Source of the DNA: Chloroflexota bacterium
GTDB taxonomy: Bacteria; Chloroflexota; Dehalococcoidia; Tepidiformales; Tepidiformaceae
Direction of reading: 5' to 3'
Assembly (NCBI GenBank): GCA_026702615.1
Contig: JAPPBY010000033.1
Location: 186,001 to 250,000 of the forward strand
DNA length: 64,000 nt
In this document: positions 1-64,000 of the stretch, in pieces
Position numbering within the stretch: position 1 is the first letter of the stretch
How the letters are laid out: the number at the start of each line of letters is the position of its first letter
Translations under genes and position numbers: made by a program
Notes under the pieces: model-generated
The model's input: only the letters and a program-made list of their open reading frames with translations
The model's database searches: none
What the model was told of the DNA's origin: nothing

Positions 1-2
1 AA

Positions 3-272
3 CTGATCGTCATGCCGCAGGCATTACGTATCTCCATCCCGCCGATGGTGGGTCAGGCGATCTCCATCTGGAAGGACACAACGCTGGTGACGGTGATCCT
101 GCCCCTGCGGGAGCTGAAGGGGAACGCCGACTCGGCGATCGCGCAGTTCGAGTTCACACCCGACCGGATCGAGGCGTACGTGTTCGTAGCCGTGGTCTTC
201 TGGGTCGTGGCGTTCATCATGTCGCGCATTTCGCAGCGCGTTGAAGGCTCGCTGGGCATCGGCGAGCGCTAG
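3..272 (+). CDS. Amino-acid ABC transporter permease, C-terminal fragment
   Basis: Only the last 89 codons are inside the window and the gene begins upstream of base 1. The fragment carries the end of the cytoplasmic coupling loop (LPQA-like stretch, then PPMVGQAISIWKDTTL) followed by one hydrophobic helix (AYVFVAVVFWVVAFIMS) and a charged tail. This is the usual end of HisM/GlnP-type permeases of polar amino-acid importers, which pair with a GlnQ-type ATPase. The ATPase gene follows 19 bases downstream on the same strand, so the two are almost certainly one operon. Substrate specificity cannot be told from this part. Confidence 0.85.
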   Translation: MIVMPQALRISIPPMVGQAISIWKDTTLVTVILPLRELKGNADSAIAQFEFTPDRIEAYVFVAVVFWVVAFIMSRISQRVEGSLGIGER

Positions 273-291
273 CATCTGAGGGGAGAGCCCG

Positions 292-1068
292 ATGACGACC
301 GAAACCGAAGCCACGCCCACCAGGGACCTCGAGTCCATGGAAGACATCATCATCGCCGAGAACGTCGACAAGTGGTTCGGCGACTTCCAGGCGCTGGACA
401 ACATCTCGATGCGGATCAAGGAGCACGAGATCGTCGTGGTGCTGGGGCCATCGGGCTCGGGGAAGTCGACCTTCATCCGCTGCCTCAACCGCCTCGAGGA
501 GCACGATGCCGGCCGCATCGTGATCGACGGCATCGAGATGAACGACGACGTCCGCAACCTGAACGCCATCCGCTCCGAGGTAGGGATGGTGTTCCAGCAG
601 TTCAACCTGTTCCCCCACCTCTCGGTGATGAACAACATCACCCTGGGGCCGCGCAAGGTGCGGCGCATGCCGAAGCTGGACGCGGACGCGCTGGCGATGC
701 AGCTGCTGGAACGGGTCGGGATCCCCGAGCAGGCGGAGAAGTATCCGGCTCAACTCTCGGGTGGCCAGCAGCAGCGCGTCGCGATCGCGCGGGCGCTGGC
801 GATGCAGCCGAAGATCATGCTCTTCGACGAGCCGACCTCGGCGCTGGACCCGGAGATGATCAAGGAAGTGCTGGACGTGATGCAGGAGCTGGCGCGCTCA
901 GGCATGACGATGATCGTGGTCACCCACGAGATGGGCTTCGCGCGCGAGGTGGCGGACCGCCTCATCTTCTTCGACGAGGGCTCGCTCGTGGAGGAAGGCA
1001 CACCCCAGCACTTCTTCGAGAACCCACAAGAGGACCGCACCAAACTCTTCCTCTCCCAAATCCTTTAA
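292..1068 (+). CDS. Polar amino-acid ABC transporter ATP-binding protein (GlnQ type)
   Basis: A 258-residue ATPase that powers import of a polar amino acid through the permease just upstream. Walker A is GPSGSGKST at residues 52-60, the ABC signature LSGGQQQR starts at residue 155, and Walker B ends in D179-E180 within [11 protein letters not shown]. The H-loop sits in VVTHEMGF. The length is typical of the family, with a somewhat longer acidic N-terminus (about 18 residues before the first strand). The ATG is preceded by a GGGGAGAG ribosome-binding site. The solute-binding protein is not in the window and probably lies upstream. Confidence 0.95.
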
Positions 1069-1070
1069 TT

Positions 1071-1127
1071 CTCTGGGTCGGAGCACGTTCTAGCCTTCCC
1101 TCTGATCTCCGCCGCGAGGGGTGGAGG
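1071..1127 (+). repeat. Dispersed intergenic repeat, copy 1
   Basis: A 57-base element directly after the stop of the ABC ATPase gene. A second copy lies at 22718-22774, also directly after a stop codon. By eye about 46 of 57 positions agree, with an invariant 3' half around CGCCGCGAGGGGTGGAGG. It has no reading frame of its own. It may be a short mobile or regulatory repeat; its function is unknown. Confidence 0.6.
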
Positions 1128-1271
1128 TGTTGCAGGGCGTCTCTTGCGAGGGACGTAGCCGCGCCGGGCGGCAGGCGGCAGGCGGGAGGCGGGAGGCGGA
1201 TGCGGCTGCGGGGCAAAGTCCGTACGATTCGGCGACCACGCCCGCCCGCAGGGCGACTGGAGTGAACCGCC

Positions 1272-2534
1272 ATGTCCGTTGCCGACTTCAACCTGATCGC
1301 GCCTGAGACGCTCGAGTGCCCGTACCCGTTTTATGAGGCGCTCCACGAGGAGGCGCCCGTGCACTTCGTGCCAGAACTGGGGATGGCCGTGGTGAGCACG
1401 TACGAGCTGCTGTCCGAGGTCGTGCACGACCCGATCACGTACTCCTCGTCCATCCCGACGGGGCCGGCCGACCTGGTCATGCAGCAGGACCAAGACGTGG
1501 ACGACGAGCTGAAGATGCTGCGCGAGACCACGAATCGGGCAAGCGCGCCCACGCTCCTGGCGGCCGACCCGCCCTATCACATGCGGTACCGCTCGCTCGT
1601 GAACAAGGCCCTCTCGGCTCGGCGCGTGGCCAGCATGGAGGGCTACGTACGCGAGATCGTGACCGGGTTGATCGACGAGTTCATCGACGACGGCAAGGTG
1701 GATTTCACGAAGCAGTTCGCCGATGAGGTGCCGATGGCGGTGATCGCCGACCAGATCGGGGTGCCGCGGAAGGACCTGAAGGACTACAAGGCGCGCGCGG
1801 ACGCGGCCATCGGGGGCATCGAGCGACAGATTCCCCCGGAGGAGGAACGCTCCATCCTGAAGGCGGGGCTGGAGCTGCAGGAGTACTTCCTGATGCGGGC
1901 CCAGGAGGCTCGGGACAACCCCAAGGACAACATCATCACGACCCTGGCGACAGTCGAGATGGACCACCCCGACGACGGGAAGCGCCCGCTGAACGACGCC
2001 GAGATCCTGAGCATCCTCCAGCAGTTGCAGGTGGCGGGGAAAGAAACGACGGCGCACTGCATCGGCAGCACGATGCTGCTCTTCATCGAGAACCCGGATG
2101 AGCTGACGAGAGTCCAGGACGACCCTTCGCTGATCACGAACATGGTGGAGGAGACCTTGCGGGTGGAGACGCCCGTGCGGGCCCTCTTCCGCCGCACCAC
2201 GAAGCCGGTCACGCTCGGCGGCGTCGATCTTCCCGAAGGTCAACTGATGATGCTGATCTATGCGGCGGCAAACCGCGACGAGTGCCAGTTCGCGGAGGCT
2301 GCGCAGTTCGATGTGGGGCGCGAGAACGCGCGCGAGCAGATGGCGTTCAGCGCGGGGCCGCACTACTGCGTGGGCGCGGCGCTGGCGCGGCTCGAGATCC
2401 GCGTGGCGTTCGAGGAGGTCGTGAAGCGGATGACGAACTTCCGCCTGGACCCCGACTATCCGGCGCCGACGCACCAGCCGAGCTACATCCTGCGGGGCCT
2501 GAACAACCTCCACATCCTGTTCGACAAGGCCTAG
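1272..2534 (+). CDS. Cytochrome P450
   Basis: A 420-residue soluble bacterial P450 without a membrane anchor. The I-helix oxygen-activation motif is AGKETT (residues 255-260), with Glu replacing the more common Asp. The ExxR motif falls in ETLRVETPVR near residue 294, and the haem ligand is Cys366 in FSAGPHYCVG. The usual first glycines of the haem-binding loop (FGxG) are replaced by FSAG, which is tolerated in the superfamily. It is likely a monooxygenase acting on a hydrophobic acid or terpenoid. No dedicated ferredoxin or reductase gene is adjacent. The ATG follows a GGAG about nine bases upstream. The gene is separated from its neighbours and appears to be a single transcription unit. Confidence 0.95.
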   Translation: MSVADFNLIAPETLECPYPFYEALHEEAPVHFVPELGMAVVSTYELLSEVVHDPITYSSSIPTGPADLVMQQDQDVDDELKMLRETTNRASAPTLLAADPPYHMRYRSLVNKALSARRVASMEGYVREIVTGLIDEFIDDGKVDFTKQFADEVPMAVIADQIGVPRKDLKDYKARADAAIGGIERQIPPEEERSILKAGLELQEYFLMRAQEARDNPKDNIITTLATVEMDHPDDGKRPLNDAEILSILQQLQVAGKETTAHCIGSTMLLFIENPDELTRVQDDPSLITNMVEETLRVETPVRALFRRTTKPVTLGGVDLPEGQLMMLIYAAANRDECQFAEAAQFDVGRENAREQMAFSAGPHYCVGAALARLEIRVAFEEVVKRMTNFRLDPDYPAPTHQPSYILRGLNNLHILFDKA

Positions 2535-2589
2535 CGAGCGTCGGCACTAGCCCGTTTCCCAGTCCTTTCAGACTTGCGCCAGAGGCACT

Positions 2590-2616
2590 CTAGCACTCTC
2601 TTGACATGAGTGCCAA
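2590..2616 (+). promoter_or_regulatory. CIRCE operator (HrcA binding site)
   Basis: Inverted repeat TAGCACTC - 9 bases - GAGTGCCAA, matching the CIRCE consensus TTAGCACTC-N9-GAGTGCTAA except at the first base and one base of the right arm. It overlaps the -35 box of the promoter in front of the Hsp20 gene, so bound HrcA would block RNA polymerase. A perfect right-arm half site (GAGTGCTAA) recurs at 2661-2669, and an extra GGCACTC lies just upstream at 2584-2590. Confidence 0.9.
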
Positions 2617-2629
2617 GCCACGGCATACT
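2601..2629 (+). promoter_or_regulatory. Sigma-A-type promoter of the hsp20 gene
   Basis: -35 TTGACA at 2601-2606, a 17-base spacer, and -10 CATACT at 2624-2629. The -35 box lies in the nine-base spacer of the CIRCE element. Transcription would start near 2636, which places the in-frame ATG at 2606 upstream of the message and rules it out as the start codon. Confidence 0.8.
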
Positions 2630-2674
2630 CTTCTCAGACTTCACAAAGACATTGTGAGAGGAGTGCTAAGGAAA

Positions 2675-3106
2675 ATGGCAGGCATGGTCCGATACGACCC
2701 CTTCGATTCGCCCCGTGAGTTCATGGAGCGCTTCTTCAACCGCGCGTTCGCGACGACCGAGGCGAGCGGCTACGACGAGGGCGCTCTCGGCGTCGACATC
2801 TCCGAGACCGACGAGGAACTGATCGTGCGTGCGTCGCTTCCCGGCTTCGCGGAGGACGAGATCGACGTGCAGCTCCACCAGGGCGTGCTCTCCATCAAGG
2901 CCGAGCACACGGTGAGCGAGGCGCACGAAGACGAGCGCTACCACCGGCGCGAGCGGCGCTGGTCGACGCTGAGCCGGCGGCTGGCCCTCCCGGGCGTGCT
3001 GCATGACGCCGACGTGAACGCCGACCTGAAGAACGGCGTGCTGACGCTGCGCATCCCGGTGCCGGCGGCGGCGAAGCCGAAGCAGATCAAGATCGCGACG
3101 GGCTAG
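2675..3106 (+). CDS. Small heat-shock protein, Hsp20/alpha-crystallin family
   Basis: A 143-residue ATP-independent holdase chaperone that binds unfolding proteins and oligomerises in the cytoplasm. After a short N-terminal arm (YDPFDSPREFMERFF) the alpha-crystallin domain begins near residue 40. It contains the A-x-L-PG-F motif (RASLPGFAEDEIDV) and ends with the GVLTLRIPV strand, followed by the I-x-I/V-like tail. The start is put at the ATG at 2675, after AAGGA and downstream of the predicted transcription start; an ATG at 2684 is an alternative with better ribosome-binding-site spacing. It is regulated by HrcA through the CIRCE operator and ends in a strong terminator, so it is monocistronic. 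Confidence 0.93.
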   Translation: MAGMVRYDPFDSPREFMERFFNRAFATTEASGYDEGALGVDISETDEELIVRASLPGFAEDEIDVQLHQGVLSIKAEHTVSEAHEDERYHRRERRWSTLSRRLALPGVLHDADVNADLKNGVLTLRIPVPAAAKPKQIKIATG

Positions 3107-3134
3107 CTCCTCGCGATCACCATCCCTCCCGAGG

Positions 3135-3164
3135 AAGGGGCCGCCCATGCGGCCCCTTTCTCTT
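3135..3164 (+). terminator. Rho-independent terminator after hsp20, probably bidirectional
   Basis: Stem GGGGCCGC (3137-3144), loop CCAT, stem GCGGCCCC (3149-3156), then TTTCTCTT. On the minus strand the same hairpin lies just past the stop of the convergent SnoaL-like gene, so it may serve both. Confidence 0.85.
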
Positions 3165-3172
3165 GCCCGGAC

Positions 3173-3586
3173 TCAGCCGTCGCGCGGGGGGCGCGGGAGC
3201 CAGGTGTGGTCCATGTCGAAGTAGTCGGACCAGCGCGCGATCTTGCCGTCGCGGAGGACGAAGACGCCGCAGACGGGCACGTCCCAGCGCTTGCCGGCGA
3301 CCTCGAAGCTGTCGGTGCGCTCGTTCAGGACGACATCGCCGTTGGCGGCCTGATGATGGACGACCCAGCCGAGGTTCTTGCTGCCGCGCTCCTCGTCGGG
3401 AGCGCCCCCGCCGCCGAGCATGGCGGCGATGCTGGCGCCGCCTTCAATCGGGGGCAGGGGGACGTTGTGGTAGACGGCATCGTCGGTGAAGTAGGGGGCC
3501 ATGGCCTCGGTGGTGAGGTAGGCAGCGTCCCACTCCCTGCAGAAGCGGGTGACGAGCTCATCGTTGGCGCGTTCCTGGTTGTCCAT
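3173..3586 (-). CDS. SnoaL-like / limonene-epoxide-hydrolase-like NTF2-fold protein
   Basis: A 137-residue protein of the NTF2-like fold, a cone-shaped helix and curved-sheet barrel with an internal pocket. An N-terminal helix (VTRFCREWDAAYLTTEAMAPYFTDDAVYHN) leads into the domain, and the C-terminal strand GKIARWSDYFDM is typical of limonene-1,2-epoxide hydrolase and SnoaL relatives. The exact reaction is not known; the family includes epoxide hydrolases, cyclases and isomerases. The ATG is preceded by AGGAGA. It is convergent with hsp20 and divergent from the two SDR genes. At least four other NTF2-like proteins occur in this window. Confidence 0.85.
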   Translation of the reverse strand: MDNQERANDELVTRFCREWDAAYLTTEAMAPYFTDDAVYHNVPLPPIEGGASIAAMLGGGGAPDEERGSKNLGWVVHHQAANGDVVLNERTDSFEVAGKRWDVPVCGVFVLRDGKIARWSDYFDMDHTWLPRPPRDG

Positions 3587-3691
3587 GCGGGATCTCCTGT
3601 GGCTCGCGGTTGCGCGCGGATGGTACCGCGCGCGACGGGGCGGCGAGCAGCGCGCTAAGCTCCCCGCCAACAGACACGAAGGGGGAGCGCC

Positions 3692-4465
3692 ATGCGCTTG
3701 CAGGACAAGGTCGCGATCGTCACGGGCGGGGGACAGGGCATCGGGCGGGAGTACAGCCTGAGGTTCGCAGCAGAGGGCGCATCGGTCGCGGTCGCCGATC
3801 TCCGGGCGGAGGAGGCGAAGGAGGTGGAGTCGGAGATCGAGGCGACGGGCGCCTCGGCGCTCGCCATCCACGCCGACGTCGCGGATGAGGCGGGGGCAGC
3901 CAAAATGGTGGCGGACACGGTCGAGCGGTTCGGGCGGGTCGACATCCTCGTGAACAACGCCGCCATCTACTACGACCTGGAGGTGGGCGACCCGAGCATC
4001 GACTACCTCCGGCGGGTGCTCGACGTGAACCTGGTAGGCATCCTCGTTAGCGGTCGGGCGGTGTTCCCGCAGATGAAGGAGCAGGGCGGCGGCTCCATCA
4101 TCAACATCTCTTCGATCGCCTCCTACATGTTCAACAAGCCGCCGGGGGAGGTGGAGAACTTCCCCAACTACGCCTACGGGCTCTCGAAGTCGGGGGTGGT
4201 GTACCTGACGAAGTCGATGGCGAAGACGGCGGGGCCCTCGAACATCCGCGTGAACGCGATCGCGCCGGGCGTAACGATGACGGACGCGACGCGGCGGGTC
4301 GTTCCGGAGGCGTTCGCGGAGCACATGCGGCAGCAGGCAGCGCTGGGGACGTCGCTCGAGCCCGGCGACCTGACGGGCACGGCCGTGTTCCTGGCCTCGG
4401 ACGAGAGCCGCATGATGACCGGCCAGACGCTGATCGTGGACGCCGGCATCTACGCGAACGGCTGA
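3692..4465 (+). CDS. Short-chain dehydrogenase/reductase (SDR), first of a pair
   Basis: A 257-residue classical SDR that oxidises or reduces an alcohol/ketone with NAD(P). It has the TGGGQGIG cofactor loop at residues 11-18, NNAA at 88-91, a catalytic Ser in NISS (about 140), and the YxxxK pair Tyr162/Lys166. The acidic residue after strand 2 (ADLR) suggests NAD preference. The C-terminal GQTLIVDAG strand is standard. The ATG follows AGGGGGAG. The stop is three bases before the next SDR gene, so the two are co-transcribed and may act on the same or successive intermediates. Confidence 0.93.
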   Translation: MRLQDKVAIVTGGGQGIGREYSLRFAAEGASVAVADLRAEEAKEVESEIEATGASALAIHADVADEAGAAKMVADTVERFGRVDILVNNAAIYYDLEVGDPSIDYLRRVLDVNLVGILVSGRAVFPQMKEQGGGSIINISSIASYMFNKPPGEVENFPNYAYGLSKSGVVYLTKSMAKTAGPSNIRVNAIAPGVTMTDATRRVVPEAFAEHMRQQAALGTSLEPGDLTGTAVFLASDESRMMTGQTLIVDAGIYANG

Positions 4466-4468
4466 CGC

Positions 4469-5290
4469 GTGTCGGGCGAACTCCTCGAGGGCAGGGTCGC
4501 GGTCGTCACGGGCGGGGCGATGGGGATCGGGCGCGCCTGCGTGGAGGCGCTGGCGGCCGAGGGCGCAAGCGTCGTGACGCGCGACGTGCGGCCGCTGGTG
4601 GAGGAGGTCGCGGACGAGGTGACGGCGCGGGGCGGAGGTGAGGTGGTGGGGCTGGTCGGCGATGTCTCGGAGCCGGAGGACGTCTACGCGACGGTCGACC
4701 TTGCGACGGAGCGATTCGGCGGGGTCGACATCCTCGTGAACAACGCCGCCGTCTGGGGCGACCACACGGTGCACGACCCGCGGAGCAAGGCGCTGCGGGA
4801 GTACGAGTCGATCATGGGGACGAACCTGCGGGGGTGTTTCCTCTTCGGGCGGGCGGTGATGCCGAGCATGATCGAGCGGGGCGGGGGCGACATCGTGAAC
4901 ATGAGCACCTACTACGTGGTGCCACCGAAGCCGCTGATGCCGCGGACACCGGAGGAGTTGGCGATCGTGGGCGAGCGGCCTCCGTTCACGGACCTCTACA
5001 GCGCCTCGAAGTTCGCCCTGACCGGCCTGACGCAGGCGTGGGCGGGGGCGCTGCGGGAGCACGGGGTGCGCGTGAACGCGATCTGCATGGGCGAGACGGA
5101 CACACCGATGCTGCGCGCCTACTGGCAGGGACGCCCCTTTCCCTACCGGGTGGAGACGTGGATCCGGCCGGAGCAGATCGCGGGGCTGGTGCTGGACCTG
5201 CTGCGCGAGGGGCCGGAAGGGCGCACGGGCGAGAACATCGGCGCGTGGGTAGGCGTGCCCGTCGAGTTGCCTCCACGCGAAGGGGACTGA
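4469..5290 (+). CDS. Short-chain dehydrogenase/reductase (SDR), second of a pair
   Basis: A 273-residue SDR starting with GTG, three bases after the previous stop and hence probably translationally coupled. The TGGAMGIG cofactor motif is at residues 14-21, NNAAVWGD follows near 92, and the active site is Tyr177/Lys181 (YSASK). The substrate loop and C-terminus differ from its upstream neighbour: there is a longer insertion before the active site (VVPPKPLMPRTPEEL) and a C-terminus ending GAWVGVPVELPP. It is therefore a diverged paralogue rather than a recent copy. The specific substrate is not identifiable. Confidence 0.92.
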   Translation: MSGELLEGRVAVVTGGAMGIGRACVEALAAEGASVVTRDVRPLVEEVADEVTARGGGEVVGLVGDVSEPEDVYATVDLATERFGGVDILVNNAAVWGDHTVHDPRSKALREYESIMGTNLRGCFLFGRAVMPSMIERGGGDIVNMSTYYVVPPKPLMPRTPEELAIVGERPPFTDLYSASKFALTGLTQAWAGALREHGVRVNAICMGETDTPMLRAYWQGRPFPYRVETWIRPEQIAGLVLDLLREGPEGRTGENIGAWVGVPVELPPREGD

Positions 5291-5300
5291 GGTCCGCTCG

Positions 5301-5909
5301 TTAGCTCCAAGCGTTCCAGTGGATGACCTCCTCGACCGGCTTGCGCGTGACCGGTCCGAAGCGGCCCTTCGGATAGCCGACGGGGATGGTGGCGCCGATG
5401 GAAACGTTCTCAGGGACGCCGAAGCGCTCCTTGATGGCGTCCTCGTTGGCCATCTGGAAGGTGGTCATGGCGGCGCCGAGGCCAAGGGCGCGGGCGGCGA
5501 GGAGGAGGTTCTGGGTGGCGGGGTAGACGGTCGACCACATGAACATCGGGTTGGGCTCGCCGCCCGGCGGATAGCCGTTCTCGACGCAGGGGAAGATGAC
5601 GGCGGGCACCTCGTCGAAGTTGTTCACGAGCTCGGCCACGGCGCGCATCATGCGGGCGGGCGGCTCGTCGCCCTCGGGTACCTGGAAGCGAGCGCCGAAC
5701 TGCTCGCGCATGAGGTCGCCGAGGAACTCCTTGCCCTCCGGCTCGTCGACGATGAGGAAGCCCCAGAGCTGGGTGTTGCCGGCGCTGGGGGCGCGGGTGG
5801 CGGCGTGGACCAGTTTCCGCAGAAGGTCGCGGTCGACGGGGTCGGGCTTGAGCCGGCGCATGGCGCGGCAGGTGTCCATGACTTCGAAGATGTCGCTGGT
5901 TATGCTCAT
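5301..5909 (-). CDS. Nitroreductase family protein (FMN-dependent)
   Basis: A 202-residue flavoprotein of the NfsB/Frp fold. The N-terminus has the family pattern (MDTCRAMRRLKPDPV), the Arg-rich FMN phosphate-binding region, and APSAGNTQLWGFLIV as the flavin-binding strand. The central helix LLLAARALGLGAAMTT and the C-terminal IPVGYPKGRFGPVTRKP are characteristic. Members reduce nitro groups, quinones or enones with NAD(P)H, usually as dimers; the physiological substrate here is unknown. The ATG follows GGGAGG. It is convergent with the SDR pair, with only ten bases between the stops. Confidence 0.92.
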   Translation of the reverse strand: MSITSDIFEVMDTCRAMRRLKPDPVDRDLLRKLVHAATRAPSAGNTQLWGFLIVDEPEGKEFLGDLMREQFGARFQVPEGDEPPARMMRAVAELVNNFDEVPAVIFPCVENGYPPGGEPNPMFMWSTVYPATQNLLLAARALGLGAAMTTFQMANEDAIKERFGVPENVSIGATIPVGYPKGRFGPVTRKPVEEVIHWNAWS

Positions 5910-5993
5910 GGCGTTCCTCCCACTTATACGCAGGCTTAGTTTTGACCTGCAGGTAGATGGTCGGAATACACCATATGCCCATAGGTACTTGAA

Positions 5994-6824
5994 TTGGCGC
6001 GTAACCCCAATTGGGCCGAGGAGGAACTGGTCCTCGCCCTCGACCTCTACCTCCGGCTTGGCGACTTAGGCCCCGCGGACGCCGAAGTCATCGAAGTTTC
6101 ACGCTTTCTCAACACCCTAGCGATTCATCCCGACCGTCCACAGAGGCCTGACTTTCGCAATCCGAATGGTGTGGCGCTGAAGACCGCAAACTTCGCCGCC
6201 ATCGACCCCAACCATCCGGGCTTAGGTATGCGGCGCGGTGGGAAGCTCGACGCCGAAGTGTGGGACAGGTACGCATCGGACCGGGAAGCTCTAGCTGCAG
6301 CCGTGGCAGCGGTCAGGGAAGGGAACAAGCTCGCAGACTTCCAGTTCGCCGACTCGGAAACCCCGCAGGTCATCGAGACCGAAGTCGAAGCTCAGCACGT
6401 TGAACAGTTCCAGGTGTCCGTGACGGCCCGGACGATTGAAGCAGACCGACGCGAACAGAGACTCGTGCTCGCCTACTGCGACCACTTGGAGAGCCAGGGC
6501 CACCTAGTGAAGAGAAACAGATACCGGCTGCCTGACCACGTCGCTACCCTTGTCTGCGATCTGGTGGATGAGACTGACAAGGTGCTCTATGAAGCCAAGG
6601 GCGATACTCGACGCACGTCGGTACGTATGGCCATCGGCCAACTCCTCGACTACCGCCTCCTGGAACGACGTCCGATGAGTCTGGCAGTCCTGCTGCCGAC
6701 CAAACCTGCTCGAGATCTCATCGAGTTGATCAATTCGGTGCCCGCATCAGCGGTCTGGCAGACCGAAGGCGGTTTCGAGCGATCGGAGCCGGCAGTTCCT
6801 GGAGCCCCACCGAGGACGCGCTGA
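5994..6824 (+). CDS. Candidate type IV restriction-like protein: McrA-like N-terminal domain plus PD-(D/E)XK nuclease
   Basis: A 276-residue protein starting with TTG. Residues 1-100 (NPNWAEEELVLALDLYLR, then FRNPNGVALKTANFAAIDP) resemble the N-terminal recognition domain of actinobacterial McrA-type HNH endonucleases; this is a recollection of family pattern, not a search. The C-terminal half has a PD-(D/E)XK signature: Asp189 in VCDLVDE, Glu200-Ala-Lys202 in LYEAKGD, and Gln216 in IGQLLDYR. It stands alone with no methylase or helicase, as expected if it cuts modified foreign DNA. Base composition is visibly less GC-rich than the flanking genes, suggesting transfer. The function remains inferred. 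Confidence 0.7.
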   Translation: MARNPNWAEEELVLALDLYLRLGDLGPADAEVIEVSRFLNTLAIHPDRPQRPDFRNPNGVALKTANFAAIDPNHPGLGMRRGGKLDAEVWDRYASDREALAAAVAAVREGNKLADFQFADSETPQVIETEVEAQHVEQFQVSVTARTIEADRREQRLVLAYCDHLESQGHLVKRNRYRLPDHVATLVCDLVDETDKVLYEAKGDTRRTSVRMAIGQLLDYRLLERRPMSLAVLLPTKPARDLIELINSVPASAVWQTEGGFERSEPAVPGAPPRTR

Positions 6825-6904
6825 CGGGTCAGAGCGGTCCCTCCCGAGCGCAAGACACCGACAAGAGCAACAGGTCGGGAAGATGAACTCTAACGGCGCA
6901 GGCA

Positions 6905-7180
6905 TCAAGGATTGAGGACACGGTCGGGGTTGGTCTCGGCCTCCCACTCGACATCCACGGGCTCGATGAGGTCGTCGTACATGACGATGCCGTCGCGGTC
7001 GCGCCCGAACAAAGTGGCGGGCCTGTCCTCGTAGGGAGCTAACTTCGCCACGGGCTTGCCCCGCTTGGTAATGACGATCTCCTCGCCGCTCTCGGCAACC
7101 TCATCCAGGAGGGCAAGGCACTTCGCCCTGAAATCGGAGGCGTTCATGGTGCGGGTTCCGTCGCCCTTCTCCGTGACCAT
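6905..7180 (-). CDS. Phd/YefM-family antitoxin, apparently orphan
   Basis: A 91-residue antitoxin-like DNA-binding protein. The motif ASDFRAKCLALLDEVAESG, followed by IVITKRGKPVAKLAPY, is the standard Phd/YefM N-terminal domain, which dimerises on its own operator. The acidic C-terminus would normally bind a Doc, RelE or VapC toxin. The start is placed at ATG 7180, which has AGGGG upstream; a GTG at 7213 is the alternative. No toxin reading frame lies on either side: the downstream 80 bases before the nuclease candidate are non-coding and the upstream gene is divergent. It may be a remnant of a toxin-antitoxin module or act on a remote toxin. Confidence 0.85.
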   Translation of the reverse strand: MVTEKGDGTRTMNASDFRAKCLALLDEVAESGEEIVITKRGKPVAKLAPYEDRPATLFGRDRDGIVMYDDLIEPVDVEWEAETNPDRVLNP

Positions 7181-7282
7181 GGTTGTTCGTTCCCCTGTCG
7201 ATGTGACCACCACCGTATCAGTCGTGACCGCTTAGAGGCGTACAGCCTCCCGGAGGCGTGCGCGGGGCGCTAGACTGCGGCC

Positions 7283-7675
7283 ATGCCCATCAACCTGGAC
7301 CTGCCGGACATCCTTCGCGACGACCACGACGCGACCTACACGGCGCACCAGCTGGAGCCAACGATCGCGCGGCTGCGGGACGCGGTGGGTGACCTCGGCA
7401 CGGAGGAGCCGACGCCGCAGGGGCTGGCGGCGGCGTGGACGCGGATTGCGGAGCTGCGGCTCCCGCGGAAGGCGGTGCCAGGGCCGGTGCTGGACGAGAT
7501 CGAGGACCTGGTGGTGGAGTGGGGTTCGCGCGGGATGGGTGGCATCGCGCGCCATGCCTACTCGCTCAGCCCCGAGGAACTGGAGCGCGAGGCGGAGCGC
7601 ATCCGGGACATGCTGGAGGCGACGGAGGCGGCGGCCGCGAGCGCGCCTCCGGGCCCGATGTTCCTCAGCGAGTAA
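7283..7675 (+). CDS. Hypothetical protein, 130 residues
   Basis: Not recognised. It is soluble, acidic and mostly helical, with a helix-rich C-terminus (SPEELEREAERIRDMLEATE) and no signal peptide, membrane segment or cysteine pattern. The central part has a conserved-looking WTRIAELRLPRKAVPG stretch. It lies 20 bases upstream of a polytopic membrane protein gene on the same strand, so the two are probably co-transcribed. Confidence 0.7.
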   Translation: MPINLDLPDILRDDHDATYTAHQLEPTIARLRDAVGDLGTEEPTPQGLAAAWTRIAELRLPRKAVPGPVLDEIEDLVVEWGSRGMGGIARHAYSLSPEELEREAERIRDMLEATEAAAASAPPGPMFLSE

Positions 7676-7694
7676 GGGCGTCCGGCCGGCCGCC

Positions 7695-8867
7695 ATGAGC
7701 GCCGAGGCAATCGCGGCCACGGAGGGGTGGTTCCAGAGGCGGGGCGTCCCGCACTTCATCCAGAACTACAACGCGCGCGAGGACATTCTCACGCGGGCCA
7801 TGCCGTTTCTCGTGCTGACGCTCCTGCTCGAGGCCTTCCTCTTCGTGAACCCGAGCCTTCCGTGGTGGGTGAACGTGCTGGTCGTGGGGTTTGTGCTGCT
7901 GCTGATCCCGGGAGTCTGGGCGGGGCTCAACTTCCTGCGGGGACGGAGGCTGCTGGCGCTGCCGCAGCGGGTGGGGTGGGTGGAGGTGGCCGTGTACCTG
8001 GTTCTGCCGGGCGCCCTCGCAGCCACTCTCGACCTGAACTGGACACACCTCTTCTCGCTCATGTTCTTCAACGCGGTGATTCTGGCCGTGATCTTCGCAG
8101 TCGTGAGTTACGGGCTGCTGCCCATCCTTGGCTGGGCGGGCTTGCTGCTCGTCCGGAACGTCCGCGACGTCGCGGGGCTGTTCGCACGGGCGCTGCCGCT
8201 GCTGCTCCTGTTCGTGACGTTCCTCTTCATCACCGAGGAGGTGTGGAGAGTGGCCGGAGGGCTCGAGGATGCGCTCCTTGGGCTCCTGGTTGGACTCTTC
8301 GTCGTCGTGACCGGCGCCTTCCTCGTGTCCCGCTTGCCCGGCGAGATCGGCGAACTGGAGACGTTCGACAGCGCCCAGCGGGTGGAGGGACTGGTGCGGG
8401 GAACGCCCGCCGAGGCGCTTTCGGTCGACGCGGGGGCGCTACGCCTGGATGCGCCGCTCAGCAGGCGGCAGTGGCTCAACGCGGGGCTGGTCGTGCTCTT
8501 CAGCCTGACGCTGCAGGTGGCGTTCGTAAGTGTCGTGCTGGGGGCCTTCTTCGTCGCCTTCGGCGTGATCGCGATGGACGAAGCGCTCGTCCGGGACTGG
8601 ATCGGCCAGGAGCCGGAGGTCCTCCTCGGAATCGACGACGGCACCGGGACCGTGCTGACGCTCGCGCATGTGAAGGTGGCGGTCTTCCTCACGGCCTTTT
8701 CGGCCTTCTACTTCACGGTGAGCATCGTCACGAACGCGGACTACCGCGCGCAGTTCTTCGAGGACGTGGTGCGCGACCTGCGGCAGGCGCTGGCCGTGCG
8801 CACGGTCTACGTCTCCGCTACCGAGCAGGACGCGGCGACCGAGGTGGAGGCGGCAGCGGGGCGCTAG
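7695..8867 (+). CDS. Polytopic membrane protein of unknown function
   Basis: A 390-residue integral membrane protein. A short cytoplasmic N-terminus (WFQRRGVPHFIQNYNARED) leads into a series of hydrophobic helices at about 33-51, 55-75, 92-112, 118-140, 145-165, 172-190, 198-215, 258-290 and 325-345, with a soluble loop at about 215-255. No transporter signature, ATPase motif or active-site pattern was recognised. The ATG at 7695 is chosen because coding character begins there. It follows the small hypothetical gene at 7283 closely. Confidence 0.8.
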   Translation: MSAEAIAATEGWFQRRGVPHFIQNYNAREDILTRAMPFLVLTLLLEAFLFVNPSLPWWVNVLVVGFVLLLIPGVWAGLNFLRGRRLLALPQRVGWVEVAVYLVLPGALAATLDLNWTHLFSLMFFNAVILAVIFAVVSYGLLPILGWAGLLLVRNVRDVAGLFARALPLLLLFVTFLFITEEVWRVAGGLEDALLGLLVGLFVVVTGAFLVSRLPGEIGELETFDSAQRVEGLVRGTPAEALSVDAGALRLDAPLSRRQWLNAGLVVLFSLTLQVAFVSVVLGAFFVAFGVIAMDEALVRDWIGQEPEVLLGIDDGTGTVLTLAHVKVAVFLTAFSAFYFTVSIVTNADYRAQFFEDVVRDLRQALAVRTVYVSATEQDAATEVEAAAGR

Positions 8868-8876
8868 GGCGTGACG

Positions 8877-9356
8877 TCAGGCGCCCGTGATCTCCCCGAG
8901 TTCCTTCCAGGGGCGGGCGCGGCGCGCGTTCCAGTGCGCGACCCAGCTATCGACGATGCCCTGACCGCCGTGGTGGTAGTCGACCTCGAGGGTGACCTCG
9001 CCGTCGTCGTTGAACTCGAGGCGGGACATCCCCTCGAAGCTGGCCCAGCGGCCGTAGTCGTCGCTGTCTTCGTCCATGATCTGGCCGTAGGCCATCCAGA
9101 GGACGGCGACCCCGCGGTGGCCCTCGGCGACGTAGAGCTCCTCGACGGGCACGCGCAGCGTGATGCCGACCCTGCGGCTCGCCCAGAACTCGCGAATCTC
9201 CTCGCGGCCGCGAAGGGGCTCGGCGTGGCCGACGATGTCGCGCATGACAGCGTCCTCGGCGAACCACTGGTCGGGACCGTAGGGGTCACCGCTGCTCCAG
9301 CCGCCCTCCTCAAAGAGCTTGCGGGCGGTTTCGAGATCGTTGGGTCCGACGGGCAT
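8877..9356 (-). CDS. SnoaL-like NTF2-fold protein, tandem copy 1
   Basis: A 159-residue protein with the NTF2-like pattern: N-terminal helix, DQWFAEDAVMRDIVGH (the conserved early Asp/His region), an REEIREFW helix, then alternating strands ending in VDSWVAHWNARRARPW. The family includes polyketide cyclases, epoxide hydrolases and dehydratases, and the reaction cannot be assigned here. The neighbour at 9412-9891 is a tandem duplicate differing at roughly 23 of 159 positions, mainly in two clusters near residues 45-62 and 91-106, which line the pocket in this fold. The start has GAGGAG upstream, identical in both copies. Confidence 0.88.
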   Translation of the reverse strand: MPVGPNDLETARKLFEEGGWSSGDPYGPDQWFAEDAVMRDIVGHAEPLRGREEIREFWASRRVGITLRVPVEELYVAEGHRGVAVLWMAYGQIMDEDSDDYGRWASFEGMSRLEFNDDGEVTLEVDYHHGGQGIVDSWVAHWNARRARPWKELGEITGA

Positions 9357-9411
9357 GGCGCACTCCTCAGTGGTGTCTGACGGGGCGAGAACGAAAGCGT
9401 CTGGCGGGCGG

Positions 9412-9891
9412 CTAGGCGCCGGTGATTTCGCCGAGCTCCTTCCAGGGGCGGGCGCGGCGCGCGTTCCAGTGCGCGACCCAGCTATCGGTCACGCCCTGGG
9501 GGCCGTGGTGGTAGTCGACCTCAAGGGTGACCTTGCCCTCGTCGTTGAACTCGAGGCGGGACATGCCCTCGAAGGTGATCCACTTGGCGTAGTTCTCGTT
9601 CTCTTCGTCCATGATCTGGACGTAGGCCATCCAGAGGACGGCGACGCCGCGGTGGCCCTCGGCGACGTAGAGGTCCTCGACGGGCACGCGCAGGGTGATG
9701 CCGACCTTCTGGCTGGCCCAGAACTGGCGGATCTCCTCGTGGCCACGAAGGGCATCTTCATGGCCGACGATGTCGCGCATGACGGCGTCCTCGGCGAACC
9801 ACTGGTCGGGGCCATAGGGGTCGCCGCTGCCCCATCCGCCCTCTTCAAAGAGCTTGCGGGCGGTCTCGAGATCGTTGGGTCCGACGGGCAT
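9412..9891 (-). CDS. SnoaL-like NTF2-fold protein, tandem copy 2
   Basis: A 159-residue paralogue of the gene at 8877-9356, separated from it by 55 bases and transcribed first. The ends of the two proteins are identical (MPVGPNDLETARKLFEEGGW and HWNARRARPWKELGEITGA), and even the leader and ribosome-binding site are copied, so the duplication is fairly recent. Substitutions concentrate in EDALRGHEEIRQ and EENENYAKWIT, consistent with altered pocket specificity or relaxed constraint. The function is otherwise unknown. Confidence 0.88.
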   Translation of the reverse strand: MPVGPNDLETARKLFEEGGWGSGDPYGPDQWFAEDAVMRDIVGHEDALRGHEEIRQFWASQKVGITLRVPVEDLYVAEGHRGVAVLWMAYVQIMDEENENYAKWITFEGMSRLEFNDEGKVTLEVDYHHGPQGVTDSWVAHWNARRARPWKELGEITGA

Positions 9892-9960
9892 GGCGCACTC
9901 CTCAGCCGCCGTCTGGCGGGGCGGAGATTCTAGCGCACAGCGATGGGCGGTCGCTCGGGC

Positions 9961-11496
9961 TCAGTCGCCCCCGCCGCTCGCGAGGGCGGCTTCGACCTGC
10001 ATGCGGTCGTCCTCCCAGAGGAGGTTCACGATGAAGCCGAGGGTGTCGTCCTCCCAATCGAGGCCGTCGAGCTCGACGAGCGTGGAAGCGAGGAGGCCCG
10101 TGATATCGACGTAGGCAAAGGTTGCCAGCTCATTGTCCAGGGTGGAGACGGTGGCGGCGAAGTGCCGGGAGGCCGCGAGGGAGGGGCCGGCGCCGTCGAG
10201 GAGGGTCTCGATGGCGGCTGCGGTCGGTCCGAGGGCGGCAACGCCGTCCTCGACCAGCAGGGCCACCTCGCCTGCGTCGAGGGGTTCCGCGAAGAGCTCC
10301 CCAAAGAGCTCGCGGGCGTACTCCTCGTTGTCGACCTCGGCGAGGAGCACAAAGTCAAAGTCGTCGTGCTGGGCCGAGGGCCACAGGGCAAGGGCAGTCT
10401 CGCCGTCGAGGAGGGAGAGGACGTCCTCGACGAGGCCGAGTTCGCCTTCTTCGTCGGCGGACTCGAGGACGGCGTCGCGCAGGCGGGCGGCGAGGCCGGT
10501 GTCACCGAAGGCCTCGTCGACGACACCGGCGACGTCGTAGGCCGAGACGAAAACGACGGTCCCGTCGGGGACCATCTCGGCGAAGCGGGAGTCGCGGGGA
10601 CGGAGGAGGGGTACCAGCGGGCCCGGATCGCCGAGCATCGCGGCCTCGACGCGGAACGAGTCCTCGTCGGTCTTCACGACGACGCCGATGGGTTCGGCGA
10701 AGAGCTTGTCGAGGCCGACGATGGCGAGGATGTCCGGCTCTTCCCCAGACGCTTCCTCCACGCCGGACGGCTCCAGGGCCTCGTCCATCGCGCTCGTGAG
10801 GTTGCCGGGGTGGATGTAGACGAATGCGAGCGCGTCGCCCTCAAGGGCGTTGCGGAGCCGGCGGAAGTCGTCGGCGTCTGCGAGGGCGCGGGTGTCGCCG
10901 AAGTGAGTGTCGACGATGGCGCGGAGGGTGGGGTCATCCGCGGCGTAGACGAAGTGGTCGCCGATGACGGCGAGGACGCCGCCCTCCTCCATCACCTTGT
11001 AGGGCACATCCCGGTACCTGCGTCCCTCGAAACTGTCGCTGCGCCGGTCCAGGATGACCGCCTCGGCGGCGCTCGCATCGTTCGCGCGGAAGACCACGGC
11101 GCCCGCAGGGTCGCCCTCGTCTCCGTCCCTGCTGCCTGAGATGAAGAAGACAGCAGCGCCCCCGAGGAAGGGTTCCACCTCCTCGTCCCAGTCGATGCCC
11201 AGCTCGTTCGCAAGCAGCTCGCGCAACTGGGCGAGCGGGTCTTCGGCGCCCACGTCTTCGGACTCGTCGAATGCGTCGCCCCAGGAGGGAGAGTCGAAGT
11301 CGGTGGAGAGAGCGACGTAGAGCGCGGCGTCCTCGGGAACGAGGTGGGCGGTGGGGATGTCGCCGACACCGTCGGTGGGAGCGGGCACGCCTCGGTCGCT
11401 GAGGACGAAGGAGAGAACGACTATCGCGGCGATGGCCAGGGCGGCGCCCAGGACGAGGGCCAGCCTCGTGGAGGTGAGACGGGAGGGGATCGACAC
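9961..11496 (-). CDS. Membrane-anchored DUF3352-like protein
   Basis: A 511-residue protein with an N-terminal signal anchor (LALVLGAALAIAAIVVLSFVL, about residues 12-32) and a large acidic extracytoplasmic domain. It resembles the DUF3352 family: an early PEDAALYVAL strand, AGAVVFRANDAS, and repeated blocks of about 230 residues with DALAFVYI-type strands. The role is unknown; such proteins are secreted or membrane-tethered. The GTG at 11496 is chosen because GAGGG lies six bases upstream; an ATG at 11538 lacks a ribosome-binding site. It is divergent from the SDR gene at 11619. Confidence 0.8.
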   Translation of the reverse strand: MSIPSRLTSTRLALVLGAALAIAAIVVLSFVLSDRGVPAPTDGVGDIPTAHLVPEDAALYVALSTDFDSPSWGDAFDESEDVGAEDPLAQLRELLANELGIDWDEEVEPFLGGAAVFFISGSRDGDEGDPAGAVVFRANDASAAEAVILDRRSDSFEGRRYRDVPYKVMEEGGVLAVIGDHFVYAADDPTLRAIVDTHFGDTRALADADDFRRLRNALEGDALAFVYIHPGNLTSAMDEALEPSGVEEASGEEPDILAIVGLDKLFAEPIGVVVKTDEDSFRVEAAMLGDPGPLVPLLRPRDSRFAEMVPDGTVVFVSAYDVAGVVDEAFGDTGLAARLRDAVLESADEEGELGLVEDVLSLLDGETALALWPSAQHDDFDFVLLAEVDNEEYARELFGELFAEPLDAGEVALLVEDGVAALGPTAAAIETLLDGAGPSLAASRHFAATVSTLDNELATFAYVDITGLLASTLVELDGLDWEDDTLGFIVNLLWEDDRMQVEAALASGGGD

Positions 11497-11618
11497 CGGG
11501 TACCCTCGCTGACGGCGGTGGCCGCGCGCTGCCTTCAACTATCGCAGGTCCGGGGCGCAGGGGGCATGCGGGGCGCGCGATAATGCGCCCGCCGGCGGTC
11601 GCGCGGCGGGAGGACGAG

Positions 11619-12530
11619 ATGCTCGACCTGACAGGGAAGGTGGCGTTCGTAACTGGCTCGGGAAGCGGAATCGGGGAGGGATCGGCGCTCGCCCTTGCGC
11701 GGGCGGGGGCAGACGTCGCCTGCACGGACCTCGACGCGGAACGCGCCGAGGCGACGGCCGCGCAGGTTCGCGCACTCGGGCGGAACGCATTGGCCGCGGC
11801 GGTCGACGTGCGCGACCTGGGGGTGCTGGAGGTAGCGGTGGAGGAGACGGCCGCGCAGCTCGGGCGGCTCGACATCGTGCTTGCGAACGCCGGCATCGCG
11901 CGCGGCACGAACGTGCTCACCCTTACGGAAGAGGACCTCGACCTGGTGTTCGACGTGAACACGAAGGGCGTGTTCCTGACGGTGCAGGCGTGCGCCCGCG
12001 AGATGGTGCGAGAGGGACGCGCGGGGCGGGTGATCGTCATCTCTTCAGTGAGCGGGGAGCGAGCGGATATGGGTTCCTCGGCCTACAGCGGGAGCAAAGC
12101 GGCGGTGCGCATGATGACGCGTTGCTGGGCGCTCGATCTGGCTCCGTTCGGGATCACGGTGAACAGCATCGCGCCGGGGATGACGGACACGCGGCTGTGG
12201 GGGGCGGTGGCGGCGCGGCGGGAGGCGCGGGAGATGCTGGAGCGGGAGCTCCCCTTCGGGCGCGTGGGCCAACCGGCGGACATCGGCAACCTCGTCTGCT
12301 GGCTCGCCAGCGACGAAGCGGAGTACATGACCGGGACCTACAACGTGATGGACGGGGGCCTGCTCGACAGGAACGGCCTGACCTACCGGGACCTGCCGGA
12401 CCGGCTGCTGGAGATGCGGGAACAGGTGGCGTCAGAAGGCGGCGAGAGCGTGCTGGCGGCGCTCGACGCGGAGGCGGCGGCGGGGGCGGCGAGGGCGGCG
12501 GAGCACCGGGAACGGCATGGACTGTTCTAG
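11619..12530 (+). CDS. Short-chain dehydrogenase/reductase with C-terminal extension
   Basis: A 303-residue classical SDR. The cofactor loop TGSGSGIG is at residues 12-19, ANAGIAR replaces the usual NNAG, catalytic Ser lies in ISSVSG, and Tyr156/Lys160 form YSGSK. After the normal end (YNVMDGGLLDR) there are about 50 extra residues, a charged helix rich in Ala/Glu ending EHRERHGLF, longer than the roughly 250-residue norm. The start is placed at ATG 11619 behind GGGAGG. It stands alone, and the next element downstream is the inverted-repeat unit with the four-helix-bundle gene. Confidence 0.92.
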   Translation: MLDLTGKVAFVTGSGSGIGEGSALALARAGADVACTDLDAERAEATAAQVRALGRNALAAAVDVRDLGVLEVAVEETAAQLGRLDIVLANAGIARGTNVLTLTEEDLDLVFDVNTKGVFLTVQACAREMVREGRAGRVIVISSVSGERADMGSSAYSGSKAAVRMMTRCWALDLAPFGITVNSIAPGMTDTRLWGAVAARREAREMLERELPFGRVGQPADIGNLVCWLASDEAEYMTGTYNVMDGGLLDRNGLTYRDLPDRLLEMREQVASEGGESVLAALDAEAAAGAARAAEHRERHGLF

Positions 12531-12563
12531 TGGCTGGTGGCTAGAGGCTAGTGACTAGTGGTT
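12528..12563 (+). repeat. Left inverted repeat of the four-helix-bundle unit
   Basis: An imperfect internally repeated sequence built on TAGTGGCTGGTGGCTAG. Its reverse complement matches the repeat at 13012-13053 (shared core ACCAGCCACTAG). Together they enclose the four-helix-bundle gene, giving a unit of about 0.53 kb. Confidence 0.6.
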
Positions 12564-12607
12564 CCTGCGGATGAATCTTTGTCTTGCGCCAGAGTATGCT
12601 GGGGCTC

Positions 12608-12985
12608 ATGGGTGTTCAGAGCTATCGCGACCTTGAGGTGTGGCGGCAGTCGATGGACCTGGCGGAGACTGTCTGGAGGTTGTCCGCGCGGTTCCCAGCA
12701 CAGGAGCGGTATGGCATGACCAGCCAACTGCGACGGGCGGCCACTTCGGTGCCAGCAAACATCGCAGAGGGTGCACAACGAAACGGAACCGGGGAGTATC
12801 TGCAGTTCCTGGGGATCGCGAGCGGATCCCTTGCCGAGACCGAGACTTTTCTGCTCCTCGCGGAGCGCCTCAACCTGCTGCCGCCCGAGCGGTCAAAGGC
12901 CGCTTTGGAGCAGGCGGACGCCGTGGGGCGCATGCTTAGCGGGCTCAAACGCTCCCTCCAGACTCGGAAGCGTTCTGGCAAGTAG
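12608..12985 (+). CDS. Four-helix bundle protein (S23 / 23S rRNA intervening-sequence family)
   Basis: A 125-residue all-helical protein of the family first seen in 23S rRNA intervening sequences. Diagnostic blocks are YRDLEVWRQSMDLAE at the start, RRAATSVPANIAEGAQRNG in helix 2, and the FLGIASGSLAETETFL helix 3. The role is not established; members occur as single genes scattered through many genomes. Start ATG 12608 gives the canonical N-terminus. The gene is bracketed by inverted repeats at 12528-12563 and 13012-13053, suggesting it was inserted as a unit between the SDR and acyl-CoA dehydrogenase genes. Confidence 0.92.
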   Translation: MGVQSYRDLEVWRQSMDLAETVWRLSARFPAQERYGMTSQLRRAATSVPANIAEGAQRNGTGEYLQFLGIASGSLAETETFLLLAERLNLLPPERSKAALEQADAVGRMLSGLKRSLQTRKRSGK

Positions 12986-13011
12986 CGGTCAGACTTGAGC
13001 ACATACGCCCC

Positions 13012-13053
13012 TCACCAGCCACTAGCCACCAACCACTAGCCACCCATCACTGG
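13012..13053 (+). repeat. Right inverted repeat of the four-helix-bundle unit
   Basis: CACCAGCCACTAGCCACC and a second ACCACTAGCCACC in tandem, complementary to the repeat at 12528-12563. It sits immediately before the leader of the acyl-CoA dehydrogenase gene. Confidence 0.6.
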
Positions 13054-13087
13054 TACATTCCCCAGCGCCAACAACGGAGGTACAGCC

Positions 13088-14302
13088 GTGGTAACTGAGA
13101 CGCGAGAAGCGCTGGGCCAGGCGGAGATTGATGAGCTCCGCGACCGGACCAAGGCGTTTATGGACGAGCACATCTACCCGAACGAGGAGGCGTTCTCGGA
13201 ACACGACGAGGCGGCCGATTCGCTCATGCGCGACCTGCAGGGGCGGACGAAGGGGATGGGGATGTGGGCCCCGCACCTGCCGGCCGAGGCGGGAGGCATG
13301 GGCATCGGTTTCATGCCGTACGTGTACATGAACGAGATTCTCGGGCGCAGTCCGTTCGCGCCGAAGTCGTTCGGCGCGCAGGCGCCGGACTCGGGGAACG
13401 CGGAGATCTTGTGGCAGTTCGGCACGCCCGAGCAGCAGGAGCGCTGGATGAAGCCACTGGTCGAGGGCGACATCACCTCCTGCTTCTCGATGACGGAGCC
13501 GGAGGTCTCGGGGGCGGACCCGACGAACCTGCAGACGACGGCTGTTCGCGACGGCGACGAGTGGGTGATCAACGGGCACAAGTGGTTCACGAGCGGGGGG
13601 CTCAAGGCGTCGTTCGCGATCGTGATGTGCGTGACGGAGCCTGATCAGCCGCCGCACAGCCGCATGAGCCAGATCATCGTGCCGACGGACACTCCCGGGT
13701 TCGACATCATCCGGCCCGTCCCCGTGATGGGGGATACCGAGGGCCACCACTGCGAGATTCGCTACAACGACGTGCGGGTGCCGCTGACGAACGTGCTGGG
13801 CGAAGCGGGCGGCGGCTTCCGCATCGCCCAGAAGCGGCTGGGGCCGGGGCGCATCCACCACTGCATGCGCTGGCTGGGGCAAAGCCAGCGGGCCTTCGAG
13901 ATCATGTGCGACTATTCGCTCAAGCGACACGTGTTCGGCGGGCCGCTGGCGGACAAACAGACGATCCAGAACTGGATCGCGGACTCGTACGTCGAGATCC
14001 AGGCGGCTCGGCTGCTGACGCTGCGGGCGGCGGAGAAGATCGACACGGGCGACGAGGCGCGGGTCGAGATCTCGGCGATCAAGTTCTTCGGGGCGAAGGT
14101 GCTGCACGACGTGATCGACCGCGCGATCCAGACGCACGGGGCGCGCGGCGTGAGCGGCGACACGCCGCTGGAGTCGATGTACCGGGCGGCCCGCAGCGCG
14201 CGCATCTACGACGGTCCCGACGAGACGCACCGGATGGTGGTCTCGCGACGCATCCTGCGCAGCTTCCGCGAAGGCGCGGGCTGGGACTTCGCCGCGCTCT
14301 AG
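13088..14302 (+). CDS. Acyl-CoA dehydrogenase, ACAD10/11-like
   Basis: A 404-residue FAD-dependent acyl-CoA dehydrogenase. The middle domain has CFSMTEPEVSGADPTNLQTT and WVINGHKWFTSGG, and the C-terminal helical domain has the FGGPLADKQTIQ block and ends with YDGPDETHRMVVSRRILR. That YDGPDE motif is typical of the ACAD10/11-type branch, where Asp takes the place of the catalytic Glu loop of medium-chain enzymes. The GTG start follows GGAGGT. The next gene, 15 bases downstream, is an aminoglycoside-phosphotransferase-like kinase of the kind fused to the dehydrogenase in human ACAD10/11. The pair may process 4-hydroxyacyl-CoA, like bacterial LvaA/LvaC (inference). Confidence 0.92.
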   Translation: MVTETREALGQAEIDELRDRTKAFMDEHIYPNEEAFSEHDEAADSLMRDLQGRTKGMGMWAPHLPAEAGGMGIGFMPYVYMNEILGRSPFAPKSFGAQAPDSGNAEILWQFGTPEQQERWMKPLVEGDITSCFSMTEPEVSGADPTNLQTTAVRDGDEWVINGHKWFTSGGLKASFAIVMCVTEPDQPPHSRMSQIIVPTDTPGFDIIRPVPVMGDTEGHHCEIRYNDVRVPLTNVLGEAGGGFRIAQKRLGPGRIHHCMRWLGQSQRAFEIMCDYSLKRHVFGGPLADKQTIQNWIADSYVEIQAARLLTLRAAEKIDTGDEARVEISAIKFFGAKVLHDVIDRAIQTHGARGVSGDTPLESMYRAARSARIYDGPDETHRMVVSRRILRSFREGAGWDFAAL

Positions 14303-14317
14303 GGCGAAGGCGAGCCC

Positions 14318-15361
14318 ATGACCGACGGAGACGCAGACGGCCTGATCGACGTTCCCACGCTCGAGCGATTCCTCGCCGAGCGGGTGCCGGGCGACGACGC
14401 GCCGCTCCAGTGCGAGCGGCACGTGGTGGGCTCCTCGAACGTCACGTACTACGTGACGCGGGGGTCGCAGCAGTGGGTGCTGCGGCGGCCGCCGCCGGGG
14501 CCGCTACTGCCGACGGCCCACGATGTCCTGCGCGAGCACCGCTTCATGGCGGCGCTGCAGGGGCGAGCGCGCGTCCCCACGCCGGTGGTCGCGTGCGACG
14601 ACGACTCGGTGATCGGGGCGCCGTTCTACCTGATGGAGCGCTGCTTCGGGGCGATGATGCGAGACGGGATCCCGGAGGCGTACGACACGCCCGCAGGCCG
14701 GCGGCGGATCGCCGAGGACCTGGTGGCCTCGCTGGTGGAGCTGCACGCGGTCGACTGGGAGGCGGTGGGGCTACGGGGGCGCGCCTCCGGTTACCTGGAA
14801 CGGCAGATGCGGCGCTGGATCGGCCAGTGGGAGCTGACGCGCCCGCAGACCCGCGACCTGCCGGGCCTCGACGAAATCGTCGAGTGGCTGAAGGCGCGGA
14901 TCCCGGGGGACGCGGGGGCGACGGTCGTCCACGGCGACTACCGGCTCGACAACGTGATGTACGCGGCGAAGGAGCCACGCGTCGTGGCCATCTTCGACTG
15001 GGAGATGGCGACGGTGGGGGACCCGCTGGCGGACGTGGGCTGGCTGCTCTCGTACTGGGGCGACCCGGGCGATCCGCCACCACCGCCGGGCTGGGACCCG
15101 CCGGTGCTCCTGACGGCACAGGAGGGCTTTCCCGATCACGAGGAGGTCATCGCGCTGTACGAGGAGGGGAGCGGCCGCTCGATGCAGCACGTGGCCTTCT
15201 ATCACGTGTTCGCGGTCTTCAAGCTCGCAATCATCCTGGAGGGGCTGTACATGCAGCACCTGCAGGAGACCGCGGCGAACCCGGACAGCGCGCGTTTCGA
15301 GTGGTTCGTGCCGGTGCTGATCGACCGGGCGCAGCGGCTGATGGCGGCGGCCGGGAGCTAG
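14318..15361 (+). CDS. APH-like kinase, probable hydroxyacyl-CoA kinase
   Basis: A 347-residue member of the aminoglycoside phosphotransferase/choline kinase fold. The N-lobe opens with the glycine-poor loop SSNVTYYVTRG and a lysine-less VLRRPP strand. The catalytic motif is H205-G-D207 with Asn212 (VVHGDYRLDN), and the metal-binding Asp227 lies in IFDWEMATVGDPLAD. This version belongs to the group paired with or fused to ACAD10/11-type dehydrogenases, for which phosphorylation of 4-hydroxyacyl-CoA is known. Adjacency to the dehydrogenase at 13088 supports this. It is not likely to be an antibiotic resistance enzyme. Confidence 0.88.
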   Translation: MTDGDADGLIDVPTLERFLAERVPGDDAPLQCERHVVGSSNVTYYVTRGSQQWVLRRPPPGPLLPTAHDVLREHRFMAALQGRARVPTPVVACDDDSVIGAPFYLMERCFGAMMRDGIPEAYDTPAGRRRIAEDLVASLVELHAVDWEAVGLRGRASGYLERQMRRWIGQWELTRPQTRDLPGLDEIVEWLKARIPGDAGATVVHGDYRLDNVMYAAKEPRVVAIFDWEMATVGDPLADVGWLLSYWGDPGDPPPPPGWDPPVLLTAQEGFPDHEEVIALYEEGSGRSMQHVAFYHVFAVFKLAIILEGLYMQHLQETAANPDSARFEWFVPVLIDRAQRLMAAAGS

Positions 15362-15364
15362 CCG

Positions 15365-15757
15365 CTACTCGGGCGCAAGCGAGGCCACGAGGTCGCGTAA
15401 CCCCTCTTCGTCGAACGGACCGAGGGCGGCGTGGACCACCTCACCGTCGGCGTCGATGGCGACGAAGCCCGGGTGCCCGCGGATACCGTACAGGTCCGAG
15501 AAGTCGGCGCCGGCGCGGGTGTTGGCGTCCACCATGGTGAATTCGATCTGGTCCGCGTACTCGGCCTGCAGCGCCGCCCACACGGGGCGGAGGCGGTTTC
15601 ACGGTCCTCAGGTGTCGATCTGAACGAAAAAGACCTGGGGGCCGGAGACAGCAGCGGGAGAGGCAGCGGTCGGGTCGGGCGACTCAGACCCGCCGGAGCC
15701 GCAGGCGAGGGCTGTGGCGGCAACGGCAACGGCGGCAGCCAGCGCGAGCGGACGCAC
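15365..15757 (-). CDS. Thioredoxin-like lipoprotein with two selenocysteines (UGPU)
   Basis: A 130-residue protein whose frame contains two internal TGA codons, at 15608-15610 and 15599-15601 (residues 50 and 53). Read as selenocysteine they give T-U-G-P-U-N-R-L-R-P, exactly where thioredoxin has WCGPCK-x-L-x-P. The GTG start at 15757 gives a lipoprotein signal (VRPLALAAAVAVATALAC) with Cys18 in the lipobox TALAC-G. After the UxxU site come the thioredoxin strand (IEFTMVDANTRAG) and the cis-Pro region HPGFVAIDADG. The start lies two bases after the stop of the upstream paralogue. It is probably an extracytoplasmic redox protein. A bare truncation is unlikely because homology continues unbroken through both TGAs. 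Confidence 0.85.
15574..15590 (-). promoter_or_regulatory. SECIS-like hairpin of the UGPU gene
   Basis: On the mRNA strand: CCGCCC, loop CGUGU, GGGCGG. The loop begins 24 bases after the first UGA and 15 bases after the second. The loop sequence is identical to those of the two upstream genes and contains the GU expected in bacterial SECIS apical loops. One hairpin may have to serve two UGAs. Confidence 0.6.
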
Positions 15758-15759
15758 AG

Positions 15760-16200
15760 CTACTGGGGAACGACGGATTCGACGAGCTCGCGCACGCCGT
15801 CGGGCCGGGTGGGGCCGAGGGCCGCGTAGGTCACCTCGCCGGAAGCGTCATAGACCACGAAGCCGGGCTGGCCGATGGGAAGGCCGTGGTCGCGGATGAA
15901 CTCGCGGCCTTCTTCGGTTTCGCGGTCAATCGAGAAGAACTCGACCTGGTCCCCGTACTCCTCTTCCAGGTCCGCCCACACGGGGCGGAGCGCATTGCAG
16001 GTCGGTCACCATTCGGTGTGGATGAAGTAGACCCTCGGCGTGGCCGAGACCGCGGAGTCCTCGGGGGCGTCGGCGGCCTGGGCCTGCTGGGTGGCCTCGG
16101 GCTGGGCGGGCGCGGCGGTGGGGGCGGGGTCGCTCCCGCCGCAGGCCAGGAGCACGACTGCTGCGAGGGCCGTGGTGACGGCAAGGGCTATGAGGCGCAT
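15760..16200 (-). CDS. Thioredoxin-like lipoprotein selenoprotein (UPTC), middle gene
   Basis: A 146-residue protein read through an in-frame TGA at 16006-16008 (residue 65). The N-terminus is a lipoprotein signal (MRLIALAVTTALAAVVLLAC, lipobox Cys20), followed by a short Ala/Pro/Gln-rich linker. It then continues VYFIHTEW-U-PTCNALRPVW, so U65 and Cys68 form UxxC at the thioredoxin active site. Downstream are the VEFFSIDRETEEG strand and IGQPGFVVYDASG with the cis-Pro. Length after the signal is near one thioredoxin domain. The ATG overlaps the upstream gene's TGA stop by one base, and its own TAG stop is two bases before the next start, indicating a tight operon. It would act outside the membrane, likely as reductase or isomerase. 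Confidence 0.88.
15971..15989 (-). promoter_or_regulatory. SECIS-like hairpin of the middle selenoprotein gene
   Basis: On the mRNA strand a perfect seven-pair stem UCCGCCC/GGGCGGA closes the loop CGUGU. The loop begins 24 bases after the UGA, similar in placement to the E. coli fdhF SECIS. It is the best-paired of the three hairpins. Confidence 0.7.
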
Positions 16201-17045
16201 CAGCTTCCCTCCTCAAGGGCGGAGGCGACAAAGGCGCGCAGGTCGCGCTCCCGGGCGACCGTTGCGTCCTGACGGACGAGCGTGTCGCCTTCGTAGATGA
16301 TGAAGACGGGCTGGTAGAAGATGTTGTGCCTGCGAGCAAATTCGCTGCCATCTTCGCTCTCGCGGTCGACGACGATGAACTCGATCCGGCCTTCGTACTC
16401 CTGCTGCAAGTCCTCCCACACGGGGCGGAGTTTGTTGCAGGTCGGTCACCACTCGGTGTGGACGAAGTACACCCTCGGGAGGGCGGCGACGACCGCCTCC
16501 TCGGGGACATCGGCGGCGGTGTCGGCGGGGGTGGTCTCGGGCTCGGGGTCCGCCTCGGCGGCGGTGGGGGTGGGCGTGGACTCGTCTTCAGGAGCGGTCT
16601 CCTGGGTGGGCTCGGGATCATCCCCGGCGTCGGGCTCGCGGGTGGGCCGCTCCTCGGGCTCTTTCGGTTCCTCGGTCGGCTCAGGATCCTCGCCCTCGGG
16701 GGTGGTGTCGGGCGTCGGCTCCGGCGTTCTCGTGGCGGCCGCCGGTTGGGTGGCCTCGGGCTCTTCCGTCGAAGCGGGGGTGGACGCGTCAGTCGGTGTG
16801 GCGGTGGCGGCCTCAGTCGCCCGCTCGGTGGGGGTGGCCTGGCTGGCCGCCTCGGCGGAGGTTTCGGTGGCGACGGCGGTGGACGCTGCCCCGGGGGTGG
16901 AGGTGGGCGCTTCGGTCGCTGCGGCCTGCTCGGTGGCGCGGGGTTTCTCAGTGGCGGTGGGGGCGGCCGGGGGGGAGTCCCCACCACCGCACGCCACGAC
17001 AACCGCGACGAGCAAGACAGCCGCGAGCAGGGAGAGCGAGCGCAT
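16200..17045 (-). CDS. Thioredoxin-like lipoprotein selenoprotein (UPTC) with long linker, first gene
   Basis: A 281-residue protein read through an in-frame TGA at 16446-16448 (residue 200). It begins with a lipoprotein signal (MRSLSLLAAVLLVAVVVAC, lipobox Cys19). A disordered linker of about 165 residues follows, rich in Thr, Glu, Ala and Pro and probably crossing the cell envelope. The thioredoxin domain starts at PRVYFVHTEW and has U200-P-T-C203, then RIEFIVVDRESEDG and FYQPVFIIYEGD with the cis-Pro. The frame ends at a second TGA (16200-16202) that must be a true stop, since it overlaps the next gene's ATG. ATG 17045 is chosen because it starts the signal peptide; an ATG 25 codons upstream would bury it. 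Confidence 0.87.
16411..16429 (-). promoter_or_regulatory. SECIS-like hairpin of the first selenoprotein gene
   Basis: On the mRNA strand UCCGCCC, loop CGUGU, GGGAGGA: seven positions with one G-A mismatch. The loop begins 24 bases after the UGA, as in the two downstream genes. The 15 bases CTCCGCCCCGTGTGG are identical in all three genes although Leu and Arg codons could vary. Confidence 0.65.
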
Positions 17046-17146
17046 CGCCACTATCGTGACGGAAGAAGAAGGGTTGTGCGAGAGCCACAGGAAAGACGGC
17101 GACAAGCCGGCGAGCAGCAAGCGGCGGTTCGCCCCACAATGACAGG

Positions 17147-17233
17147 ATGCGGGGCGGACGGCTGGTCCTGATCATGGTGGTGGGCGCGGCCTGTTTCGTG
17201 CTCGTGTTCCAGGTGCTGAGCTCACTGGAGTAG
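17147..17233 (+). CDS. Possible 28-residue single-span membrane peptide
   Basis: A small frame opening with MRGGRLVLIMVVGAACF and ending VLSSLE; it encodes one transmembrane helix with a positive N-terminus. It is divergent from the selenoprotein operon by about 100 bases and upstream of the secreted-protein gene at 17294. The ribosome-binding site is weak. It may be a real small protein or chance. Confidence 0.35.
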   Translation: MRGGRLVLIMVVGAACFVLVFQVLSSLE

Positions 17234-17293
17234 ACCCCGGCCCCGCATTGACGGCAGACGCGACCGCCCCGACACTCGAACAGCGGAGGCCCC

Positions 17294-18922
17294 ATGACAG
17301 GTCTGGGTCGACGCGTCCGCCCTCATCCTCTTGCCTTCCTGATCGGGCTGCTGGCGCTCCTGGCGCTGGCGGCGGGCAGCACGAGCGCGCCGGTTGGGGC
17401 GAGCGAGTCCGCAAACGGGCCCCGGCTTCCCTTCCAGGTCAACACCTCGCTCTCGCCCGAGAGCAAAGAGCACACGGCCATCCTCGTCCAGAACAACAGC
17501 CGGCAAGCGGCGACGATCGTGATGGACTTCTACACGCCCGGGGGCGTGCTCATTCCGCTCGCGAGCGAGATTCACCCGGAGGTTCCGGCGTGGAGCACGC
17601 GCACCTTCAGCCAGGCCCTGAACCAGGGGCTGCTGCCGGGCTTCCGGGGCGTGGGGGTGCTTTCGAGCGACCGGCCGCTTAACGCCCTGCTCATGCGGGA
17701 GGCGGTGGGGACGGGGAACACGAGGTCGTACGCGGTTCACAACGCGTACGCGGACAGCGGGAAGCGGGTGGCGCTTCCGTATGTGGCCAACCAGCTCGAT
17801 GAGGAGGGAACGGTCACGAACACCCGATTCTCGATCGCGAACGCGGGACTCGATGTGGCGTGCGTCACCCTCACGTACGAGCTCGTTCCGGGCAGGGGAG
17901 CGGCATCGTCGAACGGGGGCACGACGCTCGTCTCCAGCGACGTCGCCAGCGAGAGCTGTCCCGACGGCGGCTGGGTGATACCGGCGGCGGGGCAGATGAC
18001 GCTGGCCCCCGACGCGGGAATCCTGGTTACCGCCATGCCATCGGGCACGGTGAATGCCCTGATGAGCGTGATGATCGACTCGACCCAGCCCGTGACGGTG
18101 GCGGTCGACATCTACGGGGGTGACAACGGCAACGCCCGGCTGGCCTCGTACAACGGGTTCGTGGTGGATAAGGACAGGCCCGGCACGACGGAGGACGACA
18201 TCTCGAGGCGGGTCGTGATGCCGCTCGCGCAGAAGTCGGTTGGCGGCTACTGGACCGAATACGCCATCGCCAACCCGTGGGCCGAGCCCATCAGCGGGAG
18301 CATCGTCTACCAGGGCACCATCGACGGCGATCCGGACCGGGACGTGCTCGTGACGGTCGAGATCGAGCTGCCCGCGGGAGGCGGCATCACGCACAGCGTG
18401 TATGACAGCGCCGAGCTGCCGGAGGGCTTCGAGGGCTGGGCCATGGTCTACGCGGATCGGCCGGTTGCCGCCCTGCTATTGCGAGCGAGCTGGCGTGACA
18501 CGGATTCCTATGCCGCGGCGAACGGCGTTCCCAAGGGACGAACGACAAAGAGCGCGAAGTTCCCGCTGGTCTTCCGCAACGTCCACGGCTGGCAAGACCA
18601 GGAAGGCACCAATAGCTGGGTCGGGATAGCGGTCGCGGACGGGGGGAAGGCAGAGCTCGAAGTCGTGGCGGTGAACAACCCCGCCGGGGCGATCAAGGGG
18701 TGCGAGGGCCTGGCGCTCTTCCAGACCACAATCACGATCGATGGGTCGTTCGTGTTCGACCAGGGCGCCGACGACAAGGGCAAGACCGGCCTGGGGGCCC
18801 TGCCAACCTGCATGATGGGCGGCATGGTGATCAGGAGTAACAAGCCGATCGCCGCCATCGGAGGCGTCACCTCCGACCTGCAGGTTGGCGACAACGACGC
18901 GCTCTACAACGCCTTCCCCTAG
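17294..18922 (+). CDS. Secreted protein with four beta-rich repeats
   Basis: A 542-residue protein with a Sec signal peptide (LAFLIGLLALLALAAGSTSAPVGA, residues 13-36). The mature part shows four repeats of about 120-130 residues. Each opens with a P-F/Y/L-V-like strand (LPFQVNTSLS; LPYVANQLDE; MPLAQKSVGG; FPLVFRNVHG), then has a xxIANxx-type strand and closes with an (S/A)DRPxxALL-like element. The layout suggests a string of beta-sandwich domains, as in cell-surface or adhesin-like proteins. A few cysteines in repeats 2 and 4 may form disulfides, which is notable beside the extracytoplasmic thioredoxin-like operon. No enzyme motif is seen. Confidence 0.8.
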   Translation: MTGLGRRVRPHPLAFLIGLLALLALAAGSTSAPVGASESANGPRLPFQVNTSLSPESKEHTAILVQNNSRQAATIVMDFYTPGGVLIPLASEIHPEVPAWSTRTFSQALNQGLLPGFRGVGVLSSDRPLNALLMREAVGTGNTRSYAVHNAYADSGKRVALPYVANQLDEEGTVTNTRFSIANAGLDVACVTLTYELVPGRGAASSNGGTTLVSSDVASESCPDGGWVIPAAGQMTLAPDAGILVTAMPSGTVNALMSVMIDSTQPVTVAVDIYGGDNGNARLASYNGFVVDKDRPGTTEDDISRRVVMPLAQKSVGGYWTEYAIANPWAEPISGSIVYQGTIDGDPDRDVLVTVEIELPAGGGITHSVYDSAELPEGFEGWAMVYADRPVAALLLRASWRDTDSYAAANGVPKGRTTKSAKFPLVFRNVHGWQDQEGTNSWVGIAVADGGKAELEVVAVNNPAGAIKGCEGLALFQTTITIDGSFVFDQGADDKGKTGLGALPTCMMGGMVIRSNKPIAAIGGVTSDLQVGDNDALYNAFP

Positions 18923-18931
18923 ATCTGCGGT

Positions 18932-19723
18932 CTACGGGCCGGCGTCGGCCTCCGGGTGTCGGGGCAGGGGAACGGGCAGGCCGCTCTCGGGATCTTCCAG
19001 CACGAGCATGGGCACGCCGAAGACCTCCTCGAGGGGCTCGGGCCGAAGCACCTCGCGTGAGGGACCATCGAAGGCGATGCGGCCGTCGCGCATGCCGATG
19101 ACGCGCTGCATGAAGCGGCCCGCAAGGGCGAGGTCGTGGACGACGACGATGATGGTCATGCCCTCGGCGTTGAGGCGGGTGAGGAGGGCCATCACCTCAA
19201 CCTGATGTTGGACGTCGAGGAAGCTCGTCGGCTCGTCGAGGAGGAGGACGCGGGGCTGCTGGGCGAGAGCGAGGGCGATCCAGGCGCGCTGGCGCTCCCC
19301 GCCCGACAGGCTGCCGAGGGGGCGGCTGGCGATGTGATGGACATCGGCGGCTTCGAGCGCCCAGTCGACGGCCTCGTGGTCGGCGGGGGTGGCGCGCTGG
19401 AGGATGCCCTGGTGGGGAGCGCGCCCGCGCCAGACGAGCTCGTTTACGGTGATGTCGACGCCCTCGGGGTGCTCCTGGGGGAGGACGGCGAGGCGGCGAG
19501 CGACACTTCGGGAGCTGATGGCGCGAATGTCGTCGCCATCGAGGAGCACGTGTCCGGCTACTGGCCGGAGCAGGCGGGAAAGGCCGCGCAGAAGCGTGGT
19601 CTTGCCGCTGCCGTTGGGTCCGACGATGGCGATAAGCTCGCCGCTCTCGAGGTCGAGGGTGACCTCGTGGACGGCGTCGCGGCCGTTGTAGCTCAGGCTG
19701 AGGCGTTCGGTCGACAGCCGCAT
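18932..19723 (-). CDS. ABC importer ATPase, iron-siderophore/haem/cobalamin (FecE/BtuD) type
   Basis: A 263-residue ATP-binding subunit. Walker A GPNGSGKTT is near residue 36, the signature LSGGERQR near 140, Walker B LLLDEPTSFLD near 160, and the H-loop VVVHDLALAGRF near 193. These blocks match the FecE/FhuC/BtuD group. It works with the permease whose gene ends two bases upstream and the lipoprotein binding protein before that, giving the order binding protein, permease, ATPase. The exact ligand cannot be determined from sequence. Confidence 0.93.
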   Translation of the reverse strand: MRLSTERLSLSYNGRDAVHEVTLDLESGELIAIVGPNGSGKTTLLRGLSRLLRPVAGHVLLDGDDIRAISSRSVARRLAVLPQEHPEGVDITVNELVWRGRAPHQGILQRATPADHEAVDWALEAADVHHIASRPLGSLSGGERQRAWIALALAQQPRVLLLDEPTSFLDVQHQVEVMALLTRLNAEGMTIIVVVHDLALAGRFMQRVIGMRDGRIAFDGPSREVLRPEPLEEVFGVPMLVLEDPESGLPVPLPRHPEADAGP

Positions 19724-19725
19724 CG

Positions 19726-20760
19726 CTACACCTTGAACCGCACGAGGTAGAGGAGGAAGGGAGCGCCCACGGCGGCGGTGATGATGCCCATGGGAATCTC
19801 GGAGGGCGTAATGACGAGCTTCGCGATGAGGTCGGCGGCAGTCACGATGATTGCGCCGACCAGGGCGGAGGCGGGAATGAGGTAGCGGTTGTCGGAGCCG
19901 GCGACGTAGCGGGCGACATGTGGGCTGAGGAGCCCGACGAACCCGACGAGTCCGGCGATCGCCACGGCCGAGGCGGTGAGCACGCCGGCGATGACGAGGA
20001 TGGCGAGGCGGGTGCGGTCGGCAAGGACTCCGAGGCCGGTGGCAACCTCGTCGCCGAGGGAGAGCACGTTGAGCCGGCCGGCGAAGACGAGGGCGGCGGC
20101 GAGGGCGGGGATGGCGTAGGGGAGGATTGAGCGGAAGTCAGTCCAGTCGGAGCCGTAGAGGCCACCGGCGAGGAACCCGAGCGTGGTCTGGATGAAGGTG
20201 CGCACGCTCGCGATGAGGCCGACGGTGATGGCCCCAAAGAGCGCGGAGAGGGCGACGCCCGCAAGGGCGAGGCGCACGGGCGAGACGGCGCCGCGGTAGG
20301 CGATCACGAAGAGGATGCCGGCGCCGCCGAGGCCTCCGACCATAGCGGCGAGGACGATGCCCCACTGGGGAATCTGGGGGTTGATGGAGATGGCGGTGGC
20401 GGTGGCCAGGCCGGCGGCGGCGGTGAGCCCGAAGATGGTCGGGTCGCCGAGGGGATTGCGGGTGACACCCTGCAGCAGCGCTCCGGCGACGCCCAAGGAC
20501 GCGCCGACGAGGATGGCGTCGAGGAAGCGGGGCAGGCGAATCTGCCCGACGACGAGCCCGGAGAGGGAGTCGGAGCTGGCTGCAAGGCCGCTCAGGGCCT
20601 CGCCCGCGGAGAGGTTCACCGCGCCGAGCATCATGGTGAGCAGGCCGATGACGGCGAGGACGAGCACGCCCGCGCAGGCCAGAACGAAGTGCCTCCGGGA
20701 CCGGCCACGGGGCACCAGGAAGGACATCCCCGAACGCGCCTCGACCGTGGCCCCCGCCAT
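19726..20760 (-). CDS. ABC importer permease, FecCD/BtuC type
   Basis: A 344-residue permease with about ten membrane helices. Family blocks include RLPRFLDAILVGASLGVAGA, the QGVTRNPLGDPTIFGL loop, GFLAGGLYGSDW, and FVGLLSPHVARYVAGSDNRY, which contains the ATPase-coupling region. The cytoplasmic N-terminus is about 28 residues and Arg-rich. The ATG follows GGGAG. It sits between the binding-protein gene (14 bases upstream) and the ATPase gene, forming an importer of the siderophore/haem/vitamin B12 class. Confidence 0.93.
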   Translation of the reverse strand: MAGATVEARSGMSFLVPRGRSRRHFVLACAGVLVLAVIGLLTMMLGAVNLSAGEALSGLAASSDSLSGLVVGQIRLPRFLDAILVGASLGVAGALLQGVTRNPLGDPTIFGLTAAAGLATATAISINPQIPQWGIVLAAMVGGLGGAGILFVIAYRGAVSPVRLALAGVALSALFGAITVGLIASVRTFIQTTLGFLAGGLYGSDWTDFRSILPYAIPALAAALVFAGRLNVLSLGDEVATGLGVLADRTRLAILVIAGVLTASAVAIAGLVGFVGLLSPHVARYVAGSDNRYLIPASALVGAIIVTAADLIAKLVITPSEIPMGIITAAVGAPFLLYLVRFKV

Positions 20761-20774
20761 CGCGTTACTCCCGG

Positions 20775-21908
20775 CTACTCGCTGCCGGTGACCGCCTCGA
20801 CGAGGGTGGCAAAAGCTTCGACGACGCGCGGGCCCGGGGCCTGCACCAGAAGTTCGACTTCGATCTCGATAACGCGCCCGTTCGCCATGGCCTGCAGGCC
20901 GCTCATGCCCGGGAAGAGGCCGAGCATGCCGCTGAGGCGCGGGGCCGGGGGCGGAGCCGGAGTCACCGTGAAGATGTAGACGGGGTCATACTGCAGCAGG
21001 GCCTCCGGGGAGACACGGGTGAAGCCGGGGAAGGGACCGGAGTCGGGCTGCACGTCGGCGGGATTGGCGATGCCGAGCGCATCGAGAATGGAGCCGCCGT
21101 AGCTGCTGCCCTTGGCGGCATAGAGGTTGCGGTCGCGATCGCCGATGAGGATGACAGCAGAGAGCTCCTGCCCGGCGAGCGCCTCCCGGGCAGCGTCGCG
21201 CGCGGCCTCGATAGCGGCGACGGCTTCGGCAGCGCCATCGGGGTTGTCGAGCACCTCGCCAAGAAGGGTGAGACCGGTCAGCACTTCATCGACGCTGGCG
21301 GCGCCGGCGAAGATGACGGGCACCCCGAGCCCTTCCAGGGTCTCGCGGACGTCGGGGGCGATGTGAATGGTGGAGTCGGCCACGACAAGGTCGGGTTCAA
21401 GGGCGAGGATCGCCTCGGGGTTGGGCTGATAGGCGTTGCCAATGTCGGTCGCCTCAAGGGCCTCGGGCGGGTAGTTCACGGTGCGCGTGCGACCGATGAC
21501 CGTGCCGCCAACGGCGTACACGAGCTCGGTAGCGGTGGGGCTGATTGCGACGATGGCCTTCGGGAGGTCGGGGATGGTGACAGTGCGCCCGAAGAGATCG
21601 ACGACATCGCGGGGGTAGCCGGGAGCGGGCGGGGCCTCGGTTGCGGCCTCCGTGGGCTCGGGGGTAGCAGCCTCGGTCGGGGCTGCCGTAGCGGCCTCCG
21701 TGGGCGCCTCAGTAGGTGCAGGAGTGGCAGCCTCCGTCGCGGCTTCCGTAGGCGCCTCGGTAGCCGCCTCGGTGGGAGCGGGGGTGGGCGCGGGAGGAGC
21801 ATCGTCGTCGTCGCCACAGGCAACGAGCAGGGCCACGCTCAGGAGCGCAATGAGCGACAGGGAGATGAACAGGCGAGGCCTTCTCGCGAAAGGTAGCAAA
21901 ACTGTCAT
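20775..21908 (-). CDS. Periplasmic-type binding lipoprotein of the FecCD importer (BtuF/FepB-like)
   Basis: A 377-residue lipoprotein. The signal has a lipobox VALLVAC at about residue 31, followed by a low-complexity linker of PTEAATEA-like repeats to about residue 95. Next come two lobes typical of class III binding proteins: RTVTIPDLPKAIVAISPTAT, then NPEAILALEPDLVVADS in lobe one, and SSYGGSILDALG with VSPEALLQYDPVYIF in lobe two. ATG 21908 starts the signal peptide. It captures the ligand outside the membrane for the permease and ATPase encoded downstream. No cobalamin riboswitch or Fur box was found in the roughly 230-base leader, so ligand identity is open. Confidence 0.92.
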   Translation of the reverse strand: MTVLLPFARRPRLFISLSLIALLSVALLVACGDDDDAPPAPTPAPTEAATEAPTEAATEAATPAPTEAPTEAATAAPTEAATPEPTEAATEAPPAPGYPRDVVDLFGRTVTIPDLPKAIVAISPTATELVYAVGGTVIGRTRTVNYPPEALEATDIGNAYQPNPEAILALEPDLVVADSTIHIAPDVRETLEGLGVPVIFAGAASVDEVLTGLTLLGEVLDNPDGAAEAVAAIEAARDAAREALAGQELSAVILIGDRDRNLYAAKGSSYGGSILDALGIANPADVQPDSGPFPGFTRVSPEALLQYDPVYIFTVTPAPPPAPRLSGMLGLFPGMSGLQAMANGRVIEIEVELLVQAPGPRVVEAFATLVEAVTGSE

Positions 21909-22136
21909 TACGGTTGTTTCTGGTCCTACGTGTGAGAGGTTTGCCGGCCAATAGTAGGGTTCGGGCGGGCAAGCGGCAACCACCCGCGCAGCAGGCGGTT
22001 TGGACTGCCAATCCCGCTCCGTACCGAACGCTCGCTTTCCCGTCGGTTGGGCTACAGTGTTCGTGCGGCGAACCACGGCGGAAGCCCGGCCCGAGGCGGG
22101 TCCGGCCGTCGCGGGGGCCATGAACGGACGGGAGCA

Positions 22137-22715
22137 GTGACACAGCAGCAGCCCTTCCCCGGATCGGAGTTCCCCACCATCCCCGGCGAGCCGCTCAACC
22201 TCGAACCGATCGAGAAGGCTCTCCTGAAGATGTGCTATGGCGTCCACGTCATCGGGTCGGTCAATTCGGCGGGTGAGCGAAACCTGATGATCGCGGACTG
22301 GGTGATGCAGGTGTCGTTCAAGCCGCGGCTGGTGGCCGCGTCGATCGAAAACGACGCGCGCACCCTGCGGTTCGTGCGGGAAACGAAGGCATTCACGGTG
22401 AACCTGCTGCATGAACGCGACGGGCACGAGATCGCGCGCAAGGTGGTGATGCCGGCGGAGGGGAAGAAGATCCGGGGGCGCTCGGAGGAGGCAGCGGCGG
22501 CGGTCCACGATAAGCTCGACGGACTCGCGCACTTCCTCACGCCCGAGGGCGCGCCCATCCTTGAGGAGGCGCTCGGCTGGTATTACTGCACGGTCGAGCA
22601 GTTCTTCGAGACGGGCGACCACACACTCGTCGTCGGCCGCGTGCTCGACGGCGACGTAACCCGCAGCGGCGACATCCTCACCGAAAAGGAACTCGGCTGG
22701 GAATACGCCGGTTGA
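22137..22715 (+). CDS. Flavin reductase-like FMN-binding protein
   Basis: A 192-residue split-barrel flavoprotein. The N-terminal YGVHVIGSVNSAGERNLMIADWVMQVSF and following KPRLVAASIENDARTLRFV are the FMN-binding core of the flavin reductase family, and TKAFTVNLLHERDG follows. Members reduce free FMN with NAD(P)H for partner monooxygenases or act as oxidoreductases themselves. The GTG at 22137 is selected; its GGAG is unusually close, so an upstream TTG at 22047 cannot be excluded. It is divergent from the ABC importer. Confidence 0.88.
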   Translation: MTQQQPFPGSEFPTIPGEPLNLEPIEKALLKMCYGVHVIGSVNSAGERNLMIADWVMQVSFKPRLVAASIENDARTLRFVRETKAFTVNLLHERDGHEIARKVVMPAEGKKIRGRSEEAAAAVHDKLDGLAHFLTPEGAPILEEALGWYYCTVEQFFETGDHTLVVGRVLDGDVTRSGDILTEKELGWEYAG

Positions 22716-22717
22716 TC

Positions 22718-22774
22718 CTCTGGATCGGAGCAGGGTGTTGGCTTTCCTCTGGCCATCGCCGCGAGGGGTGGAGG
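22718..22774 (+). repeat. Dispersed intergenic repeat, copy 2
   Basis: The second copy of the 57-base element at 1071-1127, again located just after a stop codon. It precedes the NUDIX gene and overlaps its leader. Confidence 0.6.
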
Positions 22775-22809
22775 CTGGCGCTGGAAGTGACTTTGGAGAC
22801 GCGGACAGA

Positions 22810-23331
22810 GTGAACGCCCCTGAGGGTCTGGCGCGAGAGGGCGAGGAGTACGCGTTCCGGGACGACCGCGGCCAGGACTGGATGCTGTCGTGGCACTCGC
22901 CGGAGCTGCCACCTCCCGAGGGGACACGGCATGGCTCCGACGGAATCTGCTTCACGCCCGACGGGTCGGTCGTGTTGGTGATCCAACAGGGCACCGCCTG
23001 GAAGTATCCCGGCGGGCGGCCTGAAGCCGACGAGGACTGGCGTGCGACCCTGGCGCGGGAGGTGCTGGAGGAGGCCTGCGCCGTCGTGCGGAGTGCGACA
23101 CTGCTTGGCTACTCCAAAAGCGTCTGCCTCAAGGGCGAGGAGGCTGGCCTGGTGTTGGTAAGAGCGCTCTGGTGCGCCGATGTCGGACTCAAACCCTGGC
23201 GACCTCAGCATGAGACGACGGGGCGGATGGTCGTGCACCCAGAGGAGGTGTTGGGCAGGGTGAGGAACATTTGCGAGCCCATCGACCGGCGGGCGTTCCA
23301 CGAGGCGCTGGCCTCCAGGGGACTGGCATGA
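22810..23331 (+). CDS. NUDIX hydrolase
   Basis: A 173-residue NUDIX-fold hydrolase of nucleoside diphosphate-linked compounds. The NUDIX box GX5EX7REUXEEXGU is present as GGRPEADEDWRATLAREVLEEACA, spelled here in parts: GGRPEADED, then REVLEEAC (Cys replacing the final Gly). The catalytic Mg2+-binding glutamates of REVLEE are intact. The GTG start at 22810 follows GGAG 11 bases upstream. The substrate is not predictable. The 57-base dispersed repeat occupies the gap to the flavin reductase gene. Confidence 0.85.
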   Translation: MNAPEGLAREGEEYAFRDDRGQDWMLSWHSPELPPPEGTRHGSDGICFTPDGSVVLVIQQGTAWKYPGGRPEADEDWRATLAREVLEEACAVVRSATLLGYSKSVCLKGEEAGLVLVRALWCADVGLKPWRPQHETTGRMVVHPEEVLGRVRNICEPIDRRAFHEALASRGLA

Positions 23332-23419
23332 GCGGGACGGGCGTCGTGGCGGTGGCAGCACGAGCGGGTGCCGATGGGCCTAGAATCCCCGCGCGGGGGC
23401 GAACCCCGAAGGGAGCCGA

Positions 23420-24292
23420 ATGCGGTACCTGACGATGGAGCGGACGCCCGAGCTGCAATCGCCGGTGGCGGTGCTGGCCTTCACGGGCTGGAACGATGCC
23501 GCCAACGCCGCGAGCAACGCGGCGCGCTTCGTGGTGCGGCGGCTGGGGGCGCGGCGGTTCGCCTCCATGGAGGCGGAGCCGTTCTATGCGTTCACGGAGA
23601 CGCGTCCCTCGGTGCGGTTGGACTCGAGCGGAGAACGGCAGCTCACGTGGCCGGGGAACGAGTTCTACTACGCGCGCACGGAGGGCGACTCGCCGGACTA
23701 CGTCATCGGCATCGGCGCCGAGCCGAACCTGCGCTGGCGCACGTTCTCCCAGGAGTTCATGGAGCTGTTCGACACGCTGGACGTGTCGATGGTGGTGTCG
23801 CTGGGGGCGCTTATCGGGGAGGCATCGCACCGGCGCCCGATCGGCGTGACCGGGAGCGCCGCCAACCCAGAGCTGGCGGCCCAGCTCGACCTGCAACGGT
23901 CGCGGTACGAGGGGCCGACGGGCATCGTCGGCATCCTCCACTACGCCCTGCAGGAGGCGAGCCGGCCCTCGGCGAGCCTCTGGGCGACGGTGCCGCACTA
24001 CATCACGGGTGAGCAGTGTCCGCCGGCGACGCTGGCGGTCCTGCAGCGCCTGGAACGCCTGCTCGGGACGAGCTTCAACCTCGGGGAGCTGGAGACGGCC
24101 TCGGACCGCTTCCGGGACCAGCTCGACACGACGATCGCGGGCGACCCGCAGATGCGCTCGTACCTAGAACGTCTCGAGAGCGCGCTGGCGGAGGTGGAGG
24201 AAGAGGAGGCGGCGAGCGACCCGCTGCCGGAGGCGACGGACCTGGTCGGCGACATCGAGGAGTTCCTGCGCGGGAATTCTGAGGACGATTAG
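23420..24292 (+). CDS. PAC2 family protein
   Basis: A 290-residue member of the PAC2 (proteasome-assembly-chaperone-like) family. The family blocks are VAVLAFTGWNDAANAASNAA at the N-terminus, a GIGAEPNLRWRTFSQEFMEL segment, and SLGALIGEASHRRPIGVTGSA in the Rossmann-like core. The C-terminus is an acidic helix (ALAEVEEEEAASDP). Bacterial members occur mainly in Actinobacteria and Chloroflexi, and their role is not defined. It is monocistronic, with no obvious partner. Confidence 0.88.
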   Translation: MRYLTMERTPELQSPVAVLAFTGWNDAANAASNAARFVVRRLGARRFASMEAEPFYAFTETRPSVRLDSSGERQLTWPGNEFYYARTEGDSPDYVIGIGAEPNLRWRTFSQEFMELFDTLDVSMVVSLGALIGEASHRRPIGVTGSAANPELAAQLDLQRSRYEGPTGIVGILHYALQEASRPSASLWATVPHYITGEQCPPATLAVLQRLERLLGTSFNLGELETASDRFRDQLDTTIAGDPQMRSYLERLESALAEVEEEEAASDPLPEATDLVGDIEEFLRGNSEDD

Positions 24293-24326
24293 CCGAGGCT
24301 GGACGGCCAGGCCGTATTCTCCGGAG

Positions 24327-24617
24327 CTAGGCGGTCTTCCTGACGAGGGGCTCTATCCGGCTGGTGTCGGTCGAGGTACGGGCAATCTCCAGGTCGTACA
24401 TCTTCTGTAGGTTGAGCCAGAACTCAGGGGTCATGCCGAGAGCGGTTCCCACGCGAAGGGCGGTGTCAGCGGTGATCGACCGGCGCTGGCGCACGATTTC
24501 GCTGATGCGGATGGGGGGGACACCAATCGCCTTCGCGAGCCGGTACTGGCTGATGCCGAGTTCCTCCAGGATCTCCGCGAGGTGCTCTCCCGGATGGATG
24601 GGGGTGAGGACAGTCAT
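24327..24617 (-). CDS. higA: HigA-type antitoxin (XRE family)
   Basis: A 96-residue helix-turn-helix protein with the canonical HigA opening PIHPGEHLAEILEELGISQ, DNA-binding helices IGVPPIRISEIVRQRRSIT, and EFWLNLQKMYDLE. It neutralises the RelE-fold toxin encoded 12 bases upstream and represses the operon. The order toxin then antitoxin is the usual reversed higBA arrangement. The locus is less GC-rich than its flanks. Confidence 0.93.
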   Translation of the reverse strand: MTVLTPIHPGEHLAEILEELGISQYRLAKAIGVPPIRISEIVRQRRSITADTALRVGTALGMTPEFWLNLQKMYDLEIARTSTDTSRIEPLVRKTA

Positions 24618-24629
24618 AGATCCATCTCC

Positions 24630-24929
24630 TCAGTGGTAGTCCACAATCTCGATCTCGGTAGCGCCCTGCTCCGTCCAGCGAAAGCAGATGCGCCACTGAT
24701 CATTGATGCGGACACTGTGCTGGCCTCTCCGGTCTCCTCGCAGGGCTTGCAAGCGATGAGAGGGCGGGACGCGAAGATCGGACAGCACGGTGGCCGCAAC
24801 CACGCGTTGGAGCCGCATTCGCCCCCTGCGCTGGATGTCCCCCGGAAGGCGGCGGACTGGCTGCCCGTTGAAGAGCCGCTCAGCGTCGCGATCGCGGAAT
24901 CGGTTCACGCGGTTCAATACTATCGCCAT
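24630..24929 (-). CDS. higB: HigB-type RelE/ParE-fold toxin
   Basis: A 99-residue ribosome-dependent mRNA interferase candidate. The core reads FRDRDAERLFNGQPVRRLP, then HRLQALRGDRRGQHSVRIND and QWRICFRW, ending IEIVDYH, all standard for HigB plasmid-maintenance killers. The annotated ATG at 24929 adds about seven residues; a GTG at 24908 would give the more usual N-terminus. Neither has a clear ribosome-binding site. It is paired with higA immediately downstream. Confidence 0.9.
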   Translation of the reverse strand: MAIVLNRVNRFRDRDAERLFNGQPVRRLPGDIQRRGRMRLQRVVAATVLSDLRVPPSHRLQALRGDRRGQHSVRINDQWRICFRWTEQGATEIEIVDYH

Positions 24930-24998
24930 CCGTTAACAACCGGCAACCGCCAGGGACGGGGACCCGGTGGCATTTCGTCTCGGAAACGCGCAGGATAG

Positions 24999-25012
24999 CG
25001 AACGGGTGTTCG
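24999..25012 (+). promoter_or_regulatory. LexA box (SOS operator) of dinB
   Basis: The perfect palindrome CGAAC-GGGT-GTTCG fits the Gram-positive-type SOS box CGAACRNRYGTTCG. It ends one base before the dinB ATG at 25014, so LexA would cover the start of the gene. The close spacing implies a leaderless or very short leader transcript. Confidence 0.8.
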
Positions 25013-25013
25013 G

Positions 25014-26195
25014 ATGAGTTCGCCGAGCGTGCTGCATGTCGATCTCGACGCGTTTTTCGTGGCGATGGAGCTGTTGCGGCGGCCCAATCTGGTGGGGACG
25101 CCCGTTGTGGTCGGGTTCGACGGGCCGCGGGGTGTCGTGAGCACGGCGAGCTACGAGGCGCGTGCCTTCGGGGTGCACTCGGCGCTGCCGACGGCGCAGG
25201 CGAAGCGTCGCTGCCCGCAGGCGACCTACCTGCCCGTCGACTTCTCTTACTACGCGCCGGCCTCGGAGCGTTTCCACGCCATCCTTCGGGACTTCACGCC
25301 GGTGTGCGAGGCGGCGGGTACGGACGAGGCGTACCTCGACGTCGCCGGGTCCGGGCGGCTCTTCGGGGACGGGGAAGCGATCGCGGGGATGATCCGGGAA
25401 CGCGTGCGGTCGGAGATCGGGATCACGGCGTCGGTGGGGGTGGCGACGAACAAGCTGGTCGCAAAGGTCGCGAGCGACGCGGCGAAACCGGACGGGGTGT
25501 GGGTGGTCGCGTCGGGGGAGGAGGCAGCGTTCCTGGCGCCACGGCCGGTGCGTGAGCTGCCAATGGTGGGGGCGAAGCTGGAGGAGCGGCTGGCGCAACT
25601 GGGATTGCGCACGATCGGGGACGTTGCACGCTATCCCGCGGACGCGCTGCGGGAGCGCTTCGGGCGCATGGGGGAGGAGTTGCACGCGCGCTCGCAGGGG
25701 CGGTTCGACGCGCCTGTGCTGGAGCAGCGCGGGAAGGCGAAGTCGGTGAGCCGCGAGGCGACCTTCGGGACGAACGTGGGTGACCGGGGGCGACTACGGG
25801 CGATCCTGCGGACGCAGGCCGAGCGGGTCGCGCGGGACCTGGCCCGGAGCGGGCTGGCGGCTCGCACCGTGGTGTTGAAGCTGCGCTTCCCGCCCTTCGA
25901 GACGCTCACGCGGTCGTGGACCGGGGTGGGGCAGGTGGCGCTCGCGGACGAGATATTCGAAGCGGGGGCGGAGCTGTTCGAGCGAGCGTGGCGCGAGGAA
26001 GGGGAGCGGCCGGTGCGCCTGATCGGGCTGGGGGTGATGAACATCGGCCAGCCCGCGCGCCAGCTGAAGCTGGGCGAGACGTTCGAGGCGGACCGGCTTG
26101 CGGACACCGTCAACACCCTGCGAGACCGTTTCGGTGAGGAGTCGGTGCGGCGGGCGACGGAGATCGCGGCGGATCGGGGGAAGGGAGGGGAGTAG
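25014..26195 (+). CDS. dinB: DNA polymerase IV (Y-family translesion polymerase)
   Basis: A 393-residue Y-family polymerase that copies across damaged bases. The first metal-binding Asp10 is in HVDLDAFF, and the steric-gate Phe follows. The catalytic pair Asp104-Glu105 is in GTDEAYLDV. SVGVATNKLVAKVASDAAKP and the helix-hairpin-helix LPMVGAKLEERLAQLGLRTI are typical, and a C-terminal little-finger domain starts near residue 235. The C-terminal clamp-binding peptide is not obvious. It is predicted to be SOS-induced through the LexA box overlapping its start. Confidence 0.95.
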   Translation: MSSPSVLHVDLDAFFVAMELLRRPNLVGTPVVVGFDGPRGVVSTASYEARAFGVHSALPTAQAKRRCPQATYLPVDFSYYAPASERFHAILRDFTPVCEAAGTDEAYLDVAGSGRLFGDGEAIAGMIRERVRSEIGITASVGVATNKLVAKVASDAAKPDGVWVVASGEEAAFLAPRPVRELPMVGAKLEERLAQLGLRTIGDVARYPADALRERFGRMGEELHARSQGRFDAPVLEQRGKAKSVSREATFGTNVGDRGRLRAILRTQAERVARDLARSGLAARTVVLKLRFPPFETLTRSWTGVGQVALADEIFEAGAELFERAWREEGERPVRLIGLGVMNIGQPARQLKLGETFEADRLADTVNTLRDRFGEESVRRATEIAADRGKGGE

Positions 26196-26244
26196 CGGGG
26201 CGGGGGCGGCTCGCCTATGCTTGTGGCAAGGTTTGGGAGGTTTC

Positions 26245-26889
26245 GTGACGGACGAGTCTCAGGCGCAGGCGTGGTTGTCGCTGGGGCGCGCGAGCAGATT
26301 GCTCGGAGTGAGCCACTCGACGGTGCGGCGCTGGGCGGATGCCGGAGAGATTCGCTCGTACCGCACGAGCGGCGGTCACCGGCGCATCCTCGAAGAGGAC
26401 GTGCGCCAGTTCATGGCGCAGAGCAGCCAGGCGGCGGGCGCGGTCGACACGGACCGCATCAGCGAGCTGGCCGTGGGGCGTGTGAAGCGCCGGCTGAACC
26501 GCCGGCGCCAGACCCACGACATGGACGCGTTCGCGGGACTGGACCGCGCCACCCGGGAGCGGTTGCGCTTCATCGGGCGGCAGCTGGTCGACCTGTTCGC
26601 GCGGTTCGTCTCGTCGCGGACGCGCCCGGACCGCTTTATCGACGATGCGCGCGGCATCGGCGGGGAGTACGGGCGAACGCTGGTAGGGGCGGGGGTGACG
26701 CTCACGGACGCGGTGATGACGTTCAATGCGCTGCGGCACTCGCTCGAGGAAACGGCCGCGCAGCTCGCCTCGGAGGCGCAGCAGGGGACAGACGAGGCGG
26801 TAGAGGCGATGGAGAGCATCCTGGGGCTGGCGGACACCGTGCTGGAGGGGATGGCGCAGGTCTACGAGGAGTCGATGGCCGGCGCCTGA
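26245..26889 (+). CDS. Excisionase/MerR-type helix-turn-helix regulator with helical sensor domain
   Basis: A 214-residue putative regulator. Residues 8-60 hold a winged HTH of the excisionase/BldC type (GRASRLLGVSHSTVRRWADA, then TSGGHRRILEEDV). A long helical region of about 130 residues follows, with RFIGRQLVDLFARFVSS and GVTLTDAVMTFNALRHSLEE, resembling the ligand- or protein-binding modules of stress regulators; the ligand is unknown. GTG 26245 follows GGGAGG. The next gene encodes a small coiled-coil protein 41 bases downstream. Confidence 0.82.
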   Translation: MTDESQAQAWLSLGRASRLLGVSHSTVRRWADAGEIRSYRTSGGHRRILEEDVRQFMAQSSQAAGAVDTDRISELAVGRVKRRLNRRRQTHDMDAFAGLDRATRERLRFIGRQLVDLFARFVSSRTRPDRFIDDARGIGGEYGRTLVGAGVTLTDAVMTFNALRHSLEETAAQLASEAQQGTDEAVEAMESILGLADTVLEGMAQVYEESMAGA

Positions 26890-26930
26890 TGGATCCCGCA
26901 CGGAAGGGTGGGCCTATACTTGGCCGCGAA

Positions 26931-27251
26931 ATGAGCTTTTTCGACCGGGTGAGAGAGACCGTGCGGGAGACCGCGACGGCAGCGACCGAGGCCACCAAGA
27001 AACAGGCCCGCCGAGCGCAGCTGGAAATGCGCGAGAGCCGGCTGGAAGCGCGCGTGAGGCGCGAGAAGACCTCGATCGGCGAGGCGCTCTACCCGCTGCT
27101 GGCCTCGGGCGAGATGGAGAGCGACCTGGCCGAGGTGCAGACGGCGCTCACGCGCATCGAGACGCTGAACGAGCAGCTCGCGGAGAACGCGGCCGAGCTC
27201 GATGCGCTGCTCGCGGCGCCTCCGGGCCAGCCGCCCCAGAGCGGGAGCTAG
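26931..27251 (+). CDS. Small coiled-coil protein
   Basis: A 106-residue highly charged helical protein. A first amphipathic helix (MSFFDRVRETVRETATAA) precedes a coiled coil of Arg/Glu-rich heptads to about residue 90, then a Pro/Gln-rich tail. It has no enzyme motif and is not recognised. It resembles small cytoplasmic proteins found near phage-shock or zinc-ribbon genes, but that is only a similarity in composition. The stop is three bases before the next start, so it is co-transcribed with the dehydrogenase gene. Confidence 0.7.
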   Translation: MSFFDRVRETVRETATAATEATKKQARRAQLEMRESRLEARVRREKTSIGEALYPLLASGEMESDLAEVQTALTRIETLNEQLAENAAELDALLAAPPGQPPQSGS

Positions 27252-27254
27252 CGC

Positions 27255-28124
27255 GTGGCGGATTCCCACGGCGCCATCGGCCTCCTGCATCCGGGGGCGA
27301 TGGGCGCTTCGGTGGGGGCGGCGCTCGTGGGGCGGGGGCACCGTGTGCTCTGGGCGAGCGGGGGCCGCAGCGCGTCGACGCGCGAGCGGGCGGAAGGCGC
27401 GGGCCTCGAGGACGCGGGCAGCATCGATCGACTGACTGAATCGTGCGGGACGCTGATCAGCGTATGCCCGCCGGACGCGGCACTGGCGTTGGCCGGACAG
27501 GTGGCCGGGACGGGGTTTGCGGGCGTGTACGTCGATGCGAACGCAGTGTCGCCGGCGCGCGGTCGGGCCATCGGGGAGGCGGTGCTGGCGGGCGGGGCGA
27601 GGGCGTGCGTGGACGGCGGCATCATCGGGCCACCTGCGTGGAAGCCGGGCATCACGCGGCTGTACCTGTCGGGGGGCGAGGCGGAGGACGTGGCGGGACT
27701 CTTCGAAGGGAGTCCGTTGGAGGCGATCGCAATCGGGCCGGAGGCGGGGGCGGCCTCCGCGCTGAAGATGGCGTACGCCGCCTACACGAAGGGAACGTCG
27801 GCGCTGCTGGCGGGCATCCTCGCGCTGGCGGAGCGGGAGGGGGTGGCGGAGGCGCTGCGCGGCGAGTGGGCGACTTCGCAGCCGGAGCTGGCGTCGAGCG
27901 GTGAGGGGCGGGCGCTGGGGAGTGCGGCGAAGGCGTGGCGCTTCGCGGGGGAGATGGAGGAGATCGCGGACACGTTCGCGGGGGCGGGTTTGCCGGACGG
28001 GTTCCACCGGGCGGCAGCGGAGATCTTCCGCCGTTGGAGCGAGTTCAAGGATGTCCCCGAGCCGCCCTCGCTGGAAGAAGCGCTGGCGGCACTGCTCGCC
28101 GAGCGCGCCGGGGTGGCGCGCTAG
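27255..28124 (+). CDS. NAD(P)-dependent beta-hydroxyacid dehydrogenase-like protein (6PGDH superfamily)
   Basis: A 289-residue protein with an N-terminal Rossmann motif (IGLLHPGAMGASVG, residues 7-20) and VDANAVSP, as in 3-hydroxyisobutyrate and 6-phosphogluconate dehydrogenase relatives. The C-terminal half is the helical domain with LKMAYAAYTKGTSALLAG, where the catalytic Lys lies, and resembles the DUF1932 type. It has a GTG start three bases after the coiled-coil gene. It begins a run of tightly spaced genes (rnhB, yraN, FmdB-like, translin-like). The substrate is unknown. Confidence 0.85.
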   Translation: MADSHGAIGLLHPGAMGASVGAALVGRGHRVLWASGGRSASTRERAEGAGLEDAGSIDRLTESCGTLISVCPPDAALALAGQVAGTGFAGVYVDANAVSPARGRAIGEAVLAGGARACVDGGIIGPPAWKPGITRLYLSGGEAEDVAGLFEGSPLEAIAIGPEAGAASALKMAYAAYTKGTSALLAGILALAEREGVAEALRGEWATSQPELASSGEGRALGSAAKAWRFAGEMEEIADTFAGAGLPDGFHRAAAEIFRRWSEFKDVPEPPSLEEALAALLAERAGVAR

Positions 28125-28126
28125 CC

Positions 28127-28789
28127 GTGGCGCGCGGGAACGGCGCGACACCTCGAAAGAAGCACCCCCGGTCCCGCATCCCCTCCCTGCGCTGGGAGCG
28201 GGAGGCCTGGCGCGAGGGAGCGGCTACGGTCGCGGGGGTGGACGAGGTAGGGGTGGGGCCGCTGGCAGGTCCGGTAACGGCAGCGGCGGTGCTGCTCGCG
28301 CCGGGCGACAAGCGACCGTGGTTCCGGCGCGTACGCGACTCGAAGGTGCTGACGGCGGCAGCCCGCGAGGAGCTGGCGGCCGAGATCGAGGCGTCGATCC
28401 CGTACGGCATCGGGTGGGCGACGAGCGCGGAGGTCGACAGCCGCGGGATCGTGGAGGCGCGGCGGCTCTCGGTGCTGCGCGCGATCGAGAAGCTCCCCTG
28501 CGAGCCCGACATGGTCATCTCCGACGCACTGCCGCTGCCGCTGCCCCATGTGCGGGTGGAGCCGAAGGCGGACGCCCGCAGCGTCTCGGTGGCGGCCGCC
28601 TCGATCGTGGCGAAGGTCGCGCGCGACCGCTGGATGACGGAGCTGTGCGAGCGGTTCCCCGGATACGGGTTCTGCAAGAACAAGGGGTACTACACCGAGA
28701 GCCACCGGGCCGCGATCGACCGGCGGGGTCCGTGTGAGGCGCACCGCGTGAGCTGGGCGCCGTTCGCGCAGGGCAAGCTCGACCTGTGA
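28127..28789 (+). CDS. rnhB: Ribonuclease HII
   Basis: A 220-residue enzyme that removes ribonucleotides from DNA and RNA primers. The first two metal ligands are in GVDEVGVGPLAGPV, the third is the Asp of ISDALPLP, and the fourth is in ASIVAKVARDRWM. The C-terminal FPGYGFCKNKGYYTESH block is standard. The conserved GRG loop that reads the RNA-DNA junction appears here as GVG, an unusual substitution. An Arg/Lys-rich N-terminal tail of about 20 residues precedes the domain. GTG start; the gene overlaps yraN by four bases. Confidence 0.93.
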   Translation: MARGNGATPRKKHPRSRIPSLRWEREAWREGAATVAGVDEVGVGPLAGPVTAAAVLLAPGDKRPWFRRVRDSKVLTAAAREELAAEIEASIPYGIGWATSAEVDSRGIVEARRLSVLRAIEKLPCEPDMVISDALPLPLPHVRVEPKADARSVSVAAASIVAKVARDRWMTELCERFPGYGFCKNKGYYTESHRAAIDRRGPCEAHRVSWAPFAQGKLDL

Positions 28790-29154
28790 ACCGCCGCAAG
28801 GAGCTGGGCGCCTTCGGTGAGCGTGTGGCGGCGCACCGGCTGGAGGCGGCGGGGCTCACAATCATGGATCGGAACGCGCGCACGCCCAGCGGCGAGATCG
28901 ACCTGATCGCGCGCGACGGCGAGGACGTGGCCTTCGTGGAGGTGCGAACGCGGCGGGCGGAGCGGGGCACCGCGGCGGAGTCGCTGGACACGCGCAAGCT
29001 GCAGCGGATGTGGCGCTGCGCGATGGAGTACTGCGAGGAGCAGGGGCTCGACCCGGAGTGCGTGCGCATCGACCTGGTCAGCCTGGACATCGGGGCGCGC
29101 GACTCGGTGGCGCACATCGAGCACTTCCGCGGGCTCGAGATTCCGGACGAGTAG
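28786..29154 (+). CDS. YraN family (UPF0102) nuclease-fold protein
   Basis: A 122-residue protein of the YraN family, a small Holliday-resolvase-like fold. Family blocks: KELGAFGERVAAHRLEAAG, then GEIDLIARDGEDVAFVEVRTRR with the Asp and the E-x-R that replaces E-x-K at the nuclease-like site, and KLQRMWRCAMEYCEE. It is commonly found next to rnhB, as here with a four-base overlap. Its enzymatic role is not established. Confidence 0.93.
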   Translation: MNRRKELGAFGERVAAHRLEAAGLTIMDRNARTPSGEIDLIARDGEDVAFVEVRTRRAERGTAAESLDTRKLQRMWRCAMEYCEEQGLDPECVRIDLVSLDIGARDSVAHIEHFRGLEIPDE

Positions 29155-29184
29155 CGCGCGGGAGCGTGCTAGGATCGCCACGTT

Positions 29185-29526
29185 ATGCCGATCTACGAGT
29201 TCCGCTGCGACGACTGCCGGGAGATCACGAATCACTTCTCGCGCAAGCCGGACCCGAAGGCGACGGCTGTTTGCGAGCACTGCGGGAGCAAGTCGACCCA
29301 TCGGCTCGTCTCGAGCTTCGCGCGTACGTACTCGCGCGAGGACGTGCTGGAGCGCTACGGCGACCCGGCGACCGACGACAAGGCGGACCTGAAGGATCCC
29401 CGCCAGATTGGCTCATGGGTGGAGAAGCGGTTCGACGAGTACGGCGTCGACATGCCGGAGAGCGCGCGGGAGATGATCGACGCAGCGCGCGAGGGCGACC
29501 TGCCGGACCCGGTCAAGAACCTGTGA
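29185..29526 (+). CDS. FmdB-type zinc-ribbon protein
   Basis: A 113-residue protein with an N-terminal zinc ribbon: MPIYEFRCDDCREI and VCEHCGSKS give two CxxC pairs. The C-terminal half is acidic and helical (SWVEKRFDEYGVDMPE) and ends PVKNL. The FmdB/CxxC_CXXC_SSSS family is thought to be regulatory, with unclear targets. Its stop overlaps the next gene's GTG (GTGA), so the two are translationally coupled. Confidence 0.9.
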   Translation: MPIYEFRCDDCREITNHFSRKPDPKATAVCEHCGSKSTHRLVSSFARTYSREDVLERYGDPATDDKADLKDPRQIGSWVEKRFDEYGVDMPESAREMIDAAREGDLPDPVKNL

Positions 29527-30161
29527 GTGGGGCTGGAGACGCGCCCCGGCCGGACACGTCGCCGCTCGGGGAGATTGCACCGCGCGTGGTTGCGCACCTG
29601 GAGGAGAAACACGCCGCTCGCGAGAAGGCGCTGCGAGCTTCGCGGGCGCTGATCCAGGCGAGTGCGCGCAGCATCCGACAGGTGCATCGGGGGGAGATGG
29701 CGGAAGCGAAGGCGCGGCTGGATGAGGCGCGGGCCGCGGCGGACGAGGGGTTCGCGGGGCTGGGGGGCCACCCGGACATCGAGCACGCGGGATTCGTGCA
29801 CGACGCGGAGAAAGAGTACGCCGAGGCGCGGGCGACGCTGGCGCTAGTCTCGGGGGCGCCGCTGCCCTCGCCGGAGGAGGTGGGGGTGAACGCGGCGGCC
29901 TGGCTGAACGGCATCGCGGAGGCGGCGGGGGAGTTGCGGCGGGTCATCCTCGACCGGCTGCGGCAGGGTGACTTCGACGGATGCGAGGCGCTGCTCGAGG
30001 CGATGGATGACATCTACGCGCTGCTGGTCACGATCGATTTCCCGGACGCGATGACGGGTGGGCTGCGGCGCACGACGGACCAGACGCGGGGCATTTTGGA
30101 GCGGACACGCGGCGATCTGACGATGGCGATCGTGCAGCGGAGGGCGACGCCCGAGGGCTAG
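29523..30161 (+). CDS. Translin-like helical protein
   Basis: A 212-residue all-helical protein resembling prokaryotic translin-family members, which bind single-stranded nucleic acid in eukaryotes. Visible blocks are KALRASRALIQASARSIRQV, GHPDIEHAGFVHDAEKEYAE, and LNGIAEAAGELRRVILDRL. GTG start overlapping the FmdB-like gene. The function in bacteria is not defined. Confidence 0.8.
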   Translation: MSGAGDAPRPDTSPLGEIAPRVVAHLEEKHAAREKALRASRALIQASARSIRQVHRGEMAEAKARLDEARAAADEGFAGLGGHPDIEHAGFVHDAEKEYAEARATLALVSGAPLPSPEEVGVNAAAWLNGIAEAAGELRRVILDRLRQGDFDGCEALLEAMDDIYALLVTIDFPDAMTGGLRRTTDQTRGILERTRGDLTMAIVQRRATPEG

Positions 30162-30191
30162 CCCTCCCACACGCGAAACACAGGGTTCACA

Positions 30192-30220
30192 TTGAACGCA
30201 GGGGGGCGGGACGCTAGAGT
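30192..30220 (+). promoter_or_regulatory. Candidate promoter of the pyrophosphatase gene
   Basis: TTGAAC (30192-30197), a 17-base spacer, and TAGAGT (30215-30220) lie about 90 bases before the ATG. Both boxes match four of six consensus positions. No riboswitch was recognised in the leader. Confidence 0.4.
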
Positions 30221-30310
30221 GCCTGCGGCCCATATCCTGCCGCGACTGCCTTCCGTTGGGGGCTCCCCGAGGGAGCGCGAGGGCGCGCAGCATCTGCCTC
30301 TGGGGGAACC

Positions 30311-32416
<2,106 letters not shown>

Positions 32417-32466
32417 CGTAGCCGCCGGTCGCAGCCCCCATTGGGCTGGCCGAGAGGAGGCGAGCG

Positions 32467-34521
32467 GTGATCGTGGCGCAGCTCGCGATTCCGCTCGCAG
32501 CGGTGGTGGCGGTCGTCTTCGCCACCTGGTTCGCCCTCGACATCCTCCTGCGGACGCGCCCCGGCGAGGGCGTGTCCGCGGCTGCGGAGCGCACCCGAGA
32601 ACTGGGCGGCTCATACATCTGGCGGTTCGTCGTCCTCAGCGTGACGCTGGGGCTGGCTGGCGGCGCAGGGGTCGGCGCGGCGGTGGGGGCGTATCGCGAC
32701 GGCGTCGAGTCGGGCGCAGTCGCGGGGCTGGCGGTGCTGGCAGGGGCGCTGGGGGCGGCAGCGACGGCGGCGGCAGGACTGGCGCTGGGTCAGCGCGCGA
32801 GCGAACGGGCGGCGACGGCCGCGGACCGGACGCTGCGCCAGGCGCTCGCGATCGTGTTGTGGGCAGGCACGGCGCCGGCACTGGCGGGCGGGGCGCTGGC
32901 GGTGGCGGGGGTCGCGGGGCTCTACGGCATCGCGACGCGCTTCGCGGACATCGCGAGCGGCGAGGCGGCGTTCCTCGTGCTCGGGGCAGGGGCCGGGGCG
33001 GCACTGACGTCGCTGGCAGCGCGGCTGCTCGCGGCGAGCGACGACCCTGACGAAGACGAAGGGCCTGAGTCGGAGACCGTCGAAGCGGCGGGGAGCGCGG
33101 CAGGCGGTGCGGACGTGGTGGCGCTGATGGCGGCGGGCGGCGGGGCCGGGCTCGTGCTGGGGGCGCCGATGGCGCAACTCGGCGATGACCTGGTCTGGAT
33201 CGTGACGCCACTGGTGGTGATGGCGCTGGGGGTGGCCGCAGCGACCATCGCGGGGATCACGCTCCCGTTCTGGACGCGGGCGATGCGGAACGCGGGGCGG
33301 TCGGTGGTGGCGGGGTACGCGATCACGGCGGTCGTGGGCGGGGCGCTGGCGTTCCTCGCGCCGGTTGCGATGCTGGAGGAGGGGCGGTGGTGGTTCGCGG
33401 GCGCCGGACTCCTGGGAGCGGGGTTGAGCGCGCTGCTGTTCGTGACGGGGCGGGCGATCATCGGAGACGGGTCGGGCTACCGGGGGACGGGAGCGGCCTT
33501 CACGCTGCTGACGGGAGTCGGTCTGGTGGCGGCGTTCATCTTCGGGTGGCAGGTCGAGATCGAGGGAGTCAGCTCGACGGCGACGGCGCTGTACGGGGTG
33601 GCGATGGCGGCGGCGGGGGCGCTCGCGCTGGCCCCGGCGGCGGTCGCGATCCGCGCGTTCGGGACGGGGGCGGCGAACGCGGTCGCGCTGGCGGAGCGCG
33701 CCCGCGAGGCCGTAGAGCCGGCCGAGGGTGAGGACGAGGGGCCGGCGGTCATGCCGCTCGGACCGCTGAGGGCGACGGCGCAGCGAGCGCTGGCGCCGGC
33801 GTGGTGCCACGGCATCGGCTGGACAGCGCTCGTGGGGGCGGTCCTGGCAGGGGCGCTGCTGCTGGCCGTGCGAGCGGAGATCGGGAACGTGGCCGCGAGC
33901 GACGTGCCCCGCTACGTGCAGATCGCGGCGGAGCTCGGGGTCGTGCCCGACTTCGAGGACATCGAGGCGCAGGCGGCCTACGACCTGGCCTCCTACCGCG
34001 ACCTGCTCGACCGGCACGACATTCACGCGGCGGACGCGCCGCAGCTCATGCTCGCGGGGGAAGCGGAGACGCGACGCCTGCTCGAGCTGCGCGCGGAACA
34101 AGGGCGGCTGGACGCGGGCACCAAGGCCATCGCGGGCGGACCCCTGCCATTCCCCTCGCTCCCGCCGCTGCGGCTCGACCGCCTGGTGGGAGTAGGAGCG
34201 CTGGTGGCGCTGACTGGATTGCTGGCCGCGATCGGGCTGGCGGCGGCAGGGCGGCGGGCGGCGGCGGCTCGCGCGCTGGGGGCCGTGCTCGCGGCGGCGG
34301 CGGTTCCGCTGGCGGGAGCGCTGATCGTGAGGGCGGCCGTCGGGGGGAACGCGGGCTGGGAGATGGCGGCGGGGGCGGCCCTGGCAGGGCTGGTCGCGGG
34401 GCTGGCGCTGGTGGCGAGGGGAGGCGGCAAGCAGGGGGTCGCGGCGGAGACGGGGCTCTCTCTGGCGGTGTGGCTGGCGGCGGCGGGAGCGGCGATCGCG
34501 CCCGCGCTGGTGGCCGCCTAG
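32467..34521 (+). CDS. Polytopic membrane protein, probable catalytically inactive pyrophosphatase paralogue
   Basis: A 684-residue, Ala/Gly-rich membrane protein with roughly 14-16 helices and nearly the length of the pyrophosphatase upstream. Several stretches align in order with it: ALGQRASERAATAADRTLRQ against AVRANVRTAAKAQEGLNPAL, GGADVVALMAAGGG (about 213) against GADLFESYVGS, LRATAQRALAPAWCHGIG against QLGNTTAATGKGFAIG, and ALGAVLAAAAVPLAGALIV against EMIIPGLLAVAVPIFVGAV. The pyrophosphate- and metal-binding loops are missing or replaced by an acidic linker (DDPDEDEGPESE). It may be an accessory or regulatory subunit. GTG start after AGAGGAGG, probably the same operon. Confidence 0.72.
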   Translation: MIVAQLAIPLAAVVAVVFATWFALDILLRTRPGEGVSAAAERTRELGGSYIWRFVVLSVTLGLAGGAGVGAAVGAYRDGVESGAVAGLAVLAGALGAAATAAAGLALGQRASERAATAADRTLRQALAIVLWAGTAPALAGGALAVAGVAGLYGIATRFADIASGEAAFLVLGAGAGAALTSLAARLLAASDDPDEDEGPESETVEAAGSAAGGADVVALMAAGGGAGLVLGAPMAQLGDDLVWIVTPLVVMALGVAAATIAGITLPFWTRAMRNAGRSVVAGYAITAVVGGALAFLAPVAMLEEGRWWFAGAGLLGAGLSALLFVTGRAIIGDGSGYRGTGAAFTLLTGVGLVAAFIFGWQVEIEGVSSTATALYGVAMAAAGALALAPAAVAIRAFGTGAANAVALAERAREAVEPAEGEDEGPAVMPLGPLRATAQRALAPAWCHGIGWTALVGAVLAGALLLAVRAEIGNVAASDVPRYVQIAAELGVVPDFEDIEAQAAYDLASYRDLLDRHDIHAADAPQLMLAGEAETRRLLELRAEQGRLDAGTKAIAGGPLPFPSLPPLRLDRLVGVGALVALTGLLAAIGLAAAGRRAAAARALGAVLAAAAVPLAGALIVRAAVGGNAGWEMAAGAALAGLVAGLALVARGGGKQGVAAETGLSLAVWLAAAGAAIAPALVAA

Positions 34522-34604
34522 CCATATCGGAGGGGAATACGGCCCTCCCGACGACGAATATCGACGAATTTCGGGATTTATTTGTGATTTCCTTCCCAAA
34601 GTCC

Positions 34605-34634
34605 TTGACAGGCCGATCTCGGGGCTGCTAGCTT
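34605..34634 (+). promoter_or_regulatory. Promoter of the c-di-AMP riboswitch transcript
   Basis: A consensus -35 TTGACA at 34605-34610 and, 18 bases on, a weak -10 TAGCTT at 34629-34634. The surrounding 34522-34604 stretch is AT-richer than the average here and holds no gene. The riboswitch starts just downstream. Confidence 0.6.
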
Positions 34635-34640
34635 CGAGGG

Positions 34641-34800
34641 GCTCCGCAAGGAGCGTGCGCTCGGTGAAAACCGAAACCTGCAGAGTGCGCCACAGTGGCG
34701 CAGCGGGGGAACCACCATCAGGGGTGAATGGGACCTCTCCAGTCCCTAGGGCAACCTTCCGCCCGAACCCGTCAGCTAACCCCGTATGCACTTGGAAGGC
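34641..34800 (+). ncRNA. Cyclic di-AMP riboswitch (ydaO/yuaA class)
   Basis: The leader carries the conserved blocks of the ydaO-type aptamer in order: GGTGAAAACCGAAACC, GCGGGGGAACCACC, AGGGGTGAATGGGACC, and CCGAACCCGTCAGCTAACCC. These surround the two pseudo-symmetric c-di-AMP sites. A perfect seven-pair hairpin (34804-34820, GCGAGCA/TGCTCGC) follows and could be part of the expression platform, though it has no U-tract. The controlled gene is the small zinc-ribbon protein at 34869. This class normally turns expression off when c-di-AMP is high. Confidence 0.92.
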
Positions 34801-34868
34801 CTGGCGAGCAGGCTGCTCGCTTCGAGGCCGAGAAGATCTTGCCTCACGGAACCCAGGAGAAGTTCCCC

Positions 34869-35087
34869 ATGCCTGCCTTGCAAGAGGCCCCACCCAAGAC
34901 GTGCCCGAAGTGCAGCGGCTCCATCATCGTGGAGCGCGACTGGCACGGCACCTACGGCAGCTGCATCATGTGCGGCTACGTGCACGAAGTGCTGACGCGC
35001 CCGCCGATCGATCTCGCTGCCGAGGAAGCGGCTCTGCCGCAGCGCCAGCGCCGGCGCCAGCCGTCGCACGGCAAGCTGCGCCTGTAG
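34869..35087 (+). CDS. Small zinc-ribbon protein under c-di-AMP riboswitch control
   Basis: A 72-residue protein with two CxxC knuckles, CPKC near residue 12 and CIMC near residue 32, separated by VERDWHGTYGS, forming one zinc ribbon. The C-terminal 35 residues are basic (PQRQRRRQPSHGKLRL) and may bind nucleic acid or an acidic partner. ATG 34869 has AGGAG 11 bases upstream. Its message begins with the riboswitch and ends at a strong terminator, so it is the sole target. The function is unknown; control by c-di-AMP hints at cell-wall, K+ or osmotic homeostasis, or at a translation or transcription factor for it. Confidence 0.85.
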   Translation: MPALQEAPPKTCPKCSGSIIVERDWHGTYGSCIMCGYVHEVLTRPPIDLAAEEAALPQRQRRRQPSHGKLRL

Positions 35088-35115
35088 CCGCTCGCCTCAC
35101 GTTCTGGACCTGAAG

Positions 35116-35138
35116 CCCCCGCCTGTGCGGGGGTTTCT
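35116..35138 (+). terminator. Rho-independent terminator after the zinc-ribbon gene
   Basis: Stem CCCCCGC (35116-35122), loop CTGT, stem GCGGGGG (35127-35133), then TTTCTC. It ends the riboswitch transcript. Confidence 0.9.
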
Positions 35139-35244
35139 CATTGCCCGTCCTCGGTCGTGGCCGGCGACGGGTATTTTCCTGCCTCCAGGAGGGTCCGCAT
35201 GGGACCGTCGGGACGGATTCCCCTATCCTCACAGGGACACCGGC

Positions 35245-35634
35245 ATGACTGACGAGCAAGACAGCGGACTGGACGGAGCGCGCGCGGAAGCGGAGCGGCG
35301 GGGCGTGGGCGGCTACGGCCGCCACGTCTTCATCTGCACGGGTCCGGACTGCGTCACACCCGAGGAAGGCATGGCTGCCTGGACGCGGCTCAAGAGCGGA
35401 GTGGGCGAGCTGAACAAGCGCGAGGGGGCCACGCCCATTTACCGGACGAAGGTCGGATGCCTGCGTATCTGCGAGAGCGGCCCTACGGCGGTGGTGTACC
35501 CGGAGGGGCGGTGGTACGGGGGGATGCAGCGGGAGGCGCTGGACCGGGTGATCGCGGAGGACCTTGGAGAGGGGCAGGCGGTGGAGGACTACCTGATCGG
35601 CGAGAACCCGCTCTCGACCCAGGGCGAGGGCTAG
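35245..35634 (+). CDS. Thioredoxin-like [2Fe-2S] ferredoxin family protein
   Basis: A 129-residue protein with the cysteine pattern of the (2Fe-2S) ferredoxin of thioredoxin fold: HVFICTGPDC, then VGCLRICESGPTAVVYPEG. The four cysteines (two in CTGPDC, two in CLRIC) would hold a [2Fe-2S] cluster. The C-terminus PEGRWYGGMQREALDRVI is typical. A possible electron carrier for the Rieske and P450 enzymes downstream, though this is only contextual. Its TAG stop shares the tetranucleotide CTAG with the stop of the convergent acyl-CoA ligase gene. Confidence 0.88.
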   Translation: MTDEQDSGLDGARAEAERRGVGGYGRHVFICTGPDCVTPEEGMAAWTRLKSGVGELNKREGATPIYRTKVGCLRICESGPTAVVYPEGRWYGGMQREALDRVIAEDLGEGQAVEDYLIGENPLSTQGEG

Positions 35635-37202
35635 TTGACGCCCCGCTCGTAGCCCTCCCACCAGGGAGCGCGCAGGTTCGTCTTGAGGATCTTGCCGGCG
35701 CCCGACTTGGGCAGCGGCGTGTCGTGGAACTCGATGCTCTTGGGGGACTTGTAGCCGGCGATGAGCGTGTGGCAGTGCTCGATGAGGTCAGCCTCACTCG
35801 CACTGACGCCTTCGCGCAGGACCACGGCGGCGTGGACGGCCTCGCCCCAGCGATCGTCGGGGATTCCGAAGACGGCGGCTTCGAGGACGGCGGGGTGCTC
35901 GTAGAGCGCCCCCTCGGTCTCGGTCGTGTACACGTTCTCGCCGCCGCTCACGATCATGTCCTTGGAGCGGTCGACGATGTAGATGAAGCCCTGCTCGTCG
36001 ATACGGGCGACGTCGCCGGTGTGCATCCAGCCGTCGCGGAGGACGGCCTCGGTCTCCTCGGGACGGTTCCAGTAGCCGAGCATGACGTTGGGACCGCGGG
36101 CAACGATCTCGCCGGTGCCGCCGGCGGGGACGGGCACGTCGTTGTCGTCGACGACGAGGACGGCGACGCCCTGGACCTGGCGCCCACAGGAGGCGAGGCG
36201 GTCGATGCCCTCGGGGGTGTCGTAGTCGAGCCACTCGAGGCGCTGGGCGCAGAGCAGCGGGGCGGTCTCGGTCATGCCGTAGGCCTGGGCGAGGATGGGT
36301 CCGAATATCTCGCGGGCGGCGAGGATGCGGTCGGTGGGCATGGGGGAGGCCCCGAAGAGGAGGGCCCGCAGCGAGGAGAGGTCGTAGTCGCCCACGGTCG
36401 GGTGGTTCACGACAAAGTTGATCATGGTCGGCACGAGGATGGTCGCGGTGACGCGCGCCTCCTGGACGACGGCGAGGAAGGCGTCGGGCGCGAAGCCGGG
36501 GATGAAGGCGTGGGCGCCGCCGGCGGCGGTGACGGAGTAGCAGGCCCAGGCGTCGGCCAGGTGGAACATGGGGGCGGCGTGGAGCCACACGTCGGGCTCC
36601 TCGAAGGCAAAGGTCATCTGGATGTGCTGGGAGTTGGAGACGACGTTGCGCTGGGAGAGCATGACCCCCTTGGGGAGGCCGGTAGTGCCGCCGGTGTAGC
36701 AGAGGTTGATCATGTCGTCCTCGTGCCAGTCGCGGGCGGCGGCGGCGAGCGGTTCGTTCCCGGCGACGAGATCCTCGTAGGCGTGCATCCCCTCGCCGGC
36801 GCTGTCGGCGAGGACGACGACCTGCTCAAGCTTCGGGAGGCGGTCGCGGAACGAGGCGAGGAGATCGAGGTACTCGGGTCCGACGAGCAGGGCGCGCAGC
36901 TCTCCGTCGTTGATGATGAACTCAAGCTCGGGGCCGGAGAGGCGGATGTTCAGGGGCGCGAGGGTCGTGCCCGCGTAGTGGGCGGCGAAATACGTCTCGA
37001 AGTAGCGGTGGGAGTTGTTGGCGAGGATGCCGATGTGGTCCCCGGGCTCGACGCCGAGCGAAAGGATGCCCGCGGCCAGCGAGCGGATGCGCTCGCTGGT
37101 CTCGGCGTAGGTCCGGCGCACGTCACCATCGATGACGGCGGGGCGGTCGCCGTAGAGGAGGACGCTGCGTTCGAGGATGTCGCCGACGAGCCACTGGCCC
37201 AT
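35631..37202 (-). CDS. Acyl-CoA synthetase / AMP-dependent ligase
   Basis: A 523-residue ANL-superfamily enzyme that activates a carboxylic acid to its CoA thioester via an acyl-adenylate. The P-loop-like motif INLCYTGGTTGLPKGVMLSQ sits near residue 165, QAYGMTETAPL near 300, and the hinge region DEQGFIYIVDRSKDMIVSGG near 400. The C-terminal catalytic Lys lies in LPKSGAGKILKTNLR. The substrate may be a medium/long-chain or cyclic acid. The ATG follows the thiolase stop by one base (TGACATG), so the genes are translationally coupled for activation and thiolysis. Confidence 0.95.
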   Translation of the reverse strand: MGQWLVGDILERSVLLYGDRPAVIDGDVRRTYAETSERIRSLAAGILSLGVEPGDHIGILANNSHRYFETYFAAHYAGTTLAPLNIRLSGPELEFIINDGELRALLVGPEYLDLLASFRDRLPKLEQVVVLADSAGEGMHAYEDLVAGNEPLAAAARDWHEDDMINLCYTGGTTGLPKGVMLSQRNVVSNSQHIQMTFAFEEPDVWLHAAPMFHLADAWACYSVTAAGGAHAFIPGFAPDAFLAVVQEARVTATILVPTMINFVVNHPTVGDYDLSSLRALLFGASPMPTDRILAAREIFGPILAQAYGMTETAPLLCAQRLEWLDYDTPEGIDRLASCGRQVQGVAVLVVDDNDVPVPAGGTGEIVARGPNVMLGYWNRPEETEAVLRDGWMHTGDVARIDEQGFIYIVDRSKDMIVSGGENVYTTETEGALYEHPAVLEAAVFGIPDDRWGEAVHAAVVLREGVSASEADLIEHCHTLIAGYKSPKSIEFHDTPLPKSGAGKILKTNLRAPWWEGYERGVN

Positions 37203-37203
37203 G

Positions 37204-38388
37204 TCAGGCGACCTCGAACAGACCCGCGGCGCCCATGCCGCCTCCGACGCACATGGTGATGACCGCGTAGCGAGCGCCGCGGCGCTTCCCCTCCATGAGG
37301 GCGTGGCCGACCATGCGCGTGCCGCTCATGCCGTAGGGGTGGCCGATGGAGATGGCGCCGCCGTTCACGTTGAGGTTCTCGTCGGGGATGCCGAGCTGGT
37401 CGCGACAGTAGACGACCTGGCAGGCGAAGGCTTCGTTCAGCTCCCAGAGGTCGATGTCGTCCATGGAGAGGCCAGTGCGCTCGAGCAGCTTGGGCACAGC
37501 GTAGATGGGCCCGATGCCCATCTCGTCGGGCTCGCAACCGGCGACGGCCATGCCGCGGTAGTAGCCGAGCGGCTGGAGGCCGCGCTTCTCGGCGGCGGAC
37601 GCCTCCATGAGGGCGCAGGCGGCGAAGCCGTCGGAGAGTTGGCTGGCGTTGCCGGCGGTGATGTACCCGTCCTCGCCCATGACGGGCGGGAGCTTGGCGA
37701 GACCCTCGGCGTTGGTCGAGGGGCGGTTGCACTCGTCCATGTCGATGGTGACGTCCTGTTTGCTCGTCTCGCCGCTCTCGCGGTCGACGACGATCTTGGT
37801 GACGCTGCTGGGGACGATCTCGTCGGCGAAGAGGCCGGCGTCCTGGGCGGCGGCGGTGCGGCGCTGGCTCTGGAGGGAGTACTCGTCCTGGGCCTCGCGG
37901 GAGATGTCGTAGCGCTTCGAGACGACCTCGGCGGTCGTGATCATGGGCATGTACATGTCGGGGGTGGCCTCGAGGACGTTGGGGTCCTGGGCGCGGAAGG
38001 AGTTCTGGTTCTTGTTCTGGACGAGGCTGATGGACTCGATGCCACCGGCAATCACGGTCTCCATGCCGTCGATCATGATCTGCTTGGCGGCGGCGGAGAC
38101 GGCCATGAGCCCGGAGGAGCACTGGCGGTCGATGGACTGGCCGGAGACGCTCACGGGGAGGCCGGCGGCCATGGCGACCTGGCGGCCTACGTTGAACCCC
38201 TGCGTTCCCTGCTGGAGCGCGGAGCCGACGATGACGTCATCGACCTCGGCCGGATCGATGCCGGCGCGGGCGACGACCGCCTCCATGGCGGGGGCGGCCA
38301 TGGTGGGGGCGGAGGTGTCGTTGAAGGCGCCGCGGTAGGCCTTGCCGATGGCGGTGCGGGCGGTGGAAACGATGACGGCTTCTCGCAT
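37204..38388 (-). CDS. Thiolase (acetyl-CoA acyltransferase)
   Basis: A 394-residue degradative-type thiolase that cleaves 3-ketoacyl-CoA with CoA. The nucleophile is Cys90 (SIDRQCSSG), the His350 is in GHPYGMSG, and the second Cys380 is in MCVGGGMG. The NEAFACQV motif is present. It lies first in the operon thiolase, then acyl-CoA ligase. The ATG follows GGAGGT. The length and motifs are standard; nothing is unusual apart from the Gln/Asn-rich VQNKNQNS insertion. Confidence 0.95.
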
Positions 38389-38442
38389 GGCGGTGGACCT
38401 CCGGCGGGCGGCCGTGGCGGGCTCGTCCGCAGCGAGGCGAGC

Positions 38443-38637
38443 CTACCAGAAGCCGGGGCGGTAGCGGACGCCGCGGTGCTCGTGGCCCCTGTCGCCCGCC
38501 TTCCGCAGGCGAACGAGGTGTTTGCGGCAGAGCTTGATGGTGTCGCGGCGCAGGTCGGAGGGGTCATCCGTCCACATGGAGACGGCGACCTCCTCCAGGG
38601 GAGGCTGGGTACAGAACTTGCAGCGCCGCAGGGGCAC
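38443..38637 (-). CDS. Small cysteine-containing protein, possible zinc-binding
   Basis: A 64-residue basic protein starting with GTG. An early CKFC pair and a later single Cys (IKLCRKHLVRLRK), with His residues in the tail, could form an incomplete zinc site. It is not recognised. It lies 22 bases downstream of the Rieske oxygenase gene on the same strand and may be co-transcribed with it. Confidence 0.6.
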   Translation of the reverse strand: MPLRRCKFCTQPPLEEVAVSMWTDDPSDLRRDTIKLCRKHLVRLRKAGDRGHEHRGVRYRPGFW

Positions 38638-38659
38638 GGGTGCGGGCTTGCCTCAGGCC

Positions 38660-40300
38660 CTACTCGCCATCGTCGTAGGCGACCCACTGGTCGTAGAGGT
38701 GGTGGAAGTGGCGGACCTTCCCCTCCTCGTAGGCGGCCAGGTAGATGTACGGGTCCTGCTTGGTCTTGAGGCCCTTCTGGACCTTGGGCAGGTTGTAGCT
38801 GTCCTGGTTGAGGACGCGGGCGAGGCCACCCATCTCGGGGGCCTCGGTCCAGTGCTCATCGGGCCCGAGCCAGTGTATCTGGGCGGCGGGGGGCTTCGGC
38901 TTGCCCTCGGGCCAGGGGGCGAGGTAGATGACCTCCATGATGCTCATGTCGGGGTTGTCGCCGTAGGGGCGGAAGCGGTAGACGATGCGGCTGAACGAGC
39001 CCCAGGGGTGGAAGTTGGGGAAGAGGTTGTTGTACTGCCCGTCGATGAGCTCGGCGTCGCAGTAGGTGTCGACGCGGTCGCCGATGGTCTCGCGCAGGGT
39101 CTCGCGCATCATGTCCGCCATCCGGTGGCGCGTCGCGAAGATCTCGTCGCGGTCGGGGTGGATGTTGCGGTGGGCGCTCGTGCGGGCGGCGACGGTGACG
39201 GCGCGGGACCAGTTGCCGAACGAGTCGTACTGGTGGTTGGCGCCATCGCCGCCGTAGATCATGAGCTGCGGGTGGGTGGCGATGATGTGGTAGCCCTCCA
39301 TGAAGGCTTCCTGGTTGGCCTTCCAGTTGGCTCGCACGATCTTCGCCACGTGCATCTGCTTGTACTTCTTCTCGTAGTCGTACTTCTCGTAGTGCTTGGG
39401 GAGATCGCCGAGGTAGTCCTCGAACGACTCGCTGTCGGGGTCGGGGTTGATGAAGACGAAGCCGCCCCAGGTGCCGATCTTCGCCTCACGCAGGTGGCTG
39501 GCGTCCTCGCGCACCTCGGGGAAGTCCCACTCCGAGGGGATCTCGCGGAGGGAGCCGTCGATCTCCCAGCACCAGCCGTGGAAGGGGCAGCGGAACTCGG
39601 TCGCCTTCTTGCCGTCGAACTCGCGCAACTGGCGGCCGCGGTGGAGGCAGGCGTTGTTGTAGGCCTTGAACTCGTTCTCGCCCGTGCGGACGACGATCCA
39701 GGAGAGGTGGGCGACGTCGTAGACGATGTAGTCGCCGACCTCGGGGATATCGTCGACGTGGCAGGCCATCTGCCAGACGCGCTTCCAGAGGCGCTCGACC
39801 TCGAGGTCGTGCCACTTCTTCTGCGTGTAGCGCTCGGTGGGAACCCTGCGGACTCCGCCTTCGAGGGAGTTCTCCATGCGCAGCGTCTCGGGGATGCGCT
39901 CGGGGTACTGGTCGCCGTCGAGGAGCTCCATGAAGGAGATGCCGGAGGAGCGGCGCCCGGCGGGGGTATCGCGGCCGGGGTCGCCGGTGTAGCGCGTGAA
40001 GGTGTCGTCGATTTCGCCGGCGAGGGCGGTGCCGCCGGTGTACTGGGCCTCGGCGGCGGCCGCGTCGCGATTGGCGAGCATGCGGGAGGAGCGGCGGGGG
40101 TCGTTCTCGACGAACTCGGGGGGCAGCTCGGGGCCGCCGACCCACTGGAGGAGGTGGGGGTCGGCGTACTTCAGGTCACCCTCGAGGTGGTGGCCGTCCC
40201 ACTGGAAGATGCCGTACTTCTTCGCCTTCTCGACGCGGACCCTGCCATCGCCGAGCTCGGTATAGGTGGCGCCGCTGAGGGGATGGACTTCGGACTTCAT
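38660..40300 (-). CDS. Rieske non-haem iron oxygenase, alpha subunit (large)
   Basis: A 546-residue ring-hydroxylating-type oxygenase. The Rieske cluster ligands are Cys218-x-His220 (NACLHRGRQL) and Cys238-x-x-His241 (FRCPFHGW). The mononuclear iron site lies in the NQEAFMEGYHIIATHPQL region at about 325-340. An extra N-terminal segment of about 130 residues, not seen in the other two Rieske proteins of the window, makes it longer than usual. It needs a reductase or ferredoxin, none adjacent. The ATG follows AGGAG, and the upstream gene is a P450 on the same strand, 30 bases away, so both likely attack the same substrate. Confidence 0.93.
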   Translation of the reverse strand: MKSEVHPLSGATYTELGDGRVRVEKAKKYGIFQWDGHHLEGDLKYADPHLLQWVGGPELPPEFVENDPRRSSRMLANRDAAAAEAQYTGGTALAGEIDDTFTRYTGDPGRDTPAGRRSSGISFMELLDGDQYPERIPETLRMENSLEGGVRRVPTERYTQKKWHDLEVERLWKRVWQMACHVDDIPEVGDYIVYDVAHLSWIVVRTGENEFKAYNNACLHRGRQLREFDGKKATEFRCPFHGWCWEIDGSLREIPSEWDFPEVREDASHLREAKIGTWGGFVFINPDPDSESFEDYLGDLPKHYEKYDYEKKYKQMHVAKIVRANWKANQEAFMEGYHIIATHPQLMIYGGDGANHQYDSFGNWSRAVTVAARTSAHRNIHPDRDEIFATRHRMADMMRETLRETIGDRVDTYCDAELIDGQYNNLFPNFHPWGSFSRIVYRFRPYGDNPDMSIMEVIYLAPWPEGKPKPPAAQIHWLGPDEHWTEAPEMGGLARVLNQDSYNLPKVQKGLKTKQDPYIYLAAYEEGKVRHFHHLYDQWVAYDDGE

Positions 40301-40330
40301 GAGTACTCCTGATGTGGTGCTGCGTCGCGC

Positions 40331-41656
40331 CTAGGCGACGTCGAACTGGACCCAGAGCTCGCGGGGGGCGCGGAAGCCGCCCTCGTTGATGTTGGGTCCG
40401 GTGATGCCCTCGTGGGTGGGGAACTTGGGACGGGGGTTCTTCATGGCCTCGCAGAGGCGCGTGCTCGCGATGATGGCCTCCTGGCGGGCCATGGCGTAGC
40501 CCATGCAGAAGTGCTGGCCCATGCCGAAGCCGAGGTGGCCGGCGCGGCCATCGGGGTAGCGTCCGGAGCGGAGTTCGCGGCCCATGTGCAGGTCGTCCCG
40601 GAAGACATCGTAGGTGTCCGGGTCCTTGAACACACGCTCATCGCGGTTCCCGGCCCCGAGCAGGAGGGAGACGGAGGCGCGCTCGGGGATGACCTCGCCG
40701 TACATCTCGATCTCGCAGGTCGTGCGCCGCCCCTGCCCGTGGACGACGGGGTCGTAGCGCATCATCTCGGTGAAGACGTTGGTCCAGAGGGAGTGGTCGC
40801 CCTGGACCTCCTCGAACTGGTCGGGGCGGGTGTAGAGCATGTGGTACCACATGTTGGCGATGGCCTTGTCGGTGGTGTCGCCGCCGGCGGCGAGGAGAAG
40901 GGCGACGAAGCCCTTGACCTCCTCGACGTTCATGCGCTTGCCCTGCAGCTCGGCGGTGACGATGCGGGAGACGAGGTCCTCGCCGGGATTCTTCATGCGC
41001 TCTTCGATGATCGGTTCGAGGTAGTCCCAGATCTCGTCGCGGGCGTGGATGCCGTCGACGTAGTACTGGCCGGAGCCCATGCCGGAGATGAGGCGCTGGT
41101 ACCAGCTGACGAAGGTGTCCTCGTCGTGGCGGGGGAGGCCAAGCATGTTGGAGATGACGCGCACGGGGAACTGGTTGGTGAACTGGCTTACCAGCTCGAC
41201 CTCGCCCGTGTCGGAGAAACCCTTCGCGATGTCGTCGGCGGCCTTCTGCGCGATCTTGTCGAGGAGTTCGCGGGCGATCATCTCGATGTAGGGGATGAAG
41301 GCCCCGAGGCGGTTGCCGACGAACTGGTCGGCGACGATGTTGCGCATCCAGCGGTGCCGCTGGCTGTTGCCGTACTCGAGGATGTTGGGGCCGAAGACGG
41401 AGCGCTCGCCGAACTTGTAGGGGCCTTCGGGGTTGTAGGTAGCGCGGTCGTAGTGCTCGTTGTCCTGGAAGACGCCGACGATGTCGTCGTAGCGGCTCAG
41501 CACCCAGCGTCCGTGGAACCCGTCGCGGAAGAGGGGGCGGTGGTCGCGCAGGCGCTTGTAGACGGGGAAGGGATCCTTGCGATATTCGGGAGAATCGAAC
41601 TCGCGCGGGTCGATCTCGGTCTTGAGGCGTTCAGCCGCCTTCTCTCCTGCCCTCAT
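40331..41656 (-). CDS. Cytochrome P450
   Basis: A 441-residue P450. The I-helix AAGGDTTD has Asp260-Thr261-Thr262, the ExxR motif is in TEMMRYDP, and the haem ligand is Cys384 in FGMGQHFCMG, all canonical. The N-terminus is soluble. It is similar in general form to bacterial CYP families that hydroxylate fatty, terpenoid or steroid acids. The gene lies upstream of the large Rieske oxygenase and downstream of a luciferase-like gene in a minus-strand run. The ATG follows GGGAG. Confidence 0.95.
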   Translation of the reverse strand: MRAGEKAAERLKTEIDPREFDSPEYRKDPFPVYKRLRDHRPLFRDGFHGRWVLSRYDDIVGVFQDNEHYDRATYNPEGPYKFGERSVFGPNILEYGNSQRHRWMRNIVADQFVGNRLGAFIPYIEMIARELLDKIAQKAADDIAKGFSDTGEVELVSQFTNQFPVRVISNMLGLPRHDEDTFVSWYQRLISGMGSGQYYVDGIHARDEIWDYLEPIIEERMKNPGEDLVSRIVTAELQGKRMNVEEVKGFVALLLAAGGDTTDKAIANMWYHMLYTRPDQFEEVQGDHSLWTNVFTEMMRYDPVVHGQGRRTTCEIEMYGEVIPERASVSLLLGAGNRDERVFKDPDTYDVFRDDLHMGRELRSGRYPDGRAGHLGFGMGQHFCMGYAMARQEAIIASTRLCEAMKNPRPKFPTHEGITGPNINEGGFRAPRELWVQFDVA

Positions 41657-41729
41657 GGTTCGGCTCCCGTTGAGCGCACGGCTCGCTGTGAGCGATCAGG
41701 ATACGCCTATGGGGAGGGGTGGCGGGCGT

Positions 41730-42656
41730 TCAGGCGAAGGCGCTGAGGACCTCGTCGTTGAGGCGCTGGTAGAGGCGGGGGTTGTTGGGCATGCGGGCGA
41801 AGATGGCCTCCTCGACTCCCACCTCCTCGTAGCGCCGGAGCACCTCGACGATGCGCTCGGCCGGGCCGATGGCGAGGTCGCGCTCGCGCTCCTCGGGCGT
41901 GAGGTGGCCGCCGTAACGCTCGCGCCACATCGCGGCCTTCTCGGGGTCGTCCTGGAGGACGCAGGTGAGCTGGATGCTCTTCTTGATCTCGGCAGGGTCG
42001 CGGCCGATGTCAGCGCAGTGCTGCTCCAACACCTCGATCTTGCGGCGGACGAATTCGGGCGGGCCGTCGACGTTCATGATGTCGCCGTAGCGGGCGCAGG
42101 TGCGGAGGGTGCGCTTCTCGCCGCCGCCGCCAACCATGATGGGGGCGTGCGGCTGCTGGATGCACTTGGGCTCGAAGGGGGTGTCGTCGAGGGAGTAGTA
42201 CTCCCCCTCGAAGGTGACGGGGCCCTCGGTGTCGAACAGGAGGCGGATGACCTGAACGGCCTCCTCGAGGCGGTCGAGGCGCTCCTTGAGGGAGGGGAAC
42301 TGCCAGCCGAAGGCGGTGTGCTCACGCTCGAACCAGGCGGCGCCGATGCCGACGTTCATGCGGCCGCCGCTCATGTCGTCCATGGTCGCGATCATCTTCG
42401 CGACGAGGGCGGGGTTGCGGTACGTGTTGCCGGTGACGAGCGTGCCGAGACGGACGCGCTCGGTGGTGGCGGCGAGGCCCGCGAGGAGGGCGTAGGCCTC
42501 GAAGGTGGGGATCTCGTTGCCGAGGTTGGGGACGGGCGGGAAGAAGTGGTCGTAGACCCAGAGGCTGGACCAGCGGCCCGCATCGACGGTGCGGGCGACG
42601 GCGGTAATGTCCTGCCAGCTGGTTGAGTTGTTGTGGAGCTGGGCGCCGATCTGCAT
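41730..42656 (-). CDS. Luciferase-like monooxygenase (LLM class, probably F420-dependent)
   Basis: A 308-residue TIM-barrel flavin/F420 enzyme. The N-terminal strand IGAQLHNNSTSWQDI, SLWVYDHFFP, RVRLGTLVTGNTYRNPALVA, and DDMSGGRMNVGIGAAWFERE are standard for the LLM superfamily. The form with the GIGAAW loop is frequent among F420-dependent oxidoreductases. It has AGGAGA upstream and heads the minus-strand run P450, Rieske, small Cys protein. Its substrate is unknown. Confidence 0.9.
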   Translation of the reverse strand: MQIGAQLHNNSTSWQDITAVARTVDAGRWSSLWVYDHFFPPVPNLGNEIPTFEAYALLAGLAATTERVRLGTLVTGNTYRNPALVAKMIATMDDMSGGRMNVGIGAAWFEREHTAFGWQFPSLKERLDRLEEAVQVIRLLFDTEGPVTFEGEYYSLDDTPFEPKCIQQPHAPIMVGGGGEKRTLRTCARYGDIMNVDGPPEFVRRKIEVLEQHCADIGRDPAEIKKSIQLTCVLQDDPEKAAMWRERYGGHLTPEERERDLAIGPAERIVEVLRRYEEVGVEEAIFARMPNNPRLYQRLNDEVLSAFA

Positions 42657-42767
42657 ATCGCTCTCCTGTGGAGTGGGGCGAGTCTACAGCGGGTCCGAGG
42701 GGCGTATGCTCGCGGCCATCACGAGGCGGGCCAGGGCGCTCCGCGGTCCGCCGCAAGGAGGATCGCC

Positions 42768-43481
42768 ATGGGCGTCTCCCACACCGTTTTCATGAGCTTC
42801 AAGGAAGGGGCCGACGAGGCCCTCATCCAGGAGTTCTGGGACAAGCTCGACGAGTTTCCGTCGAAGAAGCCGGGCCTGCGCCGCTGGATCTCGGGGAAGC
42901 CGGGGAACTACTACCCGATCTCGAGCGAAGACTACGACCTCGCCTTCTCGGTGGAGGTGGATTCGCCGGCGGCGATGGTCGACTACGCAAAGCACCCGTT
43001 CCACATGGACGCGGCGGCGTTGATGGGGCCGATCATCGAGGACGTGCTGGTGGTGGACTTCGAGTTCACGGCCGTGCAGCAGAGCGCCGTGGCCTACAAG
43101 GCGCCGCGCGAGGGCGACGACAACGTCGCGATTGCGCACGTGACCTGCCTGGCCTTCAAGGACGACGCGAGCGAGGAGGACATTGAGGAATTCACGCTCG
43201 CGCTCGATCGCTTCCCGCGGCAGAAGCCGTTCATCCGGCGCTGGATCCTGGGGAAGCCGGGGCCGTACTACGGCTCGGCGACGGATCGGTTCGACCTGGT
43301 CTTCATCGCGGAGGTCGATTCGATCGAGGCGATGGAGGAGTACGCCGCGCATCCGTACCACACCGAGGTGGTCGGCCCGATGCTGGGGCCGATCATGAAA
43401 GACGTGCTGGTGGTCGATTACGCCTACTCGCGGGTGATCGAGAGCGCCGTCGACTACGCCCAGATCATCCCCTACCGGTAG
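42768..43481 (+). CDS. Two-domain Dabb/EthD-like ferredoxin-fold protein
   Basis: A 237-residue protein made of two copies of a roughly 105-residue alpha-beta barrel domain (stress-responsive A/B barrel type). The repeats match closely: GLRRWISGKPGNYY against FIRRWILGKPGPYY, and MVDYAKHPFHMDAAALMGPI against MEEYAAHPYHTEVVGPMLGP. Each also has a VTCLAFK/HTVFMSFK first strand and a late DVLVVD strand. Single-domain relatives dimerise, so the fusion probably forms an internal dimer. The ATG follows AAGGAGG. It is divergent from the luciferase-like gene. The function is unknown; relatives assist degradation of cyclic or aromatic compounds. Confidence 0.87.
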   Translation: MGVSHTVFMSFKEGADEALIQEFWDKLDEFPSKKPGLRRWISGKPGNYYPISSEDYDLAFSVEVDSPAAMVDYAKHPFHMDAAALMGPIIEDVLVVDFEFTAVQQSAVAYKAPREGDDNVAIAHVTCLAFKDDASEEDIEEFTLALDRFPRQKPFIRRWILGKPGPYYGSATDRFDLVFIAEVDSIEAMEEYAAHPYHTEVVGPMLGPIMKDVLVVDYAYSRVIESAVDYAQIIPYR

Positions 43482-43490
43482 CGGTCCGGC

Positions 43491-44753
43491 TCAGGGGTAG
43501 CGGTACTCGCGGAGGGGGCGCCAGAGCCTCCAGATGAGGAGCGTGGCGCCGAACGCGAGGAAGGCGCCGAGCATCATGGTGGCTCGCTCGCCGATCCAGG
43601 CGGACCAGAGGCCCACCCAGAGCGTGCCGATGTTATTCGCGGTTACGGCCGCGAGCACGAGGAAGGCGGAGGCGCGCCCGCGCATGTCGTCGGGTGTCGT
43701 GAGCTGCACGGTCGTCTGGCGGACGGCAACGGTGACGGCATCGGCGAGGCCGAGGAGGGCGATGGTGATGGCGCCTGCCCAGAGGGCGGTCACGTTCGAG
43801 AAGAGGAGGAGGACGACGGCGTAGCCCAGGGAGGCGTAAATCACCAGCATCCCCTTGGAGCGGTAGCCCGCGAAGAAGAGCGCGCCAAAGGAGCCGGCTA
43901 CCGCCCCGGCGCTGTTGGCGGAGCCGAGCACGCCGACGGCCCCGGCGCCGCCCTTGAAGAGGCCCTTCGCGATGACCGGGAGTATCTCGCGGTAGAAGGA
44001 GACGACGGTGATGCCGATATCGAGGAGGAAGAGGCCGGGAAGGATGGGGTGGCGGATGACGAAGAGGAAGCCCTCCCAGACGCGGCGCACGGTCGAGCCC
44101 TGGGCGACCTGCTCGACCTGGCCGCGGGCGCGGATGAGGAGGGGCAGGAGGGCGGCGGGGGCGGTGGTGCCCGCGGCGACGAAGAAAGCGGCGGTGAGCC
44201 CGACGCCCTCGGCGACGCCAGCGAAGAGAAGCGGCGCGAGGATGGAGCCGGCATTCATGGTGGCGGTCTCGCCGGTGATCGCGAGCATGAGGTGGCGTCG
44301 GGGGACGACGGTGGGGGTGAGGGCGGCGGCGGCGGGCTGCGAGATGACCTGGGTCGCGGCGGTGATGCCGATGGCGATGTACACCTGCCAGACGGTGAGC
44401 GTCCCGGAGGCGGCGAGGAACCCCAGCGCCAGCAGCACGCCGAATGTGACGGCGTGGGCAGCCGCCACGAGGTGCTTGCGGTTCATGTAGTCGGCGAGGG
44501 CGCCTCCCCAGAGGAGGGCGGGGATCTGGACAACGAGCTGGACGGCGCCGATGAGGCCGAGCTGGGCCGGGGAACCGGTCGTCTCGAAGAGCCACTGGGC
44601 GGTGACGAGGATGCGCATCCAGCGGGAGACGACCGTGGCAAGGCCGGCCGCCCAGAGGTAGCGGTAGTCGCGGAAGGTGAAGGCCGCCCAGGGCCGCAGG
44701 CTCTGCGGCCCTTCGTCCTCGATCTCGACCTGGTCGGTGGGCGGCTGCGTCAG
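43491..44753 (-). CDS. MFS transporter (EntS/MFS_3-like) with CTG start
   Basis: A 421-residue, 12-helix major facilitator. The N-terminal motif FRDYRYLWAAGLATVVSRWM and GGALADYMNRKHLVA in loop 2-3 are typical of MFS_3 exporters. No ATG, GTG or TTG exists between the in-frame TGA at 44757-44759 and Met46, which lies inside the first helix. The true start is therefore probably CTG at 44753 (GGGGAG nine bases upstream) or CTG further in. It likely exports small hydrophobic compounds. It is convergent with the Dabb-like gene. Confidence 0.85.
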   Translation of the reverse strand: MTQPPTDQVEIEDEGPQSLRPWAAFTFRDYRYLWAAGLATVVSRWMRILVTAQWLFETTGSPAQLGLIGAVQLVVQIPALLWGGALADYMNRKHLVAAAHAVTFGVLLALGFLAASGTLTVWQVYIAIGITAATQVISQPAAAALTPTVVPRRHLMLAITGETATMNAGSILAPLLFAGVAEGVGLTAAFFVAAGTTAPAALLPLLIRARGQVEQVAQGSTVRRVWEGFLFVIRHPILPGLFLLDIGITVVSFYREILPVIAKGLFKGGAGAVGVLGSANSAGAVAGSFGALFFAGYRSKGMLVIYASLGYAVVLLLFSNVTALWAGAITIALLGLADAVTVAVRQTTVQLTTPDDMRGRASAFLVLAAVTANNIGTLWVGLWSAWIGERATMMLGAFLAFGATLLIWRLWRPLREYRYP

Positions 44754-44797
44754 GCTTCAGAACTCCCCGGGACCGCCGCGCTGACCGCCCCGTGTAG

Positions 44798-45976
44798 TCA
44801 AGGCTGCCCGGCTTCCCCTGCGGGCTCCAAGGCCTTTAGGCCGGTGAGCACCCGCCTGAGTCTCGCGATCAGCGTGTCAACGTGCCGAGCGGCATCATCG
44901 GGTTCGGCATACGAGGCGACAACGCCCTTGCTGGACGCGTCATGTGTGTACGAGTCATTTTCGAACTCCCTTGCGTACTGCTGAAGCAAGTCACGCAACC
45001 CCGCCGGTGGCGGTGGGTCGTAGTCGAAGATGGCCGCGCCGAAGGAGAAGTGTCTGGTCTTCATCCAGCCGCTCGTCACGGAAGGCGGATACAGCCAAGC
45101 CACGGTGACCGGCTGCGGCCAGACCGAACACTTCATGCGGATACTGAATCCCCGTGATCCCGGCTCGAACGTGGCGCCAGCATCGCGAGCATGCTTGATG
45201 AGCTGTTGGACAGCCTCTCGGACCGAGCCATCAGGAAACCGAGCGACGATCTCATCCATCGTCAGAATGCCGCCTGCGCCTCCCGACGAGGCACCCGGTT
45301 TCGCCGAACGACCAATGACCCTCGGGACGAATGTTTCGCGACGCCCACCCATGTAGCGCTTGACTTCGACTGCAAGCACATCAACGTCGCGCATCTGCTC
45401 GTTCAAGAATTCGACTACGCGGGTGAGCGAGTCAGGGATTTCGTCCGACACGATGAGGAGACGAAGGTTCGAAGCGCGGAGGTTCGTGCCTACTTCCTGC
45501 CAAAACTCGTCGGCCGTCGGTCCCAGGTCGTCGGCGTCCGAGGCGTCGCTAGCATCCAGTAGCCCACGGAGTTCGTTCTCCCAGCCATCGCGTGCCTCGA
45601 AGGTGCGACGCAGATCGTCAATGTCCCAGCTGCGGCGAGCATGGGCAGCGTACTCAAGCAACTGACCGACCACCGCCCGCCTAACCTCGGGGTTCTTGCG
45701 CCGTTTCACCTCAACCAGGGTGGGACGAGCGTCCTGGTCGATCAGTAGGTGGTCCACCGCCCAGCGGTTGCCGACCCCTAACTCCTCAGCAATGCCTTGT
45801 TCACGAGTAATCAGGATCCAGCGGAGGGGGTTCTCGGGGCGAATCTGACCACCACTCACAAGGTCCGGATGTTCCGCGATTAGCTTCTGAAGCACATCCT
45901 CCTGCTCATCGTCGAAGGACTTGGCCATCAACACCTCCATTTTCCCGTCCGTGCGGACGTAGATGCGGTCGCTCAC
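44798..45976 (-). CDS. PD-(D/E)XK nuclease-fold protein
   Basis: A 392-residue protein. The N-terminal half contains a PD-(D/E)XK core: Asp75 in WAVDHLLID, Glu89-Val-Lys91 in TLVEVKRRK, and Gln105 in VGQLLEYA. The C-terminal half, with an FDYDPPPPAGLRDLLQQY motif, is not recognised. It looks like a stand-alone restriction- or defence-type endonuclease with no methylase nearby. Its base composition is less GC-rich than its neighbours, suggesting acquisition. The GTG start overlaps the stop of the upstream small gene (GTGA). Confidence 0.8.
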   Translation of the reverse strand: MSDRIYVRTDGKMEVLMAKSFDDEQEDVLQKLIAEHPDLVSGGQIRPENPLRWILITREQGIAEELGVGNRWAVDHLLIDQDARPTLVEVKRRKNPEVRRAVVGQLLEYAAHARRSWDIDDLRRTFEARDGWENELRGLLDASDASDADDLGPTADEFWQEVGTNLRASNLRLLIVSDEIPDSLTRVVEFLNEQMRDVDVLAVEVKRYMGGRRETFVPRVIGRSAKPGASSGGAGGILTMDEIVARFPDGSVREAVQQLIKHARDAGATFEPGSRGFSIRMKCSVWPQPVTVAWLYPPSVTSGWMKTRHFSFGAAIFDYDPPPPAGLRDLLQQYAREFENDSYTHDASSKGVVASYAEPDDAARHVDTLIARLRRVLTGLKALEPAGEAGQP

Positions 45977-46242
45977 GCTGGGCCGGTCTCGACTTCGGCG
46001 CCCTCATCGAGGAGGCGGAGGATGGTGGTGGCGAGCTCGCGCGCGTCCTCGGGCGTGAGCTCGACGGCGACGCGGGCGCCAGTGCCGAGCTCCTCGTTCA
46101 CGAAGTCGAGGTTGAGGGCGTGCTCGCGCTGGAGGTGGAAGGGGTGGTCGAAAGAGACGTAGGTCTGGGCGATGGGGAACCAGCGGTCGCGCGACTTGCC
46201 GCTACCGGCGATCTGGACCTTCTCGGCGATCATGGTGCACAT
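45973..46242 (-). CDS. Conserved hypothetical protein, 89 residues (DUF6295-like)
   Basis: A small soluble protein beginning MCTMIAEKVQIAGSGKSRD, followed by YVSFDHPFHLQREHALNLDF and ending with an acidic helix (PEDARELATTILRLLDEG). It recalls DUF6295; this is from memory of the family pattern. It overlaps the nuclease-fold gene by four bases and is preceded by GGGAGGG. It lies 12 bases downstream of the dienelactone hydrolase gene, so it may belong functionally to either. No function known. Confidence 0.75.
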   Translation of the reverse strand: MCTMIAEKVQIAGSGKSRDRWFPIAQTYVSFDHPFHLQREHALNLDFVNEELGTGARVAVELTPEDARELATTILRLLDEGAEVETGPA

Positions 46243-46254
46243 GGCGTTCCCTCC

Positions 46255-47016
46255 CTAGCCCAGTTTCCGCTCGAGGAAGTCCCAGATCTTCTCCCAACCG
46301 TCGACGGCGGCCTCGGCGGCGTAGGCCTGGGGGTAGTGGTAGTAGAAGAACCCGTGCCCGGCGTTCGGGTACATGTGGAACTCGTAATCCTTTCCCTCGC
46401 GCTGAAGGGCGGCCTCGTGCTCGGCGACCTGATCGGGCGTGGGGCTGAAGTCGTTCTCCCCGAACAGGCCGAGGAGCGGGGCGGCCAGGTCCGCGGTGTA
46501 GTCGATGGGGGCGACGGGCTGTCGCTCGGAGAGGTTCTCCGGGGGCATGACCACGTTCCCGCCCCAGCAGTCGACGACGGCGTCGACGCCCTCGCTCGAG
46601 CGGCAGCCGACGAGGAAGGAGTGGCGTCCGCCGGAGCAGGTGCCCATGACGCCGACCTTGCCCGTCACGTAGGGGAGGGAACGGAGGTAGGCGATACAGC
46701 CGTCGGCATCGCCGACGACGCGGTCGTCGGGGGCGCCGCCCTCGGCGCGGACCTTGGCGGCAACATCCTCGGGTTCTCCGTGGCCGTCGCGGTAGTAGAG
46801 GTCGGGGCAGATGGTGACGTAGCCGTGGTGGGCGTAACGGCGGGCGGTCTCCCGGTACCACTCGTCCCAGCCGGGAATGTGGTGGAGGAGGAGCATCGCG
46901 GGGAAGGGGCCCTCACCGAGGGGGCGGGCGAAGTAGGCGTAAATGGAGTCGCCGCCATCGCCCTGAACGGTGATGGTCTCGGCGATCAGGCCTTCGTAGG
47001 CGCGGGTGTCGGTCAT
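46255..47016 (-). CDS. Dienelactone hydrolase family protein
   Basis: A 253-residue alpha/beta hydrolase. The nucleophile is Cys127 in MGTCSGG, as in true dienelactone hydrolases rather than Ser esterases. The acid is the Asp of FGENDFSP, and the His is in NAGHGFFYY. PAMLLLHHIPGWDEWYRETA forms the oxyanion region. It would open lactone intermediates formed after ring cleavage, or act on related esters. It begins a minus-strand run with the DUF6295-like and nuclease-like genes. Confidence 0.92.
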   Translation of the reverse strand: MTDTRAYEGLIAETITVQGDGGDSIYAYFARPLGEGPFPAMLLLHHIPGWDEWYRETARRYAHHGYVTICPDLYYRDGHGEPEDVAAKVRAEGGAPDDRVVGDADGCIAYLRSLPYVTGKVGVMGTCSGGRHSFLVGCRSSEGVDAVVDCWGGNVVMPPENLSERQPVAPIDYTADLAAPLLGLFGENDFSPTPDQVAEHEAALQREGKDYEFHMYPNAGHGFFYYHYPQAYAAEAAVDGWEKIWDFLERKLG

Positions 47017-47126
47017 GGGGAGCCTCCTGCAGTGGTGGGGCGAATCCTACGGCGCGGCGAGCCGCGTGGGGAGCGCGCGGCGGCGTCCGTTTCGGGTAGG
47101 CTGCGCGAGCCAGCGAGGAGGACGAC

Positions 47127-47561
47127 ATGGGAGCACCGACGGTTGAGGACTACACCGCCCTGCGACAGGTGGCGGAGCGCTACGTGGATGCGGTCAACCG
47201 CTTCGACCCGGAGGCCTGGGGCTCGACCTGGGCGCCGGACGGGCAGTGGATCACGAGCACCACGCGCACGGGCCGCGAGGAGGTCGTGGCCGACTGGACG
47301 CGGATCATGGCGAGCATCCCGAACGTCTACATGCACGTGTACTCGGGCGTCATCGACGACGTGACGGGCGACACGGCCACGGGTCGCTGGTATATGGGCG
47401 AGTTCCTGAACCGCGAGGCGGGCCGCACGATGAACTCGCTCTGCTACTTCGATACGTACACGCGCATCGACGGGCAGTGGTACATCCAGACGCGGCGCCT
47501 GGAGGCGCTGTACCGCGGCCCGGCGGACCTGAGCGGAGACTGGGGCAAGCTCTCGATGTGA
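47127..47561 (+). CDS. SnoaL-like NTF2-fold protein
   Basis: A 144-residue NTF2-like protein. Blocks: LRQVAERYVDAVNRFDPEAW, WAPDGQWITSTTRTGREEV, then GRWYMGEFLNREAGR and a C-terminal WYIQTRRLEALYRGP. This form resembles SnoaL-like_4-type enzymes, which include hydratases and dehydratases of cyclic compounds. The ATG follows GAGGAGG. It is divergent from the dienelactone hydrolase gene. Confidence 0.87.
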   Translation: MGAPTVEDYTALRQVAERYVDAVNRFDPEAWGSTWAPDGQWITSTTRTGREEVVADWTRIMASIPNVYMHVYSGVIDDVTGDTATGRWYMGEFLNREAGRTMNSLCYFDTYTRIDGQWYIQTRRLEALYRGPADLSGDWGKLSM

Positions 47562-47600
47562 CCGGGCCGGGCGGCCCTTGGCTCGCCTAGAATCGATCCC

Positions 47601-49415
47601 ATGGCCGAAGGGGAGCAACCCAGGGATCTCCGCCCGACGGAGGGCGCGGACGCGACCTCGCGGCTGCTCGAGGAGTTGCTGGCAGAGGGGAAGCCGGTCG
47701 CGGAGATTGCGGTGCGGCTCGGCATCAGCGTTCCCGATGCACACGCGCGCATCAGGGGTGTCCCGCCGGGCCGGGACATGGAGGCGGGAGGGCTGCCGCC
47801 CCTGCCACCGAGCCTTGCGCAGCAGGGTCAGCCCGGGGGCGGCGAGGGACGCACCCCTCTCGCTTCGGGAGGGGGTGGTGGAGGGCCGGAGCCGAGACGG
47901 CCGAGCGCCCCGGAGCCGGGACGGGGCCTCTCGCGGCGGGCGTTCCTGGGTCTGGCGGCGGCAGGGATCGCGGGGCTGGCCACGGGAGGAACGTTCCTGG
48001 CGATGCGCGGGGGCGAGGAAGAGGACGACATCGTGCGTCCACCGCGACCCATCCCGGTTCCGCCCACGCTCACGCCCGTGCCGCCAGCGCTCGCGGCGCT
48101 GCAGCCGGCGACGGGCATCTTCAAGGAGCTGACCCTTGAGCCGGGGCAGCCGCTGACCGAGGACCACGGCATCTTCTTCCTGCGGACGCGGGGCGAAGGG
48201 GCGGGGAGCGTGACGGGCTGGCAGGTCGCCGAGCCGGGCGGCGACCCGCCCGTCTACAAGGCGGGCGCGGGCAGGCGGTTCATTGCAACGACGAACGCGC
48301 TCCACGAGCGGACAACGGGGCGATCGTGGACGTGGCCGGAGGATCGCCTGCGGCTGCTCGGCTTCTCCGATTACGGAGCGCTCTTCGAGGTAGTGGAAGA
48401 GGAGCTGGGGCCGCACCTGATCAAGCGGGCGCGGTACGTGCTCACGAACGGACGGCTGGAGGAACGGGCGGAGTTCGAGCTGACGGGGACGCTCCTTCCC
48501 TCCATTCCACCGTTCTTCGACCCCATCGGGCGGCGAGTGTTCCTGGCGCTCCAGCAGCCACAGGAGTACCCCTCGCTGTTCATGCTGGACGGGGCCACGG
48601 GATGGGTAACAAGCGTGTTCTCGCCCCAGCGGCAGTCGACCCTCCAGCGGATCCTGTTCCACGCGACAACGCCGGCGAGCGATGGGGAGTCGTTCCTGCT
48701 GCCGTTTTCCTACTGGCCCACCCGGCCTCCGCTCACGCTGGGGTACGGGATTTTCGCGACCTTTGTGGCGCGTCTCGGCTGGGCGGGCGATCATCAGGGG
48801 ATGACACGCGTGCGGGTGGACCGCGCGTTTGTCTCCCCGGACGGGTCGCTGGCAGCAGGTGAACGCGTCCTGGCGGTCCCAGGGACCGATCCACCCCTGT
48901 TCGAGGAGACGAGTACGGTGCTGGTAATCGACGGAACGACGGGGCGGAACCTTTTCCGTGTCCGGTCGGCCAGACTCAACTACGGCGACGAGCTCGGCGG
49001 CGCCCGCTGGCTCGCCGACTCATCGGGGCTGGTGATGCAGACGAAGATTGGGGGAAGGGTGGGGTACAGCTTCGTGAGCAGGGACGGATCGCGGCTGGAG
49101 CCGCTTCCCGATCCGCCGGGGCCTTCCGGCGAGTGGTTCCAGCACCCAGACATGCGGGGCGCCGCGCCATCGCCTGACGATCCGTCGCTGATCGCGTTCG
49201 GGCGGACGGATGTCTACGACCGCGCATCCGGCCGCTGGATGGGCATGAACCCAACGGGGGCGGCTCCGGCGCACGTTGGGCCGTGGAGCGGCGACGGGAG
49301 CAACGAAGTGGTGCTGGCCCTTCCGCACCAGCCCCACCGCATGCTCCCCTTGCTGGCGGACCTTGACGAGACCCGCATCGAGCACAACCTTCCCACGGAA
49401 GGTGACGATGCGTAA
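47601..49415 (+). CDS. HTH-like cytoplasmic head with internal Tat-type anchor and large exported domain
   Basis: A 604-residue protein in three parts. Residues 20-55 look like a helix-turn-helix (RLLEELLAEGKPVAEIAVRL, GISVPDAHARIRG). After a Gly/Pro-rich linker, residues 112-137 carry a twin-arginine motif and hydrophobic segment (LSRRAFLGLAAAGIAGLATG). The rest, after a Pro-rich spacer, is beta-rich with propeller-like strands (GSLAAGERVLAVPG, SSGLVMQTKIGG) and no enzyme motif. This topology would couple DNA or protein binding inside to an external sensor. It is the first gene of a five-gene block, overlapping the next gene by eight bases. Confidence 0.75.
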   Translation: MAEGEQPRDLRPTEGADATSRLLEELLAEGKPVAEIAVRLGISVPDAHARIRGVPPGRDMEAGGLPPLPPSLAQQGQPGGGEGRTPLASGGGGGGPEPRRPSAPEPGRGLSRRAFLGLAAAGIAGLATGGTFLAMRGGEEEDDIVRPPRPIPVPPTLTPVPPALAALQPATGIFKELTLEPGQPLTEDHGIFFLRTRGEGAGSVTGWQVAEPGGDPPVYKAGAGRRFIATTNALHERTTGRSWTWPEDRLRLLGFSDYGALFEVVEEELGPHLIKRARYVLTNGRLEERAEFELTGTLLPSIPPFFDPIGRRVFLALQQPQEYPSLFMLDGATGWVTSVFSPQRQSTLQRILFHATTPASDGESFLLPFSYWPTRPPLTLGYGIFATFVARLGWAGDHQGMTRVRVDRAFVSPDGSLAAGERVLAVPGTDPPLFEETSTVLVIDGTTGRNLFRVRSARLNYGDELGGARWLADSSGLVMQTKIGGRVGYSFVSRDGSRLEPLPDPPGPSGEWFQHPDMRGAAPSPDDPSLIAFGRTDVYDRASGRWMGMNPTGAAPAHVGPWSGDGSNEVVLALPHQPHRMLPLLADLDETRIEHNLPTEGDDA

Positions 49416-50073
49416 CGACCAACCGACCGGCCCCCACCGCGCGTGGAGCTGGTTGAAGCGGCGGCTGCCCTTCCTGCTGGTGACCGTAAGCCCGCTGGCG
49501 ACGGTACCGCTTGCCGCCCTGCTGCTGTTTACGGCGGGGGGCGAGCACAGCGCGGAGGTGCTGGGCCTGCCGGAGAACGACCTCTGCAAGTTCGACGGGT
49601 TCATCGCCCAGAAGTGCTACTACTACTTCGACTTCTGGCGGACCGGGCTGCTGCTGGCGGTGCCGGGCGCTCTGAACCTGCTGGTCCTGCTCTGGTTCCT
49701 CAACCGCAACGGCTACGTGCGGGTAGCCGCGGTGGTAGCGCTCACGCTCGGGCTGGTGCGGACGCTCATCGTGCCGTTGGCGACCGTCGCCATCTCCCAG
49801 ATCGCCGTCGTGAACGACGGCGGGCTGTTCCTGCGGGTCGAGGTCGGAGCGACGGGCGTCGTGACCGACATCACCTCGCCCACGGAGGGGACGGCGATCC
49901 GGAGGATCCTCGTGGCGGCCTGGGTCGGCGGCGCCATCTTCTGGGGGATCACGGTGTTGGTGTGGCGGGCGTACGAGCCGCTGATGGCGCGCTTCTGGCG
50001 CAACCTCGACCCGCCGGGAGGACCGCGCCTCGACGCACCGAAGCGCTGGACCGGCTTCCTGACGCGGCGCTAG
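49408..50073 (+). CDS. Four-helix membrane protein, tandem family member 1
   Basis: A 221-residue membrane protein with four hydrophobic helices at about 21-43, 77-95, 100-128 and 170-193. Family motifs are CYYYFDFWRTG before helix 2, LNLLVLLWFLNRNGYVRVAA between helices 2 and 3, and a C-terminal FWRNLDPP then KRWTGFLTRR. It is one of four tandem paralogues (49408-52213). The ATG, with GGAAGGT upstream, overlaps the preceding gene. The function is unknown. Confidence 0.8.
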   Translation: MRNDQPTGPHRAWSWLKRRLPFLLVTVSPLATVPLAALLLFTAGGEHSAEVLGLPENDLCKFDGFIAQKCYYYFDFWRTGLLLAVPGALNLLVLLWFLNRNGYVRVAAVVALTLGLVRTLIVPLATVAISQIAVVNDGGLFLRVEVGATGVVTDITSPTEGTAIRRILVAAWVGGAIFWGITVLVWRAYEPLMARFWRNLDPPGGPRLDAPKRWTGFLTRR

Positions 50074-50091
50074 CGGGCTCCGGGCGAGCAC

Positions 50092-50745
50092 GTGGTGGAC
50101 GGTGCAGCGGTGATCGGGAGCCTCCGGAGCCGGCTAGGGACGCGATCTCCGTTCGAGTGGCTCCAGGTAGCGCCGGCGGTGACCCTGCCGCTGAGCGCCC
50201 TGTTGATCTTTACCGTCGGCGGCACCCTCGATGCGCAGGCGCTGGGACTGGTCGAGGTGGAGTGGACGCGGGAAAACCGCCAGCTCGACCGGACGCACTA
50301 CTTCTACTACGACTTCTGGGTCACCTGGGCGGTGCTGACCGTGCCGGGGGTGGTGAACCTGCCCGTCGCCTGGTGGTTGCGCCACGAGCTGACCTACGTG
50401 CGGATCGCGGCAGTGCTCGCACTAACGCTCGCCCTGCTGCGCACGTTCGTCGTGCCGGTGGCCTCCGTCCTCTGGCTGACGGGCGATCTGATGCGCGAGG
50501 ACGGACTCATCCTCCGCATCCCCATCGGGGAGGCGGGCGCATCCTCGGCCCCCTCGCCGTCGTTCGCGACGCTGAGCATCCTGATGACGGCGTGGATGGG
50601 CGGACTGGGGATGTGGGTGCTCACACTCGTGATCTGGCAGGGGTACGAGCCACTCATGTCGCGCTTCGTCCCACATCTCGCGCCGCCCCGCGAACGCTCC
50701 CAGGGGGAACCGGGGCGCTGGGGCGGCTTCTTCCAGAGGCGGTAG
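50092..50745 (+). CDS. Four-helix membrane protein, tandem family member 2
   Basis: A 217-residue paralogue with the same layout: FEWLQVAPAVTLPLSALLIF (helix 1), HYFYYDFWVTWAVL before helix 2, WLRHELTYVRIAAVLALTLA, and a C-terminal LMSRFVPHLAPP then RWGGFFQRR. GTG start 18 bases after the previous stop. It is more diverged in the 2-3 loop (RHEL instead of NRNG). The function is unknown. Confidence 0.8.
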   Translation: MVDGAAVIGSLRSRLGTRSPFEWLQVAPAVTLPLSALLIFTVGGTLDAQALGLVEVEWTRENRQLDRTHYFYYDFWVTWAVLTVPGVVNLPVAWWLRHELTYVRIAAVLALTLALLRTFVVPVASVLWLTGDLMREDGLILRIPIGEAGASSAPSPSFATLSILMTAWMGGLGMWVLTLVIWQGYEPLMSRFVPHLAPPRERSQGEPGRWGGFFQRR

Positions 50746-50751
50746 GGGACT

Positions 50752-50779
50752 GGTGATCGGTGGTCGGTGATCGGTGGTC
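50752..50779 (+). repeat. Two tandem 14-base repeats
   Basis: GGTGATCGGTGGTC repeated twice, followed by a partial third unit GGTCC, in the 61-base gap between paralogues 2 and 3. It resembles the flanks of the four-helix-bundle unit at 12.5 kb in its TGGTG/GGTGG character, but the unit differs. Confidence 0.7.
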
Positions 50780-50806
50780 GGTCCTCCACCCCGCTAGACT
50801 GCCGGC

Positions 50807-51514
50807 ATGGGAACGACTCCCTCTCCATCTGCCCCGGACGACTCAGGCGCCTTCGGCGTGATCGAGAGGGCGTGGCGCCGTATGGGGAGGTACTCGCCGC
50901 TGGCGTGGCTGGTGGTGACGCCGGTCGTGACAGCGCCCCTGACCGCCGTGCTCGTGTTCGGCTTCGCGCAAGAGCTCAGCGCGAGGGAGCTGGGGCTGCC
51001 CGTCTGGCGAAACGAGCTGATCCCGGCCACGCTCCACTACTTCGATTTCTGGCTGACCGCGCTGCTGCTGATCGGGCCGGGGCTGGTCCTGAACCTGCTG
51101 GTCGTGTTGTGGTTCTTCCAGCGCAACGGGTACCTGCGGGTGGCGGCGGCTCTTGCCCTTGTGCTGGCGCTGGTGCGGACCGTGGGCGTCCTGTTCCTGT
51201 TCTTCGCGATCGCGCAGTCCGACCTGATCATCCACGACGGGCAACTGCTGATGCGCATCGAGGTGGAGCGAACGGGTTTCCTGGCGCTTGAGCCTCGAGC
51301 ATCGACGCGGGAGGCACTGGTTCGCCTGCCTCTGATGATGTGGTTGTTCGGAGCGTTCGCGTGGGGACCGAGCGTCCTGGCCTGGGGGCTCTTCAACCTC
51401 GGGATGGAACGATTCCTGCCCCACCTGAAGCCCCCGCAAGGGCGGCGATCCGGGGAGCCGCAGGGCTGGGGCGGCTTCTTCGAGCGGCGCCAGCGCTCCT
51501 CGGACATGGCGTAG
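50807..51514 (+). CDS. Four-helix membrane protein, tandem family member 3
   Basis: A 235-residue paralogue. PLAWLVVTPVVTAPLTAVLV forms helix 1, LHYFDFWLTALLLIGPG precedes helix 2, VVLWFFQRNGYLRVAAALAL follows, and the end is FLPHLKPPQGRRSGEPQGWG plus a longer tail (RRQRSSDMA). ATG start. In the 51-61 base gaps around it the array is no longer overlapping, unlike members 1 and 2. Confidence 0.8.
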   Translation: MGTTPSPSAPDDSGAFGVIERAWRRMGRYSPLAWLVVTPVVTAPLTAVLVFGFAQELSARELGLPVWRNELIPATLHYFDFWLTALLLIGPGLVLNLLVVLWFFQRNGYLRVAAALALVLALVRTVGVLFLFFAIAQSDLIIHDGQLLMRIEVERTGFLALEPRASTREALVRLPLMMWLFGAFAWGPSVLAWGLFNLGMERFLPHLKPPQGRRSGEPQGWGGFFERRQRSSDMA

Positions 51515-51544
51515 GTCGCTCATTCGCGGGGCTAGAATCCGGCC

Positions 51545-52213
51545 GTGCACGGCGAACGGGGAACGGAACCGACGGGAGCGCTGAGGAAGGTGCTCGCCGG
51601 GCTGGGCAGGCGCTCGCCGTTTCTGTGGCTGGTGCTGACGCCGCTCCTGACCGCACCCCTGAGCCTCGCACTGATCTACGGGTTCGCCGAGGAGCTCGAC
51701 GCACGTTCGCTGGGCCTTCCCACCACAAGGATGGAAGCGAACCTGCAGGCGACCCTCTACTACTACGACTTCTGGCCGACCTGGCTGCTGCTGACGATCG
51801 CGGGCCTGCCCAACCTGCTGGTAGCCCTGTGGTTCCTGCACCGCAGCGGCTACGTGAGGGTGGCGGCGGGGGCGGCGCTCGTGGTGGCGGTGCTTCGGAC
51901 CTTCGTCGTGCTGTGGGTGTTCTTCGCCACCTCGCAGACGAATGTAATCTCCCACGACGGCGAGCTGCTGATGCGCGTCGCGCTGGAGGCGAAGGGCTAT
52001 CTCGCGAGCGTAGGCGACCACTCGCCCGGGTTCGCCAAGATGCGCATGCTGCTGACGTTGTGGCTCTACGGCGCCTACACGTGGGTGGCATCCCTGGCGC
52101 TCTGGCCGCTGTGGAACCTCGTGATGGACCGCTTCCTGCCGCACCTCAAGCCGCCCCAGAAGCGGAAGCCCGGGGAACCGAGGACCTGGGGGAGCTTTCT
52201 CGAGCGGCGCTAG
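51545..52213 (+). CDS. Four-helix membrane protein, tandem family member 4
   Basis: A 222-residue paralogue, GTG start. SPFLWLVLTPLLTAPLSLAL is helix 1, LYYYDFWPTWLLLTIAGLPN precedes helix 2, then VALWFLHRSGYVRVAAGAAL, and the end is RFLPHLKPPQKRKPGEPRTW then GSFLERR. It is closest to member 3 in the C-terminal motif. Its TAG stop shares CTAG with the stop of the convergent alcohol dehydrogenase gene. Confidence 0.8.
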   Translation: MHGERGTEPTGALRKVLAGLGRRSPFLWLVLTPLLTAPLSLALIYGFAEELDARSLGLPTTRMEANLQATLYYYDFWPTWLLLTIAGLPNLLVALWFLHRSGYVRVAAGAALVVAVLRTFVVLWVFFATSQTNVISHDGELLMRVALEAKGYLASVGDHSPGFAKMRMLLTLWLYGAYTWVASLALWPLWNLVMDRFLPHLKPPQKRKPGEPRTWGSFLERR

Positions 52214-53241
52214 CGGGTCGGGTCGAGCATGACCTTGATCACGCCGTCTTCGCGGTTGTCGAACATCTCGTAGCCGCGGGGGCCATCGGACATCGGCAGG
52301 TGGTGGGTGAAGATGCGCTCGGGGTGGATCTTGCCTTCCTGCAGGAGGGGGACGAGCTCGGGCCAGGCGTACTGCGGCGAGACGAGCCCCACCCGGTAGG
52401 TGAGGTCCTTCGAGAAAAGGGCCATGAGGTTGATGGTCATCTCGGGGTCGGTGGTGGCGCCCACCTGGGAGAGCGTGCCGCCGTGGGCGAGCACGCCGAA
52501 GGCGATGCGCACGGTCGCCTGGGGGCCGGCGGCCTCGATGACGTGCTGGCAGCCCTTGCCGCCGGTCTGGTCGAGTACGGTCTCGACGGGGTCGACCTGG
52601 CTGGCGTCGATGGGGATGGCGCCGAGGCGTTCGGCCTCCTCGAGGCGGTAGGGCACCTGGTCGATGGCGAACACCTTCGAGGGACCGAAGAGGAAGGAGG
52701 TCTCGAGGGCCATCTGGCCCACGGGGCCGGCGCCGACGACGGCGACGGTGCCGCCGGGCTGGATATCGGCGCCGCGGACGCCCTTGTAGCCGGTGGGGAG
52801 GATGTCGGTGAGGAGAACGGCCTGCTCGTCGGTGACGCCGTCGGGGATCTGGAGGAGGGAGGAGTCGGCGGCGGGGACGGCGATGGCCTCGGCCTGGCCG
52901 AGATTGAGCACGCGGGTCTCGCTGTTGGCGCAGCGGGCGGTGATGAGGCTCTGGCATTGCTCGCAGCGACCGCAGCCGACGACGGCGGAAACGGCGACGT
53001 GGTCACCGGGGCGGATGCGTCGCACCTCGGGGCCGACCTCCACGACCTCGCCGATGGCCTCGTGGCCCATGGTGTTGCCGATGCGCTCCTCGTTGACGGG
53101 TCCGTGGTAGCCGTGGAGGTCGGAGCCGCAGATGGCGAAGTTGGTAGTGCGGACGAGGGCGCCGTCGGGAGCGGGGACCTGGGCGTCCGGCACGTTCTCG
53201 ATCTCGACGCGCTTGTGGCCGCGGTAGACGAGGGCTCGCAT
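52210..53241 (-). CDS. Zinc-dependent alcohol dehydrogenase (MDR superfamily)
   Basis: A 343-residue medium-chain dehydrogenase. Catalytic zinc ligands lie in AICGSDLHGYHG and NTMGHEAIGEV. The structural-zinc lobe GCGRCEQCQSLITARC has all four cysteines. The Rossmann motif VVGAGPVGQMALE is near residue 170, and VFAIDQVPYRL ends strand 2 with Asp, favouring NAD. It oxidises an alcohol from the surrounding catabolic genes. It is monocistronic and convergent with the four-helix array. Confidence 0.94.
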   Translation of the reverse strand: MRALVYRGHKRVEIENVPDAQVPAPDGALVRTTNFAICGSDLHGYHGPVNEERIGNTMGHEAIGEVVEVGPEVRRIRPGDHVAVSAVVGCGRCEQCQSLITARCANSETRVLNLGQAEAIAVPAADSSLLQIPDGVTDEQAVLLTDILPTGYKGVRGADIQPGGTVAVVGAGPVGQMALETSFLFGPSKVFAIDQVPYRLEEAERLGAIPIDASQVDPVETVLDQTGGKGCQHVIEAAGPQATVRIAFGVLAHGGTLSQVGATTDPEMTINLMALFSKDLTYRVGLVSPQYAWPELVPLLQEGKIHPERIFTHHLPMSDGPRGYEMFDNREDGVIKVMLDPTR

Positions 53242-53415
53242 GGCAGTCCTCCCGGCGCCGATGGAGGCGCGGAACGGTGTCGCGCAACCTTACCCCTTTG
53301 GGCGGGGCCTGGGAGCACCCCTGAACGGCGACCGGGAGGCTGCTCGTGTATCCTGCCTCGCGCCCCCATGAGGCCTCAGATGGCGGCGAACGCGGGGCCA
53401 AGAGGAGACGAGCGC

Positions 53416-54306
53416 GTGACAGACGAACTGACCTTCGGGTGGGTATCCCCCGTGATCGGCCTGCCGGACAGCGACAACGAGCCGATCGTGATGTACCAGG
53501 AGCGGAACATCCTGCCGACGGCATTCCAGCACTTCGACTGCGTGTGGCTCGCGGACCACTTCTACGGCTTCGCGAACGAGAACGACCCGTTCCTGGAGTC
53601 GTGGACGACGATGACGTGGCTGGCGGCGAAGTTCCCCACGGTGAAGCTGTGCCACCACGTGATGGGCCAGGGTTACCGCAACCCGGCGCTGACGGCGAAG
53701 ATGGCGGCGACCCTGCAGACGCTCTCCGGCGGGCGCTTCATCCTCGGCATCGGGGCGGGCTGGCGCGGCGAGGAGTTTGAGCGCTACGGGTACGAGTTCC
53801 CCTCGACGGCAACGCGCATCCGGCAGCTGGAGGAGACGATCCAGATCTGCCGGCTGATGTGGACGGAGGAATCGCCGAGCTTCGAGGGGCGCTACTACAC
53901 GATCAAGGACGCGAAGGCGCCGCCACGGCCGGACCCGATGATCCCGATCATGGTGGGGGCGCAGGGCGAGCAGCTCTCGCTGCCGATGGTGGGACGCCAG
54001 GCCGACGGGTGGAACACGTTCTGGTGGCCGACGGATGAGTGGGAGGAGAACTGGACGCGGAAGCGCGACATCGTGCTCAAGTCGGCCGAAGAGGCGGGGC
54101 GCGACCCCTCCGACATCACGATTAGCGTGACCCGCGAGGTGGGGCTGCCGAACAACAGCCAGGAGTCGGAGGCGTGGCGCGAGGTGCTCGAGCGCTTCCG
54201 CGAGCTGGGCGTGCGGCACTTCACCTGCGACTTCGGGCACCCAACCTCGACGGAGCCAGTACTCCGCTTCGTGGAAGAGGTGATGAATCCGATGCGGGAG
54301 GCGTAG
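53416..54306 (+). CDS. Luciferase-like monooxygenase (LLM class)
   Basis: A 296-residue TIM-barrel flavin/F420 enzyme. HFDCVWLADHFYGF, KLCHHVMGQGYRNPALTAKM, SGGRFILGIGAGWRGEEF and PIMVGAQGEQLSLPMVGRQA are the family blocks. GTG 53416 is chosen because GAGGAG lies nine bases upstream; an ATG at 53368 would add about 16 residues without a ribosome-binding site. It may hydroxylate or oxidise an intermediate using reduced FMN or F420. Confidence 0.9.
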   Translation: MTDELTFGWVSPVIGLPDSDNEPIVMYQERNILPTAFQHFDCVWLADHFYGFANENDPFLESWTTMTWLAAKFPTVKLCHHVMGQGYRNPALTAKMAATLQTLSGGRFILGIGAGWRGEEFERYGYEFPSTATRIRQLEETIQICRLMWTEESPSFEGRYYTIKDAKAPPRPDPMIPIMVGAQGEQLSLPMVGRQADGWNTFWWPTDEWEENWTRKRDIVLKSAEEAGRDPSDITISVTREVGLPNNSQESEAWREVLERFRELGVRHFTCDFGHPTSTEPVLRFVEEVMNPMREA

Positions 54307-54327
54307 CGCGAGCGCTACGCTGGCGGC

Positions 54328-54621
54328 CTAGCCGGTCTTGCTGAAGCGGCGCATGTCGGGTGGGCCGGCCATGTAGTCGCCGAGGCTGGGGCCGCCGCGG
54401 CTGCCGGCGTTGGCGAGGTGGGCGTTCAGGTCCTCGTCGCTCTCCCACTCCTCAACCATGGCGAAGATGGTGGGATCCTCGTTGTCCTGCCAGAGCTCGT
54501 AGCGGATGCAGCCCTTCTCTTGCTGGCTGGGGGCGACGATGAACTCGTTCGCGACACGGGCGAACTCATCGGTCTTGTCGGCCTGGATGGTGAAGCGGGC
54601 AACGACTCCGACGGTGGGCAT
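54328..54621 (-). CDS. Antibiotic-biosynthesis-monooxygenase (ABM) domain protein
   Basis: A 97-residue ferredoxin-like barrel. VGVVARFTIQADKTDEFARV, KGCIRYELWQDNEDP and IFAMVEEWESDEDLNAHLAN are standard for the ABM/quinol monooxygenase (YgiN-type) family, which acts without a cofactor on quinols or hydroxylated aromatics. It usually dimerises. The ATG has AGGAG seven bases upstream. It is convergent with the luciferase-like gene and divergent from the Rieske oxygenase. Confidence 0.9.
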   Translation of the reverse strand: MPTVGVVARFTIQADKTDEFARVANEFIVAPSQQEKGCIRYELWQDNEDPTIFAMVEEWESDEDLNAHLANAGSRGGPSLGDYMAGPPDMRRFSKTG

Positions 54622-54774
54622 GGGTGCTCTCCTGCGTGTGGTTTCGGCGGGCGCATCGTAGAGGACAGGGATGGGGAAGCGCATCCGCCGTTGCGGCATT
54701 GACGGGCGAGCGGGGCAATGCCACCATCGCGGCACGGAATATCCTGCAATCTCGAGCACGAGGGAGGGGACTGC

Positions 54775-56103
54775 ATGGTCACCCAGAATCAAGAAATGCC
54801 GATGACGCCGCTGGAGCGGGTGGACGAGCCCGACATGGGCACGGGCCTCATCGACCCCACGCGCTACACGGACCCCGAGTTCGCCAAGCTCGAGTGGGAG
54901 CGGATGTGGACGAAGACGTGGAACATCGCCGGAGGGATCTGCGACATCCCGGAGGTGGGCGACTACTTCACGCACACGCTGGGGCGGGAGTCGTTCATCT
55001 TCATCCGCACGGGCGAGGACGAGATCAAGGGCTACTACAACATCTGCCCGCATCGCGGCAGCCGCCTGCGCCCGAGTGTTGGCCTGGGCCACGCGGAGCA
55101 GCTGCAGTGCCCCTTCCACCTCTGGACGTTCGACATCGAGGGCCAGCTGAACACCGTTCCCGACCGGCAGCACTTCGTGAACGGCATTCCCGAGGACAAG
55201 CAGCGCCTGGCCGAGGTTCGGGTCGATACGTGGGGCCCGTTCGTGTTCTTCAACATGGACGACGAGGCGGAGTCGCTGACCGACTTCCTGGGCGTGATTC
55301 CCTCGCATCTGGACCCGTATCACTTCGAGGAATACCACCTGGTGCAGGACTACCAGCTGATCTGGGACTGCAACTGGAAATTCGCGGTCGACCAGTTCGC
55401 GGAGATCTACCACCTGCCGGCGTTGCATCCGCAGCTGATCGAGTGGTGGGACACGGCGGGCACGCCGCTGGACGTGTACGACGGAGGCCGGCACAGTCGC
55501 CAGCTCATCCGCCAGGGGTACCCGGACGGGGGCGCCTGGACGGACGACATGGCTCGCCGCCACGGCTACACGGACAAGGAGATGATTACCGACTCGCAGT
55601 GGCAGCAGCTTGCCGCGGTCGGGATCGAGCAGGACGAATTCGAGGGCGGCGTGAACGACGTCCGCCCCGCGATCATCGAGGCGCGCCGCGAGCTGTACGA
55701 GGCGATGGGCGTGGATGTCTCGGCGCTCCACGGCGAGCAGCTGATCGACGACTACCACTACATGATCTTCCCGAACATCACGCTGAACATCGGAGGCACG
55801 TCGCTGACGTACTTCCGGGCGCGTCCGCATCCGACGAACCCGGACCAGTGCCTCTGGGACTACCAGACGTACGTGCGGCTGCCGGAAGGCACGCCGATCC
55901 CGCCACGTCCGGCGACGGTCCGGGGGACAGCGCACGACGTTGAGGTGTTCGAGGCGCTGGGGCAGGACATGGCGCAGGCGCAGATCGTGCAGGAGTCGTA
56001 TCACTCCCAGGGGTTCAGCGGCATCTTGCTGAACAGCGAGGAGCGTCGCGTCCGGGCGATGCACTACGCGCTGGAGCAGTACCTCTTCGGCCCGGACCGC
56101 TAG
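54775..56103 (+). CDS. Rieske non-haem iron oxygenase, alpha subunit (copy A)
   Basis: A 442-residue ring-hydroxylating oxygenase. The Rieske ligands are Cys91-P-His93 (NICPHRGSRL) and Cys112-x-x-His115 (LQCPFHLW). The mononuclear iron motif DQFAEIYHLPALHPQL is near residue 205. The start follows GGGAGG. It shares long identical blocks with the oxygenase at 61870 (for example QLNTVPDRQHFVNGIPEDKQ), so the two are close paralogues. A small beta subunit gene is not adjacent; the SnoaL-like gene at 61178 could fill that role. Followed by a strong terminator. Confidence 0.94.
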   Translation: MVTQNQEMPMTPLERVDEPDMGTGLIDPTRYTDPEFAKLEWERMWTKTWNIAGGICDIPEVGDYFTHTLGRESFIFIRTGEDEIKGYYNICPHRGSRLRPSVGLGHAEQLQCPFHLWTFDIEGQLNTVPDRQHFVNGIPEDKQRLAEVRVDTWGPFVFFNMDDEAESLTDFLGVIPSHLDPYHFEEYHLVQDYQLIWDCNWKFAVDQFAEIYHLPALHPQLIEWWDTAGTPLDVYDGGRHSRQLIRQGYPDGGAWTDDMARRHGYTDKEMITDSQWQQLAAVGIEQDEFEGGVNDVRPAIIEARRELYEAMGVDVSALHGEQLIDDYHYMIFPNITLNIGGTSLTYFRARPHPTNPDQCLWDYQTYVRLPEGTPIPPRPATVRGTAHDVEVFEALGQDMAQAQIVQESYHSQGFSGILLNSEERRVRAMHYALEQYLFGPDR

Positions 56104-56126
56104 GGTTCGAGACCGGCAGGAACGTC

Positions 56127-56158
56127 AAGGGGGCGGCCCAGTGGGCCGCCCCCTTTGT
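56127..56158 (+). terminator. Rho-independent terminator after Rieske copy A
   Basis: Stem AAGGGGGCGGCCC (56127-56139), loop AGT, stem GGGCCGCCCCCTT (56143-56155), then T and GT. It is long and almost perfectly paired. Confidence 0.9.
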
Positions 56159-56204
56159 CGCCCTGCGGGTGTGCTAGGCTGACAGTCAGCCTTGGAGAGC
56201 CTCC

Positions 56205-56447
56205 ATGAATGCAGTCCTTGACCGCCAGGTATCCGCCTACGAAGCACGGCGGGAGGAGATGGAGCGCGAGCACCTTGGCAGGTGGGTGGTCTTTCACGAC
56301 GAGGATCTGGCAGGAACCTACGACTCGTTTGAGGAAGCGGCCGAAGATGCAATCGAGCGGTTCGGAACCGGCCCATACCTAATCCGCGAGGTGGGCGCCT
56401 CCCGGATCGTCAGGTTCCCCGCCTCAGTTCAGGCCTACCTGACCTAG
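56205..56447 (+). CDS. Small hypothetical protein paired with a retropepsin-like protease
   Basis: An 80-residue protein. A charged N-terminal helix (AYEARREEMEREHLGRW) leads to VVFHDEDLAGTYDSFEEAAE and FGTGPYLIREVG, the pattern of DUF5678-like proteins often found beside aspartic protease genes. Ribosome-binding site GGAGAG. Its stop overlaps the next start by one base (TAGTG). Confidence 0.8.
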   Translation: MNAVLDRQVSAYEARREEMEREHLGRWVVFHDEDLAGTYDSFEEAAEDAIERFGTGPYLIREVGASRIVRFPASVQAYLT

Positions 56448-56872
56448 TGCCAACCGCCGACTTTGGGTTCCCGGGTCAGCCTGAAAGGCTCGTCCTGTCA
56501 GGTCCGACGGCTTCCGTGCAAATAGGGGTGGGCCGCGACTCCGTCGAGAGTGCGGATGCTCGCCAACACCTTGCCCTTGTCGACACGGGCGCGCTCGACA
56601 ACTGCATCGACATGGACTTTGCGCGAGCCATTGGACTGAATCCCTCGGAGTATGTGACGGCCGCGGGAGTGGATGGTCTCTTCGAAACGGAGATGTATGC
56701 CGCCCACGTATACGTCCCAGCTCTTGAGCACTCCGTTTTGGGCAACTTCATGGGCGTCCGTCTCCTCTCAGGCGGACTGCCTTACGCCATCCTGCTAGGC
56801 AGAACGTTCCTGCGTCACTTCTCCATGTCCTACGACGGCCGCACAGGGGCGGTGACGCTTACGACTGCCTGA
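56447..56872 (+). CDS. Retropepsin-like aspartic protease
   Basis: A 141-residue single-domain aspartic protease. The active site is LVDTGALDNCID (catalytic Asp in DTGA), and the flap and C-terminal ILLGRTFLRHFSMSYDGRTG strand match bacterial retropepsin-like proteins, which act as dimers. There is no signal peptide, so it is cytoplasmic. GTG start within the upstream stop: a translationally coupled two-gene unit with the 80-residue protein. The substrate is unknown, and the partner may be an inhibitor or activator. Confidence 0.85.
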   Translation: MPTADFGFPGQPERLVLSGPTASVQIGVGRDSVESADARQHLALVDTGALDNCIDMDFARAIGLNPSEYVTAAGVDGLFETEMYAAHVYVPALEHSVLGNFMGVRLLSGGLPYAILLGRTFLRHFSMSYDGRTGAVTLTTA

Positions 56873-56880
56873 CCCTCCTC

Positions 56881-58632
56881 CTAGCGCGGGATGACGGGGA
56901 GGGTGATGTGGGAGGGGTGCTGAGCGTCGTGCAGGATTGTCTGGGCGGCGGGCACGAGGTTGCTCTCGCTCTCCACGGGCGTGCCGGTGTTGGGGTTGCG
57001 ATCGAAGCGCGGGAAGCACGACGAGCTGATCTCGATGCGGATCTGGTGTCCGGCGAGGAAGACGTGGCTCGTGGCCCACAGGTCGATCTCGTAGCGGTAA
57101 GCCTGACCCGGGGTCAGGAGGGTGGGGTTGCTGGCTGAATCCCGGTAGCGGGCGCGGATCATGCCGTCCTGCAGGTTCTGAGCGTAGCCGTCCGGGTAGA
57201 CATCGACGAGCTTGGCGGTGAAGTCGGTGTCGACGGCGGAGGTGGTGGCCCAGAGGGTGACGCGCAGGGGCCCGGTGACCTCGAGGTCCTCGGCGAGGAC
57301 CTCGCTGGAGTAGACGAGCACATCGTCGCGAACCTCGGCGGGGCGCTGGTCGAAGGCGCCGCGGGCGATGATGAGGTTGTTGCCGCCCAGGCTGGGGACG
57401 GGGTCGTTGGGGTCGTAGACGTAGCGGTCGGGGGGCTCTGTGCCGGGCGCCTCGGGGCTAAGGGTGCCGTCGCCGTTGAGGCTGTTCGCGGAGCCGCCGC
57501 TGTGCAGGTACCAGGGGGTGTACTCGGTGCGGGCGAGGGGCCATTCCTGCTCGTCGCGCCAGCGGTTCTCGCCCATGACGAAGATGCGAACGGGGGGCTC
57601 ATCCATGATTCCCGTGTCCTCGCCCTTGAGCCAGTGGCCGAACCAGCGCTTCTGCCACTCCATGAAGTCGATCTCGGCCTCGGGGCCGAAGTTGAGGTCG
57701 CCGGTGCCGCCGCTCTCCGGAAGGGAGTAGCCGATGTGTCCCCAGGGGCCGACGAGGAGGCGCTGCTTGCCCCGGGCGTTCGGCCCGCCGAGGGCATTGA
57801 TGCCCTCGAAGCCGGAGAGGGTGCCCTCCAGGAAGATGTCGTACCAGGAGCCGAAGTGGAGCATGGGCATGTCGACGGTGTGGAAGCCGCGTCGGCAGTT
57901 GATCTCGTGCCAGTAGGGGCCGTCGTCGGGGTTTTCGAGGTAGCCGGCGAAGTAGGGAGCGCTGTCCTTCATGCGCTCGATCCAGTCGGTGAGGGGCACG
58001 TGCGCATATCCCTCGGGGGTGAGGGGCTGGGCGAAGAAGCCGTGCTCCTCAGGCGGATCGAGGTAGCCCTCAAGGGTGTCCATCTCCTCGCCCGTCAGGC
58101 CCTTGCGATCGAGGGTGTTGCGGCCCTTGAGGAGGGAGTAGGGCACCATCCAGCCGTGCTCGAGAGCGCCGCCGGCGTGGCGGGTCCAGCTCTGGCGGTG
58201 GTCGGCGGTGCCGGAGACGGGCGCCATCGCCTTCAAGTGCGGCGGGGAGTGGGGGGCGAGCTGGTACTGGTCCGCGCCGAGGTATGACTGGCCGATGGTG
58301 CCGATCTGGCCATCGCACCAGGACTGCTCGGCGAGCCATTCGACGGTGTCGTAGCCGTCGGGGCCCTCGTACAGGTGCGGGGTGTACTCGCCCTCGGAGC
58401 CGAAGCGCCCGCGGCAGTCCTGGGTGACGTAGGCGTAGCCGAGGGGCAGCCAGAAATCGATGCCGGTGCCTTCGCGGCCGGTGGTTCGCCCGTAAGGGGA
58501 ACGCGTCAGGAGGGTGGGGAAGGGGCCGGGGCCGGCGGGGCGGAAGATGTCGCACTGCAGCTGCACACCGTCGCGCATCGGGATCATGACGTTCTCTTCG
58601 ACGGTCACATCCATTCCAAACATCTCGGGCAT
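56881..58632 (-). CDS. CocE/NonD-family hydrolase (X-Pro dipeptidyl-peptidase-like)
   Basis: A 583-residue alpha/beta hydrolase of the cocaine esterase/glutaryl-acylase type. The domain opens with MIPMRDGVQLQCDIFRPAGP, has RSPYGRTTG (oxyanion Tyr region) and the nucleophile Ser in GQSYLGADQ. The His is probably in VGPWGHIG. The C-terminal jelly-roll domain (DVLVYSSEVLAEDLEVTGPL, then GHQIRIEISSSCFPRFDRNP) is complete. It has no signal peptide. It hydrolyses an ester or amide of unknown identity. Confidence 0.92.
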   Translation of the reverse strand: MPEMFGMDVTVEENVMIPMRDGVQLQCDIFRPAGPGPFPTLLTRSPYGRTTGREGTGIDFWLPLGYAYVTQDCRGRFGSEGEYTPHLYEGPDGYDTVEWLAEQSWCDGQIGTIGQSYLGADQYQLAPHSPPHLKAMAPVSGTADHRQSWTRHAGGALEHGWMVPYSLLKGRNTLDRKGLTGEEMDTLEGYLDPPEEHGFFAQPLTPEGYAHVPLTDWIERMKDSAPYFAGYLENPDDGPYWHEINCRRGFHTVDMPMLHFGSWYDIFLEGTLSGFEGINALGGPNARGKQRLLVGPWGHIGYSLPESGGTGDLNFGPEAEIDFMEWQKRWFGHWLKGEDTGIMDEPPVRIFVMGENRWRDEQEWPLARTEYTPWYLHSGGSANSLNGDGTLSPEAPGTEPPDRYVYDPNDPVPSLGGNNLIIARGAFDQRPAEVRDDVLVYSSEVLAEDLEVTGPLRVTLWATTSAVDTDFTAKLVDVYPDGYAQNLQDGMIRARYRDSASNPTLLTPGQAYRYEIDLWATSHVFLAGHQIRIEISSSCFPRFDRNPNTGTPVESESNLVPAAQTILHDAQHPSHITLPVIPR

Positions 58633-58691
58633 GGCAGTCCCCCCTTACGGAACGAGGGGAGGGTACACGACCGGAGGGGAGGCCTGCGGGG

Positions 58692-58907
58692 TCAGGGGGC
58701 GGGGGCAGTTCCTTCGATGAACTCGTCCGGCGTGGCCATGAATGTGAGGCGGCATTCGAGGGAGCAGAAGTAGTACCAGCGGCCCTTGTAGAAGCGCTTG
58801 GCGCCCGTGCCGCTGGCCCGCTCGGGGGCGCCGCCGGGAACGTAGCCGGTGATGGCGTCGACGTCGCCCTCAGCGACCTCGCGGCCGCAGACGAGGTCTA
58901 CTGCCAG
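58692..58907 (-). CDS. YHS-domain protein, probable CTG start
   Basis: A 71-residue YHS-domain protein. VDLVCGREVAEGD and WYYFCSLECRLTFMATPDEF form the metal-binding-like finger, with the cysteines in VCG, FCS and EC. It overlaps the stop of the acyl-CoA dehydrogenase gene by ten bases. No ATG lies near the domain start: CTG 58907 has GAGGTG five bases upstream, and GTG 58949 would add a 14-residue Arg-rich leader. It may bind a metal or act as a metallochaperone-like protein. Confidence 0.75.
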   Translation of the reverse strand: MAVDLVCGREVAEGDVDAITGYVPGGAPERASGTGAKRFYKGRWYYFCSLECRLTFMATPDEFIEGTAPAP

Positions 58908-59980
58908 GGCTGCACCTCGTCGAGCGTTTCGGCGGCGACGCGCAGGCACTCCTCGGTGCTGCCCCAGGCGAGGGCGCGCTCCTTGCCGTGACGGCTGAAG
59001 AAGTGGAGGTCGTACTCCTCGGTGTAGCCGATGCCGCCGAAGAGGATGTGGGCCTGCATGGTGACCTCGGTGCCGGCGCGTGAGGCGAGCGCCTTGGCCT
59101 TGGCGATCTCGCGGTCGGTGGCGATGCCCTGGTCGACGCACCAGACGGCCCTGTAGGTGAGGAAGCGAGCGGAGAGGGTCTGCGTGGCCATGTTCGCGCA
59201 GTGGTGCTGGACGGCCTGGAAGGAGCCGATGGGCCGGCCGAACTGGACGCGCATGCCGACGTATTCGACGGTCATGTCGAGGGCCTGCTGGGCGTTGCCG
59301 AGGCACTGAACGGCGCAGAGGGCGCGTCCGGCGCCGCCCAGGAACTGGAGCGCCTCGGCGCCACCAGCGCGACGGGCGGGGGCGCCGTCGTAGGAGCAGT
59401 GCGCGAGGGGCGTGCGCGCGATCGTGCTGAGCGACTCGGTCGCGACGCCCTCGCCGGCGGCGTCGACGAGGTAGAGGGCGGGTTCGCCGTCCTCGGTCGC
59501 CTCGACGAGGTGATGGGTGACCTCGGCGCCGTAGTCGACGAAGCGGCGCTCGCCGCTGAGGGCGCCGTCGACGACGCGGGGGGAGGCGCCGTTGGCGGGC
59601 GTGGCGCTCTGAAGCGCGGGCGCGATCGTGATCGCGCCGCTGATGACGCCGCGGACGACCTCGTCGGCGAGCGCCTCTTCGCCGTGGCGCTCGATGGCGA
59701 GGGCGGAGGCGGTCGTCTCGAGGAAGGGGATGACGCAGGCCCGGCGGGTCAGTTCTTCGAGGACGACGGCGGTGTCGGTGAGCTCGCCGCCTTCGCCGCC
59801 GTGGGCTTCGGCGAAGGGCAGGGCGAGGAAGCCGGCGCCCGCGAGGTACTCCCAGAGGGCCTGGTCGGCGCCCCCTTCGCGTTCGAGCTCGCGGATGCGA
59901 TCGAAGGGCACCTCGTTGCCGAGGTAGTCGCGGAGGGACTCGCGGAGAAGTCGCTGGGTTTCGCTGAGGGTGGTGTCCAT
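58898..59980 (-). CDS. Acyl-CoA dehydrogenase, short subunit of a probable heteromer
   Basis: A 360-residue acyl-CoA dehydrogenase-like protein with a degenerate middle domain: the usual TEP and WxTNG flavin motifs are not seen, and IAPALQSATPANGASP replaces them. The C-terminal domain is conserved: VQFGRPIGSFQAVQHHCANM, and FGGIGYTEEYDLHFFSRHGK. This is the pattern of the partner subunit in heteromeric FadE pairs of actinobacterial sterol degradation (ChsE type). The full-length partner lies 8 bases upstream. Confidence 0.9.
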   Translation of the reverse strand: MDTTLSETQRLLRESLRDYLGNEVPFDRIRELEREGGADQALWEYLAGAGFLALPFAEAHGGEGGELTDTAVVLEELTRRACVIPFLETTASALAIERHGEEALADEVVRGVISGAITIAPALQSATPANGASPRVVDGALSGERRFVDYGAEVTHHLVEATEDGEPALYLVDAAGEGVATESLSTIARTPLAHCSYDGAPARRAGGAEALQFLGGAGRALCAVQCLGNAQQALDMTVEYVGMRVQFGRPIGSFQAVQHHCANMATQTLSARFLTYRAVWCVDQGIATDREIAKAKALASRAGTEVTMQAHILFGGIGYTEEYDLHFFSRHGKERALAWGSTEECLRVAAETLDEVQPWQ

Positions 59981-59987
59981 GTCGTGC

Positions 59988-61157
59988 TCAGTGACGGGGG
60001 AGGCCGAGGCCGCGCCTGGCGATGATGTCGCGCTGGACCTCGTTGGCGCCGCCGCCGAATCGCTGGATGGGGGAGGCGCGGTAGGTGCGTTCGAGCTCGC
60101 CGCCAAGGGGAGCGAAGCCGTCGGCCTCTTCCGTGAGGGCGCCCTCGTGGCCGAGCAGGTCCATGGCGACGTTGCTGATGTGGTAGCGCAGCTCGGAGGT
60201 CCAGATCTTGGACATGGAGGCCTCCATCGTGGGCGTATCGCCGGAGGCGACGATGGAGGCGTTCGTGAGGACGAGGCCCTCCATGACGTCGAGGTCGAGC
60301 TCCAGCTCGACGAGGCGGCGGCGAACGACGTCGTCCTCAAGGAGCTCGGGGCGCTTCTCGCGGATGTGCGCCATGAGGCGGTCGAAGATGTGGCGCAGTC
60401 CGCCGCCGGCGCCGATCCAGACGCGCTCGTGGTCGAGGGCGTTGGCGATGATGTACCAGCCCTGGTTGACCTCGCCGATGAGGGCGTCGCTGGGGACGCG
60501 CACGTCCTCGAAGAAAACCTCGTTCGTGCGGCCGCCCGACATCGTCATGATGGGGCGCACGGAGATGCCGGGCGTGTCCATCGGCACAATGAAGGTGGAG
60601 ATGCCGCGGTGTTTGGGAGCGTCGGGGTCGGTGCGGCAGGCGAGCCAGACGTGCGAAGCCGTGTCGGCGGCGCTCGTCCAGAGCTTCTGGCCGTTGATGA
60701 GCCAGTCGTCGCCGTCCTTCACGGCGAGGGTCTCGAGGGCGGCGAGGTCGGTGCCGGCGTTGGGCTCGGAGTAGCCGAGGCAGAGGGTGATGTCGTTCGC
60801 CCAGATGCCGGGCAGGTACTTCTCGCGCTGCGCTTCGGTGCCGAAGCGGTGGATGGCAGGGCCGACCATGGTGCCGAAGCCGGAGCCGTAGGGGACCTCG
60901 CGCTTGGCGAACTCCTCGGTCATGACGAACTGGAACCACTGGGACTTGCCCTCGCCGCCGAGCTCCTCGGGCCAGCACATGCGCACCCAGCCGCGGTCCT
61001 CCAGAGCCTCGCGGAGGCGGGTCTGCTCGGGGCCGAGCTGGGCGGCCTCGCCGCGGTTGGCGAGCTCCGTGCGGAGGGCGGGGGTATCGAACTCCTGGAG
61101 GAACGCCCGCACCTCCTCGCGGAAGGCTTCGAGCTCCTCGTTCCAGCCGAACTCCAT
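59988..61157 (-). CDS. Acyl-CoA dehydrogenase, FAD-binding partner subunit
   Basis: A 389-residue acyl-CoA dehydrogenase. LCLGYSEPNAGTDLAALETL and WLINGQKLWTSAADTASHVW are the FAD-binding middle domain, and the C-terminus ends FGGGANEVQRDIIARRGLGL with the GGxNEVQRdI motif. The pairing with the degenerate partner immediately downstream suggests an alpha2beta2 enzyme, as known for FadE26/27-type complexes that oxidise bulky side-chain or ring CoA esters. It is preceded by the SnoaL-like gene by 20 bases, so a four-gene operon is likely (SnoaL, ACAD, ACAD, YHS). Confidence 0.94.
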   Translation of the reverse strand: MEFGWNEELEAFREEVRAFLQEFDTPALRTELANRGEAAQLGPEQTRLREALEDRGWVRMCWPEELGGEGKSQWFQFVMTEEFAKREVPYGSGFGTMVGPAIHRFGTEAQREKYLPGIWANDITLCLGYSEPNAGTDLAALETLAVKDGDDWLINGQKLWTSAADTASHVWLACRTDPDAPKHRGISTFIVPMDTPGISVRPIMTMSGGRTNEVFFEDVRVPSDALIGEVNQGWYIIANALDHERVWIGAGGGLRHIFDRLMAHIREKRPELLEDDVVRRRLVELELDLDVMEGLVLTNASIVASGDTPTMEASMSKIWTSELRYHISNVAMDLLGHEGALTEEADGFAPLGGELERTYRASPIQRFGGGANEVQRDIIARRGLGLPRH

Positions 61158-61177
61158 GCTGATCCCTTCGCCGGGCG

Positions 61178-61678
61178 CTAGTAGCGCCAGGCCCCGGTGC
61201 CGGGGAAGCTGTGGTCGATGGCGTCGTGCACGGTCTGCTCGCCCGTGCCGATGATGCGCTTGTGGACGAAGCGCCAGCGGCCGTCGTCCTCGCGGCGGAG
61301 GCGCTCCTGGTAGATGCCTCCGCCGGGCGCGACGCCGGGCTTCGGTCCCGTGCCGACCTCCAGGTAGCTGATGACCGTGGCCTCGTCGCCGTCGATCTCG
61401 ATGTGGACGTTGGTGGTGCTGTGCTTACCCGAGAAGATCCCGCCCTCTTCGAGGCGGCGGTAGAGCTCGCCGATCTTCTCGCGTCCGACGAGCCTGCCCT
61501 CGAGCGATTCGCCGTAGCCGCTGATATCGAGGATGGCGTCCTCGGTGAAGAGGGAGATGAGGGTCTCGACTACGTTGGGGATATCGTGCATGAGGAGGTA
61601 CTCGTAAACGGTCCGGCGCACCCCTTCGACCGCCTCCAGGTATTCGACTCGCGCTTCGAGCTCTTCAATCGTGGCCAT
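61178..61678 (-). CDS. SnoaL-like/ring-hydroxylating-dioxygenase-beta-like NTF2-fold protein
   Basis: A 166-residue NTF2-fold protein. A coiled N-terminal helix (IEELEARVEYLEAVEGVRRT) precedes LISLFTEDAILDISGYG and the strand pair HSTTNVHIEIDGDEATVISY. The end is GGIYQERLRREDDGRWRFVH. This type covers bile-acid 7-alpha-dehydratase-like and SnoaL_4 proteins, and resembles dioxygenase beta subunits. It is divergent from the Rieske oxygenase at 61870 by about 190 bases. Confidence 0.88.
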   Translation of the reverse strand: MATIEELEARVEYLEAVEGVRRTVYEYLLMHDIPNVVETLISLFTEDAILDISGYGESLEGRLVGREKIGELYRRLEEGGIFSGKHSTTNVHIEIDGDEATVISYLEVGTGPKPGVAPGGGIYQERLRREDDGRWRFVHKRIIGTGEQTVHDAIDHSFPGTGAWRY

Positions 61679-61869
61679 CTGTTCCTCCGTGGGCTGCAGG
61701 GGCGGTTTCGCCCGCCGGTGATGCTGGTGGAAGACGCATGCTTCACTGCCGCACGCGGCCTGTCAACGTCGGCGCCGAGGAGGTCGCCGGGCACCCCGGT
61801 ACACGTTGACCGATCGTCTCGCAAAGCGCCATGATGCGCGGGCATTTTTCTTGCAGGGAGGGCCGTTCG

Positions 61870-63195
61870 ATGGTGCTCGAGAACCGCCCCGCCCCAACGC
61901 CAACGGGGCGAACCGAAGAGCCCGACATGGGGACGGGCCTTATCGACACAGAACGGTACACATCCCCCGAGTTCGCGAAGCTCGAGTGGGAGCGGATGTG
62001 GACGAAGGTCTGGCTGAACGCGGGACCGCTCTCCGACATCCCCGAGGTGGGCGACAACTTCGTCCACGAGATCGGGCGGGAGTCGTTCATCTTCATCCGC
62101 ACGTCCGAGGACGAGGTGAAGGGCTACTACAACATCTGCCCGCACCGCGGCAGCCGCATTCGCCCGAGCGTGGGCATGGGCCACGCGGAGCAGCTGCAGT
62201 GCCCCTTCCACCTCTGGACGTTCGACATCGAGGGCCAGCTGAACACGGTTCCCGACCGGCAGCACTTCGTGAACGGCATTCCCGAGGACAAGCAGCACCT
62301 GACCGAGGTTCGCGTGGAGACATGGGCCGGCTGGGTCTGGTTCAACATGGACGACGAGGCGGAGTCGCTGCACGAGTACCTGGGCGTGATGCCCTCGCAC
62401 CTCGACCCGTACCGGCTGGACCAGTACCACGTGGTGGACGACTACGTGCTGGAGTGGTCGTGCAACTGGAAGTTCGCGGTGGACCAGTTCGCCGAGATCT
62501 ACCACCTGCCGGCGCTGCACCCGCAGCTGCTGGAGTACTTCGACCACCTGGCGACGCCGCTGGACGTGTACGACGAGGGCAAGCACAGCCGCCAGCTGAT
62601 CCGCATGGGCCTGCCCGATCCGAGCTGGACGGACGACCTGGCGCAGCGCTTCGGCTACGAGAACCAGGACGAGCTGACCCGCCAGCAGCGCCAGAACCTG
62701 GAGGACTGCGGGGTCGATCCGGACACGTTCGACGGAAAGTCGCGCGACTTGCCGCCGTTCCTGGCACAGGCCCGCCGCGAGTGGGGGAAGCGGATCGGCA
62801 TGGACATGGACCTGCTGGTCGATGAGCAGCTGGTGGACAACTTCCACTACATGATCTTCCCGAACCTGACGTTCAACTTCACCTACGGGTCGTTCCTGTT
62901 CTTCCGACCGCGGCCGCATCCGACGGACCCGAACAAGTGCTACTGGGACTACCAGGTGTACGCGCGGGTGCCCGAGGGGGCGCCGCCGCCGCGACGCCCG
63001 GCAACGGTATACGGAACGGCGCGGAACCATCCGGAGCTGTTCGAGGCGCTGGAGCAGGACATGGCGCAGGCGCAGATCGTGCAGGAGTCGTACCACTCCA
63101 AGGGGTTCAGCGGCATCCTGCTGAACAGCGAGGAGCGGCGCATCCGGGCGATGCACTACGCGCTGGATAACTACCTCTACGGTCCCGACCGCTAG
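61870..63195 (+). CDS. Rieske non-haem iron oxygenase, alpha subunit (copy B)
   Basis: A 441-residue close paralogue of the oxygenase at 54775. The Rieske ligands are Cys90-P-His92 and Cys111-x-x-His114. The mononuclear iron motif DQFAEIYHLPALHPQLLEY is intact. ATG 61870 has GGGAGG seven bases upstream; an ATG at 61831 would add a 13-residue non-homologous leader. The paralogues differ most at about residues 230-310, in a loop next to the substrate channel in this fold. Followed 41 bases later by the DUF5343-like gene and the CoA-transferase. Confidence 0.94.
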   Translation: MVLENRPAPTPTGRTEEPDMGTGLIDTERYTSPEFAKLEWERMWTKVWLNAGPLSDIPEVGDNFVHEIGRESFIFIRTSEDEVKGYYNICPHRGSRIRPSVGMGHAEQLQCPFHLWTFDIEGQLNTVPDRQHFVNGIPEDKQHLTEVRVETWAGWVWFNMDDEAESLHEYLGVMPSHLDPYRLDQYHVVDDYVLEWSCNWKFAVDQFAEIYHLPALHPQLLEYFDHLATPLDVYDEGKHSRQLIRMGLPDPSWTDDLAQRFGYENQDELTRQQRQNLEDCGVDPDTFDGKSRDLPPFLAQARREWGKRIGMDMDLLVDEQLVDNFHYMIFPNLTFNFTYGSFLFFRPRPHPTDPNKCYWDYQVYARVPEGAPPPRRPATVYGTARNHPELFEALEQDMAQAQIVQESYHSKGFSGILLNSEERRIRAMHYALDNYLYGPDR

Positions 63196-63236
63196 GCGGT
63201 CCGGAGACAGTCGACCCCAAAAGGAGACGAGGGCAG

Positions 63237-63755
63237 ATGGCACATCCAACGGACGCAACGGCGCCGGCCGCCGGCATGGTCAACATCCTCAGCGTGATCC
63301 GGCGCTACCGGCTGCGGGACTTCCCGCGACGGTTCAGCCCGGACGACCTGCACCACGTGGGGATCCCCTTCATCGACGTGGACCGCACGATGCACGCCCT
63401 GAAGCTGCTGGACCTGCTGACGCCCAACGAGACGCCGACCGAGCGGTTCCAGAAGATCCAGGACTGCGAGTCGGAGGAGGAGTACCACGCGGCGCTCGAG
63501 GAGCTGCTGCGGGACGTCTACGAGCCGGTCTTCGAGATGGTCCCGGACCCGGCAAAGGCGAGCGACATCAAGTTGCGCTCGGTCTTCCGCGAGTACGAGC
63601 CGCCGGAGGAGCGTGAACGCATGATCGCCCTGTTCCGCGCGCTCTGCGCGGAGGCGGGCATGATCGACCAGGCTTCGGGGCTGATCCCGCCGATCCTGGG
63701 TACGTCGTCACGCAACCGGCAGGTGATGCAGCAATACCAGAAGTCGGAATCGTAG
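63237..63755 (+). CDS. DUF5343-like protein
   Basis: A 172-residue soluble, mostly helical protein. It has RYRLRDFPRRFSPDDLHHVG, a ALKLLDLLTPNETPTERFQK helix, and ELLRDVYEPVFEMVPDPAKA. This matches my memory of DUF5343, a winged-helix-like family of unknown role. AAGGAG lies before the ATG. It is probably co-transcribed with the Rieske oxygenase upstream. Confidence 0.75.
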   Translation: MAHPTDATAPAAGMVNILSVIRRYRLRDFPRRFSPDDLHHVGIPFIDVDRTMHALKLLDLLTPNETPTERFQKIQDCESEEEYHAALEELLRDVYEPVFEMVPDPAKASDIKLRSVFREYEPPEERERMIALFRALCAEAGMIDQASGLIPPILGTSSRNRQVMQQYQKSES

Positions 63756-63764
63756 TCGCAGGCG

Positions 63765-64000
63765 GTGGCGACCGGGGAAGGCGACACGGCTGACGGGGCC
63801 CTGAGCGACCTGCGCGTCGTCGAGTACGCGCAGGGAGTGACAGGGCCGTTCTGCGGGAAGGCGTTCGCCGACCTGGGCGCGGACGTGGTGAAGGTCGAGC
63901 CCCCCGGGGGAGACCGCAGCCGGACACACGGTCCCTTCCCGAACGACGAGCCGCATCCCGAGAAGAGCGGGCGCTTCCTCTACCTGAACACGAACAAGCG
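63765..64000 (+). CDS. CaiB/BaiF-type CoA-transferase, N-terminal fragment
   Basis: The first 78 codons of a type III (CaiB/BaiF) acyl-CoA transferase, cut by the end of the window. RVVEYAQGVTGPFCGKAFAD and LGADVVKVEPPGGDRSR are the family's N-terminal Rossmann-like motifs, and SGRFLYLNTNK is the start of the next block. It would attach CoA to a carboxylic-acid intermediate. GTG start after a TAGTCGCAGGCG leader, ten bases beyond the DUF5343-like gene. Confidence 0.9.
   Translation, partial: MATGEGDTADGALSDLRVVEYAQGVTGPFCGKAFADLGADVVKVEPPGGDRSRTHGPFPNDEPHPEKSGRFLYLNTNK

Follow-up and report, generated by a model that had tools for sequence, protein, structure and literature searches.

A c-di-AMP riboswitch dedicated to a small zinc-ribbon protein in Dehalococcoidia

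The signal molecule cyclic di-AMP is widespread among bacteria, and its best-known roles are the control of K+ and the cell wall in Firmicutes and Actinobacteria. Its riboswitches (RF00379; ydaO/kimA-type) have listed targets that comprise K+ and amino-acid transporters together with cell-wall and osmotic-shock proteins (PMC7266159, PMC9960051), and those published are OFF switches, acting through termination in B. subtilis and through translation in C. glutamicum (PMC9960051). The C. glutamicum nlpC and S. coelicolor rpfA riboswitches are, like the one described here, c-di-AMP leaders outside Firmicutes, and nlpC is controlled at translation, as we propose for the genus under study; their targets are cell-wall related, whereas the target described here is a zinc ribbon (PMC9960051).

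We analyzed a stretch of 64,000 nucleotides (the window) from a 2.87-Mb draft genome of Tepidiformaceae (Dehalococcoidia), in which a sequence-only reading had described a c-di-AMP riboswitch devoted to a 72-residue protein and proposed that protein as a new effector. All sequence elements that it named are present (Table 1), and the evidence for them is stronger than it had stated. The riboswitch upstream of the 72-codon gene belongs to the known class RF00379. Its dedicated target appears to be new, as judged from reviews and the open-access literature searched, in which we found neither a zinc-protein target, nor a wider set of small zinc proteins, nor any mention of c-di-AMP together with Dehalococcoidia.

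Table 1. Features of the locus, in window coordinates
Feature	Position	Strand	Remark
Rex/CRP-like dyad TTGTGA-N6-TCCCAA	34582..34599	+	family-conserved as TTGTGA-N6-TC(G/C)CAA
-35 hexamer TTGACA	34605..34610	+	sequence and position kept across family loci
-10-like hexamer TAGCTT (weak)	34629..34634	+	TAGCGT or TAGCTT at the same position in relatives
c-di-AMP (ydaO-type) riboswitch aptamer, RF00379	34669..34804	+	cmscan, E 6e-19
Aptamer loop CCTTCC	34755..34760	+	5' pseudoknot partner; pairs with 34794-34799
Tail GGAAGG	34794..34799	+	3' pseudoknot partner; pairs with the CCTTCC loop
Leader hairpin GGCCTGGCGAGC..GCTCGCTTCGAGGCC	34798..34829	+	counterpart of the relatives' terminator hairpin; U-tract replaced by GAGAAGATCTTG
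Small hairpin GGAAC/GTTCC	34848..34866	+	arms kept in the genus leaders compared
Shine-Dalgarno AGGAG	34855-34859		in the loop of the small hairpin
72-codon zinc-ribbon gene	34869..35087	+	ATG 34869, stop 35085-35087; near-invariant tail QRRRQPSHGKLRL
Intrinsic terminator CCCCCGC-CTGT-GCGGGGG TTTCTC	35116..35139	+	same position in most genus copies

The riboswitch and its pairing with the gene

The whole window was searched with cmscan, and RF00379 was the sole Rfam match at the gathering threshold, covering the full length of the model (positions 1-134 of 134) at 87.1 bits against a gathering score of 38, which bears out the proposed ydaO-type aptamer. Across 105 loci, pairing between the aptamer loop and the tail was stronger within a locus than with swapped tails (9.75 vs 8.22, sd 0.15). 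This is what a pseudoknot would predict, and the Rfam consensus sequence likewise points to one. The full-length match, the conserved core, the tail pseudoknot and, in many relatives, a terminator output are shared with described members of the class; the small zinc-ribbon target is unlike those listed for it.

Orthologs of the 72-residue protein were found in 35 of 38 family genomes, with best copies about 89-100% identical, and full-length orthologs in 110 of 294 genomes of the class, where identity outside the family is 48-70%. Near-identical orthologs are encoded on a Tepidiformaceae chromosome and in other Dehalococcoidia assemblies, and the complete genome of Tepidiforma flava YIM 72310 carries one that is 94% identical. 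Tepidiforma strains are cultivated thermophiles (PMC10284905). With an ortholog in cultivated T. flava, both the binding partner and control by c-di-AMP are directly testable. In 33 of the 35 family genomes the riboswitch lies immediately 5' of the gene and in the same orientation; in other families 64 of 80 loci have it directly 5', an arrangement that persists down to a protein identity of 48-58%. It is retained at the gene in 97 of the 115 genomes examined, over a deep range, and in 13 genomes the RF00379 match at this gene is the only one. This survey of relatives strongly supports a riboswitch devoted to the small zinc protein. Of the riboswitch targets found in the class, this uncharacterized protein, about 67-74 residues long with a tail that barely differs from family to family, is the most conserved, and the pairing points to a new branch of the bacterial response to salt or potassium stress.

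The diadenylate cyclase family PF02457 was matched in 106 of the 110 ortholog-bearing genomes vs 20 of the 184 others (raw counts, with shared ancestry ignored), and the four ortholog-bearing genomes with no match are incomplete drafts. The window's genome encodes this enzyme once (profile search, E 1.1e-41). Zinc-ribbon relatives without the tail occur in other Dehalococcoidia and other Chloroflexota. Their ribbon is similar, but the match stops before QRRRQPSHGKLRL (E 1e-10 to 1e-6), and no Rfam-detectable riboswitch lies within 1.5 kb on either side at 17 such loci.

Among the 16 of 80 other-family loci without the riboswitch, 12 belong to one family group (f21). Since the gene persists without it in this group and in a few others, the role of the protein is not tied to c-di-AMP alone. 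Members of f21 (L138-L149) have kept the zinc protein and mostly also the promoter dyad described below, and have lost the riboswitch at this gene; most of their genomes keep an RF00379 riboswitch elsewhere, and most members give a weaker match to diadenylate cyclase.

Promoter, leader and transcription unit

The gene's own promoter, as the sequence-only reading had it, was recovered with a clear -35 hexamer and a weak -10 element 18 nt downstream, in an arrangement kept across the family. A generic promoter and terminator scan missed both this promoter and the terminator after the gene, owing to the weak -10 and to a T-tail that reads TTTCTC. An 18-bp dyad sits just 5' of the -35 in Tepidiformaceae. 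In other families a related dyad ending in TCACAA lies just after the -10, including at loci without the riboswitch, and a dyad score of at least 9 of 12 was obtained in 103 of 114 promoters vs 3% of shuffled windows. The published Rex operator is an 18-bp TTGTGAA-N4-TTCACAA, also written TTGTGAAW4TTCACAA (PMC2883068). The promoter half-sites are TTGTGA and TC[A/G/C]CAA at 6-nt spacing, and most genomes examined carry a Rex gene. The dyad is absent from 4 of 8 genomes without detected Rex vs 7 of 97 with Rex (Fisher p 0.004, kinship ignored). These data are suggestive of a Rex site and equally of a CRP-type site, as the two share the same core; an exact-pattern genome scan for the dyad returned few sites, and Rex and CRP sites are inseparable by this sequence.

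It is conceivable, though quite improbable in our estimate, that a Rex or CRP-family factor acting at the dyad is the dominant regulator and the riboswitch a minor, dispensable layer. Consistent with this are the presence of the dyad at loci without the riboswitch (f21 and f50), its occurrence in 90 of 97 promoters of Rex genomes and its loss in half of the eight lacking detected Rex; the retention of the riboswitch at the gene over a deep range of genomes argues against it, and the sequence fits either regulator. A small marine genome of the family (G017) carries two copies of the zinc protein (C34 and C56; 89% and 81% identical to that of the window); Rex was not detected in it, and the dyad is absent at the copy examined (L063).

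Between aptamer and start codon, many family relatives have a textbook leader terminator (GGCCTGGCGAGCAGGTAGCTCGCTTCGAGGTC-TTTTTTT), and a run of at least five T residues was found in 37 of 107 leaders, where shuffles give 2.8 on average. The window's genus keeps the leader hairpin, but its U-tract is degenerate (GAGAAGATCTTG), leaving no convincing leader terminator. Since the U-tract has decayed and the Shine-Dalgarno sequence lies inside a small hairpin, translational control is more likely in this genus. By analogy with the published OFF switches, the gene would be on when c-di-AMP is low.

Downstream of the gene, 20 of 35 family loci and 34 of 124 loci overall have a hairpin with a T-rich tail (shuffles, 0.9 of 124), and the terminator that had been read at the window's locus is present there. 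The 72-codon gene seems to be the only one in its transcription unit. The description of the gene as the riboswitch's sole target holds for this transcription unit; at the level of the genome it needs amending, as two further c-di-AMP riboswitches are present. We consider it very unlikely that the zinc gene is instead the leader gene of a longer riboswitch operon with ABM-domain, response regulator or flagellar genes. Of 122 loci, 48 do have a same-strand ABM-like gene 3' of the zinc gene and 42 a response regulator, but the terminator stands directly 3' of the gene in those 20 family loci, and the downstream genes vary by family and are mostly missing from the window's genus.

The neighbors in this genus are a pyrophosphatase and a ferredoxin, the latter 3' of the gene; other family members carry the ABM-domain, response regulator and flagellar genes just mentioned, and elsewhere LexA or transporters are found (some of these names come from reading the sequence). 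Attention had been drawn to an adjacent pyrophosphatase pair with a main enzyme of K+-dependent type. The pair is adjacent, and the first copy (862 bits to PF03030) carries the motif GNTTAATGKG in its Ala form, which we take to be the K+-dependent type; the second copy is degenerate, and the adjacency is confined to part of one family. Because the neighbors differ between genomes, the pyrophosphatase link is probably incidental. The sequence-only interpretation is supported in part; it had overlooked the conserved dyad in the promoter, the degenerate state of the expression platform and the several other small double-CxxC proteins under such control. The second pyrophosphatase-like gene (32467-34521) is diverged, matches PF03030 at 30 bits and is probably an inactive paralog.

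The zinc-ribbon protein and its proposed action

Across 595 pairwise comparisons of the 35 family copies, differences at the three codon positions number 2178/201/15777, and codon changes comprise 14647 synonymous vs 2175 non-synonymous. Change is thus mostly synonymous, with the tail kept through synonymous codons, and the 72-codon gene is therefore truly coding. The product has the two CxxC knuckles (CPKC and CIMC) and the basic tail that had been attributed to it. Its Cys4 ribbon is joined through an acidic linker to a cationic C-terminal tail. Orthologs are about 67-74 residues long; their C-termini are QRRRQPSHGKLRL or a slight variant, and the preceding linker is variable in length and sequence. 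An acidic linker followed by a cationic tail is suggestive of a docking peptide, and the protein probably binds zinc.

The predicted model (AlphaFold) is good for residues of about 11-40 only (pLDDT 81-88), which form a three-strand ribbon. Foldseek returned RNA polymerase III RPC10 ribbons as best matches (E 0.04) and none with E <0.001, and searches of Pfam, NCBIfam and PDB gave sub-threshold zinc-ribbon matches only. The TFIIB zinc ribbon (PF08271) reached 21 bits against a cut-off of 29, and the LysW carrier (PF21344) 15 bits against a cut-off of 27. For ZifS (TTHA0897), a small zinc-finger protein listed by Foldseek, a literature lookup gave unrelated matches only. The TFIIB, RPC10, RPB9 and TFS ribbons have similar Cys4 spacing and are the best matches by sequence and fold, yet weak ones (E 0.04-0.1, under family cut-offs), and the cationic tail of the window's protein has no counterpart in the alignments. 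The description of the protein as nucleic-acid-binding-like draws on the zinc ribbon and the invariant basic tail, the RNA-polymerase/TFIIB likeness being weak and non-specific (E about 0.04-0.1). Small ribbons of the Cys4 kind resemble many things.

LysW is likewise a small Cys4 ribbon of similar length, with an acidic C-terminal motif; the window's protein has a basic tail in its place. It is unlikely, in our assessment, that the zinc protein is a metal- or enzyme-linked accessory (a LysW-like carrier, an assembly factor or a partner of an envelope or osmolyte enzyme) with a tail that anchors it to another protein. Such a role would fit the weak matches to Zn_ribbon_LysW (E 0.02) and PDB 3wwl (E 0.48), as well as the metabolic nature of other riboswitch targets in the class, namely KamA-type radical SAM enzymes and trehalose-phosphate synthases. 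Against it, no neighboring enzyme is conserved with the zinc protein across families, the LysW match falls under the Pfam cut-off, and the tail is strongly basic.

The reading that we favor, at somewhat better than even probability, is that of a monocistronic and doubly controlled stress gene, with an OFF riboswitch and a dyad input, encoding a zinc-ribbon adaptor that docks on nucleic acid or its machinery. The regulation of the gene is well supported; the action of the protein is inferred. High c-di-AMP, a state that is K+ replete in studied bacteria, would keep expression of the zinc protein low, and a fall in c-di-AMP would allow it to be made. The output stage would be an intrinsic terminator directly after the aptamer in most relatives of the family and, more likely, translational in the window's genus, with the Rex/CRP-like dyad serving as a putative second input of redox or cAMP type. 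The cationic tail may then dock on nucleic acid, the ribosome or RNA polymerase, and the docked adaptor could adjust gene expression under osmotic or K+ stress. We hold with moderate confidence that the protein is an adaptor whose target is nucleic acid or a machine that works on it, and the proposal that it is a second-messenger effector is reasonable, with the effector putative.

Small zinc proteins and other riboswitch targets in the class

A second double-CxxC family of 57-62 residues, with the pattern MLR...PWWRR...RCPEC...RYCPGCH..PEWR[YF]G, has the riboswitch 5' in each of the 21 family genomes where a clear copy was found (L262-L282; for example G003:C19:35865-36035). It is confined to Tepidiformaceae within the class sample and absent from the window's genus. 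Yet other small double-CxxC proteins of several types (60-149 residues) stand behind 16 of 90 further riboswitch sites (L305, L309, L310, L316, L318, L319, L323, L331, L333, L346, L349, L352, L355, L362, L367 and L380). On the opposite strand the count is 1 of 90, and among 900 shuffles it is 0. These 90 sites are the top of a ranked list that includes close relatives and lies nearly all outside the family, so the proportions are no more than indicative.

Remaining targets among the 90 sites include KamA-like enzymes (11), which perhaps make a beta-amino-acid osmolyte, trehalose-phosphate synthases (11) and a DedA-like membrane protein (13; named from reading the sequence), so classical osmotic targets are present too. 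We tentatively propose, at rather less than even probability, that c-di-AMP in Dehalococcoidia acts largely via small zinc-ribbon proteins, with several apparently unrelated double-CxxC families of 57-149 residues, each behind its own riboswitch, through which osmotic or K+ status would come to govern transcription or translation. Within this proposed set the window's protein is the most conserved member, and if small zinc proteins are a general output of c-di-AMP, they would constitute a new effector class and a new output arm of c-di-AMP signaling.

The window's genome has three c-di-AMP riboswitches, that of the window included. The third precedes an 87-residue protein (L003 1164-1427, minus strand) with zero Pfam or NCBIfam matches, and the second precedes a KamA-family radical SAM enzyme (L002 1742-3115).
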